The notes under the pieces are model-generated. The model had not been told where the DNA came from and made no database searches. It saw only the letters and a list, made by a program, of their open reading frames with translations. Positions 1 to 64,000 of a stretch of 64,000 nt of DNA are shown piece after piece; within the stretch, counting starts at the first letter, position 1, and each line of letters opens with the position of its first letter. The translations under genes and the position numbers were made by a program. Location of the stretch: assembly GCF_027943255.1 (NCBI RefSeq), contig NC_072896.1, positions 38,590,501 to 38,654,500 on the forward strand, in the 5' to 3' direction. This DNA comes from Anastrepha obliqua (lineage: Eukaryota; Arthropoda; Insecta; Diptera; Tephritidae).

Positions 1-578
1 GGTAATTCACACTCAGGCTCACAGGCCATTGTGACAGCGCACGGAGAACTTGAAACCAGATCTCCCTGAAACCAATTTCAGCTTTTCAAAGCTTTTAGAA
101 GATCCCTGGTTAACACAGTTTCATTAAGAAACTCAAATTAGAAAATTGCCTACCTAAATTGTTGATTTTACATACGTCTGAATAGAAAAGGACATCGACA
201 CAGAAGGTGCAAGATAGTATCTTCCTCTTCTTTGTTTAAACATATTCTGCAGTAGTCTTGCGCCTTCACGCCCGGCCTCTGCACGTTGTGCTCGTTATAA
301 CAGAAATCATTGTGCTAAGACTACGCTTCCTTTGGCGTAGAAGAAATGCTGTGCGTTTAGCATTGACAGTCGGCCACAACAGTCGGGCATTTCAGCTGGT
401 GGTTTCGTTACATCTTTTTTCATGCGTTTTTCTTAAAAACTGACTCAGCCATCTCGTTAAGAGATTTCATTGGCTACCTTAGAGGTTGCCGACTGCTTTT
501 TGATGGATTTTATCGCCGCCTGGCTGCCAATGAGCTCAGCCTGAAAAATATTGCAATAGTCGAGAAGTCGAAAACTAA

Positions 579-1388
579 GGCTGCAAACACAGTGCACGCT
601 GAGACGAAGACGAAGATGAAGACGAAGCTGAAGACGAAGACGAAAAACAGTGCAGAACAAATCGTATGAATTTGCTCGCTCGTACGCATAGTACGCGCTG
701 TGACGAAGACGAAGATGAAGATGAAGACGAAACGCAAGCAATCAGCTTCAAACGCTGCTGTACTGAATTTGAAGGCGAATCGCTTGCTAGTTACCGTTGT
801 TTTTGTTTGTTTGTTCTGTCTATGCTTTGGCACGTGTTCAAATTTAGTTGTAATTTGTGATTACATTTTCAAATTAAGTTAAGACAGTCGATAAACAAGT
901 AATTAAATGAGAAGTACAATAATAATCAATAAAAGGCATAAAACTAAATATATTTTAAATTATTTTTTACCTTAACGTCACAATTAGCCTTTCAGCACAT
1001 ATAATTGGCGTTTTATTAAAATTAGTCCAATAAGTGGCTCAATTTTAATTAGAATATAATCAAATGTGCTAATTGTCATTCTGGTATATTCCACAAATTT
1101 CTTTTCATCGTAGCGCAGCTCATCATACAAATGATGAAATTCACCAAATGCTTCTCTTCCCAAATTTATAGGGTGTACTTTTTTATTTACTTTTATACGT
1201 TTTAATTTAAAATATATTATAAGCTTTGCTCAATCAGCAGGTCATCATCTGATGAGGAATCCATTGCGACTAACATAACAAAAGCGCAACCAATTCGTCT
1301 TGCACTGTGCAACCTATTCGCTTACTCGCAACGCAAGCAATTTCTCTTCAGCTTCGTCTTCGTCTCAGCGTGCACTGTGTTTGCTGCC
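579..1388. mobile_element. 810 bp non-autonomous TIR element with TAA target duplication (PIF/Harbinger-like)
   Basis: The two ends are inverted copies of each other: 579-615 matches the reverse complement of 1352-1388 over about 37 bases with one mismatch (it begins GGCWGCAAACACAGTGCACG). TAA flanks both sides (576-578 and 1389-1391). Removing the element with one TAA makes the host RNase H frame continuous (HLEISFSFRLLDYCNIFQAE), which fixes the boundaries. A 3 bp TWA target is typical of PIF/Harbinger elements; that assignment is inference. No transposase is encoded. Subterminal sequence is rich in GACGAA-type hexamers. Confidence 0.8.
601..734 (+). repeat. GACGAA/GATGAA hexamer-rich tract
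   Basis: Imperfect runs of GACGAA, GATGAA and GACGAAGCT at 603-645 and 700-734, inside the left part of the 810 bp TIR element. The right end carries a shorter version (around 1340-1360), so the tract has expanded on one side. The acidic or Phe/Val-rich ORFs across it are products of the repeat, not genes. Confidence 0.8.
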
Positions 1389-1835
1389 TAAAGGAGATCT
1401 CCAAATGTCAGGAATATCTGCTTCCACCTAACCTGCCCTCGAGATTTTAGCCATTTGTGTAAACATTTACAACATCCTGTTTCCACTCTTCTTTTGAGGC
1501 TGGAAATGCATAGCCCGCTTTCCAGAAAGGGCCAAAATATCGAATCTTGCCGTGACTGTGACTATTTTTTAAACACTTCTTTAAAGTGTTCAGTTTTATT
1601 GCCGTGCTGCTAGCGGCGTATTTTGCCTGCAGATCTACTGCAGGAAGTACAATGGCGCATATAATGCTTTCGATGGGACGGTTGACAATACAGCGGTTAT
1701 AGATCAATTCTCTTAATATTTACACCCTTCTCAAGGGCGTTCTACCACACTACAATGCTATAGTCGAGAATCGGTCTAACTAAATTTTTACAAAATGCAT
1801 CGTTCGAACAAAAATTAAAATAGTAATGATCGGCT

Positions 1836-2574
1836 AAAGTCTGGCCGAACCGAACTTTTATTACAAAGGCAGCCGAGGTTGATCAGTTTAAAGAAGGCAA
1901 CCATGTGCATGAGTTATCTTCCAACTAAGCGCAGGCGACAACTATCATAGCCTAATTTCATAAATTTGTCATGCTCGCCTTATCCAAAAAAACACGCATA
2001 TACTCGTATGCATTTATCCCTTTGTACCTGCCCTCACTCTTAAAGCATATTTTTGCTTATTGCCAAGTATCAATTTGCAATTCTTATATATCCGACAATC
2101 GCTTTTCATATTTCCCTGTTCATTTTTGCTACTGACTTTTGCTGGCTATAATCCCCATAGAGGCCAGAGCAGCAGGTTGCTCAACTGCTTCGATGGCCGT
2201 ATGGACAGTTTGGGTGTCATTGTTTAAAAACGTGACTAGAATTCATTTTTAAGTTGATTATTTTGTTTCACAGTAAGAAATTCTTCAGGAAAATAGATAA
2301 ATTTTGTAGTAGGGAGAGTAGTATTTGGGTACATTAGGGTGGTACATATGGGTTTGGCGGGAGAAAGAGAAACTCTGATGGAATTCATGCCACCCTGTTA
2401 TTTTTTGCATTGTGTTAAACAGGGTGCTCAACGACATTGAGAACTCAAAGTTTTAAGAAAAAAACCGTAAAAGTTTAATTTCTTAACGAAACGGTTTTTC
2501 GATTTTATTCTACTAAACTACAAACTGAGTTCAGGGCAGCGAAGAACCAAGCAGAAAGATTAAAATAAAGGGAT
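1836..2574. other. No gene seen
   Basis: AT-rich sequence without a supported ORF or a recognisable repeat boundary. It lies between the LOA-like remnant and a Jockey-like fragment. Confidence 0.5.
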
Positions 2575-3425
2575 ACGGTACATTAGACAGGGCTAGTTTA
2601 CTGGGGCGGCAGCCCTGGGTCGAGAAAAACCCGAGTCATTCCGGTAACATAGTACCGGCTGCCATGGAAATGTCTGGTCGCCTGGAACCAGAGATTCGCA
2701 GTGGACGAAACTTCAGACCTGCCAAAACACTGCATTAAGGACCGCGACAGGATGACTTATGATGTCACCGATACAACACCTACACGATGAGGCCCTTATG
2801 CTGCCTGTTAGGGAGCATAACAAATTGCTCAGTGTCACCGCAGGCCTCACCCATACAGACACCTGCTTCAGCCTGAGCCACCTCCCAGGCACATCAGGAG
2901 GCATTTCCTCAACTAGACATTTCCTCAACTAGATCCTAGACAAAACAAACAGACAGCTACTGGATCGGACAGTGTACAGACGGGCCATAAACGACATTGA
3001 TCGGGAGACTCTCACCACCTTCTTAAGCTCCCGACCCCCGAATACCGTTATCTGAGTCCAACCACCACCAATCGCTGACGAAGAGCTCCAACTTACCCGA
3101 GAGTCCCGCGTAACCTTGGCACAATTACGTTCTGGATGTATACTGGATACTGTAGCAGGTTAAACTCCTACTTATCCAGAATCGACTCCGACATACTAAA
3201 CATATGCCCAGCATGTGAAGGCACCCCGCACGACTCTAACCACCTTTTCACATGCCCCTTTAAACCCACTCATCTAACACCACTCTTCCTCTGGACCCAA
3301 CCCGTCGAAACAGCTGGTTTCCTGGGCCTACCGTTAGATGAGCTAGACGAAGACGACCGGTGATTACGCTGCACTGACAGGGCAAAGTTACTGCTACAAC
3401 TACAACAACACTAAAATAAAGGCTT
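2575..3425 (+). mobile_element. Jockey-like non-LTR retrotransposon, 5'-deleted copy (end of ORF2)
   Basis: In shifting plus frames this reads as the C-terminal end of a non-LTR ORF2 without RNase H: REHNKLLS (about 2811), NRQLLDRTVYRRAINDI (2950), ESRVTLAQLRSG (3090), then CPACEGTPHDSNHLFTCP and LGLPLDELDEDDR ending in a stop near 3363. A short 3' UTR with CAA-type repeats follows (3395-3412). The last 75 codons are open but the rest has stops and frame changes. The same family recurs at 49182-49919 (minus) and 50770-51040 (plus). Jockey is the best guess for the clade. Confidence 0.7.
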
Positions 3426-5205
3426 CCATCACAAAAAGTCACTTTTTTAATTTAGGAAAAAATATATTCAAAAGCAAAACTGGATGATTAATTTTGCACC
3501 TCTTGTATAAATTCTTTTTAGGTAGTGATTCTTCAGGTGATAGGTCGCAAAACCGTCTTTGGACCATATCCCGAGACTGTGCAACTTGTAGTGAGTGACC
3601 TGTAGGAGTGTCAATAAACATTCGCAATTTGTCCGTAGAGAGGTTGTGTTCAAGTTAAAATAATTAGTGGTTCGTTGTGCCTACTCAAACTGATTTTATA
3701 TATTAGCTTACATAGGTAGATACCAACTGCAGTGGGTGGATACAGTCTCAAAAACACTTAATTTCGAAGTCAAATTTAATTCCGTTTCTGTTATCCTCCA
3801 GTGATGATATATTTTTAACTTCAAAAGATTACTTCGTTTATAATTTTCACCACATTATTTAAATATTTGTTTGCCTTCACGTGCTCCAGCTTAATTCCAT
3901 TCACTCAGCGCATCCTTTGCACTCAATAGTCGCGTTTAAAATCTGCACCTGCCTCGAAACTTATGCAAATGGCTTTGTTTTGGCTTGAAAATCAATTGCC
4001 GAAAAACACACGTACATGCATTGGTAAGCCGCTTTGTCACAGGGTTAGCCGCCACAAGTTTCGCTTACCCCTTGGCGAGCTACTCTAACTCCATTAATCG
4101 TTCACTTCTCGCTCTTTAATGCTTGTTAGTCCTGCACTCCCTTTGCTTGCAAGCAACTGAGCTATTGTACTTTTGCTGAATAAACCTTTGCTAAAACGAA
4201 ACGAAAAACGAAGAAAAACAAAAAAAACGCACCACAACTGTTTGAATCAAAAATAAACATTTGCACCATTGCTCCCAAGTTAAGAGATTAAAATTGTGGT
4301 TGCCAACAGTGAACGACGAGCCGTGAAGTTGGCAATGGCCATCACAGTCTATGGCAACGGTCACCCACATGCAGAAAAACATTCATACAAAAGAAGAGAA
4401 TATGGATCGACTATTGGAGTTCGACAGTTAGGGTCCTTGTTTACCTTGTGTTGTTTACACTGATACTAAAAAACGGCAACAGAAAAACAAAATCATAGCG
4501 AAACCAAGTTAGAGCAAGCAAAACACCGGACAATGAAGGACAAAAAAAAAGGTTTTTGGTAAATAATTGGCTTCATTATGAAACGGACGAGTGTACGCTG
4601 GTATTGGCCGTATATAGCTGTAGCGAAGGATTTGGCCGACTTTGAGCTAGGTGGAAAAAAAGAAGGAAAAAAGCAGAAAATATGTCACACTTTAATCCGA
4701 CTGATACTCGAGCATAACAACTGCACCAAAGTGTCTCACGTCACTGCTGGTCGAAAGAGAGTGCGAAAACTGTACATCCCAACCGAGGCATGTAACGAAA
4801 GCATAGAAGGCTAACAAACATGGTATGTAACCTATTTCTTCACGTCAGTACGGACATTTTGTTTGCTATCGAAAAATATGTAGTTACTGATTTTTGTCCT
4901 CTGTTTTTTGTTGGCCTTACTGTTTTTTGCTTCTCTTTGCTCATCAAACTTATTTGGTAGTATTCTTTACCAATAAAACAAGTCTTTGTAGCCTATACGG
5001 CTTTTTAATTTCTTCCTTCAACACTTTTTTGCCAAGCTATATGATTTCTCAAGGAATCAAGCCATGGCATACATTTACCATTTTTCCCCATGACGGTGCT
5101 GCATGCTTTGCTTTCTTTCACTTTTACTCCTTATAAAATCTGCACACAAATATGCATATACCATACAGGGTGATCCCAATGCACATATTTTATTTTTAAT
5201 TTTAT
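3426..5205. other. Mostly unassigned; repeat terminus at about 3465-3515
   Basis: At 3483-3510 lies GATTAATTTTGCACCTCTTG, a version of a terminus seen at several other places in the window (16330, 41115, 57431, 58962). An open minus frame of about 60 codons runs into it (3439-3650) and contains MFIDTPTGHSLQVAQSRDMV; I do not recognise it. The rest, including the 78-codon ORF at 4578-4814, shows no known motif. Confidence 0.4.
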
Positions 5206-6370
5206 TAAATACTAGGTTAGGTTAGGTTGGTATGGTTGCCCAGGGGAATGAGCACACTTGGACGAAGAAAGATTCGTCCTTTGTGATACCATTATGAAGG
5301 AAATGAGGTGAAAGGGAAAGACCGATGCGATGCAGGGAGAGGGCGGGGAGAGGTGGTGATGGGATGGTTAGGAGTGTACGGATTACGAACGATGACTATG
5401 TTCACGTCAACCCCTTTGTGCTGCTGATGAAATTCATCAGATTTTTAATGTCAGCACCAGCTATATCAGCAGGTGTGGCAAAGAAGTAAGAGCCAAGATG
5501 CCTGGATCTTAGCCCCGCCAGAGCAGGGTAGCTAAGGAGAAGGTGCTGAGGTGATTCCACCTCATCCTCCATACATCCAGCGCAAAAAGGACTCGAGGTG
5601 ATTCCAAGTCTCACAGCATGCATTCCTCGCGCATTGTGTCCGGTGAGAGAACCCACTAGATAAGAGAGCTGATATTTTCTCAGCCTCAGAAGCTCGCCCG
5701 AGCGCGTCCGGTCCCCACGTGGCCAGAAGGATTTTGCGACCTTACACGTTTGTGTGCTTGCCCAGCGCCCCCCTGAGTTGGCGCGATGCCCATCTTTTCA
5801 GGAGCAGACCGCAAGTAGTCAGGGGATCCCGATTCTCTCCCTTCGCGGGGAAATCACCTCACATGTCCCTTGTCTGGTCAGCTCATCCGCCTCACAGTTT
5901 CCCGCAATGTCGCTGTGACCAGGAACCCAGATGGGGTTATTGTCAAAGAATTCGGACGCAGTTGAAAGTGAGGCCAAGCGGTCCTTGACCAATTCCGACT
6001 GTACCGCCATAAATCCGAAGGCCTTTATTTCCGCTTGGCTATTGGAGTAAATATTTACTTTCTTGACTGTTAGTACGCATTTGAGCAGCAAATCAACTGC
6101 CTCCTTGATTGCGCTACCTCTGCCTGGAATACACAGCAGTGGTCCGGTAACCTGAATTTGAGTCTGATGAGGAGCTCCTCGCAAAAGACTCTTCCGCCAA
6201 CCTTTCCTTCCAACTTCGATCCATCCGTGAACAAGTTCACCAGGCCTTGCCCCGAAGTGGCCCTCCGTCCACTCTTCCCTTGACGGAATATGAGTGGAGA
6301 ATGTTCCGGTTGGACTAAACGAGGGCAGACACTGATCTTTTGACAGAGGGATGAACTCGAAGTTTCTAAG
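5206..6370 (-). pseudogene. LOA-like non-LTR retrotransposon, RNase H plus C-terminus
   Basis: Minus-strand reading gives SREEWTEGHF (about 6280), LFTDGSKLEGKVGGRVFCEE (6240-6180), then DHCCVFQAEV, a shifted frame with NIYSNSQAEIKAF (6045) and IWVPGHSDIAGNCEADEL (5935-5880): the four landmarks of a retroelement RNase H. After a break, 5656-5402 encodes SLTGHNARGMHAVRLGI and CAGCMEDEVESPQHLLLSYP, the zinc-knuckle-like terminal domain. The 3' end at 5215-5230 carries GGTTAGGTTAGG on the plus strand, that is a CCTAA-type tail. At least three frame changes; inactive and 5'-truncated. Confidence 0.8.
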
Positions 6371-7970
6371 GATACAAAGAAAAATTAAATTCGAATTTGG
6401 TGTGTAAAGATACTACGAATTCCAAACCAAACTATCATAGTCTGCAGATGCATTGGCTTTACGGTCCCCCCACGCGAACTTTTCCACTCCCGGAGGCAAT
6501 TTTGTGGATCACCGTGGGTGGTTATTTTTCTTCTTTACTTCCTTTCAATCAACTCAGAGTTTGTATAAGTCGGTTATCACTTTGAAAATAAGTTAGCAAT
6601 ATTTATCAATGTTGTTCAGACATCAATCGACTTATATTGCTGGACAGGAGAACACCCTGTGTGCGTAGAAACAAGTTACATATAGTGTGTACGTATCCTT
6701 TACTTCCTTTGACCACGCAACTAGCAAAACTCTTTCGGATCACCATCATCATCGCTTTCAAAATGCCTGCGGCTTTTGTTGCCAACTGGCATTAAGGCAA
6801 TGCTCAACGAAAAAAAGTCTGTCCTCTCCTTTCACTATTCTTCCTTCATCCTATCGCCTCAAAGTGAGTTACCACAAGCGTCCAGTTAGTGTAACAACGC
6901 ATTTCATAAGTGCTAAACTCTTTTTGCTTCTACTCTCATTGCTCAAAAATTCAAGTATTGCCTTTATCGGCAGTATTGGTCCGAGCAAAGTGTGTGAGTG
7001 CCGTACCATTCGAACGAAAATTTCCACTATCACTGATTGCTCTATAGAAGTTTGAAATTGTAGGTGTGTAAATTTACGCATGTGCATGCTTTGTGGAATC
7101 TTGTTGAAGTATCCCTGCTACCAGGCATTTTCAACATTTTGAAAATTTCACATGAAATTGCAGTTGGTGGCTTATTGCTGAAAAGAAAAATTGTACTCAA
7201 CTTTGCTTAAGAAAATCAGTGAGAAAACGAACAGGCAGTTTGGTTATGAAGTACTGGATAATTTCCAAATTTATTAAATTCTGTAAAATATTTGTATATC
7301 CGCGCACTTATGCCCAAGGCTACTATAACTTTGTGCACATTCCTCTATGGGGGAGGGATCGAGATAGATAGAAAAGTGCTCAGAATTATGAGAAGAAAGC
7401 AGTATTACTCTCTGCCTAAGGTAGTTTAGTACTGAAAATGGGTGGAATCGGTCAAACACCACGCCCAACCCCATGGTAAAGGTATTTAAAAGAAATAAAA
7501 AAAAACTTGATACCTGTTCTAAATGAAACTGGTAAAATTGAGAAAAAAGTCCGGTGCCACGCCCACTTTTAGGTAAATGCGTTCACACGTATTGCTTGGT
7601 CGGACTCCAACTTTAACTGGAGCAATTGAAAATTATTTTGTACGATATCTACTGGGAATGAAGTGGCAATATAAATAGTGACCATCTTAAGACTGGCTGA
7701 TCGCAGCTGTCAGTTTAGAAGTTCACTCTGCCTGTGCTTCATGGATCTTCTGTTCAAAAAGCAGTCGAAATTTGTCAATGAATCGAAAATGTTCTAATTG
7801 GTCTTTAATTTTAAAGCATTTCCTTAAAAGTAATCGCCTTATTTACCCATGCTAGTATTCCAAAGATTCTTCCAAACTTCAGAATCATTTTCTTGCTGAT
7901 TTTAGTAACACTTTCTTCTGCGAATTCTCTTAAAACACTTTCCTCAAAGTAGTAACTTGAGACTTATATA
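6371..7970. other. Unassigned region
   Basis: No supported gene. The 122-codon ORF at 6687-7055 is Ser/His-rich and unlike any family I know. At 7440-7570 the CACGCCCA and CCACGCCCACTTTTAGG motifs resemble a dispersed fly repeat, but no boundary was found. A TATAAATA box at 7670 is followed by sequence that could be a promoter or LTR start; no partner LTR was seen. Confidence 0.35.
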
Positions 7971-7975
7971 CACAT

Positions 7976-8009
7976 ATATGAAAATATACACATATATATA
8001 TATATATAC
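7976..8009. repeat. (TA)n tract, probable SINE tail
   Basis: Alternating CATATA/TATATA run. The tephritid SINE piece at 9829-9962 begins with ATATATAATTGG, so this tract is most simply the other half of that SINE's TA-rich tail, separated by the RTE-like insertion at 8010-9828. Confidence 0.6.
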
Positions 8010-9828
8010 AGAGAGCTAAGAAAGGAAGAGAGACGTATTATCTGACAGAAGAAACGAGAGGCCGAAATACGTGAATGTGAGGAGCTTGAGCTGCTGGCCA
8101 ATAGGAAGAACGAGCGAAAATTTTACTAGAAAGTTCGGCGGCTTACAGACGATTTTAAGACCGGGCGTTTTCCTCTAAGAACAACGACGAAGATCAGGTG
8201 ACTGACATCCAGAGCATACTTAAATTATGGAGGCAACACTTCTCGAACCTATTGAATAGTTACAGCTTCGCGTGTCACAGAGAATGTGAAGATCCCGATA
8301 CCCCAATCGTTGACCGCGGAACTATCGTTCCGCTACCCGACCATGACGAGGTGAGAATAGCGATAACGCGGTTGAAGAACAACAAAGCCGTGGGCGTCGA
8401 CGGACTGCGGGTGAGCTATTAAAACATGGCAGTTTCTATGCAAAATATGGTCGGATGAAAGCATGACCGCCGATTAAAATTTAAGTGTGCTCTGCCCAAT
8501 CCATAAGAAGGGTGATCCTGCGGTATGTGCCAATTACAGCGGGACTAGTTTCCTAAATATCGCCTATAAAGTTCTAGCGAGCGTATTGTGTGAAAGGTTG
8601 AAGCCCACCATCAAACAACTGATTGGACCTTATCAGTGTGGCTTCAGACCTGGAAAGTCTACCATCAACCAAATATTCACAATACGTCAAGTTTGGAAAA
8701 TACCCATGAAAGGAGAATCGACACACACCATCTATTCGTCGACTTCAAAGCTGCATTCGACAGTACGAAAAGGAGTTACCTATATTAATTTGGTATCCCT
8801 TCAAAACTAGCACGACTATACAAGATGACGTTGCTCAACACCAGCCGCGCCATCAGAATTGGGAAGGACCTCTCCGAGCCGTTCGATACCAAACGAGGTT
8901 TCAGACAGGGTGACTCGCTGTCGTGTGACTTCTTTAACCTGATGTTGGAGAACATCTTACGAGTCGCAGAACTTAATCGCTCAGGCACAATTTTTTATAA
9001 GAGCGTATGCCGATGATATCGATATCATCGGCCTTAACAACCGCGCTGTTAGTTCTGCCTTCTCCAAACTGGATAAAGAGGCAAAGCGAATGGGTCTGGT
9101 GGTGAACGAGGACAAAACGAAGTACCTCCTGTCTTCAAACAAACAGTCGGCGCACTCGCGTATCGGCACCCACGTCACTGTTGACAGTTATAATTTCGAG
9201 GTTGTAGAAACTTCGTTTATTTAGGAACCAGCATTAACACCGAAAACAATGTCAGCCTTGAAATCCAACGTAGAATCTCTCTTTCCAACAAGTGCTACTT
9301 TGGACTAAGTAGGCAACTGAGCAGTAAAGTCCTCTCTCGACGAACAAAACTAACACTCTACAAGACTCTCATCATGCCCGTCCTAACGTATGGCGCAGAA
9401 GCATGGACGATGACAACATCCGATGAAGCGACGCTTGGAGGGTTCGAGAGAAAGATTCTGCGTAAGATTTTTGGACCTTTGCACGTTGGCAACGGCGAAT
9501 ATCGCAGACGATGGAACGATGAGCTGTATGAGCTTTACGACGACATAGACATAGCGGAGCGAATAAAGATCCAGCGGCTACGTTGGCTGGGTCATGTTGT
9601 CCGAATGGATACAAACGCTCTGGCTTTGAAAGTATTCGATGCGGTACCAGCTGGTGGTAGTAGAGGAAGAGGAAGACCTCCTCTGCGTTGGAAAGATCAG
9701 GTGGAGAAGGAGTTGGATTCACTTGGTGTGCCCAATTGGCGCCGGTTAGCACGAGAAAGAAACGACTGGCGCGCTTTGTTAAACTCGGCCAAAATCGTCT
9801 AAGCAGTTATCGCGCCAATTAAGAAGAA
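8010..9828 (+). pseudogene. RTE-like non-LTR retrotransposon, 5'-truncated and frameshifted
   Basis: Plus-strand reverse transcriptase signatures in order: VTDIQSILKLWRQHFSNLLN (8190), LKNNKAVGVDGL (8370), LCPIHKKGDP..CANY (8490), GPYQCGFRPGKST (8630), KRGFRQGDSLSCDFFNLMLE (8890), YADDIDIIG (9005), then a 142-codon open stretch 9374-9802 with PVLTYGAEAWT and IQRLRWLGHVVRM ending in a stop. No RNase H domain follows. The 3' tail is AATTAAGAAGAAG. Stops and frameshifts break it in at least four places. Copies at 14213-15025, 31596-32115 and 24795-24905 belong to the same family. The RTE label is inferred from the absence of RNase H and the C-terminal GHVVRM block. Confidence 0.8.
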
Positions 9829-9962
9829 GATATATAATTGGCGCGTATACCCTTTTTGAGTGTTGGGCCGAGCTCCTCCTGCTATTTGTGGGGTGCATCT
9901 TCATGTTGTTCCACAAATGGAGGGACCTACAGTTTCAAGCCGACTCCGAAACTGAAATTCTT
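9829..9962 (-). mobile_element. Tephritid-type tRNA SINE, 3' half only
   Basis: Matches the tail half of the SINE at 31258-31545 and 61806-62092 in reverse orientation: ATTGGCGCGTATACCC, GCCGAGCTCCTCCTGCTA, TGTTCCACAAATGGAGGGAC, CAAGCCGACTCCGAA. It stops before the tRNA-like head. The RTE-like copy appears to have inserted into its TA tail. Confidence 0.75.
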
Positions 9963-10330
9963 TTGTGACTCAAGAATCGATTGCATAAAAGCGGCAAACA
10001 AAAGCTATGATTTGATTTAATAAAACAAAGCGAAAATAAAATGGAAAAGATCATTGGTGAAAAATTACTAGTATTACTGAAGCGGTAAAACAAATGAAAG
10101 CGGACTTTGAGGATCAACATCAAATTGGACAATTGAATTCTGATAATGCATACAGATAAATGGTAAGTTGAACCTACGAGAGTAACTCAATCTAGTGCGA
10201 CTTTACATAAAGTAAGTAAGTAGTAAGTGCATCAAGTTTCATTGAAATGTATGACAGACTAGCTAAATCGAATCCTCTCATTATTCTGAGCGTTTTGGGA
10301 TATACGAGGTTTGGGCAAAAAATAAGGCGA
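9963..10330. other. No gene; possible mariner end at about 10314-10350
   Basis: CGAGGTTTGGGCAAAAAATA at 10316 resembles a mariner terminus. It could be the displaced 3' end of the mariner relic at 12820-13680, with the I-like element inserted between. This is an inference from position and partial similarity. Confidence 0.3.
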
Positions 10331-10350
10331 ATTTTCAAATTTCGCAGGCA

Positions 10351-12815
10351 ACGTACATTCCACTTTCGATTATTATAATTTTATTTCAAGCAACTTTTGC
10401 TCGGCAAAATACAACTGTCTAAACGACCAAGCAAACATTATAAACAATTTATCACCTGCTGCCAGGACAATTGAATCGAAAATCACTATTAATGAATTGG
10501 AGTTCGCGCTCTCTACCGTGAAAGGTAAAACTCCTGGGCTTGATCGAATCTCTTATCCTATGATTCAAAATTTACCCAGTTGCATGAAATGCAGACTAAC
10601 TAATCTGTATAACCAAATCCGGCTTTTACCCTCAAGCGTGGAAAACTTCCTATATCGTACCAATTTTGAAACCCAATAAACCTCCTACTTCTGTTGAAAG
10701 CTATAGGCCCATCTCTCTGTTATCATGCCTGGGTAAACTAATGGAAAAACTGGTTGCAAATAGGTTGATGTGGTATATTAAGAACAACAAAGTTATTAGT
10801 TCTAACCAGGTAGCATATAAAAAAGGCAGTGGCACAATTGATGCTCTTTTGCACCTTGACTATGTCGTCACAAACGCACTCTCGTCAAGAAACCATGTTT
10901 CACTTCTGGCAATCGATTTGGAGAAGGCTTTCGACCGAATTGGAGTGCATATCATTTTGAAACAACTAACTAAGTTGAAGGTTGGTTCCAAAATTATAAA
11001 CTTTGTTAAAAAGCTTTCTCACTAACAGAAAATGCAGAGTGAGAATAAATGGTTTTGCCTCAATTATTGTAAATCTAGAGAATGGTCTCCACTCTCCGCG
11101 CTTCTTTTTATAATAGCGTTCGATGAAATTGCCAAGCTATCAGCGAACTATCCCAGCATAGAATGTCAGCTCTACGCCGACGATGTTTTCTTTTTCACGA
11201 AAAATGCTAATCTTCTTTCCGTCTCGCGTATTTTCGAAAGCATTCTCCGAGACATAATGACATGGTCCTCAACCTCAGGCACATCAATTTCTTTCGAAAA
11301 ATCTAAAACTTTGCACATTTGCAAAAAATCTAGTTGCTCTGGGTTGCCAACACAATTTTTTGGCCATTCCATAATGCCAGTAAATGAAATAAAAATTCTA
11401 GGTGTAATTATAGACTCTAAGTATAAGTTTAAAAAACATTGTAAATACATAAAAGATTGTATTATGACACGGTTAAATATAATTAAATACCTATCTTCTA
11501 AGAAATCTTTTGTACATCCGTCTTCACTTGTTCATGCATGCAGAGCACTCATCCTATCAAAAATCGATTACGGCCTTCCTATATACGGAAACGCAGATAA
11601 ACGTTCAATTAGCCAAATATCATCGCCTTATCACTCTGCGATACGCAGGAGCATTAGAGCGTTCCCAACTACACCACTTCGAAACTTGTTTGCGGAAACA
11701 GGTTTGCCAAAGATTCCATATCGGATCGAAGACAGTAAGAAGAACATACAGCGAAGGAAATTTACAAAGCACTGTTTACATCCGAAAAAGAAAAGTACTC
11801 CAAACAGGGATGGAATTTTATATTTACAGATGGATCAAAAACTCAAACCTCAACATCTTTTGCCGTCACAAAGGAAAACGGGGACACGATCAAACATGGT
11901 TTTTTGCACCCAATATGCTCTGCTTTTACAGCAGAAACAGCGGCATTGTTAGAAGCCTCCATTTATGCCAAACAAATTAAAGGCAAAATAATTATATGCA
12001 CAGACAGCCAATCATGCATCAATGCCATCGGTTGTCCAACACACGATCAAACTCATATAAATACAATTAGAAATATTCTCATAAGCTATCCAAACAGAAT
12101 TAAGCTAATGTGGGTTCCAGGACATTCGGGGATTACCGGCAATGAAAACGCTGATGCCGCAGCTAGAAGCGTTTCTAATCTACCGTCAATGCTTCATAAA
12201 TACTACTCTAAAAGTGACATCCTCCTAGAGATTACAAAACAACGGCGCATTTATCTGTTAGATAACTGGAAAAACTACCAACACCACTACGCTTTCTTAA
12301 ATCCATCTAGATCAAAGATATCACTTCCTTCCGACCTGCCATTAAAAGTTCTCAAACCGTACTCGCGCCTACGCCTGGGCCACACTATTCTCACACATGC
12401 ACACCTCCTACAACGTACGCTGCCAGCCGATTGCCCCTTCTGTGACGAAACCGTAACCTTAGATCATATTCTACAATCTTGTCGAAATCTACACACCTCC
12501 AGACAACAATTCTTTGGATCCTCTCCTGCACTGGATTTTCTTAAAGAGCCATCTGCAAGTAATATACTGACTGTCTACAAATTTCTAAAAGCCAACGACT
12601 TGTTAAGACGGATCTAACATGTACCTTTGTTTATTTTATTTAGTTATAAGCATTTAAATATTATATGATAATTACTTAACGTTAGACCTAATTTAAAGTA
12701 CATTTACATTTTTTGTTATCTGACAGCCGATGGCCTATGCTGCTAGTGCTGCTGCCTTCTTATATTTGTATAACTTGTTATTATACAAATTTAATAATAA
12801 TAATAATAATAATAT
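10351..12815 (+). pseudogene. I-clade non-LTR retrotransposon with RT and RNase H, TAA tail
   Basis: 10497-11025 holds RT motifs (GKTPGLDRISYPMI, ESYRPISLLSCLGKLMEK, VSLLAIDLEKAFD). 11032-11700 holds PLSALLFIIAFDEI, the YADDVFFF active site and KILGVIIDSK. RNase H follows in another frame at 11904-12160 (TAETAALLEASIYA, IICTDSQSCINAI, KLMWVPGHSGITGNENADAA), then LRLGHTILTHAHLL and CPFCDETVTLDHILQSC. The coding part ends at 12617. A (TAA)n tail at 12793-12814 is characteristic of the I clade. Stops or frameshifts near 10680, 11020 and 11750-11900, and loss of the 5' half, make it inactive; long open stretches suggest moderate age. Confidence 0.85.
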
Positions 12816-12819
12816 TTTT

Positions 12820-13680
12820 TTTTATGTTGCAACACTCATATCGAAGTTATGTTCATGGTTTTAGCAATTTAGCGTGTTTAATTTGTTTGTGAGAGGAATA
12901 AATAAGACAAGTGTTTTGCGTGTTTGGCGATTTTCTGCTATCGGCTCTTGACTCTCCTGGACCCTTCCATTGGGCCGTTTGGGCTTTGGTTTAGATGTCA
13001 TTGCCATATACCCATGATTCGTCACCAGTTATGGCCCATGGAACTCGATGACTGTTGGATGGTATTTGTTTCGCTCTTGGCACAAAATTCAAGGATGCTG
13101 ATGGCACTGTGCGACAGTACGTTGTCGTGATGCAAAATACACGAGTTATTTTCCTCATAAATACTTTCTTTTTAGGCGTATTGCTTCACGTATACGTCTT
13201 ATAAGGCCCAAATAATAGTACTTTTTAACAGGCCGATCTTCTGGTAAAAATTCGTGGTGTACAATCCATAAAAACCGTGAAGATTTCATTTTTGACTGTC
13301 AGCTCTCCGATGGCTACTTTATTGTTACTGATCAACTTCTCATTTATTTTATTGACGTTTTCATCAGTTTTCGATGTTGACGGCCTGCCACTACGTTCGA
13401 TATCCTCCGTGGATACCCGATTTAATTTGAAGCGTTCATGTCACTCGTAAACGGCTGTAGGCTGTTTTATTTAGAGTATCGTTACTGATCAGTTTCCCAA
13501 CATTTCCCAGGTTTTCGCACCAATAAATCCATTTTAAACACAAAATTTAATACAAACTCGTTGTTGCAAATTCAAATCTATTTTTATAAGTGTATAAAAT
13601 GGAAAATACGTACACAGGTACATTCACTCAAAATATAAGGTGCCGTAACTTTTGTCAGAGAAAAAATGTCAGAGAAGTGT
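12820..13680 (-). pseudogene. DD34D mariner relic with scrambled internal order
   Basis: Minus-strand reading gives an N-terminal-like start near 13530, then HHEFLPEDRPVKKYYYL (13260), then NNSCILHHDNVLSHSA (13150, around the second catalytic Asp). After that comes ITGDESWVYGNDI and KAQTAQWKGP (13020-12960), a block that precedes the second Asp in intact mariners. So the segment holding the first catalytic Asp now lies downstream of the second. Many stops are present. The usual PYSPDLAP third-Asp region is not seen. Confidence 0.65.
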
Positions 13681-13829
13681 GATACAATCTTGGTAGAAAT
13701 GTTAATCACAGATATGGCAATCTACCAAAAAAAAAGAACAGAACTCAAATTAGTAAACTTAAAGCGTCACCTGGCGCTTGTTCCGGAAACTTTTTGATCC
13801 AGGTGGCATACACCCTATCGCAAAACTTA

Positions 13830-16215
13830 TAATTTTTGCCAATGGCATTCTACGTCATTTATATTTGGCATTTGGCTAGACAGCTGCAGCGCTCTCCAAT
13901 AGGCTCACCTCGGCGCAACATGCCTATACTAAAAGGAAGTCTACAGAAACCGCCTTACACTCGCTCGTTGGGTTGGTGGAAGAAAGTTGATCAGACAAAG
14001 AGTTTGCATTGGTTGCTTTCGTAGACATAGAAGGCGCCTTCAACAATAAAAATGCAAACGCTATACCTGTAGTAGATTAATTAGAAGATTTTTGAGTTGA
14101 ACCACACGTTGTTGCCCTGATAGAAGCTATACTCGTCAAAAAAAGGTAACGGCTAAATTAGGCAGCACTACTCTAAGCAGACAAACAAAGCGCTGGAAGT
14201 GCTAATCAATTTCTTCTTCTTCTTCTTAATTGGCGCGATAACCGCTTACGCGATTTTGGCCGAGATTAACAAAGCGCGCCAGTCGTTTCTTTCTCGTGCT
14301 AACCGGCGCCAATTGGGCACACCAAGTGAAGCCAAGTCCTTCTCCACCTGATCTTTCCAACGCAGAGGAGGCCTTCCTCTTCCTCTGCTACCACCAGCTG
14401 GTACCGCATCGAATACTTTCAGAGCCGGAGCGTTTCTATCCATTCGGACGACATGACCCAGCCAACGAAGCCGCTGGATCTTTATTCGCTGCGCTATGTC
14501 TATGTCGTCGTAAAGCTCATACAGCTCATCGTTCCATCGTCTACGATATTCGCCGTTGCCAACGTGCAAAGGTCCAAAAATCTTACGCAGAATCTTTCTC
14601 TCGAACACTCCAAGCGTCGCTTCATCGGATGTTGTCATCGTCCAAGCTTCTGCGCCATACGTTAGGACGGGCATGATGAGAGTCTTGTAGAGTGTTAGTT
14701 TTGTTCGTCGAGAGAGGACTTTACTGCTCAATTGCCTACTTAGTCCAAAGTAGCACTTGTTGGCAAGAGAGATTCTACGTTGGATTTCAAGGCTGACATT
14801 GTTATCGGTGTTAATGCTGGTTCCTAAATACACGAAGTCTTTTACAACCTCAAAATTATAACTGTCAACAGTGACGTGGGTACCGATACGCGAGTGCGCC
14901 GACTGTTTGTTTGAAGACAGGAGGTACTTCGTTTTGTCCTCGTTCACCACCAAACCCATTCGCTTTGCCTCTTTATCCAGTTTGGAGAAGGCAGAACTAA
15001 CAGCGCGGTTGTTAAGGCCGATGATATCAATTTACCTGCCCTAAATCTGGTAGAGAAACACGTGGCCGCCGCCTCGGTGCTCAGACTCAAAAGTATGGCG
15101 ATATGGAAAGACCGGTGGTTTGGCCATGCTTCTATTTTGCACTCTCTGAATAGTCACAAACAAGAAATAGACTACTCTACTCCTAGACTCATCTTCGAAA
15201 GGCTCTTCAAGACGAGTACACCGTCAAGAGAGGAGCGGTAGACACCAAGACCATGGAGAAGGGGAGAATTCAATTTTTATACAGACGGTTCGAAGCTAGA
15301 CGATAAGGTTGGTTATGGAGTTTTCTCGATGGAATTAGGGCTGGAACTATCCGTTGGACCACCAGACTACTGCAGCGTCTATTAGGCAGAGGTTCTAGCT
15401 ATAAAAGAAGTGGCTACATATCTAAATACGCATGCCGTAACAAAAACTACTATAAATATCTTCTCGGATAGCCAAACGGCCATCAAATCAATGAATGCGG
15501 TTATACTCAGATCGAAGGTTGCTCAGGAATGCCGGGCAGCCCTAAATGATGTTAGCGTCGTATTCAAGGTCAGCCTCATTTGGGTTCCGGGGCACAGAGA
15601 TATTGAGGGAAACTGTAATGTAAAGCTGATGAGCTAGCCAGAAAATGTACGGCTCTTCAACTGTTCCGTGATAAAAGTACCATTGGAATACACATGCCTA
15701 CAAGCAAACTAATAATAAAAAACAACATTACCCAAGAGACCAATAGGCCATGGAGAGATGAATATACGTGTCTAAGAGCTGGGCTACTATGGCCGCAAAT
15801 ACACAAGAAAAGAACAAAGGAATTGCTTAGTCTCTCAAGAGACAATATCTCGAAGGTCGTGGATGTTTAACCGGTCACTGGCTATTTGGCGGGCATTCCT
15901 CGAGACTAGAAGTTTTCTCCCATGAATATTGCAGAGATGAGGAAGAGGAAGAAACAGTTGAGCACTTCCTTTGCAATTGCCCAGCCCTAGCTAAAATCAG
16001 AGCAGGTTGTCTAGGTAAATACTTTTTTAATTCTCTTACAGAACTGTCTGGCGTGGGGTTGGCATCAATACTACGTTTCATAAGAGCCACAAAATGGTTC
16101 CACGAAGGAAGGTAAATGGGGTTCCCGTGTAGCACAGTGGTATCACAACGGACCTGTAAAGCCTAAGTGAGTTGGTCGTGCAGACCGACTATCACCATAG
16201 CCTAACCTAACCAGT
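13830..16215 (+). pseudogene. LOA-like non-LTR retrotransposon, internally deleted and split by an RTE-like insertion
   Basis: 13900-14200 reads as RT (AQHAYTKRKSTETALHSLVG, FALVAFVDIEGAFNN, VEPHVVALIEAI). The insert at 14213-15025 follows. 15040 onward gives LNLVEKHVAAASVLRL, then RNase H: FYTDGSKLDDKVGYGVFSME (15280), DYCSVY (15367), INIFSDSQTAIKSM (15450), SLIWVPGHRDIEGNC (15573). The terminal domain CRDEEEEETVEHFLCNCPAL is at 15930, with a stop near 16115. The RT core with the YADD motif is missing, so a deletion also lies near the insertion. The 3' end is CCTAACCTAACC at 16202. Confidence 0.8.
14213..15025 (-). pseudogene. RTE-like non-LTR retrotransposon, 5'-truncated copy with open C-terminal ORF
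   Basis: 237 open codons (14959-14246) from MGLVVNEDKTKYLLS through NFEVVKDFVYLGTSIN, PVLTYGAEAWT and RLRWLGHVVRMDRNAP to a stop. This is the same C-terminus as 9374-9802 but uninterrupted, so it is a younger copy. The tail is a TTCTTC run (14211-14226). ATCAATTT at 14205-14212 and again at 15026-15033 forms an 8 bp target duplication inside the LOA-like element. Confidence 0.85.
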
Positions 16216-17130
16216 ATACTCATACAAACAGCCAAACAATGTAGCCCATAAATGTCTAAATAGAGATTTCCATCACTCAAAATATTTTTTTTTTTTATTT
16301 AGTAAAAAAGTTATTAAAAATCAAAATTGCATGATTAATTTTGTACCCCCTTGCACATACATATCTACAATATCTCGAGTCATTTATGCTGTTATATGAC
16401 AAGAAACAAAATTATAATGCCCTGGTTAAAGGTTAAATTTGTTGCCTTGCGTTCTTTCTAGATTACACAGCTCCTTTTAAGTATATAAAAAGCCTCTTAT
16501 TCAGATCTGCACAAAGAGAAAAGATATAATTGGACGCTTATCGTTTATCTTACAATCTTTGCTCTGCCAAATTCAAATAGTAAAAACGAGCAACTCTTTG
16601 ATATTGCATAATCTCATATTTACACATCATTTTCAAAGGCATTGTGCCTTTTTCTTGCAATTGCGCAATAGTTCGTTACATAACTATTCATTCCTATGTA
16701 AAAGTACTAAAATGTCCGACCTTTTGGAATTAATCAAAGGATGCTTTGTACAATACTTATTACGTATGTACCTATGTCTGTGCATACTTTTTAGCTTGTG
16801 ACTATTAGTTACATAACATACTTATACATAACATACATCATAACTCACATATATGGTTATTTCTAAATATGTAAGTAGTGGCAAATGAACCAAATACAAA
16901 TTTATGCAGTATACAAATTAAGTAAATGCCGCTGGGCTCATCAAACGCACACAAGAAATAATCTGAGAGAGCAGATTAAATGATCAATAAGCCAATGAGG
17001 AACTTATTGTGATTACAATTGCTTTAATTACTAGCTCTAAAAAGGCGTATTACCTTCAGTAGAAAAATATATGTATAACTAATCACTCTTGATTAACCCA
17101 GATAAGCCTAAAGTCCTTTTAAAAATATCT
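16216..17130. other. No gene; repeat terminus at 16258-16350
   Basis: 16258-16350 carries TTCCATCACTCAAAAT, a T-rich stretch, TTTAGTAAAAAAGTTATT and then GATTAATTTTGTACCCCCTT. This is another member of the terminus family also seen at 3417-3515 and 57431. The remainder is AT-rich without supported coding sequence. Confidence 0.45.
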
Positions 17131-18985
17131 ACAGTGGTTCAATAAATAACTCGGCCATACATAGCATGCAGCTTCAAATTCAGAGTTTTTATAAGAAATG
17201 CAAGTTAAATATTTCTATTTTTATATTTTGCTATTCGATATTCAAATACAGTAGGATTTTGAAATAATAATATAATAACAATTTACAAGCATTCGCACAA
17301 TTTATGTCAAAAAAGAAGTCCGACATTTGGCATTATTGCGATTTGTTGGCACTTTAAAACGAGGAGTCCCACAATTAATTTGCTCTCGGTAGAACAGTGC
17401 AAAAAAAGAACCAAACGTAATAAATTAAAATAAAATTTCGTTCGTGTTTTATTGGATAAAAGTCCAAATAATAAACATGGGTAGGCAGCGTGGGCAAAGC
17501 TCAATTAAAGTCAGAAATGTAATTAAAGCGTGGTTAAGTTTTAAGGGCCGCTGTTGATTTTGAATAAAATAGAATTTCTTTTTAAATTATTACCATTTCT
17601 CTCGCGGTCTCGGCGACACACCTCCATCCGATGGTCAAAATGTTCGATGACGCTGAGGCATAATTGAGGTTCTATGCCGTTAATGTGCCGAATTATCTCA
17701 TGCTTTAGCTCTTGAATTATTACTGGCTTATCGACGTACACCTTTTCTTTCAAAGCACCTCAAAGAAAGAAGTCCAACGGTGTCAAATCACATGATCTTG
17801 GCGGCCAATTGACATCGCCGCGACGTGAGATTATTCGGCCATCAAATTTTTCGCGCAAAAGAGCCATTGTTTCGTTAGCTGTGTGACAAGTGGCACCATC
17901 CTGTTGAAACCACATATCGTCCACATCCATATCTTTCAATTCGGGCCATAAAAAGTTCGTTATCATCTCACGATAGCGAACACTGTTCACAGTAACTGCC
18001 TGACCGGCCTCATTTTGGAAGAAATACGGCCCAATGATGCCGCCGGCCCATAAACCGCACCAAACAGTCACTCTTTGTGGGTGCATTGGTTTTTCGGCAA
18101 TCACTCTTGGATTATCAATCGTCAAATGCGGCAATTCTGCTTATTGACGAATCCACTGAGGTGAAAATGTGCCTCATCACTGAAGATGATTTTCTTCGAA
18201 AATTGGTCATTCACTGTCGCCCGTTTTCATAATAAGCCTGAATAACTTTAAAGCGTTGCTCGATTGTCTATCTTTCTATGGTTCAAATTGAATTAGTCTG
18301 GAATTAAAAACTTTGAAATTAAATGCAGAAAAAGCTTGGCGTTTAGGTGTGGTTCCCATCCAACATCGGCCCTTAAAATTTAGCCACCCTCTATTAGTCA
18401 TCATGAAAAGGGTAAAACCGTTCGGGAAATGGCAGAAATAGTAAACAGACCCCCGTTCGACTGTATACGACGTGAAAACACGTTTCAACGAAGCAAAATC
18501 CGTGGAAAATAAGAAGAAATCTGGATGACCAAAACCGTTTTCGGATGCAGATGAACGGTGGATAGTGCAACGTATTAAGGAAAATCCGAACTTGAGCGCT
18601 TCTAAGCTCGCAACAGAAGGCGCCCAAACCTTATTATTAACTGCAATCCCGAAAGCATACGTATAGTGTTGCGAATAAGAAATTATAATGGAAGAGTAGC
18701 ACAAAAAACCTTTCAGCGTCATCGCGATAAGGACTTCGAGTTCTGAAAGCACTTTTTATATGCAGATGAATGAATGAACATATTTCGGTCAGATAGACAA
18801 TCATATGTGTGGAGAAGACCTAATGAAGAGTTGCTGGAAAAAAACTTACGCTCGACAGTTAAACATGGGGGTGGGTCGGTAATAGTATGGAATTGTATGC
18901 CCGTGGATTTATAAAGGAGCTCAAACCGGTGAGCCGAATCGTAAACTACAATATATAAAGAAATAGTTCAGAAAGAGAGCAAAAA
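17131..18985 (+). pseudogene. Tc1-like transposase gene, split by a rosa-type element
   Basis: A TIR-like start (ACAGTGGTTCAATAAATAAC, 17131) precedes ATG at 17477: MGRQRGQSSIKVRNVI. After the insert at 17526-18391 the frame resumes with SHHEKGKTVREMAEIVNRP (18394 on), then VYDVKTRFNEAKSVENKKKSG, and after a stop DADERWIVQRIKENPNLSASK. Near 18780 come FRSDRQSYVWRRPNEELLEK and LRSTVKHGGGSVIVWNCM, the catalytic core start of Tc1-like DD34E transposases. Several stops; the C-terminal third is not found. Confidence 0.75.
17526..18391 (-). pseudogene. rosa-type DD41D mariner, 866 bp internal-deletion copy
   Basis: TIRs (RAGSGTGG...TTTTAAGGGCCG) at 17526 and 18391, flanked by TA on both sides. The minus strand encodes an N-terminal stub (IEQRFKVIQAYYENG near 18250) fused to the middle and C-terminus: NDNPRVIAEKPMHPQRVTVW, EMITNFLWPELKDMDVDD, WFQQDGATCHTANETMALLR, NWPPRSCDLTPLDFFL, then KEKVYVDKPVIIQELK. 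Spacing from the second Asp (QQD) to the third (PLD) is 42 residues, i.e. DD41D. The ORF changes frame near 17760. Confidence 0.85.
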
Positions 18986-20547
18986 TTTAAGCAGGCGACC
19001 CACTAAAAATACAAACTGGTAAAACTAACAAATATACTTGAAGCAGCTCGAGAAATTTCCACCAGAATAATAATATGAAACAGCAAAACTAGCCCCCTAA
19101 GTATTATTTCAGCTAAACAGCACCTTAGAGCAGATTGCTTGACATGAGAAAAGTGCATGCTGAAAAATCCCATCACAAAATAATTGGTTTCATGAATTGC
19201 ACTATGCAGGGCCGTAGAGAGCATATCCGGGACCTGGGGGAAAATTGCAATTGCGGGTCCTTTCCAATTATATCTAATTCATATAATTCGAATTACTCTC
19301 GAGTCCGGGCCCCTCTGAGAACTCTGGGCCCGGGGTAAAAAGGTCCTCGATCAACTCCCCCGCCCCCTCTCGTCGGGCCTGGAAATATGGGACTGGGGGA
19401 TGTTCAATAATGATTTTTGGCTGTTTGTAAGTGAATTTATTGGCCAAGGAATTCTGCATGCACTCAAGGGAGCTCTGGAGACAAATTAGCCAGATAGCCA
19501 GGCAAGAGTATTTAAGTTAAATAAAAAAATAAGCAATGGGACATGTATAAGTATTGCCCAAGAATGACCATCTCAATCACATAATATCACTTTTGAGGAT
19601 AAACTTGTATACTATATTGCATATTCTCAATATATTCCGTGAATTTTTTGGTCAAGGTAGTACGTACAGTAAAAACCTTGACAGGTATATGAGCTGAAGA
19701 AGCCCGTCTTGAATTTATGTTGTCATTTCTTAAATTTCTGATAATTGAATAGTTTTACAATTTTGTGTTTTTGTTTTTGTGACAGAAATGCTCTCGAACG
19801 TTTGCCTTTAATTGACGAGTGCTGAAAGCTTCCATATACAGTTTATCTATCATTTTGCTCAATTCTGATTTAGACTTAATGCAAATAATTAAATCAGTGA
19901 AAAAATTAACTAAGTAAAAAGATTTTTTTAAATGCGTTATATCAACATTTGGAACTTTAATCTTATTTATAATTCGCCTCACTGCACTCCCCAGAATCGA
20001 GTTTTATCAACACGAAATGAGTGTACGCACGGCTACATTTAGATATAATTGTGAAAAATAAAGTTTAAATACGTAGTTGCCCCCCTCAGCTTGTTCGAAG
20101 ATTCATTATCCAGCTCTCCACGCTGGCATTTTGACAGATGCGCAACTACAACCGCAACTGCGGCAGCTGCCAGCGGTTTGCCTTGCTGTTGGTTAAGTTG
20201 GTTGTTTGGTTGTTTTGTTGACTGAATGGTTTGTTGCCTGTCAGGTTGTTAGCGATTTAATGGTTTGTCAATAAATTTTAGAGCAAAACGTCAAAACACT
20301 AATGAAAAATTGCTCGCAACGCACAACTTTCAAATTGTTCTTGTTTTTGTATTGTAGTTCGCAGTTTTCCACCATAGGCGTAACTTTTTCGCGTTTATTT
20401 TATTCTGTTTTTAAGTGTCATTGTTAGTGTTGGTATAACACAACGATCACACAATTCCTCAACAACAACAAATCAGTGAATAATTGGTTGTAATAAATTC
20501 CAATTGAATGCGATACAAATTTTAAAGTTGGCTTGTGAAACTTTCTG
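18986..20547. other. Unassigned; GC-rich patch at 19200-19400
   Basis: 19206-19395 is unusually GC-rich and contains the inverted pair CCGGGCCC..GGGCCCGG (19305-19335). It begins CAGGGCCGTAGAGAG, a motif like the end of some DNA transposons, but no matching right end was found. 20100-20547 looks like ordinary upstream DNA with CAACAA runs. Confidence 0.35.
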
Positions 20548-20661
20548 ATGAACAGAAATGGAGGTCAGGGTTTGGGCGAAGAGTATGAGTTGGGTGGATT
20601 TTGTAAACGGTTCGGTGGATATTTTAGGTATACTTGTGGTCTTAAGATCCTAGAAAAATAG
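20548..20661 (+). CDS. Candidate short ORF or first coding exon (uncertain)
   Basis: ATG at 20548 opens MNRNGGQGLGEEYELGGFCK and runs to a stop at 20661 (38 codons), with a GTATAC splice-donor-like site at 20628. The upstream 200 bases (AT-rich, CAA repeats, no ATG-dense TE similarity) look like a fly 5' leader. I do not recognise the peptide. It may be a first exon of a host gene whose remainder is displaced by the mobile elements downstream, or chance. Confidence 0.25.
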   Translation: MNRNGGQGLGEEYELGGFCKRFGGYFRYTCGLKILEK

Positions 20662-21079
20662 GGCATTTTATCTCTCAACTTTTTTTGTCTCTTAGTATTC
20701 CATACAAAAATTTAATTTAAATTTGGTTTTATAACCAAATTTCTTTAAACGAAAGCCATATCAATTTTACTCTCAACAAAGCAAGAAACGCAACAATACG
20801 TTTTTTTAACTGATTATCCATACTTGATCTCTTTGAGCACACGGACGCCCAAAAGCTATCTGAAGTCGCATGCTCTTTATTAATAATACTTTTGTATATG
20901 TAGTGTACCCAATGCCTGACACTTCGACTTAAAAGACCTTTTGTGTCCATGTTCTTTATTAATTTCTATAATTTTCGATTTAGCATAAATTAGCACAATT
21001 TGGATATCGAAGTCATATAACCTTTAACTAATACGACGCCAACCTGTGCTATCTATCAGATTGGAATTATTTATTTTTA
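20662..21079. other. No gene seen
   Basis: AT-rich; no motif or repeat boundary recognised. Confidence 0.45.
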
Positions 21080-21442
21080 TATGCAAGTCCTCCCTTTTAT
21101 ATTTCGCGCCCAATCATGGGACCACAGTAAAATAATACTGAAAATGGTTTTATTGTCATTCAAAATATTCTCCTGGCAAGTCAATACCCTTCGACATTCG
21201 TTTGAACCAATTTTCAAACCGCATTTGCCACTCAGAAGTGGCTACCTCCAAAACGAGTTGTTCAAAGACTTCAACAGCTTCTGCAGACGTTGGAAAACGC
21301 CCACCTCGCATTTAATTTTTGATCTTCGGGAACAATAAGAAATCTTTAGCTGTCAGGGCTATAAGGCGTATAATCCATTACGTCGATCTTTTGAGTGCTC
21401 AAAAACTCTCTTACAGTCTGTTCAGCGTGCTCACTGTTAAAT
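21080..21442 (-). pseudogene. DD34D mariner C-terminal fragment
   Basis: On the minus strand: EHAEQTVREFLSTQKIDVMD, YTPYSPDLTA with the third catalytic region, LLFPKIKNEMRGGRFQTSAE, LEVATSEWQMRFENWFKRM. It ends at a TIR-like CTTTTATATTTCGCGCCCAA at 21091. A second 3' end of this family is at 39091-39180. It abuts the 3' side of the Tc1-like gene at 21443. Confidence 0.75.
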
Positions 21443-23510
21443 AATAACAACAATTGATTTTTCGAAAATTCGCAAATTTATTGATAATTTGGTCGTCAAT
21501 ACTCAATGCAAATACCTCAGTAGCAAGTCCAATCTCCTGCATGTCAATTATGGCCTGGCACCGTCGGGGCATACTTTCCACTAGTTTTTCTGCATATTCT
21601 ACCGGAAAATACCTTCAAATTTTCCGAATTTGTCGAGAAAGTTGATCTAAATTACATGGCTTGCATTTGCGAAGCTTCATTTTAATCAGAGTCCACACAT
21701 TTTCTATGGGATTTGCATCCGGTGACTGAGATGGCCAATCTCAAGTGAGATGGCCACTCGCTAAACGCTCGACTCCGATGTTTCGGATCGTTGTCCTCTT
21801 GAAGGATCCAGCTTTAATTTTTCTTGATATATAAGGTTGGCCAAAAAGTCTTGCGGTATTTCCGCAAGCTTGTCTTTGCAAGCGCGTAGTTCTAGTTGTA
21901 TTCGTCACATCGGTTCACGCTAGAGCTTTTTGGAAAGCTGTTTTCACGTGCTAACACGTGTTTGATTAATTGTTGCTTGCTTTTAGTCGTTCGTGAGTTA
22001 TAGCGTCGCAAACATGGAGCAAAATAAAGAGAAAATACGGCATATTTTACAGTACTACTACTATTCAAAAAGAAGCTCGATGCATGGGTGCCACACGACT
22101 TGACGCAAAAAAACATTTTTGCCCGTATGGATGCATGCGAATCGCTTCTGAATCGCAACAAAATCGACCCGTTTTTGAAGCGGATGGTGACTGGCGATGA
22201 AAAGTGGGTCACTTACGACAACGTGAAGCGCAAACGGTCGTGGTCGAAAAGCGGTGAAGCTGCCCAGACGGTGGCCAAGCCTGGATTGACGGCCAGGAAG
22301 GTTCTTCTGTGTGTTTGGTGGGATTGGCAGGGAATCAACCACTATGAGCTGCTCCCCTATGGCCAAACGCTCAATTCGGACCTGTACTGCCCACAACTGG
22401 ACCGCTTGAATGCAGCACTCATGCAGAAGAGGCCATCTTTGGTCAACAGAGGCCGAATTGTCTTCCATCAGGACAACGCCAGGCCACACACATCTTTGGT
22501 GACGCGCCAGAAGCTCCGGGACCTCGGATGGGAGGTTCTTTTGCATCCACCGTATAGTCCGGATCTCGCACCAAGTGATTACCACCTATTTCTGTCCATG
22601 GCGAACGAGCTTGGCAACTTCCGACTGTCCACAAGAGAGTCCTGTGAAAATTGGCTCTCCGAGTTTTTTGACAATAGGGAAGCGAGCTTCTATAAGAGGG
22701 GCATTATGACGTTGGCATCTCGTTGGGAACTCGTCATCGAACAAAACGGCGCATATTTGACTTAAATCGCATTATTATAACCAATTTTATGAACAATTGA
22801 AAATTCAATAAAAATACCGCAAGACTTTTTTGACAACCTTATACCATTGCTTAGCAGATGGCAACGAAGCCTTTTGATATATTTTATTCATTTTTTCGGC
22901 ATTTAAATTCTCGATAAATAAAAACAAAGTACCGAAACCTTTGTTTGAGAAGCACCCCGGAACATGGACCTTGACGGGGTGTTTAACAGTCCGTTGAAGC
23001 ATTCTACTGGTGGAGGTTGTCCAGGCTTGTTTAATGCTCGGAAATGCCCAGAAGGAGGATTCATCAGAAAAAACTACGTTGCTCCAATCGCGGTCCAAGT
23101 TTTCCTTCGCCCATTCCACTTGTTTTTCAACGTGTATTGCAATCGACATTGGTTTTACCAAAGTACTGCGATATTTCAGTTTATTGGCAAGCAAGTGCCT
23201 GCGAATCGTTCCGTAAGATATGTCAACACCTTTTGCTTTCAATTTCACAGCAGCTCCACGTAAAATCAAAGTCGGTTCTTTCGAGAACAATGCGAGCATT
23301 TTTTTGGTCTTTTTTTGAGACTTTGCTTGTACTTCCGCGATCAGGAAAATCATCAAGGTTACCGACCTTTTTATAGCGATTTATCCACCTGCTAACGAGC
23401 TGCTTCGACTTTCCCATATATTTCGCAGCAGCAGTGTGCGTTAATTTGAGTCCTTTTACATGCAAACATAGACCTCAAAGCGAAAGGCGTAACCGGTAGA
23501 TACTCATTTT
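21443..23510 (-). pseudogene. Second Tc1-like DD34E transposase gene, split by a mariner
   Basis: Minus strand from 23506: MSIYRLRLSL, KLTHTAAAKYMGKSKQLVSR (helix-turn-helix), VGNLDDFPDRGSTSKVSKKD, then 23262-22850 with YGTIRRHLLANKLKYRS, VVFSDESSFWAF (first Asp) and AEKMNKIYQKASLPSAKQWY. The mariner at 21834-22840 interrupts here. The frame resumes with LQEDNDPKHRSRAF (second Asp, 21795) and, with errors, SPDANPIENVW (third, Glu) near 21720. Stops and small duplications make it inactive. Confidence 0.8.
21834..22840 (+). pseudogene. DD34D mariner, 1007 bp, N-terminus deleted, C-terminal 225 codons open
   Basis: Inverted ends AAGGTTGKCMAAAAAGTCTT..GCGGTATTT at 21834 and 22840 with TA on both sides. 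The ORF 22088-22765 is uninterrupted: RMVTGDEKWVTYDNVKRKRS (first Asp), VLLCVWWDWQGINHYELLP, IVFHQDNARPHTS (second Asp), HPPYSPDLAPSDYHLF (third Asp; spacing DD34D), ending ASRWELVIEQNGAYLT. The DNA-binding N-terminal half is missing, so the copy cannot be autonomous. It is one of the best-preserved transposase bodies in the window and has inserted into the Tc1-like gene. Confidence 0.9.
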
Positions 23511-24020
23511 GAAAACCACTCAATTGAAGACTAAATTTGACAGACAGCTGACTTTTTACAAAAAGCATGAAGGACTGGGATGCCATCTATGTCATAGAAA
23601 AAGAGGCAGGACGTTCTGATTTTTTATCTACGTGTAAAAGTGACCACGCTCTTATGTAACAGACGTAAGTGAACCGATACGGGAAAGCTCGCATTGTTTC
23701 TCTAGTGGTACAGTTGCGATATGGCCAGATTTTCCGAAAACCATTACTTTGAGGTGCTTCTTCCGCGAACAACTTTTGATGAGTTTAGTTTGCTTTGGAG
23801 CATTCATACAGTCATATGCAGTTTATTGTTTGTTGTTTCCAGGTCATATAATATATGTACATACCTATATCCAAGATTCGATAGCATAGTGTGTTCAACA
23901 TTTCTTTACACCAATCGACCCAAGCCCTCTTTTGGGTAATTGTCAAATTAAGCCGAACCCAACGAGAACAAATCTCTTTGACGACCAAATATTTATAAAT
24001 TATTGGAAATCTTATATGTA
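23511..24020. other. No gene seen
   Basis: Flank of the Tc1-like element; includes its probable 5' non-coding end. No further motif recognised. Confidence 0.4.
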
Positions 24021-24700
24021 TCTTATATATAAAATAAAGTCAACTTTTGGTGTGTGTTCGCTAACCGGCCGTGTCTTTGCACCGAATTAAACCAAACTTA
24101 CACACATTGTTAAATAAGTATTGAAAATGGGTTCCGTAAAGTTTGGTTGTAATTCGGAACATGTCGTTTACTTTTTTAACGCTTGGGGCGGAACTGAACT
24201 GTCAAATTGACAGTGTGAGTCACAATGTGTCAATATTTCTTTCTGATTTGGATGCCTTAAAGAGAAGACGTAAGTGCAAAGTGTAAAAACTTTTTGTGAA
24301 TTTTTTTGGAGTGGATTTTGGTACAGTGAATAATTTCTTACGAAATTTGAAATTAATTGTGAAATCCGAATGTTCACATGAAATTATGTGTTCGTGGAAA
24401 AAAAAATTTTTTCGTTTTTTTTTTTTTGAAAAATATAAATGGATAATGGTTAAAAATGCTCCAATGCTCAATAAAACATATAAATTGAAACGAAAAATTC
24501 ATGGATGATCAGGAAAAAAGATTTTCAATTTATATTTTATATTTACTCAAAAACAAATAGAAAAACAAAAAATATTGTTTATGCCAAAGCGCTTGAATAA
24601 AGAATAAAGAAATAAATAATATGAAAACCATATCTTTTTCTCTTCTAAACCATATCTATTCTATTTTAGTTTGCCCAGCGAAGCGGGCCGGGTTTGCTAG
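24021..24700 (+). mobile_element. Non-autonomous Helitron, 680 bp
   Basis: Begins TCTTATATATAAAATAAAGT, preceded by A (24020). It ends GCCCAGCGAAGCGGGC-CGGGTTTG-CTAG, followed by T (24701). The TC start, the 3' GC hairpin (GCCC..GGGC, 24673-24688) about 8 bases before the CTAG end, and insertion between A and T are the hallmarks of Helitrons. No Rep/helicase ORF is present, so it depended on a partner. Confidence 0.85.
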
Positions 24701-24730
24701 TATATATATACATAAATTGGAACTACACAA

Positions 24731-24905
24731 AATATTTTTTTTATTTAGTAAAAAGTTATTACAAAAAAACAAAAATTATGTAATCTTACAACTTCTTGGC
24801 AGACGTTTCTTTCTTGTGCAAGTGAAGCCAAGTCCTTCCCCATCTGATCATTCCAAAGGAATTCCGCTTCCTGGAATTTCTTAGCACCAACAGGTACCGC
24901 ATAGG
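24731..24905 (-). repeat. Terminus-family piece plus small RTE-like fragment
   Basis: 24731-24780 repeats the ATTTAGTAAAAAGTTATT terminus-type sequence. 24795-24905 matches the 3' part of the RTE-like family in reverse orientation (GTGAAGCCAAGTCCTTC; ACAGGTACCGCAT), heavily decayed. Confidence 0.5.
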
Positions 24906-25008
24906 TATATAGTCTAAAAGTACTTATTTTTAAGCTTACATATTAAAAAAAAAAAAATTTTTATTAAGTACCTGAACAAGAAGGCCTGAGAAGGCTTCAG
25001 AATTATAT

Positions 25009-26120
25009 TAGGTTGAGAATATGTTCGTAGCGTTTTTACCGAACACTTTTGTTTAAACAAAAAACAACAATTAATCAATAACTTAATCAATTATATATTC
25101 GTCGTGACCGTTTACAACCTCTTCCCACTTCTCGACCAATTTGTTGATGCCGTTCCACCAAAAATTGCCTGGTCTGGTGTCAAAGAAGTTGTTGAGCTAA
25201 TTTTTAAGGACCTCTTCATATGGTTTCACACGGAGCGGAAAATAAGGTAGCTAGTCGGTGTAAGGTCCGGAGAATACGGCGGATGCTGAAAGGCCTGCGA
25301 TACGAGCTCTTGGAGTGCGGCTTTGACGACTTGTGCAACATGGGGCCTGGCGGTGTCGTGAAGGAGTATGGTTTGACCAAGTCGATCAGGACTTTTCAGT
25401 CGAATAGCCTTATTCACGCGGTGTAGCTAGGAAATGTAAAGCTTTTTGTTGACCGTGGCATTCTTTTCGAGCATTTCCCAGTGCACCATGTCATCCCAGT
25501 CCCACCAAACACACATCATGATCTATTTGGGATAAAGATCCGGCTTGACTCTCGACTTTAATTTATCTCCTGGAGTCCACACATTCCTTTCTTTGCTTCA
25601 TATTGATTTAGGGGCACCATTTCTCATCTCCCGTGACGATTCGGTACAAAAAGCGCTGTTTATGTCCGCGTGTTGCTCGATGGTGAGCGAGATGCTGAGA
25701 AGCAATTTGAAGGCGACTTTCTTTCTTTTTTTCGTTGAGCTCGTGAAGCACACAGGCTCCCAATTTTTCGGTAAATACCGTTGAATGAAGGTGATTCAAA
25801 ATAGTTTTATGCTCGCAATTCATTTTTCCGTCAATTCACGACAGGTTTGGCGATCGTTCTCCTTCAAAAGTGATTTGAGACGTTCTTCATCGAATTCAGA
25901 AGGTCTCCACTGCGAGCCGTGTCATTGACGTCAAAGTCAGCATTTTTGAACTTTGCAAACCATTTCCGTGCTGAGGACTCGCCTATGACACCTTCCCATA
26001 CACATCGAAAATGTCCCGGGCTACTTCGGCATCATTTTGACCTGGATGAAAAGCAAAGAAGAGCAAGTGTCGAAAATGTTGATTTTTGCGTCCTGGATAT
26101 TCCATTTCTAAGTCTCAAAA
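25009..26120 (-). pseudogene. DD34D mariner relic
   Basis: TIR-like start GGTTGAGAATATGTTCGTAG at 25011. The minus strand gives MNCEHKTILNHLHSTVFTEK (25823), LNEKKKESRLQIASQHLAHH, QRFLYRIVTGDEKWC (first Asp, 25620), then 25417-25226 with ILLHDTARPHVAQVVKAALQ (second Asp) and QHPPYSPDLTPTSYLIF, where the third catalytic Asp is replaced by Ser in TSY. Frames shift between blocks. The other end, near 26120, shows no clear TIR. Confidence 0.8.
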
Positions 26121-26744
26121 TTAATAGAAAATAAAAGAATTCAAAAATACAATTAACATAGTTTTGTAGAGCAGAAAGAGTTCTATCGAATGAATACTTA
26201 CCCTATCCCACACAGCAAACATATCGTTGTAAAAAAAAGAAAATATAAAAACTCTATGAACTTATTCCCCAACGAAATAAAATATCATTTGTGGAACGGT
26301 GAACGAAGTATACTTATTACTTGGGCAAATATTACAACACAAAAGTTCTGTTTGCCTTCAGCAAAAAAAAGCTGAGCTTTGGTTGAAAATTTCTTACATC
26401 TTTTTTTTTGTATTTTTTCAAAAATTTTATAAACTTTTTCTTTTGTAACATTTTTTAAAACGGATATAAAATTTCTTTTCAAAAACATGTCTTTTAAACA
26501 TCTACTCCATCGAGTGTGGCTAGTGAGCAATTGCTCAGTGCTGCATGTCAGGTCTATACCGCTGGAAGGTGCTGCTAGGATGATTTTAAATATTTCTAAT
26601 ACTCGATAGGAAACATTAACAATTTGAACCAGAAAAAATGGCCTAAAAAATTATCCTCTACTATGTACTAAATAACTATGTATCTTTTTCCTAGTTTTTT
26701 TTTTAAACAAGCGACTATCTATGTAAATTTGATAATAACCTGAA
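26121..26744. other. No gene seen
   Basis: AT-rich with a Lys/Phe-rich minus ORF (26285-26530) that shows no known motif. 26740-26790 carries another ACTTTTTTACTAAATAAAAG terminus-type piece. Confidence 0.4.
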
Positions 26745-27200
26745 TAACTTTTTTACTAAATAAAAGAAATGATTTTTAGTGATGACTTTGTGCCCGTTTT
26801 ATCACATTTCCTATAATTTCGCACAATTTTTCCTATGATAACTGGTCGCATTCCTGTCGAATATTCCCTTTATTTGCTGGGACTGTCTTAGGCTTCTTGG
26901 CATAAGCACGTGACTTCAAGTAACCCCAAAGAAAGAATTCTAGGATGGTTAAATCGGTCGATCTCACTGGTCATGCCAAATCACCAAAAAGGGGGAGATT
27001 GCGCAAACAGGAAATGCATACTTTAAAATATCCAATTTAGCCCTTGTTTCATATGCGATTGCACCGCCTTGTTGAAGCCACATGTTTTCCAAGCCCCGCT
27101 CATCTAATTTCGGCAGTAAGAAGTCGTTTATCATGGCCCTTTAGCGTTCGCCAGTAACAGTGGCCGTGTTGCCGATGGTGTTCTCAGTCCAATTTCATTA
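26745..27200 (-). pseudogene. rosa-type DD41D mariner fragment, strongly decayed
   Basis: Minus-strand pieces: RAMINDFLLPKLDERGLENM near 27150, WLQQGGAIAYETRAKLDILK near 27080 (second Asp position now Gly), then a WxxWHDQ region and LGLLEVTCLCQEA. The order and wording match the DD41D copies elsewhere. Frame changes and stops throughout. Confidence 0.6.
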
Positions 27201-27743
27201 TTTTTAAGCTAACTTTAATAAAATATACTTCAAGTACAACCTCCTGGTAAGCCACTTTTATTCTAGCCCTCCTCTCGCTTAACTTTTTTTCAACACTTGC
27301 ATTGCTTTCCAACCCCAAATAATTCAAGCTTTCACGTTCCCATAAATTTCCAATAAATAAAGGTGAAACTTATTGCTCTGTAAATTGACTCAATCGAAAA
27401 TGATTTCACTAACAATTTGTGAATTTGCTGAATTATGTACACAACTTAGCACAGCTTTGCAAAGACATACCTATTTAAGTTAATATATACATAAAAACTT
27501 TAACTTTACCTAGAAAGTATGATGCAAACAAAAATTGTGGTTGTCTAAGCAGTTGTCGAACAATTTTCATTCGGTGAAATCGGCAACTTGATAAATGAAG
27601 CTTACAAATTCGTATATTTACGAAACCCAAGTGAACAAGTAAGAAGATACAGTAGACAAACATAGGGAGCAGCAATAAATGCCAAAGCCCAAACTAAATT
27701 ACACTGTGTGACACGATGTTGGTACCTATAGGCCCGATTGCTA
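27201..27743. other. No gene seen
   Basis: AT-rich spacer without recognised features. Confidence 0.4.
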
Positions 27744-28880
27744 TTAGGTGCGCAACTAAGTTCTCGCTGTTTGTCAATAGATGCCGCCAGCAGTGTGTGC
27801 TAGTCGATTCTAATATAATATAACCTAAACGTCGTAAGCCAAGCTAAGACATATGGATAAACTGCTTCGACACATTAGTGATTTTGTTTTGGTATCAACA
27901 ACTTTTGGTTTTGTGAAAATGTCTGATTTTGTGCCGAATAATCGTCATTTGCGGGAAGTGTTGATTTTCCTCTTTCATTCAAAAAAAAAAAAAACGGCAG
28001 CTGAAGCGCATCGAGAGCTACAAAAAGTTTATGGAGATGCTGCTTTAAGTGAAACAACGGTGAATTTAATTGACGACCATCCGCGTGAAGGAAGGCCAAA
28101 AACCTTAGAAAACGCTGAATTGGAGGCATTGCTCCATGAGAATCCGTGTCAAACGCAAGAAGAGCTTGCTTCAGTATTAGGAGTTACCCGCCAATCCATT
28201 TCCAAGCCATTGCATGCTTTGGGAATGATTCAGAAACAGTGGACTTGGGTTCCTTATGAGTTAAAACCAAGGGATGTTGAACGTCGTTTTTTCGCCTGTG
28301 AACAACGGTTCCAGGCAAAAAATGAAGTGGTTTCTTTATCGCATCTTGGCGAATATTAAAAAATGGATTCATTACATCAATCCAAAGAAAAGAAAGTCGT
28401 GGTGACTGTCCGGTCATGCGTCTACGTTATCGACTTCAATAGATGCGATTGAGCCGAGCATTGCGCGCTAAGCGGCCGTAATACGCGGAGAGGCATGAAA
28501 AAGTGATTCTGCAGCATGACAACGCTCCGTCTCACGTTGCCAAACCCGTTAAAACCTACCTGGAATCACTGAAATTGGAAATCCTACCCCACCCGCCTTA
28601 TTCTCCAGATATTGCGCCGTCCGATTATCAAATGTTCCGATCGATGGCACATTGTCTAGCTGACCAGCAGTTCCATTCATATGAAGACATCAAAAAATGG
28701 CTTGATCCGTTGATAGACTCAAAAGATGAACAGTTTTAGCTCGACGGTATACGAGATCTAACAGAAAGATGGGAAATAGTAGTAGCCAGCGATGGGCAAT
28801 ACTTTCAATGATCCACTTGTAACCGTTTTTTTTTTTTTTTTTCAGAATAAAGTTGTATTTTCATCAAAAAAACAGGTTAT
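27744..28880 (+). pseudogene. Mauritiana-like DD34D mariner, internally deleted
   Basis: Left TIR TTAGGTGCGCAACTAAGTTC at 27746. ATG at 27921: MSDFVPNNRHLREVLIFLFH, AYGDAALSETT-type N-terminus with a deletion at VNLIDDHPREGRPK. ELEALLHENPCQTQEELASV and PYELKPRDVERRFFACEQ run to a stop at 28359. Later frames give ILQHDNAPSHVAKPVKTYLE (28503; second Asp) and HPPYSPDIAPSDYQMF (third Asp), with a stop after SKDEQF at 28739. The segment around the first Asp is lost. The right TIR is incomplete. A sister copy lies at 53714-54870. Confidence 0.85.
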
Positions 28881-29284
28881 TTATTGAAAGGAGGCTGGTA
28901 GGAGTGTAAAATTTGTGTTCACACGCAAGTGGAAAAGTCACTGATCGTCATTCGCCAAGACATTGCCAAGTTGCCAAGACGATTCTTCGGCAAACGGTCC
29001 ACAAGTTTCCTCTGGGTAGCGTCCAAGCACCCCTTTGGGAGCGAACTAATGTGAGAAGGCAAAACTGCTGGTTGTACGCTGAGTTTGGTAACCGCACGTA
29101 AAAAAGCAAGTCCCAGTGAAAATAAAAACAACGCCTTGCATCACAACCAAAATCGCTTAAGCGATTTTCCTGCCAAATAAGAAGTAAAATATTTATTGAA
29201 AAATTTATATAATTTAGCTGTTAACTACAAAAAAATATTAAATTTTTTCTTCGTACAATATTTTTTTTTTGGATTTTATTTCGT
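28881..29284. other. Unassigned
   Basis: 28910-29100 is GC-richer than its surroundings and has open frames on both strands; I cannot assign it. Confidence 0.35.
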
Positions 29285-30440
29285 TTTTAAATTCTGTCAA
29301 AAAAGTACCGGGAATTGTTCAATAAAATGCAAAATAATTGTTTAATCATCAAAATTTATTTTGTCGCCTTAAAAATAGACTCCATTCGAAGCAATACACA
29401 TATGCCAACGACTAGTCCAGTCATCAAAGTCCTTTTTAAACGCGTTTGAAGAGATCTTCTTCAGCTCCTTCAGCAAGGGGGCTAAATCCGGTGAATACGG
29501 TGGTTGCTCGATGATATTTGTGGAGTTTTTGGCCAAAAAAGTGTTCAGAATATGATCCTTGTGAGATGGTGCCTTATCATGGTGCAAGATCCATAAGTTT
29601 TCCTTCCACATATTGGGCTGTTTCTTACGAACATTCTCTCTCAAACGTCACATAACTTCCAAACTATAACCATTTGGAATGAATTCCGAGCGCCCAACAC
29701 CAGGATAATCAAAGAAAACGAGTAGCATGACTTTCACTTTTGACCGACTTTCACGTGGGTTTTTGGGTTTCGGCTCATATGGATAGCGTCATTCAGCCGC
29801 TTTTTGACTGGTTTGCATATCAAACTCATATACCCACGTCTCATCACCTGATTTGATGCGCTGGATTGGGTCCGAATTCACTTGCTAAAGCAAGTATTCA
29901 GCCACCTTTTTCCGATGAATTTTTTTTTACAGAAATTCAACTCTCTTGGATCGAGTAGAGCGGCCGTCGAACGCGTCTCATGCCCAATTAATGGTGTAAA
30001 ATGTTGCGAATTGATTCGTGGAACACGCAAAAGCATCGAGCTGCCTCCGTCAAACTTAAATGATGATTTTCCAGCACCATTCCTTTGATTTTGTCGACGT
30101 TTTCATACGTTAAAGTCGTTGATGGGCGACCAGATTCGAGCAAATATTGCACGACTTCTCGGCCTTCTGCAAAAACCTTATACCACTCGTAGACCTATGT
30201 TTTTGATAAAGCACACCCGTCATGGGCTTTCAGAAACATTTTCAATGAATCGGCACAAAAATATTCCGTTCAAACACAAAATTTAAGACAGAATTTGTTG
30301 GATATCTTTATCCATAGTGAAAATCGCAGAGCACACCTGCGGTTCACTGATATAATTAAATGCCAAAAACAAGCAAACTGACAGATCACGCTCAAACTCT
30401 GCGACACTATAGAGGGCGTTGTACCAACATTTCAGCAAAA
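29285..30440 (-). pseudogene. DD34D mariner relic
   Basis: Minus-strand ORF 29644-29369: NVRKKQPNMWKENLWILHHD (second Asp), KAPSHKDHILNTFLAKNSTN, QPPYSPDLAP; the residues after this are deleted, removing the third Asp block. It ends WHMCIASNGVYF. Earlier parts at 30280-29700 are scattered in several frames (YETWVYEFDMQT-like around 29830; VFAEGREVVQYLLESG near 30150). The 3' terminus is near GTCAAAAAAGTACCGGGAAT (29296). Confidence 0.75.
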
Positions 30441-30639
30441 AAATTTAGGCATATCCTCAATATATATTTTTTATATCCTCAATAAGAAAAAATGTCGATG
30501 GGGTTGGCAAGAAGAATTCCCAAAGTATTATTCTTTTACTTAAGTATACATATATACGGGATGTATTTGAAAAAAAATTGGCTCAAGTGAATGAAATTTA
30601 TCAGTGGCATTTTATTTAAATACACCGCGTGGTTAATCC

Positions 30640-30996
30640 AGCATTTAGAATTAGAGCTATCGATTTTTTGACTTTGAACAAAAGGATCTTCGCAAATCAA
30701 ATAATTATCCAATATGGCCGCCTAGAAGCAGAGATTTGACTCTATTCGACTTTTTCAAAAGATGATTCGGGAATTGAAAAATGAATTCGATATTACATTT
30801 GCTGAGGTAAATATCGAAACTCTCACAATTGTATTAAAACATTGGGTTAATAGAACAGAGTACTTCAAAGCCTGCCATAGAAGTAATTTTTATGCAATTT
30901 TACTCCCTGTTTAATGGCGAGGTTGACTCTTTCCAATAAAAACAAAATTGTTCCTCTGGCCAATTAAAATTCAAAATCAAATTACTAGGTGAACCA
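30640..30996 (+). pseudogene. DD41D-like mariner, C-terminal fragment
   Basis: Frame-shifted plus-strand reading gives WPPRSRDLTLFDFFK near 30715 (third Asp region), then NEFDITFAEVNIETLTIVLK and HWVNRTEYFKACHRSNFYAI to a stop at about 30913. The 3' end GGTGAACCACCC at 30984 looks like a TIR. No upstream catalytic blocks remain. Confidence 0.6.
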
Positions 30997-31257
30997 CCCG
31001 ATATAAAGCTCAGCCTAATGGAAAATGTTAAACAGGTGAACATTTCAAGATTGCACATCTTATGAAGGTTTCAAATTGTGATAGATTTTTAATCTATTTC
31101 CACATAGTTAAATTGAACAAAGTCAAGTCAAGAAATATTTATTGGGCCACGTATGATTCAATAAATGAAAGATCGAAATAAGATGCCAAACACTTGGTAA
31201 AAAGAGGAACAGAAATGAGAAAATCGTAGTGATCAATTTATCCTACGGATATAAAAA

Positions 31258-31545
31258 TGTCGCCAGACGCCGTGGCTGAAGGAATTGGACGTGACTACCA
31301 TTTGGAAGTAGACGGGTTCGAAACCTCGGGCATGAAACACCAAATGATTGAAAAGGTTTTTTCTAAAAGCGATCGACCCTCTGCAAGCAATGAGAAACCT
31401 CCGAGTATATTTCTGCTATAAAAAATCTACTCATAAAAACAATCTTCCGTTCGAAGGTGGCATATGTGAAACTGCAGATCTGTCCATTTGTGGACAAACA
31501 TCAAAAAGCACACCGCAAATAGGAGGATTACATATATGATATTTA
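31258..31545 (+). mobile_element. tRNA-derived SINE (tephritid type)
   Basis: A head of tRNA type: A-box-like GCCGTGGCTGAAGGAATTGG (31270) and B box GGGTTCGAAACC (31315-31326), followed by the body with AATGAGAAACCTCCGAGTAT, ATCTTCCGTTCGAAGGTGGC and CCATTTGTGGACAAACATC. The same unit is found reversed at 61806-62092, and its tail at 9829-9962 and 58848-58950. The pol III A and B boxes would be its internal promoter. No long flanking duplication could be fixed. Confidence 0.8.
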
Positions 31546-31595
31546 TATACATAAGAATATAGAATGTTGAACGTTAGAAGTTATTTTTTCTATTC

Positions 31596-32115
31596 CTCTT
31601 CTTCTTCTTCATAAGCGCCATAACCGCTTACGCGATTTTGGCCGAGTTTAACAAAGCGCACAGTTGGACACACCAAGTGAAACCAAGTCCGTATCTACCT
31701 GATCTTTCCGAAGCGGAGGAGGTCGTGTCCTCTCTCTGTTTCCACCAGCTGGTACCGCATCGAATACTTCCGAAGCCGGAGCGTTTGCAAACATTCGGAC
31801 GACATGACCTAGGCAATGAAGCTGCTGGATCTTTATTCGCTGGGCTATGTCTATGTCGACGTAAAGCTCATACAGTTTATTACCAACGACCAAAGGTCCA
31901 AAACTCTTCCACAGAATCTTTCTCTCAAACACTCCAAGTGTCGCTACTTTTTTTTGTCCTCGTTCACCACCAGACCCATTGGCTTTGCTTCTTCATCCAG
32001 CTTGGAAAAAGCAGAACTGACAGGGCGGAGAGGTCCTTCTCATTTCTGACGGTGCTGCTGGAATTGAGCAACGTCATTTTGCACAGCCGTATTAGTTTGG
32101 TGACATCAAATTCAG
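31596..32115 (-). pseudogene. RTE-like non-LTR retrotransposon, doubly deleted copy
   Basis: Minus strand: the C-terminal block KLYELYVDIDIAQRIKIQQL..CLGHVVRM matches the copy at 14246-14959. Upstream of it, near 31948, the sequence jumps to the DKTK/KLDEEAKPMGLV block (31950-32020) and again to the RT block LLNSSSTVRNEKDL (32030-32090). Two internal deletions have joined three separated parts of the element. Confidence 0.75.
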
Positions 32116-32560
32116 ACATTCTCTATTCTTAGTTGCTTCAAAGCAATGTGTAAGAAGGCTCGAGAAATGGGGTCAAGGACGAAATATATTGGAGTTCAGT
32201 TTTGTTTAACCATTAACAGCTGGCTATTTCCAAGCATAAAACAAAAACTAGAAGGTTTTAAATAGAGATGATATGTAAAAATCTGTACTTCCTCTTCTGG
32301 GTCGCTGCTAATAACTCAAAAATTATATTATAGATTGAATTATGGGTGTGGCAGAAGGAAGGAACACCACCATAAAAACACTAAAATTATCTGGGTACAC
32401 GAATTTCTACGGCTTAGAGGAGGAGAACTTAAATGTCTGTCTGGCCCCGAGTGGTTTTTATTTAAGAGCTTCAGAACTTAAAATGCTAATATAACACAAA
32501 AATGTTGTTGGAATGCGTTTTTTTTTTTTTTTCATTATAATCTAGTAGATAATTTCATGG
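32116..32560. other. No gene seen
   Basis: AT-rich, no recognised motif; contains a T-run at 32519-32532. Confidence 0.4.
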
Positions 32561-33015
32561 CATTTATTTCTTGAATATGATTTGCGGTATATGTCCGCCG
32601 CCGTTACGAGTCCCTTGGTCCATCCGATCAGCTTAATAAGTCTATCCTAAAGCGGGCTGTATGGTAAGATGCGTCGGCTTGTGGGAACCAAATGACTTCG
32701 ATGTTTAGGTGATTAATTTTTGTAAGCAAAAATCCAGTCAGCATGTCTCAATAGCGCTTGCCACTCACCATAACGGCAGCCTCTTTTTCATTTGAAAGAA
32801 ATAAGGACCAATGATCCCGCCAGTGCTGTATGAACTTTTTTTTTTTTTCAAATTAAATTTTCACAATTTCGAAGCGCTGTTCTGGCGTTAAACGATTCAT
32901 GATGAATTGCCAACCTTTACTGAACAGAATTGTAAAGACAGTTCGCCATTCTCAGCTGTCAAATCATAGTTATCGAAATCGATATTTCTCAAGCAGCTAA
33001 AAAAACACCCATTAC
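32561..33015 (-). pseudogene. rosa-type mariner (second TIR type), N-terminus fused to middle
   Basis: Minus strand starts MNRLTPEQRFEIVKI at 32901 and soon joins GGIIGPYFF-like and EKEAAVMVSGKRY..DMLTG (32800), then INHLNIEVIWFPQADAS (second Asp region). The 5' end at 32996-33013 reads GGGTGTTTTTTTAGCTGC inverted, with the ATCGATTTCGATAACTA leader. The same 5' end recurs at 47560-47640 and, decayed, at 51040-51120, so this is a distinct subfamily. Confidence 0.7.
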
Positions 33016-34540
33016 AAAATATACTCGGACATCTGGTTACCAGTGAGCAACTTAGATCAACTGCTTTACACGATTAATGTCCTTTCTACCGAATAAATGT
33101 ATAAAAGTTAGCAGACCTTCAATACTATTCCCCAACACCAAATCCGTTCAACAACTGTTATTTCAAAGAAAAAACAACTTGAAATCATTTTTTTTCTAAT
33201 TTGTAAAGTAGTGTTGTCTTCCTGACAAACAAAAAAAAAACACTTTAGAACACTAAAACAAAGCAAAATTGAGTCCAACCAAAAAGCGGAACCAAGCCAA
33301 ATGCCATCGCAGCTTGTTCGTATTGGCATTTATGTTGGTGGGTGGTAGCGGTTGATGGCGTCGGTAGCACCACAAACACCGCAACAAAGTCACAACGACA
33401 TCGCACCACTTCATCGTCACTTGTCCGGAACCATAATCCTTGTTCCATCCTATCTGCCATTGTACTTTCCACCTACTGCAGTCAAATGCGTTAGGTGGGA
33501 CATTCCGTTCGTGCGGTGTCACAGGTGGCAAAGTTTTGTCAACTATTTCCTCTCCTGCTCTCCTTCTCGCTTTTCGCTTGTCCTCTGCCTGCCCACAGCG
33601 CATTCTTTTCGCCGTGGTTGCGCTTCCATGTTACATACTTTGCATGACACGCGCAACATCTGCTTTGTAGTAGGAAAATTCGGTGCAATCGATGCGATGG
33701 TTGGTGTAATTTTCAATCGTCTATCAAAACGTTTTCGGGCGTTTTTATGCTGCGGTCGCATGTCCACATGTTTTACAGACTTACACACACACACACACAC
33801 CTACTTTTATTTGCATGTATGCGGAGAAAGGATAATAGTTTTTGGTTTTGAATTTTATGGATTGAAGTTTGAAAGTTGATTGTTACATGGAAAGAAGTTT
33901 TTTCTTTTGAATACTATGCTGTAGGATTTACTGGTATTTTTCCGAAACCATTTGAACAAAAATATTTTCATGTATATTAACTTTCGTGCGGTAAGCCAAA
34001 GGAAAAGTACAAAAGTACTGCCGTGATGCGAATGTTGAGCACACTGAGAACTGCATGCTTTAAAAATTGAAATATTTTCATTTTCATACCTTTTAGTGAG
34101 GTGGCATCCATCTAGAAGATGGTTTTTTGTGCAAAAGTCAAGCACATGAGGATGAGGATTTCAATTTGTAAGAGTGCTGAGAAATGATAACACAACTTTC
34201 CCATCATAACTTTCAACTTCACCAATTCTCTAGTAGCTTTTGTGTGAGATAAAGAGAGAGCGTACTCTTCTTAAGCCCTTAAAGGTACGAAAAGCAAACA
34301 TGGACAAATAGGCTTTACAGATTTCTTAAATAAGTTCACATCTATTATTCATAGTTATATTTGTGAACTTGCGATTTGCGCTCTCATTTCTCATTTATGT
34401 TTGTACTGAGCCGAATTCAATAACTACATCAGCTGATGTGTTTTTCTTATTTTTTTTTTTCTTTCAATTTGGTACAGTCCGGTTCACTTGATTAGAGGCA
34501 ATAATTTTTAAGTGGCACAAGGATTCCTGATAATTCAAGT
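33016..34540. other. Unassigned; AC microsatellite at 33782-33801
   Basis: A (AC)n run lies at 33782-33801. Long overlapping frames at 33250-33880 on both strands reflect a locally higher GC content, not a recognisable protein. No transposon ends were identified. Confidence 0.4.
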
Positions 34541-35765
34541 GAAGACTGTTGGTTGGTTGATTCATCCAGAATCCAACTAGCGCCTCCGCACCAATTTGTT
34601 GCCACATCCTCGTTACCAAATTGTTTAACAGTTATTTACAGCAAGACTATATCCAGTCTGTGCGGTTTAGCAACCTTATTAGGTTGTTGACGTCTAAGCC
34701 AGACAGCTGCTCGAGACTCTCGAACAGCTGTTTGCCCAGGGTTAACATTCTGTCCTTCCATAGGGCAGGGCATTCACAGAGGAAATGGAAGATTGTTTCT
34801 TTTTTCTCCGGTTGTTTACAACTATGACAGTATGTGTTGTGAGGGATGCCCATTTTGGCGGCTTGTTCTCCGATAGACCAGAAGCCAGTTATGACTGCCG
34901 TTAGTCTACAGGCGTGCCGTCGTTTCATGTTTATCAATGTCGACGATTGCTTGAGGTAGTAGGAGGGCCATAACGTCCTGCTGATTTTGCATTTCGCCTG
35001 GTCTCTCCATCTAGAATCTGCAATTCGAAGGTATTTTAGGGAAATCGCATTCTTCACCGCATCTAGTGGTGTGGATACTGGTACTGCAAGAGCGCTATTC
35101 ATGGCAGATCCCCCTCTTGCCAGTTCTTCAGATTTTTCGTTACCTTCTATGTTCCGATATCACGGGACCCAAATTAAGGTTACTTTATTGTTTTCACTCA
35201 AGGTGGTGAGGCTATTCCTACTTTGCTTCACCACTTTAGAGGTTATAGCCGCATCCAGTGCGTGGATTGCAGTTTGGCTATCCGCAAGAATAGCTATATT
35301 GCCCTTAAAAGAGAAATCTGCGATTAGTAACCTACAAGCTTCCCCAATTCCCAGTACTTCCGCCTGGAAGACAACGCTGGTATTAGGGAGCCGCACAGAT
35401 TTTTCAATTCCAAATCTGTGAGAATAAATACCAGCTCCAAAACCACAATCCATTTTACTGCCATCTGTATAGACTGTGGTATCGAAGTTGTTTAGAGAGA
35501 ATCCCTTATTCCAATCTTCCTTAGATGGAAAGAGTGTGGCAAAATTCCTATTGAAAGGTACCATCGGTACGATGTAGTCGTCACAGTCCTCACCGTGATT
35601 AACTGAGCTTGCCGCAATAATAGACTAGCGTGACCATAAGTTTTTTTCTTTCCAACGACCCGCTTCATTTAACGTAAATGCACTCATGGTTTCCGTCTTC
35701 TTTATATGTAGGTCTATTGGAGCCTCTCTAGGACATGATCTGTATTCTGTGAAGACTGTACTTTG
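34541..35765 (-). pseudogene. LOA-like non-LTR retrotransposon, linker, RNase H and C-terminus
   Basis: Minus strand: REAPIDLHIKKTETMSAFTL (35730, after a frame shift), NRNFATLFPSKEDWNKGF, TTVYTDGSKMDCGFGAGIYS, NTSVVFQAEVLGIGEACRLL, AILADSQTAIHALDAAI and VTLIWVP (35172) with a stop where GH should follow. 35102-34647 supplies the end: RRHACRLTAVITGFWSIGEQ, CHSCKQPEKKETIFHFLCEC. Only one or two disabling changes separate the two ORFs, so it is among the younger copies of this family. Confidence 0.85.
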
Positions 35766-35829
35766 TGCGAAAATAAATATGCATTAAAATACTATTTCAT
35801 CTGCCGGTATTTCACAGCAGTAAAACCTC

Positions 35830-36395
35830 AGCAGTTGTAATACTGTGCTCGATTTCTGAGTTCACTTGAACAGAGGCACTCAGAAATAAGCGCTGTGAAA
35901 AAGGATAATATTTTCAAACATTCATCGTGTTTGGTCGAAGACCTCTTAATTCAAATAAAACGGGAAAGCAGAAAGGTTTAGCAGATCGCGAAAAAGGACT
36001 AATCAATATCTTGACCTCAGAGGGACTTTTGAATCGCAAAATTACCAAAAAGATTCGTCGAAGTCCAAACGTAGTAAATATTTACGTGAAACAAAGTGTC
36101 TCCTTTGGTAAGAACTACAAAAACAGAACTGCGATAGCTTTAACACCGAAAGAAACTCACAAAATACTTAGGATCGTATCAAATTCCGCCCTTCCAACAA
36201 CAAAAATTAAAGAAAATGTTGCACCCAGCAAATCCACAGTTTAAAGAGCTATTCTAAATTCATACAACAGTACAAAAAAAACAAAACACCTTTGAATAAA
36301 TTCCGCAAAGAACGCCGCCTCGATTATGCAAGGAACCATATGGCTTGGAGTTCTGTTACAAATAGCGATCCCAGTGAAGGGAAAAAAGTAATATT
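35830..36395 (+). pseudogene. Tc3-like transposase, DNA-binding half
   Basis: ORF 35927-36244: LADREKGLINILTSEGLLNR, KITKKIRRSPNVVNIYVKQS (helix-turn-helix), ALTPKETHKILRIVSNSALP. After a stop it continues LNKFRKERRLDYARNHMAWS (36292-36350) and GKKVIF, right before the first catalytic Asp is expected. There it joins a rosa-type sequence at 36396. The bipartite HTH arrangement is that of Tc3/Minos-type transposases. Confidence 0.75.
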
Positions 36396-37085
36396 TCAAT
36401 GGTCAGAATGGTGACCGGAAATGGCAACAGTGAATGACCAATTTTCGAAGAAAATCATCTTCAGTGATTAGGCACATTTTCACCTCAATGGATTCGTCAA
36501 TAAGCAGAATTGCCGCATTTTGGCGAATGATAATCCAAGAGTGATTGCCGAAAAACCAATGCACCCACAAAGAGTGACTGTTTCGTGCGGTTTATGGGCC
36601 GGCGGCATCATTACAGTTACTGTGAATAGAGTTCGCTATCGTGAGATGATAACGAACTTTTTATGGCCCGAATCGGACGATATGAATGTGGACGATATGT
36701 GGTTTCAACAGGACGGTGCCACTTGTCACACAGCTAACGAAACAATGGCTCTCTTGCGCGTAAAATTTGAAGGCCGAATAATCTCACGTCGCGGCGATGT
36801 CAATTGGCCGCCAAGATCATGTGATTTAGCACCGTTGGACTTCTTTCTTTGGAGTTATTTGAAAAAAAAAAGGTGTACGTCGATAAGCCAGCAACAATTC
36901 AAGAGCTAAAGGAGAGATAATTCGGCACATTAACGGCATAGAATCTCCCATTCGGCGAATACTTTGTTCCATACGTAATTGAACCATACGAATATTATCA
37001 TAATAAAGAGAAATTACAATAATTTCCTGAAAAAATTGTATTTTATGCAAAATCAACACCGGCCCTTGAAACTTAGCCACCTTTT
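36396..37085 (+). pseudogene. rosa-type DD41D mariner, C-terminal half
   Basis: Starts inside the element (SEW, as in the copy at 51640). It continues with FHLNGFVNKQNC, NDNPRVIAEKPMHPQRVTVS, REMITNFLWPESDDMNVDD, WFQQDGATCHTANETMALLR and NWPPRSCDLAPLDFFLWSYL. A frameshift at an A-run (36863) breaks the end, VDKPATIQELK. The 3' TIR CTTGAAACTTAGCCACC is at 37066-37082. Compared with the 17526 copy, the GPYFFQNEAG block is deleted. Confidence 0.8.
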
Positions 37086-39090
37086 ATTTAGCTAAGTTTT
37101 TGTTGTTTGTGTTTTCTACATACGAATGCGTTGAAGTTTGTTTATGCTTTTGTACAACAGTTTTAAAAAATACGCTTGCAGAACGAAAATAAATGCGAAA
37201 CATAAACGCATTAGATTTGCACTTTAATTTATATTTTTTTTATTTAAAACCACATCACTTGGGTGTCCGAATTCTGTATTGAGCCACTGTATGTACATAC
37301 TAGTGTTCTTTATTTTTTATCTTTAAACGAGTAATCTTGCAGGGTTATGCTTAATATAAAAATTAACTACTTATGGTCTTAAATCTCTCTGATAAAATCA
37401 TGCAAATACAGTTATTTAAATCATTCCAAGTTTTGGCAAAGTCGAAATAAACATTTTGTCTACAAATACGCAACCACCTTAATATATTTATGTACATCAG
37501 CTCTGCAACTCTGCAATAGGTTCTTATCTTAGCTTGGGTAAATTGTGAAACGTATCGTTTGCCACTACAGTGGCTTCCAAACAATACTTAGTATGAGGAT
37601 TTGCACTAAAAATGTGGTCAAACAAGTTTTGCCTGTATTTTAAGTAGATAATGAAGAAAATTAAAACAAAACATATGCGCGCATACACATTCATCATCTG
37701 CCAATGAAATGCTGCAACAGCAACAACAAATGTGCGAGTGACTTGCAACTAGCCAGTTTAGATAGCAGCATAGCAGCAAAACAGAACTGAGCAGAGCAAA
37801 AGGAAAGGTGTCTCTACATAATAGCAAGAATCCAACCCAATGTAGCTGCTGCTACTGTCGCGGAGGTGGGTGTTGGTGTGACGCACTGCTTGGGCGATCG
37901 GCCCGCTGAGACGTGGATTTAGCTGTCGCAGCTATTTTTTGCGATAAATTACAGAAATTGAACAAGACAGCCAAAACGTGTAGTATGCGTTGATTTATCG
38001 ATCGGAGTGGATGGCTGAGAAAAGGTTGTGAAAATTCGTGCGCATAAAAAACTAAAATGAAATGTGTGTTGAAAGTGTGTGGGTGTGAGGAAAGCATAAA
38101 TAAAATAGGAAAAACCAATTGGAGCAACTACCTGTGAAAATCATAACTGAAATTAGTTCAAAGTCAATTTGTGGTTTCTTTGCCATAGACTCGTTCGTAT
38201 GTGTGCATTCGTGTTAAAGCAACAACAATTTATGCATAACGCTAGCAGAACTATGATTTGCAACAGAAAAGCCTCTACATACATACATACATACATATGT
38301 ACTTGCATACTTATGTGCATAGATTCAATATTAATATTTATTTAGTGTGCGCAGGGCACCTGTTCAACAAATTTTGTGCATTTAGAAAAAATAAAATATC
38401 ATATATTATGTAAAACTTAGAAATCCTATACCGTAATATTTCCTATGTTAGCTCGGCTCAACTATACATACATACATATATATGGTTAATTGGTATGTAT
38501 GTACATGCACGCAACCAATTTGAGATTTGCTAATTATTAAATTGACATGAAATATTTTTTTTTTTTTATTTCCTAACACAGAAATCAGTTTTATTCAGAA
38601 ATATTATCCAGATGTTCGCGCACATTTTAAATGTATTATTGTGAAGTAACTTCTGCTGTACATTTGAATTGTTTGTTCTTGGCAGCGTTGCCAACTCAGA
38701 ATCTCAAAAGTTCTTAGACATATTCGCTACTCTGAACAAATAAGGACGGCCAAATTCGGTCTGAAATGAACTTTCTATGTATACCCTTATTCATTCACAT
38801 TTAACTCGGGTTGGCTATTTCTTTTTGGTATCAAACAGACTCATAAAAAATTAGAGTTATTGCTTGTAACATAAGATGGACGGACGGATATTTAGTCCTA
38901 GCATAACATAAAAGTGGATGTGGTTTTTGTCCGTTGCCCATAATATGTGCGTATGGGCATACGTAGCATCTCAAGGGAGTGCGGAGCAAACCGTGCACCT
39001 TTTTTGGGTGAGTTTTACTAAGTTGTTATCGAAATACTCACACTTACATGAGACTACGCCCATTTATCAAAATTTACTCGTTGTATTACG
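37086..39090. other. Intergenic DNA upstream of ics; no gene confirmed
   Basis: CATA repeats at 38278-38297. 37860-38150 is rich in GTGTG and looks like leader or promoter DNA, but no splice-supported exon could be fixed. CTGTATTGAGCCACTGTATG at 37274 could be a Tc3-type TIR belonging to the element at 35830. Confidence 0.35.
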
Positions 39091-39180
39091 CGGGTTGCCT
39101 TTTATATTTTGCGCCCAATAATGAGACCACAGTAAAATAATAATAAAAATGGTTTTATTGTTTTTCAAAATAGGCTCGGG
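39091..39180 (-). repeat. Mariner 3' end fragment
   Basis: CTTTTATATTTTGCGCCCAA, then GAGACCACAGTAAAATAATA, match the 3' end of the mariner at 21080-21160 in the same orientation; nothing else of the element remains. Confidence 0.65.
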
Positions 39181-39225
39181 TTCAGTATAATGCCGCATGG
39201 AAAATTTTCGGCAAAGTACTTATAA

Positions 39226-40755
39226 AAGGTGTTTTTTAGGAGCTATAGGAAAGTTTTTTAAAACAACACTCGTAAAATTCAGAAAAATGCATGAAATTTT
39301 AATTTCAATCGATAGTACAGTCCATATAATTTAATGTTTCAAGATTATTTCATGCAAATGTTGACGACTTAGTCTAATTTTGGCATACTCTTTCCAATGT
39401 TTCGGCCGGTATCTCACATATAAATGCTTTAATGTTGGCTTCTAATGCGTTAATTGAAGCTGGCTAGTCTGAATAGACATGAGCTTGAACATAGCTCCAC
39501 AAAAAATAATCTAAAGGCGTTATATCGCACGATCTGGGTGGCCAATCGACAGGTCCCGAACGTGAAATAAAATGTTCACCGAACTCTCAACAAGTCCATT
39601 GTTACGCGTGCGGTGTGGCATGTGGCACCATCTTGCTGAAACCACATGTCATGCAAGTCAAGCTTTTGCATTTGGGGAAAAAAAGTTGGATATCATTTCA
39701 CGATAGCGCTCACCATTCACAATTACGTTACGATTCACAGCATCTTTGAAGAAGTACGGTCCAATGATACCTCCAGCCTATAAACCGCTCCAAACTGTGA
39801 CCTTTTCTGGATACATTGGTAGCTCTTGCAATTCTTCTGTCTTCACTCTAAAATCGACAATTCTGCTTATTTACGTACCCATTGATCCAAAAATTAGCTT
39901 CGTCGCTAAGCACAATTTTTAGGCCAACTTAAACTTTCTTAACAGAACACGTATTGACGTGATAACGTCTTACAATTCGATTTAGCCGGCTGCACGCACG
40001 AAAAAATGTGTCGTTACCTTGCTCATTAGTGTTACCTTGCTCATTGCCGTTACCTTGAATGAACTGCAAGCGAGAGCGCGGAACGAACGACAAAGAGCAC
40101 AATCGGCCCCCGCGTTCGGCAACGTTCGACATGTGGCTCTGTCCTACTTGAGTGACCATATATATGTATGTATATGCCCATTTGTATATAAATTCACATA
40201 CTTGTATTTGCATATGCCTTCTTGCTGTGTGCATGGTAATGAACCATTTCTCTATTGAGAATAGGACGATGATAGAAAAAGTAGGAAATGAAAGGGAGTG
40301 TTTCGAGTGTAAAGTGTCTTGAAAAAGGCGAATCGATGATGGTGCCTCTTAGTGTTGTTGACTTATTAACGTCTGATGCACAATCGAAATTGAAGATATC
40401 TTTCATGAATTTGATAAATGTTTCGTCATTTTTCACGTTTGTGTCCATTTACCTCCTCCTCTATATCCATACAAAATATCTATCAAACAAATAAAATTAA
40501 AATTTTGTTTTGAAAATTGCAACCATTCCATCAATATTTTCTTATGACGTTGTCACGTTAAACTATCTTCAGTAAACCGACTTTACAGACAACCTCTTTT
40601 TTTATAATAAAATTCAATGATTTGCAAGCGTTGATCATTTGTAAGACGATTCTGGTTAAATTATAGACCAAACTGAAGATGTTTGACAGTGAAACAAAAC
40701 ACGAAACGCGCATCAGCTGCTTAACCAACTGTTTAAAAAGATAATAGCTAAAAAA
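39226..40755 (-). pseudogene. rosa-type DD41D mariner, interrupted by a TIR element
   Basis: The N-terminus is at 40680-40590 (NRLTNDQRLQIIEFYYKKRG). After the 39951-40560 insert, the minus strand continues KIVLSDEANFWINGYVNKQN (first Asp), then NVIVNGERYREMISNFF and the second and third Asp regions around 39640-39500 (WCHMPHRTRNNGL; VRDLSIGHPDRAI, in shifting frames). The left end shows GGTGTTTTTTAGGAGCTATA (39228). Roughly 450 bp between N-terminus and first Asp are missing at the insertion site. Confidence 0.65.
39951..40560. mobile_element. 610 bp unclassified TIR element
   Basis: Left end TTGACGTGATAACGTCTTA (39950) and right end, inverted, TTAACGTGACAACGTCATA (to 40560): 15 of 19 match. 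The left 210 bases (CCGGCTGCACGCACGAAAAA; AACGAACGACAAAGAGCACA) recur inverted at 43325-43525. It lies inside a rosa-type relic. An 85-codon minus ORF (40448-40194) has no recognised motif. TTAA at the right border suggests, weakly, a piggyBac/Kolobok-type target. Confidence 0.6.
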
Positions 40756-41548
40756 TCATATAATGATTTATTTAATGAGATTTGATGGAGATGTTCGGGA
40801 GTGATTCATGAACAACCTTTGTAACTCACAATACTCCGGAAATATAGTAAAATCGGGTATTGTGGGCTATTCGGATAATGTGGCCAACGTCTGTATTTTT
40901 TCATAATAACGAACATGCACTAAAAAGATTGCTTATGAACTTCAAAATTCATATAATGGATGTTTTACGCTGCTCGCCCTTTGAATTGGACTCTTTACTG
41001 ATTGGACTCCTTTGCTTGTCTGTTTGTATACTACAGCTGTCTAGTTCACAAGTGTGAAACAAAATTATAGACATGCGACGCCATTTTCAAAAATTATAAA
41101 GCTTCCGATACAGTGATTAATTTTGCGCCACGTTGTATGTGCATATAATATATTTAACAAATGTCAATTTAATAGAAAATTTATTGCATACAAAATAAGT
41201 ACCAAACTGATCCATTCGCTGTGGCCATTACATACATTTTACAGAAATACTTTTTCATTAATTATTGTTTTGTTATTATTTAGGTAATTGATAAATATGC
41301 ATATGAGTATGTACATATGTATGTATGTATGTGTACCAAAAGCACGTGCTCTAATTAAAACGGTCTTATAATTAAATAGATTATAAAATATTTATCGAAT
41401 TTCAGAAATAAAAGAGAAATTTCAAAAATTAGCACACGAAAAACCAAAGCAAAATATTAACTCAAATTAAAGAGAGAGAAATTCAATCAAACAATTCTCC
41501 CAGCAAATCGTTCTCAAGAGTACTTTAGAACCCCTACCGAAAGCAAAA
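40756..41548. other. Region upstream of ics; probable promoter and 5' UTR
   Basis: 41095-41130 carries the terminus-family piece GTGATTAATTTTGCGCCACG. 41303-41333 is GTAT-type repeat. 41400-41548 directly precedes the ics start and looks like a purine-rich 5' leader; no TATA box was located with confidence. Confidence 0.4.
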
Positions 41549-41687
41549 ATGAGTCAATCATGCTTACCAGTCAATGCCAAAATGTCGAAGGCAAAGAAAG
41601 TGTTAGATGAAGCGCGTGAAACGCAAAACCGTGAGCTCGATTTGGTTGACAAGGGCATTAGCTCCTTCGAGGAGTTACCGGGATTGT
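41549..41687 (+). CDS. ics: ics exon 1
   Basis: Encodes the N-terminal cap (ARETQNRELDLVDKGISSFE) ending LPGL plus one base of a Phe codon; the donor is GTAAGT at 41688. Two in-frame ATGs (41549, 41582) both have fly-type contexts; the second matches the conserved start. Confidence 0.9.
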
Positions 41688-44600
41688 GTAAGTTAAAAAC
41701 CGAAGCTAATAAATAAAATATAGAAAGTGTAAACAAATTACTAATACAAAACAAACTACCATCTGTGTGCTATTACGAAAGAAAATATGCTTAGCAAACG
41801 ATGAACATTGGCTCTCAAACTATGCTGCCCACATTAAAGTGCTTAGGCAAAAGCAAACAAAATAATACAGCAAAACTATGAAAATAGTAATTTTTGTGCA
41901 TAAAATTAGGTAAAAGTAGTTTAAAGCTAATATTAATAAGTTCATTAATAACAAAGCAACAAAAGAAGAATGTGAATATTATTCTGGACATAATCTTCTA
42001 AATGTGTATTAATGCATATGAGGTCATCGTAGCAGCTGTTCAAAATGTTAGGCGTCTCCATTCACTAAAAGCGTTGAACCAAATAAATGTGAAAATTCGT
42101 TTATGGCAAAGTAACTTTTAATTAATAAAAGCCATATTTCGCTAAAAAGTTAGACAATGAAATGTATAAATTCGGTCTGTAATCTGCAATGGAAAACAAA
42201 TATATCTTCCTCATATTTAAGTACACATCGAATTTCTATGCCTGCGCGAAGGGTTGTTACTTGTTGCTTTTTATAGAATAAACTCAGAGTTGATATTTTT
42301 AGTCCAAACAGAATGCAATGTTCACGTTGATTATCTTATGTAAATAGTAAACAAAACTAGAAGATATTTATAATTGAACGAAACATATGCGTTTTCATGG
42401 ACTTTAAATTTAATTTATGGTTTGAAAAACTACAGGGTGGCCCATGTAAAATTAGCTTTTTAAATCGGCTATAAAAAAAAGCTAATCAATATTATTTCAA
42501 ACTTTTTTTTTATTTTGAAGATTGAACATTGTCATTTATGAATGAAAAATAATATCGTTCAAATGACTGCCACGATTGGCTTTACAGTAGGCCATTCGAT
42601 CAACCCAATTTTTAAGCACATTTTCGATTGTTTGGGCTCCAATTTCATGAATGGCAACTTCGATTTCGTGTTTTAAAGCATCAATCGTCTCAGGATGGTT
42701 CGCATAGCATTTGTCCTTAACGGCTCCCCACAAAAAATAGTCCAACGGACTTAAATCACAGCTCCGAGGCGGCCAAATGATATCGGAAATCGGAATTTCG
42801 GCTGTTTATTCGGTTTTCAAAAACGGTAGCCAAAAGTTCGAGTGTAACTTTGGCAGTGTGACAAGTTGCACCGTCCTGTTGAAACCAAATGTCGTCCATA
42901 TCATCCTCTTCAATTTTTGAAAACAAAAACTCGTTGAGCATGTCACGGTAACACTTGCCATTTACTGTAACCGCGGCTCCTCGCTCATTTTCGAAAAAAA
43001 AATGGCCCGCTGATGCCGCCAGACCAAAAACCGTACCAAACAGTGACTCGTTGTGGATGCATTTGCTTCTCTACAGTAACGTGTGGATTTTCTGAGCCCG
43101 AAATTTGACAATTTTGCTTATTGACGTAGCCACCGATTTGAAAATCAGAAAAGAAGAAGAAGACTCACCACTTTGGAAAGCGTATTTTTGTTCAAGCGTA
43201 TAGCGTCCCATTTCGTAAATGTCAAACCTTTAAGTAAATTATGAACACATTTGACATGTCATTTGTGTTACCATTCTCAAAAAAATAGGTGGTTCAAAAA
43301 GCAAACGCTATATGGCCCACCCTGTATATGCTCGCTCAAGTAGGAGAGAGCCAGATGTCGAACGTTGCCGAGTGCGGGGGCCGATTGTGCTATTTGTCGT
43401 TCGTTCCGCGCTCTCGCTTGCAGTTCAAGGAAGGTAACGACAATTGAGTAATATAACGACGCATTTTTTCGTGCGTGCAGCCGGCTAAATCGAATTATAA
43501 GACGTTATCACGTCAAAATTAAATTTACACTTTCAAAATATCAAATTTTACCAGGTCAGTCCATAAGTTCGTGCGTATTTTATCCATAATATCACTTTTG
43601 TACGATTTTTGATTACAAAAAATTATTCGCGGAATACAACGGAACTATTCATATTTTCTTTGATATATTGTGCATTCAACAAGTGATTTTAATCGCGGAT
43701 AGAAGCACGTGTTGTTAAAAAATAAAATGGAATCTTCGAACGCGTAAAAGAGGCATATTTGGTATTTTTTTATAAAAGTGGTAAAAATGCAACAACTGCT
43801 GCTACAGAAATAAACACTGTTCACGGAGAGGATACCGTGAGTGTAAGGAGTGCGCAAAAGTGGTTTTCAAAATTCCGAAGTGGTAACTGCGACGTGGAGG
43901 TTACCCCACGTGCTGATCGTCCTGAAGTCTTTAACTCCGACGCTTTGCTCGAACTCGTGGAAGCTGAGCCACATTTGACAGTCGATATGATAGCTCAGAG
44001 GTTAAACACTTCACAGGCACCTGGTTCAGTTGGGAAAGGTTTCAAAGCTGGGGAAAATGGGTTCCGCTTAGACTTTCCGTCGCCAACCTTCAGCAGAGAG
44101 TGAATATGTGTTCTCAGCTGCTGCAACGGCTTGAAAATGAAAGTTTTTTGAACCATATCGTTACTGGTGATGAAAAATGGATCCTTTACAATAATCCTGT
44201 TCGCAAACGCCAATGGTTAGATAAAGATGAAACACCAGAACCGACCCCTAGAGATGGCCTTCACCCCAAGAAGATATTCCTTTCTATTTGGTGGGATATG
44301 GCCGGTATTGTTTATTATGAATATACGAACTGCTGATTTTTATTCCCATCAGCTATCAAACCTGAATGAGGCACTTAACAAAAATCGACCGTCTTTAGTG
44401 AATAGACGCAAAGTTTTCTTTCACCACGACAACGCAAGACCTCATACCGCAAGGCAAACATTAGGCAAGCTGAACGAGCTCGGATGGGAGCTAATGCGGC
44501 ATCAACCATACTCTCCGGATATTGCACCTTGTGATTATCACCTTTTCCGTGGGCTTCAATCCCATATGAGTAACAAGAACTACTCCTCAAAAGAAGCTAT

Positions 44601-47600
44601 AAAAAGGGATATCGAAGCGTATTTTGGCTCCAAGGACAAACAATTTTTCGAGCAGGGAATTAAAAATTTGCCTAAACGTTGGGAACACATTGTAAATAAT
44701 GAAGGAAAATATATTATTGATTAATGAATACCTTAAACATCTTTTTAATAATTTTAAAACCACCTTTAAAAAAAGCACGAACTTATGGACTGACCTGATA
44801 TAAGAACAACACAAATTTTCATTAACACTAAAATCTTCTCAGAGTGACCTTTTTTAACATTCTTTGGTTTAATAATAAGGTTTCTTTTCTTCAAATTATG
44901 GTTTCAGTAGCTTTAAATTAAAAATAAGAAAGTAACACCAACTTAAAAATTGTCACATTTTAATATAAGCAGGTATAAAAAAGGACTAAATTTATGGCGA
45001 AGAGCAGATGATTGGCAACACTGCACAACTCGGCCAATGCGACGTCACGCACTCTCTGATGGGCGCAATATTGTTTCTATCATTCTTATTTTCCACTATT
45101 AACGGCATACCTTCCTCTTATAATGAAATAAACATCCGATCATTTATATTAAAAAGTAGCATTTTTCTTTGAATATCAAAATAACACCTGTTATTGGAAA
45201 ACCCTTTATAATGCCAAAAATTAAGAGAAAAATAAAGAGAGCGGCGTGATTTCATAAACATGTGTACGTATGGGTTAGTAGATGAGTGCAGTCGGTGGAG
45301 GAATCAACTCTCTGTTGACATTTGTGAATTAAATATGTACGTATGGATTAGCAGTGTGCGTATATATACATAGTTTGAGAGCCGGTGGAAATTTCAACAT
45401 TTTCTCTTTCATTTATATATTTCAGTTCGATAAGATGTTTTTGTTTGATGCTGGCATTAAAATTAAGTGCTATTACTACAAGTGGAGTAGTAGTAGTTAT
45501 GTAGAGTACGCTCCAACCGATGTGTCAACATGGGCATGTTGGTTAAAACGTTGTTTCATGTATAGTATGGTTGTACAACCGATTTTCATGTTGGTCCAAC
45601 GGTTGCATGAAAATTAAAATGTTTTCAGAATTTAAAATGTCATCAGAAAAAAATTACCTTATAAAATTTTATTTTAAATAAAACAATATTAAAAAAAATT
45701 GTTTAAAATTTGAAAAAATAAAAAAATTAATATAAAATTAAAAAAAAAAAAAATTAATAATAAGTAATACGAAAATTAAATTTCATCAATTATTGAACAA
45801 ATTTCACGTGTTGGGTGAAACAATTACTCGCTTGAATTTAAAAAAAATTTCGTACAATTATTTGGAAAAAAGAGTCATTTCATGAATAAGATATACCTCG
45901 CGACGCGTGCTGCAGTCGGATCTAAATATAAGGACCAGAAGTATTATATAAAATAGGAAAATATTGTATAACATTTTATACTTATAGTAGTTTATTAGCG
46001 GCTGTTTTTTTAAGAGCTTGGGAGCTGAAAATGATAATAAGCGTTTCTAAATAAGAGGGGTTATTTTGATATTCAAAGAATGGTTTCGTTGCTTGTATGG
46101 CACGTAGCACCGTCTTGTTGAAAATGAACGGTGTCCAGATGAATACCATCCAATTCCGGCCATAAAAAATCGTTAATCATCTCTCGATACCGCAATCCAC
46201 TCACCGTAACTGTTGCTCCAGCTTCATTTTCGAAAAAGTAAGGTCCAATGACTCCGGTGGACCATAAATCGCACCAAACAGTCACACGTTGAGTATAGAG
46301 AGGCTTTTCAACAATAACTCTTGGATTTTCTGAGACCCAGATCCGACGATTTTGCTTGTTGACGAAGTCACCAAGGTGGAAATGGGCCTCATCACTCAAT
46401 ATGATTTTTCGATGAAATTCCGGATCATTTTCATGCATTTCAACGACCCAATCAGCAAAGACACGACGTTGTTGATGATCGGCGGCTTGAGTTCTTGTGT
46501 TAATGGACTTTATAAGCCTTAAGACCCAAATCTTTATGCAAATTACGATGCAATGACATTTGTGGGAATACCTAATTCCAAAGAACGACGAGGAATGGAA
46601 AAACCCGAGTTTTCTTCAACCCTTTCGGCTACAACCGCAATATTTTCGGCTGTTCTTGGGCAGCGTGTACGGATTGTATTCTTCACATTAGATTAGATTA
46701 GATTAAATTTGTGGGGGGCTGGACAAGTCCAAGCACTTAGTCAGTGGACCATTGTACTACACCAGGAAAGATATCCGTGGAAAGAATAGAGATAGGAAAG
46801 ATAAAAAGTGGGTGGTAAGACGGATAAATTACTTTGAGGTCACTCTTCTACAAATCTCTTGGATTCATTGATGAATTTTAAGAGATCCGGATGAGGAAGA
46901 GTATGAACTTTGCCCATACTCAGTGTATCGCAACCCAATATCCTAAGTCTGATTCTGGAAAATGCAGAACAGCTACAGAGAAAATGCTCTACAGTGTCGT
47001 CATTCTCAAGACAGGATAGGCATATCGGGCTGTCCACGACCCCCATGGAAGCCATATGCTGACCACAGACGTTGTGCCCTGTCATTACACCCACCAGTTC
47101 TTCCTCAAGTCCTTCCTGCTGAGTTTTAGGAGAAAGGTCGCTGTTTTCCTGTTTGGTTCTTTCACAAAGCACTTGGCAACTCTGCACGAGTTCAACTTTC
47201 TTTTTTTCACATTACTAACTTGTCCCAGGAGCTCGAATTTTTTCACCAATTTCTGTATTGTAGTCCGACACGATGACCGAAAAATGTTCGAGTTTTACGA
47301 ACCGTGTCTGTCAAATTTTCACCATTTTTATACTGAATTTTAATAATTTCAATGCGTTGTTTAAGCCTGTATCGTTCCATTTTTATTAGGATAAGAATAA
47401 TTAATTTTTTATTAGAATAGAATAAGGAGTGATGCTGCCGCCAGTGCTGTATGACCTCGCGATGGAATTTATTTTGTTCAAAGTAGATTTCCATAATTTG
47501 AAAGCATTGTTCTGGCGTTAAACGATTCATGATGCCTTGCCAAACTTTACTGCACAGAAGGGCAACACAGTTTTTCATTCTCAGTTATCAAACCATAGTT

Positions 47601-48575
47601 ATCGATATCGATAGTTCTCATGCAGATAAAAAACAACATCCGATATAAAAAGCTCATTTATTCTTCGATTTATTTGCCTGAATTAGTAATATACTCGTAT
47701 TGTATAAAAATTATAAATTTTCTCACATTTCTCTCAAACTCTAAAGCAAAGTTTTCTACCAACATTCACCACATATCTTTCTATTTTATTTTCTTTGCCT
47801 TTAGTCAGCATGTCCTACATCACGCGACTCACTTTGAGTCACAACAAGATAACCATGATCAGTCCAGGCATAGCTAATTTACTACACTTGGAAATATTGA
47901 ATCTATCCAACAATGGATTACGTGAACTGCCAGTTTCGCTGTCATCAATGCCTAAATTGCGTATCCTGAATGTTTCGCTGAATCGCCTGGACAGCCTGCC
48001 ACGCGGCTTTGGTGCATTTCCCGTACTTGAGGTACTCGACCTCTCCTATAATAACCTCAATGAGAATGCGTTACCCGGTAATTTCTTTATGATTGAAACA
48101 TTGCGGGCTCTTTATTTGGGTGACAATGATTTCGAGCATATTCCTAAGGAGTTGAGAAATTTGAAGAATTTGCAAATACTCGGTTTGCGTGATAATGATC
48201 TGCTTGATTTGCCGCGTGAAATTGGCGAATTGGCTCGTCTACGCGAACTTCATATACAAAACAATCGACTGCAAGTATTACCACCAGAAGTCGGTAATCT
48301 AGACCTACTGGGCAGCAAGTCGGTGATGAAGATGGAGGAGAATCCATGGGTGGTGCCGATACAAGAGCAATATTTGTTGGGCATTAGTCACGTCATTGAA
48401 TATATAAAAACGGAAACGTACAAAATGTGAGTTGCCTTTGTTGTTGGGTTTACAATTTTAATGCTTTTTTTTCTCTCCTTTTTTCAGCCTCTATAATCGC
48501 CATATAAAAAGTGACCGCGGACCACCGCCACCAAAAGCTGATAAGAGCAAGAAAGCGTCGCGTATACGCGCATGA
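41549..48575 (+). CDS. ics: Ras suppressor protein 1 orthologue (icarus), three coding exons
   Basis: Joined exons 41549-41687, 47805-48426 and 48488-48575 encode 282 residues from the first ATG. From the second (41582, MSKAKKVLDEAR) it is 271 residues; that start aligns better with animal RSU1 (human 277 aa) and has an equally good AAAATG context. The protein is a leucine-rich-repeat solenoid of about seven LxxLxLxxN repeats with a basic Pro/Lys tail (PPPPKADKSKKASRIR), as in RSU1. Known role: it binds PINCH in the ILK-PINCH-parvin complex at integrin adhesions and restrains Ras/JNK signalling. Splice sites are consensus (GTAAGT, TTTAG; GTGAGT, TTTTCAG). Intron 1 is 6.1 kb and full of transposons; intron 2 is 61 bp. 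No disabling change was seen. Confidence 0.95.
41688..42430. other. ics intron 1, 5' part without recognised elements
   Basis: Plain AT-rich intron. No exon or transposon end seen before the rosa copy at 42433. Confidence 0.5.
42433..43324 (-). pseudogene. rosa-type DD41D mariner, 892 bp internal-deletion copy in ics intron 1
   Basis: Perfectly placed ends: TA-CAGGGTGGCCCAT at 42431 and ATGGCCCACCCTG-TA at 43326. Minus-strand blocks: MGRYTLEQKYAFQ stub (43210), QKQMHPQRVTVWYGFWSGGI (43050), VNGKCYRDMLNEFLFSKIEE (42960), WFQQDGATCHTAKVTLELLA (42880), WPPRSCDLSPLDYFLWG with frame breaks at 42770, KDKCYANHPETIDALKHEIE and KNWVDRMAYCKANRGSHLND to a stop. The HTH region is deleted. It inserted into a copy of the 610 bp TIR element. 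Confidence 0.85.
43325..43525. repeat. Second copy (inverted) of the unclassified TIR element, one end only
   Basis: Reverse complement of 39951-40160, with the end GACGTTATCACGTCAA at 43502-43517, the CGTGCGTGCAGCCGGC stretch, and the TTGTCGTTCGTTCCGCGCTC stretch. The rosa copy at 42433 cuts it at a TATATATG site; the far end of the element was not found beyond that insertion. Confidence 0.65.
43551..44798 (+). pseudogene. DD34D mariner, 1248 bp, near full length, in ics intron 1
   Basis: TIRs CAGGTCAGTCCATAAGTTCG (43552) and its inverse at 44797, with TA duplications at 43549 and 44799. ORF parts: VFFYKSGKNATTAATEINTV and AQKWFSKFRSGNCDVEVTPR (HTH region, 43759), LVEAEPHLTVDMIAQRLNTS, then a deletion and frame change. 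It resumes with FLNHIVTGDEKWILYNNPVR (first Asp, 44150), IFLSIWWDMAGIVYYE, a frameshift at 44320, and VFFHHDNARPHTARQTLGKL (second), HQPYSPDIAPCDYHLF (third), ending with a stop at 44724. It is one of the best-preserved mariners here, but still inactive. Confidence 0.9.
44799..46045. other. ics intron 1, middle; rosa end fragment at 45150-45206
   Basis: TTTCTTTGAATATCAAAATA at 45164 is the inverse of the sequence at 46058-46080, so 45150-45206 (ending AACCCTTTATA) is probably an isolated rosa TIR. The remainder is A/T-rich; no exon. Confidence 0.45.
46046..47425 (-). pseudogene. rosa-type DD41D mariner, interrupted by a LOA-like insertion
   Basis: N-terminus on the minus strand at 47382: MERYRLKQRIEIIKIQYKNG, LVKKFELLGQVSNVK. 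After the insertion at 46691-47206 it resumes NTIRTRCPRTAENIAVVAER (46685), IPRRSLELGIPT, MHENDPEFHRKIILSDEAHF (first Asp, 46438), NENPRVIVEKPLYTQRVTVW-like, VSGLRYREMINDFLWPELDG and FQQDGATCHTSNET (second Asp, 46100), and stops. The third-Asp region is missing; a deletion joins directly to the TIR at 46046-46080. Confidence 0.8.
46691..47206 (-). pseudogene. LOA-like non-LTR retrotransposon, short 5'-truncated insertion
   Basis: 115 open codons (47187-46840): CQVLCERTKQENSDLSPKTQ, GVMTGHNVCGQHMASMGVVD, CLSCLENDDTVEHFLCSCSA, to a stop. This is the C-terminus only. The tail on the plus strand is TTAGATTAGATTAGATT at 46688. TTCACATTA at 46682-46690 and 47207-47215 is the target duplication in the rosa copy. 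Confidence 0.85.
47426..47640 (-). pseudogene. rosa-type mariner (second TIR type), 5' end fragment
   Basis: MNRLTPEQCFQIMEIYFEQN (47532) and the ATCGATATCGATAACTATGG leader match the copy at 32561-33015. It ends about 160 bp before the ics exon 2 acceptor, without reaching it. Confidence 0.65.
47805..48426 (+). CDS. ics: ics exon 2 (leucine-rich repeats)
   Basis: Acceptor CCTTTAG at 47798-47804. Encodes the LRR solenoid: SYITRLTLSHNKITMISPGI, LEILNLSNNGLRELPVSLSS, LRILNVSLNRLDSLPRGFGA, LEVLDLSYNNLNENALPGNF, LRALYLGDNDFEHIPKELRN, LQILGLRDNDLLDLPREIGE, LRELHIQNNRLQVLPPEVGN, then the cap EENPWVVPIQEQYLLGISHV. Confidence 0.95.
48488..48575 (+). CDS. ics: ics exon 3
   Basis: After a 61 bp intron (GTGAGT..TTTTCAG) it encodes LYNRHIKSDRGPPPPKADKS and KKASRIRA, then TGA. 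The basic tail and the YxRH motif match the RSU1 C-terminus. Confidence 0.9.
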
Positions 48576-48899
48576 ATTGACTCAGCCAAGCTATCGAGGT
48601 CGTGAGGTGGTTTTCGAATTTGTCAAGCCGGTGTGCCTTTACGCGATAAACAAAACGCAACAAAATGAATGCCTTTTTTGTAATTGTATTAACCATAAAT
48701 GTTCTATAATTGTATTTTTCCCTTCGTGTCAAGTTTGATATGCATACACACATTTATAATTTTGTACTACTAATCTTAAGTAAATGTTAAATTATTTTGA
48801 AAATCTAATCAAATTGAAGTTTTTTTTTTATATATAACAAAATTCTCTCACAACGCACACGACTTTTAAGAAACAAACAGCAATAATTATTTATGATTA
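48576..48899. other. ics 3' UTR, end not fixed
   Basis: AT-rich. No canonical AATAAA close to the stop; candidates are weak, and one at 48965 lies inside the adjoining mariner. Confidence 0.4.
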
Positions 48900-50085
48900 C
48901 TTTGAATAATGACTGCATTTTTTTTTACGCGCGTATGTATCCGCGTCTAAATTTTGTATGAAGCAATAAACGCACAATCTTGTATTTCGTCGTTCTTCGT
49001 TCTTTTAAAATCTTTACGATGTCAGCTAATTCACGTAACTTCACTTTTCGACCATTCAATACGATTTTGGGTATTTTTTTTATGTTTTCCTGGACGTCCG
49101 CTGTGTTGTGTATCATCGGTGTCACCACGACCACGTTTGAAGTCAGCAAACCTTTGGTTTGAAAATAACAAAAGTAGCGTTGTTGGTGTTGTAGCAGTAT
49201 ACCCTGTCAATGTAGTGTAGATCACCGGTCGTCTTCGTTTAGATCATCTACCGGTGGGCCCAGGAAACTTGCTGGTTCGACAGGTTGGGTCCAGAAGGAG
49301 AGGGGTGTTAGATGAGTGGGTTTGGTAGGGCATTTGAAAAGGTGGTCAGTGACCTTCGCGGTGCCTTCACATGCTGGACATATGTTTGGTAGTTTGGGGT
49401 CATTTCTAAATACATTACTCAGAACGTAATTGTGCCAAGGTTACGCGGGACTCTCGGGGAAGTTGGACCTCTTCGTCTGCGATTGGTAGTGGTCGGACTC
49501 CGATAACGGCATTCGGGGGTCGGGAGCTTAAGAAGGTGGTGAGAGTCTCCCGGTGAGTATCGTTTATGGGCTGTCTATACACTGTCCGATCCAGTAGCTG
49601 TCTGTTTGTTTTGTCTAAGATCTCGTCCGCGTAGTTGAGGAAATGCCTCCTGATGTGCCTGGGAGGTGGATCTCGAGTTCTTCGTCTGCAATGGGTGGTG
49701 ATCCCGATGAATGTCGTTTATAGTCTGTCCAAACACTGTCCGGTCCAGTAGTTGTCGATCTGTTTTGCGCTGGATCTCGTCGGCGTAATTGAGGAGTTGT
49801 CTTCTCACGTGCCTGGGAGGCGGCTCAGGCTCAAACAGGTGTCTGAATGGGGGGGGGGGGGGGACCTACGGTAGCACCCTAACAGAAACTGCTTGCAGTG
49901 CAGTTTGTTGCGCTCTTTCACAAAAGTAGCGTTACTCTTAGCACAATAACTCACGACGAATAAATAAAATATCATGAAATTTTAACAGCTGACTTTTTAA
50001 GGTTAGCACTAACTGAAAAAGAGGTTAATGCAATACAACTTGAGTTATCTAATGTGAAGCCCGGGACTTTTCAGCCCATGTGTAT
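48900..50085 (-). pseudogene. DD34D mariner N-terminal relic, split by a Jockey-like insertion
   Basis: The 5' TIR inverted, GGGACTTTTCAGCCCATGTG, is at 50062-50081. The minus strand then gives a leader and, after the insert at 49182-49919, FADFKRGRGDTDDTQHSGRP (49155), IVLNGRKVKLRELADIVKIL (49060) and stops: the second helix-turn-helix of mariner transposases. The catalytic half is gone. Confidence 0.8.
49182..49919 (-). mobile_element. Jockey-like non-LTR retrotransposon, 5'-truncated insertion with 14 bp target duplication
   Basis: ACAAAAGTAGCGTT is present at 49168-49181 and 49920-49933. The minus strand reads LLNYADEIQRKTDRQLLDRT (49790), INDIH, then shifted SRVTLAQLRS- and HLFKCPTKPTHL-like parts, PVGR-type end and the CAACACCAAC tail (49182). 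A duplicated block (49560-49690 vs 49680-49810) repeats the DRQLLDRT region. A 15-base G run interrupts it at 49849-49863. Confidence 0.8.
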
Positions 50086-50769
50086 ATATTTTTCTTTTTT
50101 TCCAGTTTAACCGTTGGGCAATTTTTTTAACACCTTCGGTTAGGCAATCGGGCCGGGCTTTTCTTGTCCTGTTCGCGGTTATATCTATAAATCGATAGAA
50201 AATTAAATTTTAAGAAGCTACCTGAAAGCTTAAATCGTTAGCTATAATAGAAATGATTTAAATTCACGTTTAAAGTCGTAAAAGCCAGTCTGGCCAGACC
50301 CGGCTGCCCAACGGAGGGTTACGCGCAGATGCGAACTTATAAAGCTTTGAGCTGAAGAGTGTAAGGCGAACCTTACATAAGGAAAATGTAGTATTTTCAT
50401 GTTTTTGTTGTTGTAACAGCTGTTAAAACACTGCCTAAGGCCATTAATCTAAAAGCTACATCCACTGCATTCTACTGATCTCCTGTGGACAAAGGTGAGC
50501 AACATAGTTTTGAACCGGCCGGCCGTTTCTAGGGTTATTCACAATCAACATGAATGTAAACTCCACGTTGATCTCTTTCTTAAATGAACTGATTAAGATT
50601 ACGGGGGATTTAGAACAGCAGGGTATGAGGCTCCATGTAGAGAAGAAGTGTGAAAGATCGGAAATGTAGCACTTGGGGCAAGGACAAAGAAATTTTGCTG
50701 GCGACATTTAAAGAAATTAGTTGGAACTATGTAGCGGAGATTTAGTGAAGAAAGCTTCAAATCTGTCGG
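50086..50769. other. Unassigned
   Basis: 50285-50345 is GC-rich (GACCCGGCTGCCCAACGG) and may be part of a retrotransposon 5' region, but nothing decisive is visible. Confidence 0.35.
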
Positions 50770-51040
50770 TCTACTGTCATACTACCAGTACAGCCACGGA
50801 ATGCCTCCTGATGTCTACCCTACAACATCACCACAACGAGGCTACTGCGTTCCCGGTTAAGGAGCATAGTAAAATGCTCAGCAAGTAATTCCTGCTATCT
50901 TTCTACTGCAGAAACCATCCCTACAGACATTTGCTGGAGGCTGGCGCCACTTCCCAGAAGCACCAGCAGGCATATCTTTAACTATACTGATGAGATCCAA
51001 GAATGAGCACTACTACTGGACCAGACGGTGGAATGGCATT
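50770..51040 (+). mobile_element. Jockey-like fragment
   Basis: Plus frame FPVKEHSKMLSK, FYCRNHPYRHLLEAGATSQK, then a shifted TTTGPDG corresponding to RQLLDRT. Same family as 2575-3425. A decayed rosa 5' end (ATTCTCAGTTGTCAAACC, 51082) follows at 51040-51120. Confidence 0.65.
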
Positions 51041-51124
51041 CATCTGAAGTTTGCCAGTTGCCATGGTTTGCACAGTTTGCCATTCTCAGTTGTCAAACCT
51101 CATGCAGCTAAAAATCACCTTATA

Positions 51125-52426
51125 ACGGGTGGATAGATTTCAAGGGCCGATGTTGAATGTGAACCACACCTAAACGTCAAATTTTTTCTACACTCCATTT
51201 GACATTTTTCAATTTCTGACTAACTCAATTCGAACCATGGAAAGATACACAATCGAGCAATGCGTTAAAGTTATTCAGGCTTATTATGAAAACGGGCGTT
51301 CAAATCAAAATGCATATCGCGCACTTCGTGATCTTTTCGGTCAATTTAATCGTCCAAGTGTGGGTACAATCGGAAAAATTGTGCAAAAGTTTGAGCAAAC
51401 CGGGTCTGTATGAGATGTGAAAACACCAGTGCATGCTCGTACAGCTCGTACTGCAGAAAATCTTGTTGCTGTTCGCGATAGTGTGGTTGAAGGGCCGTCC
51501 ACCTCAACTCGTCGTCGTGCCCAACAATTGCACCTCTCACGCTCGTCGTTGATGAATATTATGCATAAAGACTTGCATTTACACGCTTACAAGGAGCAAT
51601 TGACTCAAGAACTAAAGCCTCTTGACCATTTCAAGCGTCATCAATGGTCAGAATGGTGGCAGGAAAGTGAACAACAGTGAATGACCAATTTTCGAAGAAA
51701 ATCATCTTCAGTGATGAGGCACATTTTCACCTCAGTGGATTCGTCAATAAGCAGAATTGTCGCATTTGGGCGAATGATAATCCAAGAGTGATTACCGAAA
51801 AATGAATGTACCCATTAAAAGTGACTGTTTGGTGCGGTTTATGGGCCGGCGGCATCATTGGGGCGTATTTTCCCCAAAATGAGGCCGGTCAGGCAGTTAC
51901 TGTGAATAGTGTTCGCTATCGTGAGATGATAACGAACTTTTTGTGCCCCAAATTTGATATGGATGTGGACGATATGTGGTTTCAACAGGACGGTGCCACT
52001 TGTCACACAGCTAACGAAACAATGGCTCTTTTGCGCAAAAAACTTGATGACCGAATAATCTCACGTCGCGGCGATGTCAATTGGCTGCCAAGATCATGTG
52101 ATTTGACACCGTTGGACTTCTTTCTTCGAGGTTATTTGAAAGAATAGGTGTACGTCGATAAGCCAGCAACAATTCAAGAGCTAAAGGATGAGATAAATCG
52201 GCACATTAACGGCTAAGGATCTAAATTATGCCTCAGCGTCATCGAAAATTTGGACCATCGGATTGAGATGTGCTGCCGAGGCCGCGGTGGCTATTTGGCC
52301 GATATTTTGCTCCATACGTAATTGAGCCATACGAGTATAATCATAATAAAGAGAAATGACAATAATATAAAAAAAGATTGTATTTTATTCAAAATCAACA
52401 CCGGCCCTTGAAGCTTAACCACCCTT
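51125..52426 (+). pseudogene. rosa-type DD41D mariner, essentially full-length (1302 bp), inactivated
   Basis: TIRs GGGTGG..TTCAAGGGCCG at 51127 and inverted at 52424, with TA target sites (51123, 52427). ATG at 51237: MERYTIEQCVKVIQAYYENG, LFGQFNRPSVGTIGKIVQKF, a stop after TGSV, then RTAENLVAVRDSVVEGPSTS, HAYKEQLTQELKPLDHFKRH, a stop, KIIFSDEAHFHLSGFVNKQN (first Asp), AVTVNSVRYREMITNFL, WFQQDGATCHTANETMALLR (second), SCDLTPLDFFLRGYL (third, DD41D) and a stop at 52146; homology ends at 52321. It is the reference copy for deletion derivatives at 17526 and 36396. Confidence 0.9.
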
Positions 52427-53713
52427 TATATAAAAAAGTTTAGTGCTATACCAACTTAGACCGCTCGATAGCTGCTTTCAGCCATATCAGTGGGAAGATT
52501 AAACAAACCACATTTTTTTTTTCAATATTTATTTTTATAAAATAGTAGTTTTTATTGTTATCCATTTCATCATTACGCCAAGCTTTTTTGTCTCTTGTAA
52601 TCATTTTGTCTTGGCTCCTGATTCTTGGTTCTTATACGATTCTCATTAAATTTATTTCATTCGTAAGTTTTCATAGCTTGAACGAATTTTACTTTAACCC
52701 CTTTTTATTTAAATCTAATTTGCTTTAAATTAATAGTATATTTGTTGTTGCTGTTGTTGTTCTTGTTGCATTTGTTATTTGAGAAAACGGAAAAAACTAA
52801 TGTCATAGTTGAATGTGCTTTTGTTGTATTTACTTCGACGCTAATGAACGTACACGAATGTATGTTTGTATGTTTGTTTGTATGTATGCTTCAATGAATT
52901 TATTGTTTTTTACAATGCCGTTTATTGCAATATTTATGAATTTCTTACGTTTTATTTCTTGTATCTCAGCATTCGCTTACGCTAAGCTAAATCTGAATTA
53001 TTCTCATCAGGGATTTGTTTTTTATTTCATTCGCACTTACGGACTAATATGCACTTACAGGTTATGTACGCAAATATATTTATATGCACGGATGCGTGTA
53101 TGTTTTGTATGTATATATATTTGAATGTGTGTGTGTTTATTTAGATTTTTTTATAAATATACTAATTTTCAAAGTTTAATATTTACAATATTTTTATGTT
53201 TTATTTATGAGATTTTTTATCAGTTTTTTGCTGAATTTTTATTTTTTTTTTGTTTTTTTTTGTGCCACGCTTTCCTTGTTTTATTTCTATTTTAACATTT
53301 TGTAATTTGCAGTGTTTGTTACTTACATATTTAATTATCCATTTGCACATTTTCGTATTTGCTTGTTTATCTTCGGTGCTAAATTAAATTTATTTACTTT
53401 TTACATCTTTTTTTATTAAATTTTTTTTTGTTGAGCTCACAAGAATTTTCTTGACATTCAGTCATTTTGTCAGCAAAACTATTATCCATCAGCGTCGAAA
53501 GGTGTAAAAATATTGGCTTAATGAGGTACTTTCCAAAAAATTCATTTGCTTTACTCTGACTAAAAAGGCAAATAACAAACTTTTGAAAATTTCTTTCTTG
53601 TTCAGACAATTCGGACACACTTAAATATAGCGCCATAAAATTTTGAATATTAAATATTTTCTCAAGCACGTTTTTTCATTAAAATACATACTTTATAAAT
53701 CAATGAAAACATA
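52427..53713. other. AT-rich region without gene
   Basis: T-rich plus strand with short ATTT/GTTT runs and TGTATG repeats (52855-52885). It resembles a long fly 3' UTR or intron, but no coding exon was identified on either strand. Confidence 0.4.
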
Positions 53714-54870
53714 TATTAGGTGCGCAACTAAGTTCTCGCTGTTTTTTTGATGAAAATACAACTTTATTCTGAAAAAATGGTTACAAGTGAATCATTGAAA
53801 GTATTGCCCATCGCTAGCTACTACTTTTTCCCATCTTTCAGGTAGATCTCGTATACTGTCGCGCTAAAACTGTTCATCTTTTGAGGCTATTCAGGGATCA
53901 AGCCATTTTTTGATGTCTTATGTGATTAATCGGACGGCGCAATATCTGGAAAATATGGCGGGTGGGGTAGAATTTCCCATTTGAGTGTTTCCAGGTAGGT
54001 TTTAACGGGTTTGGCAACGTGAGGCCGAGCGTTGTCATGCTGTATAACCACTTTTTCATGTCTCTCCGCGTATTGCGGCCGTTTCTCGCGCAGTGCTCGG
54101 CTCAATCGCAACAATTGAAGTCGATACCGATCCCCAGTGATGGTTTCGCTTGGTTTTAACAGTTCATAATAAATAACACCAACTTGGTCCCACCAAATAC
54201 ATAGCATAACCTCCGCAGCGTGAATATTCAGCCGAGGCGACGACGTAGAAGCTGACCGGGTAGTCCTCATGACTTTCTTTTCTTGGGATTGTTGTAATAA
54301 ATCCATTTTTCACCACCCGTCACAATGCGATGAAGAAAACCCTTCCTTTTTTGCTGCTGGAGCAGGTGCTCACAGGCGAAAAAACGACGTTCAACATCTC
54401 TTGGTTTTAACTCATAAGGAACCCAAGTCCTCTGTTTCTGAATCATTCCCAAAGCATGCAATCGTTTGAAAATTGATTGGAGGGTAACTCCTAATACTGA
54501 AGCAAGATCTTCTCGCGTTTGACACGGATCCTCATTGAGCAATGCCTCCAACTCAGCGATTCGAAGATTATTGACCTTCCTTCACGCGGACGGTCGTCAA
54601 CATTAAAATCACCGTCCTTGAACCGACGGAACCAATCTCAGCACGTTGTTTCACTTAAAGCAGCATCTCCACGAAATTTTGTAGCTCTCGATGCGCTTCG
54701 GCCGCCGTTTTTTTTCGAATGAAAGAGGAAAATCAACACTTCCCGCAAATGATGATTACTCGGCACAAAATCAGACATTTTCACAAACCTAAAAGTATAT
54801 GACACCAAAACAAAATCTCTAATGTGTCGAAGCAGTTTGTTTACCCTATGTCTTATAATACGTTCACATA
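53714..54870 (-). pseudogene. Mauritiana-like DD34D mariner, nearly full length, frameshifted
   Basis: Left TIR TTAGGTGCGCAACTAAGTTC (53717) is identical to that at 27746. Minus strand: MSDFVPSNHHLREVLIFLFH (54778), a frame change, ELEALLNEDPCQTREDLASV-like (54551), GMIQKQRTWVPYELKPRDVE, FLHRIVTGGEKWIYYNNPKK (the first catalytic Asp position reads Gly), VMLCIWWDQVGVIYYELLKP, VVIQHDNARPHVAKPVKTYL (second Asp) and HPPYFPDIAPSD (third), then a deletion. Its 5' end is replaced by the rosa copy starting at 54871. Confidence 0.85.
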
Positions 54871-55791
54871 CAGCGTTTTTCAATAGGTGCGCTTCAACTT
54901 TTTTCCGATAGGGAGGGCGAACGACGCAATATTTTTTATTTTTCGCTTGTCATTTGTAAACTTCATTAGTATACATTTCATCATGGAACACTACACACTT
55001 GAGAAACGATTACAAATTGTGCAAATTTTTTATGAAAATAATCGTTCTGTTGCTGCTACCAGATCCAGGTTTTTTCCAAAAAATCATCTTCAGTGATGAA
55101 GCTCACTTTTGGCTCAATGGCTTTGTCAACAAGCAAAATATGCGTTACTGGGCAGAAAGCAATCCACACGTGATTAATGAGGCACCGTTGCATCCCGAAA
55201 AAATCACTGTTTGGTGTGGTTTACATGCCGGCGGCATAATTGGCCCATATAATTTCGTTGACGAGAACGATCGCCACGTTACTGTGAATGGAAATCGATA
55301 CCGCGACATGATAAACGATTATTTTTGGCCGCAATTGAATGGTATGGACTTAGACGACATGTGGTTTCAACAGGACGGGGCCACAAGCCGCACAGCACAC
55401 GCTACAATTGATTTGTTGAAGAGTAAGTTCGATGAGCGTATTATTTCCAGAAATGGATCGGTCGAATGGCCGCCGCGCTCGTGTGATTTGACGCCTCTAG
55501 ACTATTTTCTTTGGGGTTATGTGAAGTCATTGGTCTACAGTAACAAGCCGGCGACGATTTGTGAGCTCAGAGCCAATATTGAACGCGAAATTGCTGGAAT
55601 TTCGGCCGATTTATGCAAAAGAGTGGTCAAAAATTGGGTTCAACGTGCACGCAGTGGTTATGCAAAAGAAATCGAATTTCATACTTAAATGTATATGTTC
55701 AAACTCGATAATAAAAAAAAATTAGTTAAAAAAGTCAAACCGTTTGTGTTTTATTCAAAAAAAAAGTTGAAGCGCTCTTACTGAAACACTT
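54871..55791 (+). pseudogene. rosa-type DD41D mariner, 921 bp, C-terminal ORF open
   Basis: TIRs GCGCTTCAACTTTTTT at 54890 and inverted at 55779. The N-terminal stub MEHYTLEKRLQIVQIFYENN (54983) is joined by deletion to 55070 onward. 229-codon ORF 54999-55688: FQKIIFSDEAHFWLNGFVNK (first Asp), NPHVINEAPLHPEKITVWCG, VNGNRYRDMINDYFWPQLNG, WFQQDGATSRTAHATIDLLK (second), WPPRSCDLTPLDYFLWGYVK (third), VVKNWVQRARSGYAKEIEFH, stop. The catalytic body is intact; the HTH region is lost. This and 21834 are the two best-preserved catalytic ORFs. Confidence 0.9.
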
Positions 55792-57430
55792 TTTCGCGCT
55801 TAACTCAAAATCCGTAATTAAAAAGTGCGATTTCCCAAACAAAATTTCTCTCCCAAAATCTGAGGTTATAAAATAATCCTAGATAACAACGATACTTTTC
55901 GACATATTGTACAACCCTGTGTTTTCTGTGTTATCGATAATTATTATTACGAATGTAAGGAGAAACATCAAAATAAAAACTAAATGAAATGGATGCCGGC
56001 AAAGAAAAAAGGTCTGTAAACATAATTCTAATAAAATTTTTGTTAAATATTATTAATTAGGGATTCATTTTACAGAAAAAAGCGTGTGTCCATAAACGTT
56101 TTGTCCTCTTATTACTTAATATAAAATGTAATGTAGAATATCCCATGCGCATTGCTGCCATAATTTTTTGCAACCTCAGTAAACCGCGCATACGGATTTC
56201 CTCCAACTGTTTATTATTAGCAACCAATTAATTGCCCAGTTAAATAAGTTATTCCTTCTCCTTGTATTTTCTTCATATCGTTAATAATAATTAAACAAAC
56301 CAAAAACACCGAAATATTCCACCAAAATAATTTCTATTCAAAAAACCTTTCAAAACTGTCTTGACAGCTGATTGTCAATTTTGCAGGTAATCTGCCATAT
56401 GTGAAAAGACAGATTAATTTTTGTGGATTTATTGCTAATCACTGCATATGTGAACGTACTTTTACACTTTTTCTAAGAATGCCATATCTTCGGAGTATTC
56501 GCACACAGGCACTTCACTCGCAAACGAACTGTCAGTTTTCGCTCAGTTTCAAATGATAAGCGCATTTCAAATAGATGTAAAAAAATGCAGCTGGCTTGTT
56601 GTGTTGGTGTTTTCACGGCGTAAGCTTATCCATACTTTGCCGTGAGATACAGACGAACTTTCACGCATATTTCACGGCAATGCAATTTGTATAGGCCCTG
56701 ACAGCCATTTCACTGAAACACGAATTCAGTACTTTGCGTTAAAACTAATCTTAAGAGATGAGATTATGATTTTTTTTTTGTTTTCGTGTTTTAATACAAT
56801 ATTTGCAGCCTAAAATTTCTTGGGATCGAAATATAATATTTTACATACATAATATCGAATAAATATTTTTAAATTCTTTTTTCGACCAAATGCCTACCAT
56901 TCTCAGTTTAGCCAGTTTAGCACTCAAGCTCAGGTTTGAGCAAATTTATTAAAAAAAAAACAACACTAAAAAGTTTATTTTTTTAATTTAATTGTCTTAG
57001 TAAATATATGTACATAAATATCAGCAGAATAAGTATGGAATATAAAAAAATACCTTTACAGTTGTTTAAGGAAAATTTATTATATTTCATATATTTTTTA
57101 TACGAAATTAAAATTTACATTTTTTTTAATGTATTAGCACGTATTGATGTGCCAAAAATGCATGTTTTAAAATACCGAAAGCCAAAAGCACAAACAATTT
57201 CTCACGACTTCGCCATTAGGTGGGTTTTGAATGCATTCTTTCACAAAAAAAAAATATTAACATGCACCGAAACATCAAATTTCTATCTACCAAATCAAAT
57301 TAACTCCATGTCGGAGCTAAGCAAATATTAAAAGCACTTTTTCAAAAGTATTATATTTGAAACTATCGCAATGAGAGTCTCAAATAGTAATGCACAACAA
57401 GCTAATTTTCAATAATTTTTTTCAGCTTAA
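55792..57430. other. Mostly unassigned; possible tiny spliced ORF at 55989-56130
   Basis: A TATCGATAA-type DRE-like motif at 55933 precedes ATG 55989. MDAGKEK runs to a GTCTGT donor-like site (56012), and TTTTACAG at 56068-56075 could join it to KKRVSINVLSSYYLI and a stop. 56600-56690 contains CACGGC..GCCGTGA inverted pieces. 57008-57331 is an A/T-rich ORF without motif. Confidence 0.3.
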
Positions 57431-58042
57431 GACAAGGTGGCGCAAAATTAATCATCTAATTAGGTTTTTGAATAACTTTTTTATTAAGGCACCTTTCTGG
57501 TCTAGAGAATTCTGGACGTGAGAATCGAAGGCATTGAAAATTGAAGCAAAACAATCGGTATCGTTTTTATTCATTAGATCAATTCTTTATTCTCAAAAAA
57601 AAAAAAATGTTTTTTCAACGACAATAATACAAAAAATTGCTTCCCCTGACGTAACACATGCCACTGGCATAACTGATTGGGCTGCTCAGGTACGTCTGAA
57701 AAAAACAGTTCGGTCGATTATTCATCAGGAGATATGTCGCTATGGTGGGTAGCAGATTTCCAAAAAAAAAATTGTTTCTAGATATTTTATCTGTTTATTG
57801 GAAAAACAAAAACAAAAGGATTTTTTTCACGTTATCGCTCTTAAAAAAATATAAAAATTGAGAGCCGCAAATCTACTTAAAACCATATTAAAAATTCAAA
57901 TCAATCATTTCAGCACTTTTTGAGAAATTCCCAATGCCAATTCGGACAAAAATAGTTTCGAGAAAAACACGGTTAACGCGCGTATACCTGGGCGTCGTAC
58001 TCCAAGCCAGTCTAGTTTTAAAGGGCTTTAACGTCTAAACTA

Positions 58043-58630
58043 AGAAAACGAAACTGCTGATGAATTGACCAACCGTGAATCAGCGGTGCCCCCCAAGGGC
58101 CAGAGCCAATAAACTGCAAAGTGTTTTGAGACAAGTCTGAACAGAAAACTGTCAAACTTTCTACTAAAACTTGGAAGGAAGACGCTCGGTTGATGGTCGG
58201 TATTATTACAGGGCACAACCCATGGGGTCAGCAGGTGACCACCATTGGAGTCATTGAGGACTCAGTGTGCCTGCCATGCTTGGAGGAGGCGAATAGCACT
58301 GAGCACTTGCTCTGTGAGTGTCCTGCCTTTGCTAGAGCACGGCTACGAGTTTTGGGTTCCGATGTCATGAGAATGAGTAATATTCGTTCTCTAAAACTGG
58401 TGGATATTTACAGATTTGTCAAAGAATCTGGAAAATAATCCCAGGACTAACTATCTCTATCTCTGTCTCTATTCTTTCCTATCTTTTTCTTTGATACTTT
58501 TTTCCTTCTTTCCTTGACTATCTACCTACTTTCCAGAGCTTTAAATACAATGGGCTTTTTAGCCTGAGTGTTTTAGGAGCCACCAAATCTCCAGGTGCTC
58601 CTTGGCTCGGCCTTTTCAAATTTCAATTTC
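58043..58630 (+). pseudogene. LOA-like non-LTR retrotransposon insertion with 13 bp target duplication
   Basis: AACGTCTAAACTA occurs at 58030-58042 and 58631-58643. Between them ADELTNRESAVPPKGPEPIN begins in the last part of RNase H, and an 82-codon ORF (58190-58438) covers GIITGHNPWGQQVTTIGVIE and CLPCLEEANSTEHLLCECPA to a stop, followed by the 3' UTR. It is 5'-truncated and relatively recent. Confidence 0.85.
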
Positions 58631-58847
58631 AACGTCTAAACTACAACGAATTTCAATATAAAAATATAAAAAGTACATTTTTGAAAGTATAAACTATTAT
58701 AACATAAAAAAAATCGATTTTTTCGAAATTCTAGACCAAAAAGGTGCCTTAAAAAAATGATTTTGAGTGATGCAAATCTTCATTTTGACATTTACCCGCT
58801 GCATTGCTTGTCTCTATAATTGACATAAGATAATTATCTTATCCAAT

Positions 58848-58950
58848 TATAATTGGCGCATACACCTCTGTTAGGTGTTTGGGCGAGCTCCTCCTCCTAT
58901 TTGTGGCGTGCGTCTTGATGTTATTTCACAAATGGTGGGACAAATTTACC
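58848..58950 (-). mobile_element. SINE tail fragment
   Basis: AATTATAATTGGCGCATACA, GGCGAGCTCCTCCTCCTATT and TTTCACAAATGGTGGGAC match the 3' half of the tRNA SINE; the head is missing. Confidence 0.7.
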
Positions 58951-59054
58951 GATAGGGTGATTAATTTTGCGCCACCTTGTGTATGTGCGTTTAAAATTTA
59001 ATTAATTTGAAAAAAAAAACAATACTAGAAAGTATATTTAGACAAAAAGTATAA

Positions 59055-59543
59055 CACTGTGGTACAAAAAAAAAAGTTGCAAAAAAACTTTGGATCGGAC
59101 ATGGTGAGGGTTGTAGCTTATGAAAAACTGAAAATAATGGTATAGTTGAAATTTCCAATACACCCCCAAAATCTCATTTTATGGCCATAAAACCGTTTTT
59201 CAGTAGGTTGATATGAACAATCACTCCTAACTTCGCCAATTTCCATCCGATTTCGAATTTGCTTTTTTAGTTCGAAAGAACAAAAACAAGCCTTTTTGAC
59301 AGTGTGTTAACATTTTTTCTGAAATGACAACTGACGAGACTGTAGACGGAAGTATTTGGAATTTTTTTATTTTTTCTCTATTTTTTCGACTTTGACATAA
59401 TTTTTACGATATTATCCGATATTGAGGATTTTTTTTAGTACACTACTGTTATAGTAAATTTAATTTTACGTCAAATGAGCTATATTTGACTGTAATTGAA
59501 TTAAAATTAATAGAGTTGTGCGAGTTTTAAGATTTTTTGTTTT
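59055..59543 (+). repeat. Left long inverted arm
   Basis: Begins CACTGTGGTAC; contains a palindrome-like TTATGGCCATAA at 59180-59191. Pairs with 60557-61048. Differences cluster at the inner edge (59455-59525). Confidence 0.9.
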
Positions 59544-59839
59544 TTTTTTACTAATTTGGAATGTTGGTATAGCTTACGCTAAATGGGAATAAGGACGTGT
59601 TTTGATGCGTTATTATAGATACGTAATATTTATTGGAGTATATATGAATACATAAGAGTACACTGTACTGCATACAACAGAACTGGTTAGAACTTACGAA
59701 AATATCTGACATATTATAGCACATTTTTTTCAATAGAAATATGGAAAAGCTCCCAAGTGTGCCAAAGTTCACACTGTACATTGATTAACAAAAGAAGTTT
59801 GTTATTATAATTTAACCTTATTAAAACGTCAAAGTTTTA

Positions 59840-60307
59840 TTGTTTGTTTCATTGAAATTCAAAAGATATAAATCAAAACGTTGCCAGAAAAGTCAAATTT
59901 CTCAATATTCTCCGATGATATGGCATCATCAGCCTTATCATAAACCAGATGATTGTTATTTTTGTAAAACGGACGTAAACGGTCATCATTATAAAACTCG
60001 AAAGCACATAAAGTATGCTGATGTTGCAACTGTTAAGAACCCCGTAGTCTTGGACGATATGATTGACTCAACTGCAGGTCATGAACTGAAGGAAGTTCAA
60101 CTCATTGCTGATGATGATCAAACTGATAACAATAAACCTGATGATGAAGAGTACTTTCCGTCTGGTTCTAAGTTTTCAGAACGAGACATTGTATCAAATT
60201 CAGATTTTCAGGATCTTTCTCGTGATTTACTTCTATCGGGAAGACAATCTGAAACGCTCGCTTCTCGATTTAAACAATGGAATTTAGTTGATGACGACTT
60301 CAGATGA
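59840..60307 (+). CDS. Conserved-family protein N-terminus with CYFC motif (function unknown)
   Basis: 155 codons inside the long-TIR element. Residues 39-42 are CYFC in the context PDDCYFCKTDVNG, followed by YKTRKHIKYADVATVKNPV. A run of acidic residues (91-104) precedes FQDLSRDLLLSGRQSETLAS and RFKQWNLV (residues 123-150). From memory, this layout (CYFC block, acidic linker, then a LNDLxRDLxLSKxxAELLxSRLKxxNLL block) is the start of an uncharacterised protein family found in many copies in arthropods and cnidarians. Normal members are several hundred residues longer; here a stop follows the second block, so the ORF is truncated. The Cys pair suggests a zinc site (inference). Confidence 0.6.
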   Translation: MFVSLKFKRYKSKRCQKSQISQYSPMIWHHQPYHKPDDCYFCKTDVNGHHYKTRKHIKYADVATVKNPVVLDDMIDSTAGHELKEVQLIADDDQTDNNKPDDEEYFPSGSKFSERDIVSNSDFQDLSRDLLLSGRQSETLASRFKQWNLVDDDFR

Positions 60308-60556
60308 ATGATGATGATCGAATTCTTACAGAGAAGTATTCAAAACTGATGAAGAGAATGACACATGTACCGTACCATACTAAACTCCAAAGGGCCGTTT
60401 CCAATGCATTTTTAAGTTTGGAACCAGTGCCGTTGTGTACTGCACCGTACCATACCGTACAGTGCTGCACTACACAATACTCCAATAAATATTATGCGTT
60501 TATAATGACACTTGTTATTATTTTCATGCTTCGAAACGCATACCAAATCTCGTAGT

Positions 60557-61048
60557 AAAAAAAGAAAAAATCTTAAAACCCACACAACTCTATTAATTTT
60601 AATTCAATTACAGTCAAATATAGCTCATTCGACGCAAAATTAAATTTGCTATAACAGTAGTGTACTAAAAAAAATCCTCAATATCGGATAATATCGTAAA
60701 AATTATGTCAAAGTCGAAAAAATAGAGAAAAAATAAAAAAATTCCAAATACTTCCGTCTACAGTCTCGTCAGTTGTCATTTCAGAAAAAATGTTAACACA
60801 CTGTCAAAAAGGCTTGTTTTTGTTCTTTCGAACTAAAAAAGCAAATTCGAAATCGGATGGAAATTGGCGAAGTTAGGAGTGATTGTTCATATCAACCTAC
60901 TGAAAAACGGTTTTATGGCCATAAAATGAGATTTTGGGGGTGTATTGGAAATTTCAACTATACCATTATTTTCAGTTTTTCATAAGCTACAACCCTCACC
61001 ATGTCCGATCCAAAGTTTTTTTGCAACTTTTTTTTTTGTACCACAGTG
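60557..61048 (-). repeat. Right long inverted arm
   Basis: Reverse complement of the left arm at about 99% identity by eye. Just inside it, 60367-60470 carries repeated GTACCGTACCATAC-type units. Confidence 0.9.
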
Positions 61049-61051
61049 TAA

Positions 61052-61608
61052 TTACTTTCGATATACATACATACATACATACGAGTATATGCATAGTAAT
61101 TTTTTTCAAACAATTTTTATATTCACATTTTTTTCGTTACTAGTGAGCACACACAAAAAAAACACACACACAAAAAATTTACGTGAAAAATAGAACAGGC
61201 AAAAGTCAACTAACAAATTGAGTAATTTTTATTTTATTTTAACTTTTTGCATAAAACTCGCAAACTTATCCACGATTAAATTATTCTTGTTCAGTTCCTA
61301 TTAATTATCACTTACTATTACATACATACATATTTGTGTATTAAAATACAAAAACAAAAAAACTAAAAATAAACACAATAAAGAAAAATAATATTTTGTA
61401 TGACTTTATGTGCTTTTAAAAATATGTATCTCTTAATTTTTGTATGCTTGCATACAAATCTATTTATTCTAAGCTTAAATATTTAAAATAATGAGGCATT
61501 CACGAAGCGAATTTGAATAAAAATATAATATCTCTTACTTATCTTAGCAAATTATTTAAATATCAGGCGAATGTGTTTTTTGTTTTTGTTTTTTGTAATG
61601 CTGTAATA
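61052..61608. other. No gene; CATA repeat
   Basis: CATACATA repeats at 61062-61082, otherwise A/T-rich. Could be the 5' leader of the candidate exon that follows. Confidence 0.4.
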
Positions 61609-61656
61609 ATGAGTAATCATCAGAGGCGAGCTGCTGCAAGGAAAGAAGCCAATGCG
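61609..61656 (+). CDS. Candidate first coding exon of a host gene
   Basis: ATG at 61609 encodes MSNHQRRAAARKEANA and ends exactly at a consensus donor GCG-GTAAGT (61657). The start context (TAATAATGA) is acceptable and there is no transposon similarity around it. The peptide is basic and Ala/Arg-rich; I do not recognise it. The exon ends in phase 0, which does not join in frame to the acceptor at 63491, so an intermediate exon or another partner would be needed. Confidence 0.35.
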
Positions 61657-61805
61657 GTAAGTTGCTTCAAGGGAGCTTAAAAGTTAAAAACAAACAGTTA
61701 ATTTTAAAATAAAAAATTTTCATTAAGAAAAATGTATCCTTTTTATGAAATGATGAAATTTGTATGTGAAACTCGGAGTTTAAAGAGTCGGCGTCGAATA
61801 AAAAA

Positions 61806-62092
61806 TAATGAAACCCTTTGTTTGGGTATTTGGCGGAGCTCCTCTTACTATTTCTGATGTGCGTTTTGGTGTTGCTCCACAAACGCGGAGACCTGCAGTT
61901 TTAGGTCCCAGTCTCATGCCACCTCCGAACGGCAGATGGCTCTTTATGAGGGTTTTTTCATGGCACAAACACACTCGGAGATTCGCCATTGCCTGTCGCG
62001 GGATGACCGCTTTAGAGAAAACTTTTTCACGTGGTTGGAAACCCCGTACACTACCGACTAGTAGTCACGCACCAACCCACTCAACTACGGTG
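61806..62092 (-). mobile_element. tRNA-derived SINE, nearly complete
   Basis: Reverse complement reads CCACCGTAGTTGAGTGGGTT (A-box region), GTGCGTGACTACTAGTCGG, a decayed B-box region, CAGGCAATGGCGAATCTCCG, CATCTGCCGTTCGGAGGTGG and the CTCCGCCAAATACCCAAAC tail. Same family as 31258-31545. Confidence 0.8.
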
Positions 62093-62549
62093 GATGATCA
62101 ATATTCTATACGAGTATTTTAGATTATCTACGATAGGATTTGGAACTAGATGTTGATGTATAATCTTAGTTCGGCTTTAGTCGTCAGATCTCTACACGGC
62201 AGTTTTATTAAAAGTTCTAAAATTGGTCATATAATACAAAATTGCTTAATTGTTCTAAGAACTGGTCCCATTCAATGCACTATATGACGTAACTTCGATC
62301 TAATGTGTAATGGAGGATGCAGAGCAAGTCAGTTGGTGCTTAGTTTTGCGCCAGCAGTATCGTCGTCCATACTACATAAACCGATACCTAGGTACAGTTA
62401 CTATCATTGACGATGGTTTCTCACGCATAAAGTTACCAGTTCGAATTGTGATGAAGAATGTGAACCTAAGTTGTGCGACTATTGAAACTTTAATTAACTA
62501 GAAATTTAGATTAGATTTGACTAATAAATAGCTACCCTCCTATCAACTA
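62093..62549. other. Unassigned
   Basis: A 63-codon ORF (62310-62501, VSWCLVLRQQYRRPYYINRY) stands out but matches nothing I know and has no splice or leader support. Confidence 0.35.
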
Positions 62550-63432
62550 CAGGGTTGCCCATATTCGACGGATTTATCTGGCAACCCTGTATCTTTTGAC
62601 AGTGACGTCAGATCGCTTAATGACATACCGCGTTGGAAGCGTCGTCCAAGCAGATTTTTACCATGGAACAGTACACGCCACGCGAGCGCTCCCAAATTGT
62701 TGAAATTTACATTCAACAAAAGAAGTCAAAAGAAGAAGAAAACGAACAAAATCATCATGTCCGATGAGGCTAATTTCTTATTGAATGGGACGGTAAACAA
62801 GCAAAATTGCCGTATTTACGCCACTGAAAATCCTCACGAAATTCAAGAGGTACCTCTTTACGACGAAAAAAATCACTGTTTGGTGCGGCGTCAGTGCGAA
62901 AACGATTATTGGGCCGTTTTTCTTCTAAAAAAGATGCCAATTATTCGTCGAAAGCGTATGAGGCAGTTCTGATTTCAACAAGACGGCACTCCATCACACA
63001 CAGCTCGCACCAAAATCGATTTTTTGAAGAAATTGTTTCCTCGTCGTTTGATGTCGAAAAATGGCGATTTTGACTGACCACCGCGTTCGCCCGATTTAAC
63101 GCCACCTGACTTCTTGTGGGGATATTTAAAATCAAAGGTTTATACTAATAAGCCAAAGACCATAGAAGAGCTCAAGAACAACATCTGTGAGGAAATAGCC
63201 GCTATTCCAGCCGAAATGTTAGCTAAAACTATGGAAAATGCTGCAAAACGGGCACAATACGCCGTACAGGCTCAAGGCGGCCATTTGAGAGATACCATAT
63301 TCAAAAAGTGATGTCAACAAATCTACATACTTGAACCAAATAAAATGATTGTTATCGTCAACATAAAAAAAATTATGTTTTTCTTTGATTTAAAAAAAAA
63401 ACACATGGCTCCGTCGAATATGGGCAACCCAG
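62550..63432 (+). pseudogene. rosa-type DD41D mariner, 883 bp internal-deletion copy
   Basis: TIRs CAGGGTTGCCCATATTCGAC at 62550 and inverted to 63432, with TA at 62548 and 63433. The stub MEQYTPRERSQIVEIYIQQK (62663) jumps to KIIMSDEANFLLNGTVNKQN (first Asp, 62750), NPHEIQEVPLYDEKNH, a shifted VWCGVS region, FQQDGTPSHTARTKIDFLKK (second Asp, 62970), a stop, RSPDLTPPDF (third) and LWGYLKSKVYTNKPKTIEEL to a stop at 63309. At least four lesions. Confidence 0.85.
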
Positions 63433-63491
63433 TACATATGTATGAGGGTATATTCAGAAACTATATTTCATTATATCTTTCTTTGTTTTAG

Positions 63492-63759
63492 CGATTATTT
63501 TAGTACTTCCGAAGTGAAATTGCTGCTCAGAGCAAGACTGAGCATGGAAAGCGAGTTCTCCTCGGGAAGGAGGAAGAAGAGCGTCCTCTGGAATAAGGTT
63601 GTGGAAGAAATAAAAAAAAAAGTGAATAAAGACATGAAGATCAACAGGAACATCGCCCAGCGAAAGTTTTCAAATCTTTTTAAGGAGGGAGCCTGGTTTA
63701 TGAGGTCTAAAAATTGCATCTCTTTGCGATTTTTTTTTTTAAGGAAGAAATTAATTTAG
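63492..63759 (+). CDS. Candidate exon with a Myb/SANT-like domain
   Basis: Directly after a good acceptor (TTTGTTTTAG, 63482-63491), frame C|GAT reads DYFSTSEVKLLLRARLSMES, EFSSGRRKKSVLWNKVVEEI and NRNIAQRKFSNLFKEGAWFM. The spacing of Trp, Leu and basic residues is that of the trihelix Myb/SANT-like DNA-binding domain used by many fly transcription regulators and by PIF/Harbinger accessory proteins. The true exon end was not fixed; the reading frame stops at 63759. Host exon and transposon origin remain open. Confidence 0.45.
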
Positions 63760-64000
63760 CACTGCAAAGTTTTTTCTATCTTTTAATGAACTTTTAAAAA
63801 GTATAAAAAATGTTTGTACTGGTTAAAATAAGTTGAAAAAAATGTTTAACATAGAAATTAGTAGAGCACTGCAACGCTGGAGTTTCCAACTGGCGTACAA
63901 GATACAGCTCGTAATTATTATCTAAAGCAAAAAATTCAAATGGATTTCGAATTATCATGATTTTTTATTCTAGATCAACTAAGAAAACTGAGAGAAATTC

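Follow-up and report, generated by a model that had tools for sequence, protein, structure and literature searches.

The inverted-arm element at positions 59055–61048 of the window, the whole 64,000-nucleotide stretch of Anastrepha obliqua DNA that was analysed, is a chimera. Its interior and inner arms come from one transposon lineage (lineage A), and the outermost ~95 bp on either side come from another (lineage B). Judged by published features rather than by a Repbase alignment, it is a non-autonomous Chapaev3 cut-and-paste DNA transposon. Very probably it arose as a deletion derivative of lineage A whose two tips were later swapped for lineage-B tips and which was then moved by a lineage-B transposase. 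On balance we also favour the wider reading that an exchange of ~100 bp of tip sufficed to bring a non-autonomous family, whose own transposase lineage is dead, under a live one, with the copies from before the exchange, the copies from after it and the likely helper in the genome.

The element has a length of 1,994 bp and is bounded by CACTGTGG and CCACAGTG with TAA on each flank, as described in the earlier note. The arms are inverted and near-identical as stated there; the count of about five differences over about 490 bp had to be corrected to 8 mismatches over 497 bp (98.4% identity). All 8 mismatches are located in the innermost 97 bp and the outer 400 bp are identical (p = 1.7e-6 for an even spread). 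A fainter inverted homology continues inward to ~59696/60405 with a score of 42, which was reached by 0 of 2,000 shuffles and by 0 of 3,000 other 150-mers of the window. Between the arms a frame is open over 160 amino acids from stop to stop (59825–60304). The features are collected in Table 1.

Table 1. Features of the chimeric element and its target duplications, in window coordinates.
Feature	Position	Strand	Remark
Left target duplication TAA	59052..59054		A precedes; 3-bp duplication in 27/27 readable copies
Left arm, terminal inverted repeat, 497 bp	59055..59551	+	
Left outer tip, lineage-B type	59055..59148	+	Positions 1–90 closer to L054
Left switch stretch, ~17 bp common to lineages A and B	59149..59165	+	Alignment
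Inner left arm, lineage-A type	59166..59696	+	Weak inverted homology past 59551
First deletion junction	59845..59848		~175 bp including codons 1–57 absent relative to L049–L051
Transposase exon 1 relic, residues 58–210	59846..60304	+	92% to L049, 49% to L054
Exon 1 continuation in another frame, after TGA (YREVFKTDEEND)	60327..60362	+	
Second deletion junction	60363..60365		Remainder of exon 1 and exons 2 and 3 absent
Right arm inner extension	60405..60551	-	Aligns with 59552–59696, low identity
Right arm, 497 bp	60552..61048	-	
Right switch stretch	60938..60954	-	Mirrors 59149–59165; outer 400 bp of arms identical
Right outer tip, lineage-B type	60955..61048	-	
Right target duplication TAA	61049..61051		T follows

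Two further features of the window were noted. A mariner-like element at 21830–22843 has 32-nt ends matching at 94% and a 245-codon open transposase frame (PF01359, E 1.8e-23); this element appears younger, so that the "decayed" state ascribed in the earlier note to the other elements of the window does not hold throughout. A leucine-rich-repeat frame at 47717–48427 (LRR_8, E 2e-21), which we take to resemble Rsu1, probably belongs to a host gene as one of its exons.

The arm was used as a query against the 836-Mb host genome. Among 1,645 first-look candidates the best 40 were scored; all of them match positions 1–546 of the query at 99–100%, while row 41 is partial. At least 40 near-identical arms, the window's own included, are therefore present in the genome, where the earlier note had allowed that no other locus might share them. 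The 28 copies read from the best 40 were chosen by similarity with this tip-bearing query. Lengths of 1,987–2,000 bp were found for 24 of them and of 1,855, 1,821 and 936 bp for others; L005 is cut. Every one of the 27 readable copies carries its own target duplications. With these duplications and the 24 of 28 copies of matching length, an assembly artefact, also considered in the earlier note, was ruled out. The proposal of a non-autonomous DNA transposon proved right, and many near-identical copies of it exist. The 936-bp copy (L011, 2322–3257) has B tips, TAA duplications and little left except the arms, and is a step towards a MITE.

The termini of the copies are of the type 5'-CAC...GTG-3': all 27 readable copies begin with CACTGTGGTA and finish with TACCACAGTG. 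The target duplication is 3 bp in each of them (25 TWA, one TAT, one TAG), preceded by A in 27/27 and followed by T in 26/27. Assignment to the Chapaev elements with 4-bp duplications was ruled out by the 3-bp duplication in all 27 copies, with flanking bases that differ between the two sides. In full-length relatives the C(2)C motif has C at both positions in 86/86, the LH motif L in 88/88 and H in 86/87, and the H(4)H motif H in 76/78 and 75/76; a strict pattern of all motifs in order fits just 53 of 94 long relatives. The same motifs were found in the lineage-B element L054, and the relic in the window is without this part of the protein. A DDE triad is present in the relatives only (D259 in 90/90, D313 in 84/86, E512 in 74/75). 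At the N-terminus, where a Chapa zinc-finger domain may lie, C8, C16, C19, C60, C63, H92, C96 and C99 are kept in 89–90 of 90 A4 rows. The passages of Zhang and colleagues used here (PMC4079192) give as hallmarks of Chapaev3 a 3-bp TWA duplication between A and T and 5'-CAC/GTG-3' ends, and as transposase motifs C(2)C, LH and H(4)H. The ends, duplication and motifs observed are those published for Chapaev3 in these passages, and the undescribed transposon group suggested in the earlier note was ruled out. The DDE core of the full-length relatives showed a fold match to RAG1/Transib, with Foldseek TM-scores of only 0.3–0.46. This is in keeping with the grouping of Chapaev3 with Transib and RAG1 in the relevant part of Kapitonov and Koonin (PMC4411706).

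Consequently, the "CYFC family", taken in the earlier note for something other than a known transposase, is the Chapaev3 transposase, since its members carry the Chapaev3 motifs and the DDE core. The alternative offered there, that the family is transposon-encoded, proved right, because full-length CYFC genes (damaged in lineage A) sit between inverted arms with target duplications in L050, L051 and L054. No Pfam model scored above the cut-off for the open reading frame or for the 11 relatives scanned, and the CYFC proteins are now tied to Chapaev3 transposases with a RAG1/Transib-like core. A sequence search of solved structures gave no match at E <= 1, and a viral fold library gave none at E <= 0.001. 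Among the viral contigs and genome contigs scanned, and by blastn against phages, no viral or prokaryotic carrier of relatives was found. Rfam gave zero matches to structured RNA in 58500–61600. In exon 1, many of the predicted relatives, P0002, P0003 and P0005–P0009 among them, stop at most ~20 residues past EWRLFIDGS; this break marks a conserved intron position, with GTAAG at that place in L054.

The source of the interior was found with a protein query, for which 138 of 2,372 candidates were scored; by eye, the window's 160-codon frame was recognised in 74 of these 138. The top four rows led to full-length lineage-A elements, L049 to L052. L050 has a length of 3,240 bp with tips and arms of 518 bp with 97.9% identity, L051 comprises 3,131 bp with less even arms, and L049, with its right arm truncated, comprises 2,526 bp. 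All three are flanked by TAA or TTA duplications; for L052 both ends were not found. The lineage-A transposase gene is split by two short introns and is damaged in all four copies read. Exon 1 is interrupted by a stop in L049, L050 and L051. In addition, N replaces the first catalytic D of L049 and its end is truncated, exon 2 of L050 is frameshifted, and L051 has lost a C(2)C cysteine. L052 is without exon 2. The inner arms and the relic of the window are collinear with L049–L052, two deletions apart. The window element is a deletion derivative of lineage A in its inner arms and gene fragment, and its outermost ~94 bp are not of lineage A but of lineage B. Left and right tips of lineage A differ from each other. 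They begin with CAC[TG]GTG like the B tips, and one of the two A ends has a poly-A run as in B; the A and B tips are therefore distantly related.

Lineage B is represented by L054 (C5:45184701–45189700, minus strand), an element of 3,395 bp with TTA duplications and 542-bp arms of 99.8% identity. Its three open exon frames hold every motif, and it is the only intact-looking lineage-B gene read. In a second copy, L053, the tips are 91–92% identical to those of the window and the interior is broken. The left and right tips of lineage B are alike. Over positions 1–90 the window arm is 93–100% identical to L054 and 46–80% identical to eight arms of four lineage-A copies. From position 137 inward the relation is reversed, with 44–65% to L054 and 87–100% to lineage A; the exception is the left arm of L064 with 68% at 401–497. 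The switch falls within the common stretch of ~17 bp, AAATTTCCAATACACCC, in both arms. Since the tips of L054 and of the window are 97% and not 100% identical over 118 bp, L054 need not be the donor. The outer tips of the window thus belong to a CYFC lineage other than that of its cognate full-length genes. The earlier note had asked whether full CYFC genes are ever flanked by these arms. They are, with the qualification that the full-length lineage-A genes share the inner arms, not the outer tips. A third CYFC lineage with inverted arms was observed in L055 and L056 (45–46% to P0002), and L055 has a further tip type, CACTGTGCTAC, of which the left end only was found. Therefore, at least three Chapaev3 lineages are present in the genome.

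The tip type is known for 59 of the 74 rows with the window's frame. Seven of the 74 are among the 40 arm matches and are B-tip. Twelve rows from outside the arm matches were read fully; all 12 carry both deletions, 8 with A tips and 4 with B tips, the B tip of L058 being seen on the right only. For another 40 rows the tip stretch alone was read, and 32 of these were A, 3 were B and 5 were unresolved. The tally over the 59 rows is 40 A, 14 B and 5 unresolved, and the rows outside the arm matches are by selection poorer in close B-tip copies. As A-tip and B-tip copies alike carry both deletions in the 12 rows read fully, the exchange postdates both; and since double-deletion copies with A tips persist, before and after can be compared. 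No mixed-tip intermediate with one A and one B tip was found among the loci read. First matches had suggested L034, L037, L043 and L047 as such copies, but their readable tips are of the lineage-A type. The full-length lineage-A copies and the partly deleted L033–L048 have A tips wherever readable.

A tree of the single-copy core was calculated from 36 of 46 aligned rows. All double-deletion copies fall into one group (87/88), which adjoins relatives without one junction or with the first junction unreadable. Within this group 16 of the 17 B-tip rows form one clade (100/99). The remaining row, L063, is placed with A-tip rows (81/75, not starred). The B-tip rows were not united on a single branch in any bootstrap tree, and a single B-tip clade was not rejected (AU p 0.172). 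Therefore, there was one exchange, or there were two; two exchanges, or a conversion of L063, are possible.

The B-tip copies include the most similar group found. The mean core identity of 24 of them is 99.4%, a biased value from the best 40 of 1,645 which overstates the uniformity of the family because these copies were picked by similarity with a B-tip query. Outside the best-40 list, the three B-tip copies whose core could be read are 96.0–97.7% alike, barely more than seven A-tip double-deletion copies (94.1–96.9%). A nearest-neighbour comparison, for which 10 of 52 stretches were kept and the others were too short, was used only for identity to the window arm; 3 of the 6 B-tip copies outside the best-40 list are 96.8–97.7% like this arm.

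We propose the following history. A lineage-A element lost codons 1–57 and everything past ~residue 233 of its transposase and then increased in number. At a later time lineage-B tips took the place of the outermost ~95 bp of each arm, through an exchange within the ~17-bp common stretch that left an identical junction on the left and right. The presumed mechanism is conversion, or template switching while a break was repaired. Because B tip and junction are identical at the two ends, probably one arm was converted and the other was copied from it. Such copying fits the arms of L054, and of L050 from ~120 inward, which are nearly identical to ~500 bp and diverge beyond, though not those of L051. 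The B-tip copies were most likely moved in trans by a lineage-B transposase, and this change of transposase may have caused the spread and the many near-identical copies. The tip swap may be what lets the element keep jumping.

An exchange that is real but irrelevant to mobility, with A-tip and B-tip copies alike moved by an undetected intact lineage-A transposase or by any Chapaev3 transposase, is unlikely but is the alternative to be taken most seriously. Many A-tip copies carry valid duplications, lineages A and B agree at 71% in exon 2 and at 68% in exon 3, just four full-length lineage-A copies were read, and the three B-tip copies from outside the best-40 list are scarcely more alike than the A-tip copies. 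Against this stand the best 40 of 1,645 arm matches, all B-tip at 99–100% with a query that carried the B tip, and the 94–97% among the seven A-tip double-deletion copies, a contrast affected by copy selection. The reversed direction, with B tips original and A-tip double-deletion copies derived from them, is very improbable: it could accommodate the position of L063 in the core tree, but not easily the A tips of the full-length lineage-A copies and of L033–L048, nor the nesting of the 16-row B-tip clade inside the double-deletion group. We consider it equally improbable that the long arms are kept as a read-through hairpin whose double-stranded RNA feeds small-RNA silencing of Chapaev3. The near-perfect 497-bp arms around a transposase fragment would pair if transcribed across, but long near-identical arms occur in the full-length L050 and L054 as well and are therefore a feature of the transposon. 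Finally, a plain deletion derivative of lineage A with drifted tips, moved by the lineage-A transposase without any exchange, would agree with the lineage-A interior and inner arms, the 92% identity of the relic and the likeness of A and B tips in their start and poly-A run, but is hardly credible and strongly disfavoured in view of tips that are so much closer to lineage B with a reversal at one place, and of lineage-A genes damaged in every full-length copy read.

If the preferred history of tip exchange followed by movement in trans is true, nature has carried out a transposon re-targeting experiment from which the DNA read by a Chapaev3 transposase can be defined. The element also provides a before-and-after case for the old question of how a non-autonomous transposon can survive the loss of its transposase. 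The literature searched, with most subscription journals outside its scope, contained nothing on Chapaev3 in tephritids and nothing on an exchange of tips in Chapaev3.

The element resembles the Chapaev3 transposons Merrow, Garfield and Conan, as far as the passages used (PMC4079192) describe them, in its CAC/GTG ends, its TWA duplication between A and T, and the C(2)C/LH/H(4)H and DDE motifs of its relatives. The transposases are of similar size (556 amino acids in Garfield, 559 in P0104), the gene is split (two exons in Merrow and Garfield), and non-autonomous derivatives by internal deletion are known there as well. It differs from these descriptions in its arms of ~500 bp, in the three exons of lineages A and B and in the exchange of tips between lineages. 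From RAG1/Transib the relatives are set apart by ~12% sequence identity and the Foldseek TM-scores given above. Transib has a 5-bp target duplication, unlike the 3-bp TWA of the present element. Galileo of Drosophila mojavensis belongs to the P superfamily, which is different from Chapaev3, and has a 7-bp duplication against 3 bp here. Like the present element it has long terminal repeats, and the sections of Marzo and colleagues drawn upon (PMC3573991) describe Galileo chimeras with both terminal repeats of one subfamily and the interior of another; according to the proposal of these authors, new subfamilies and bursts can originate from exchange of this kind. By analogy, Galileo offers a precedent for tip exchange. 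In the present case, in contrast to Galileo, a single genome contains the copies from before and from after the exchange along with an intact-looking donor lineage. With the donor and recipient lineages and the product side by side, Galileo-type tip exchange can be put to the test here.
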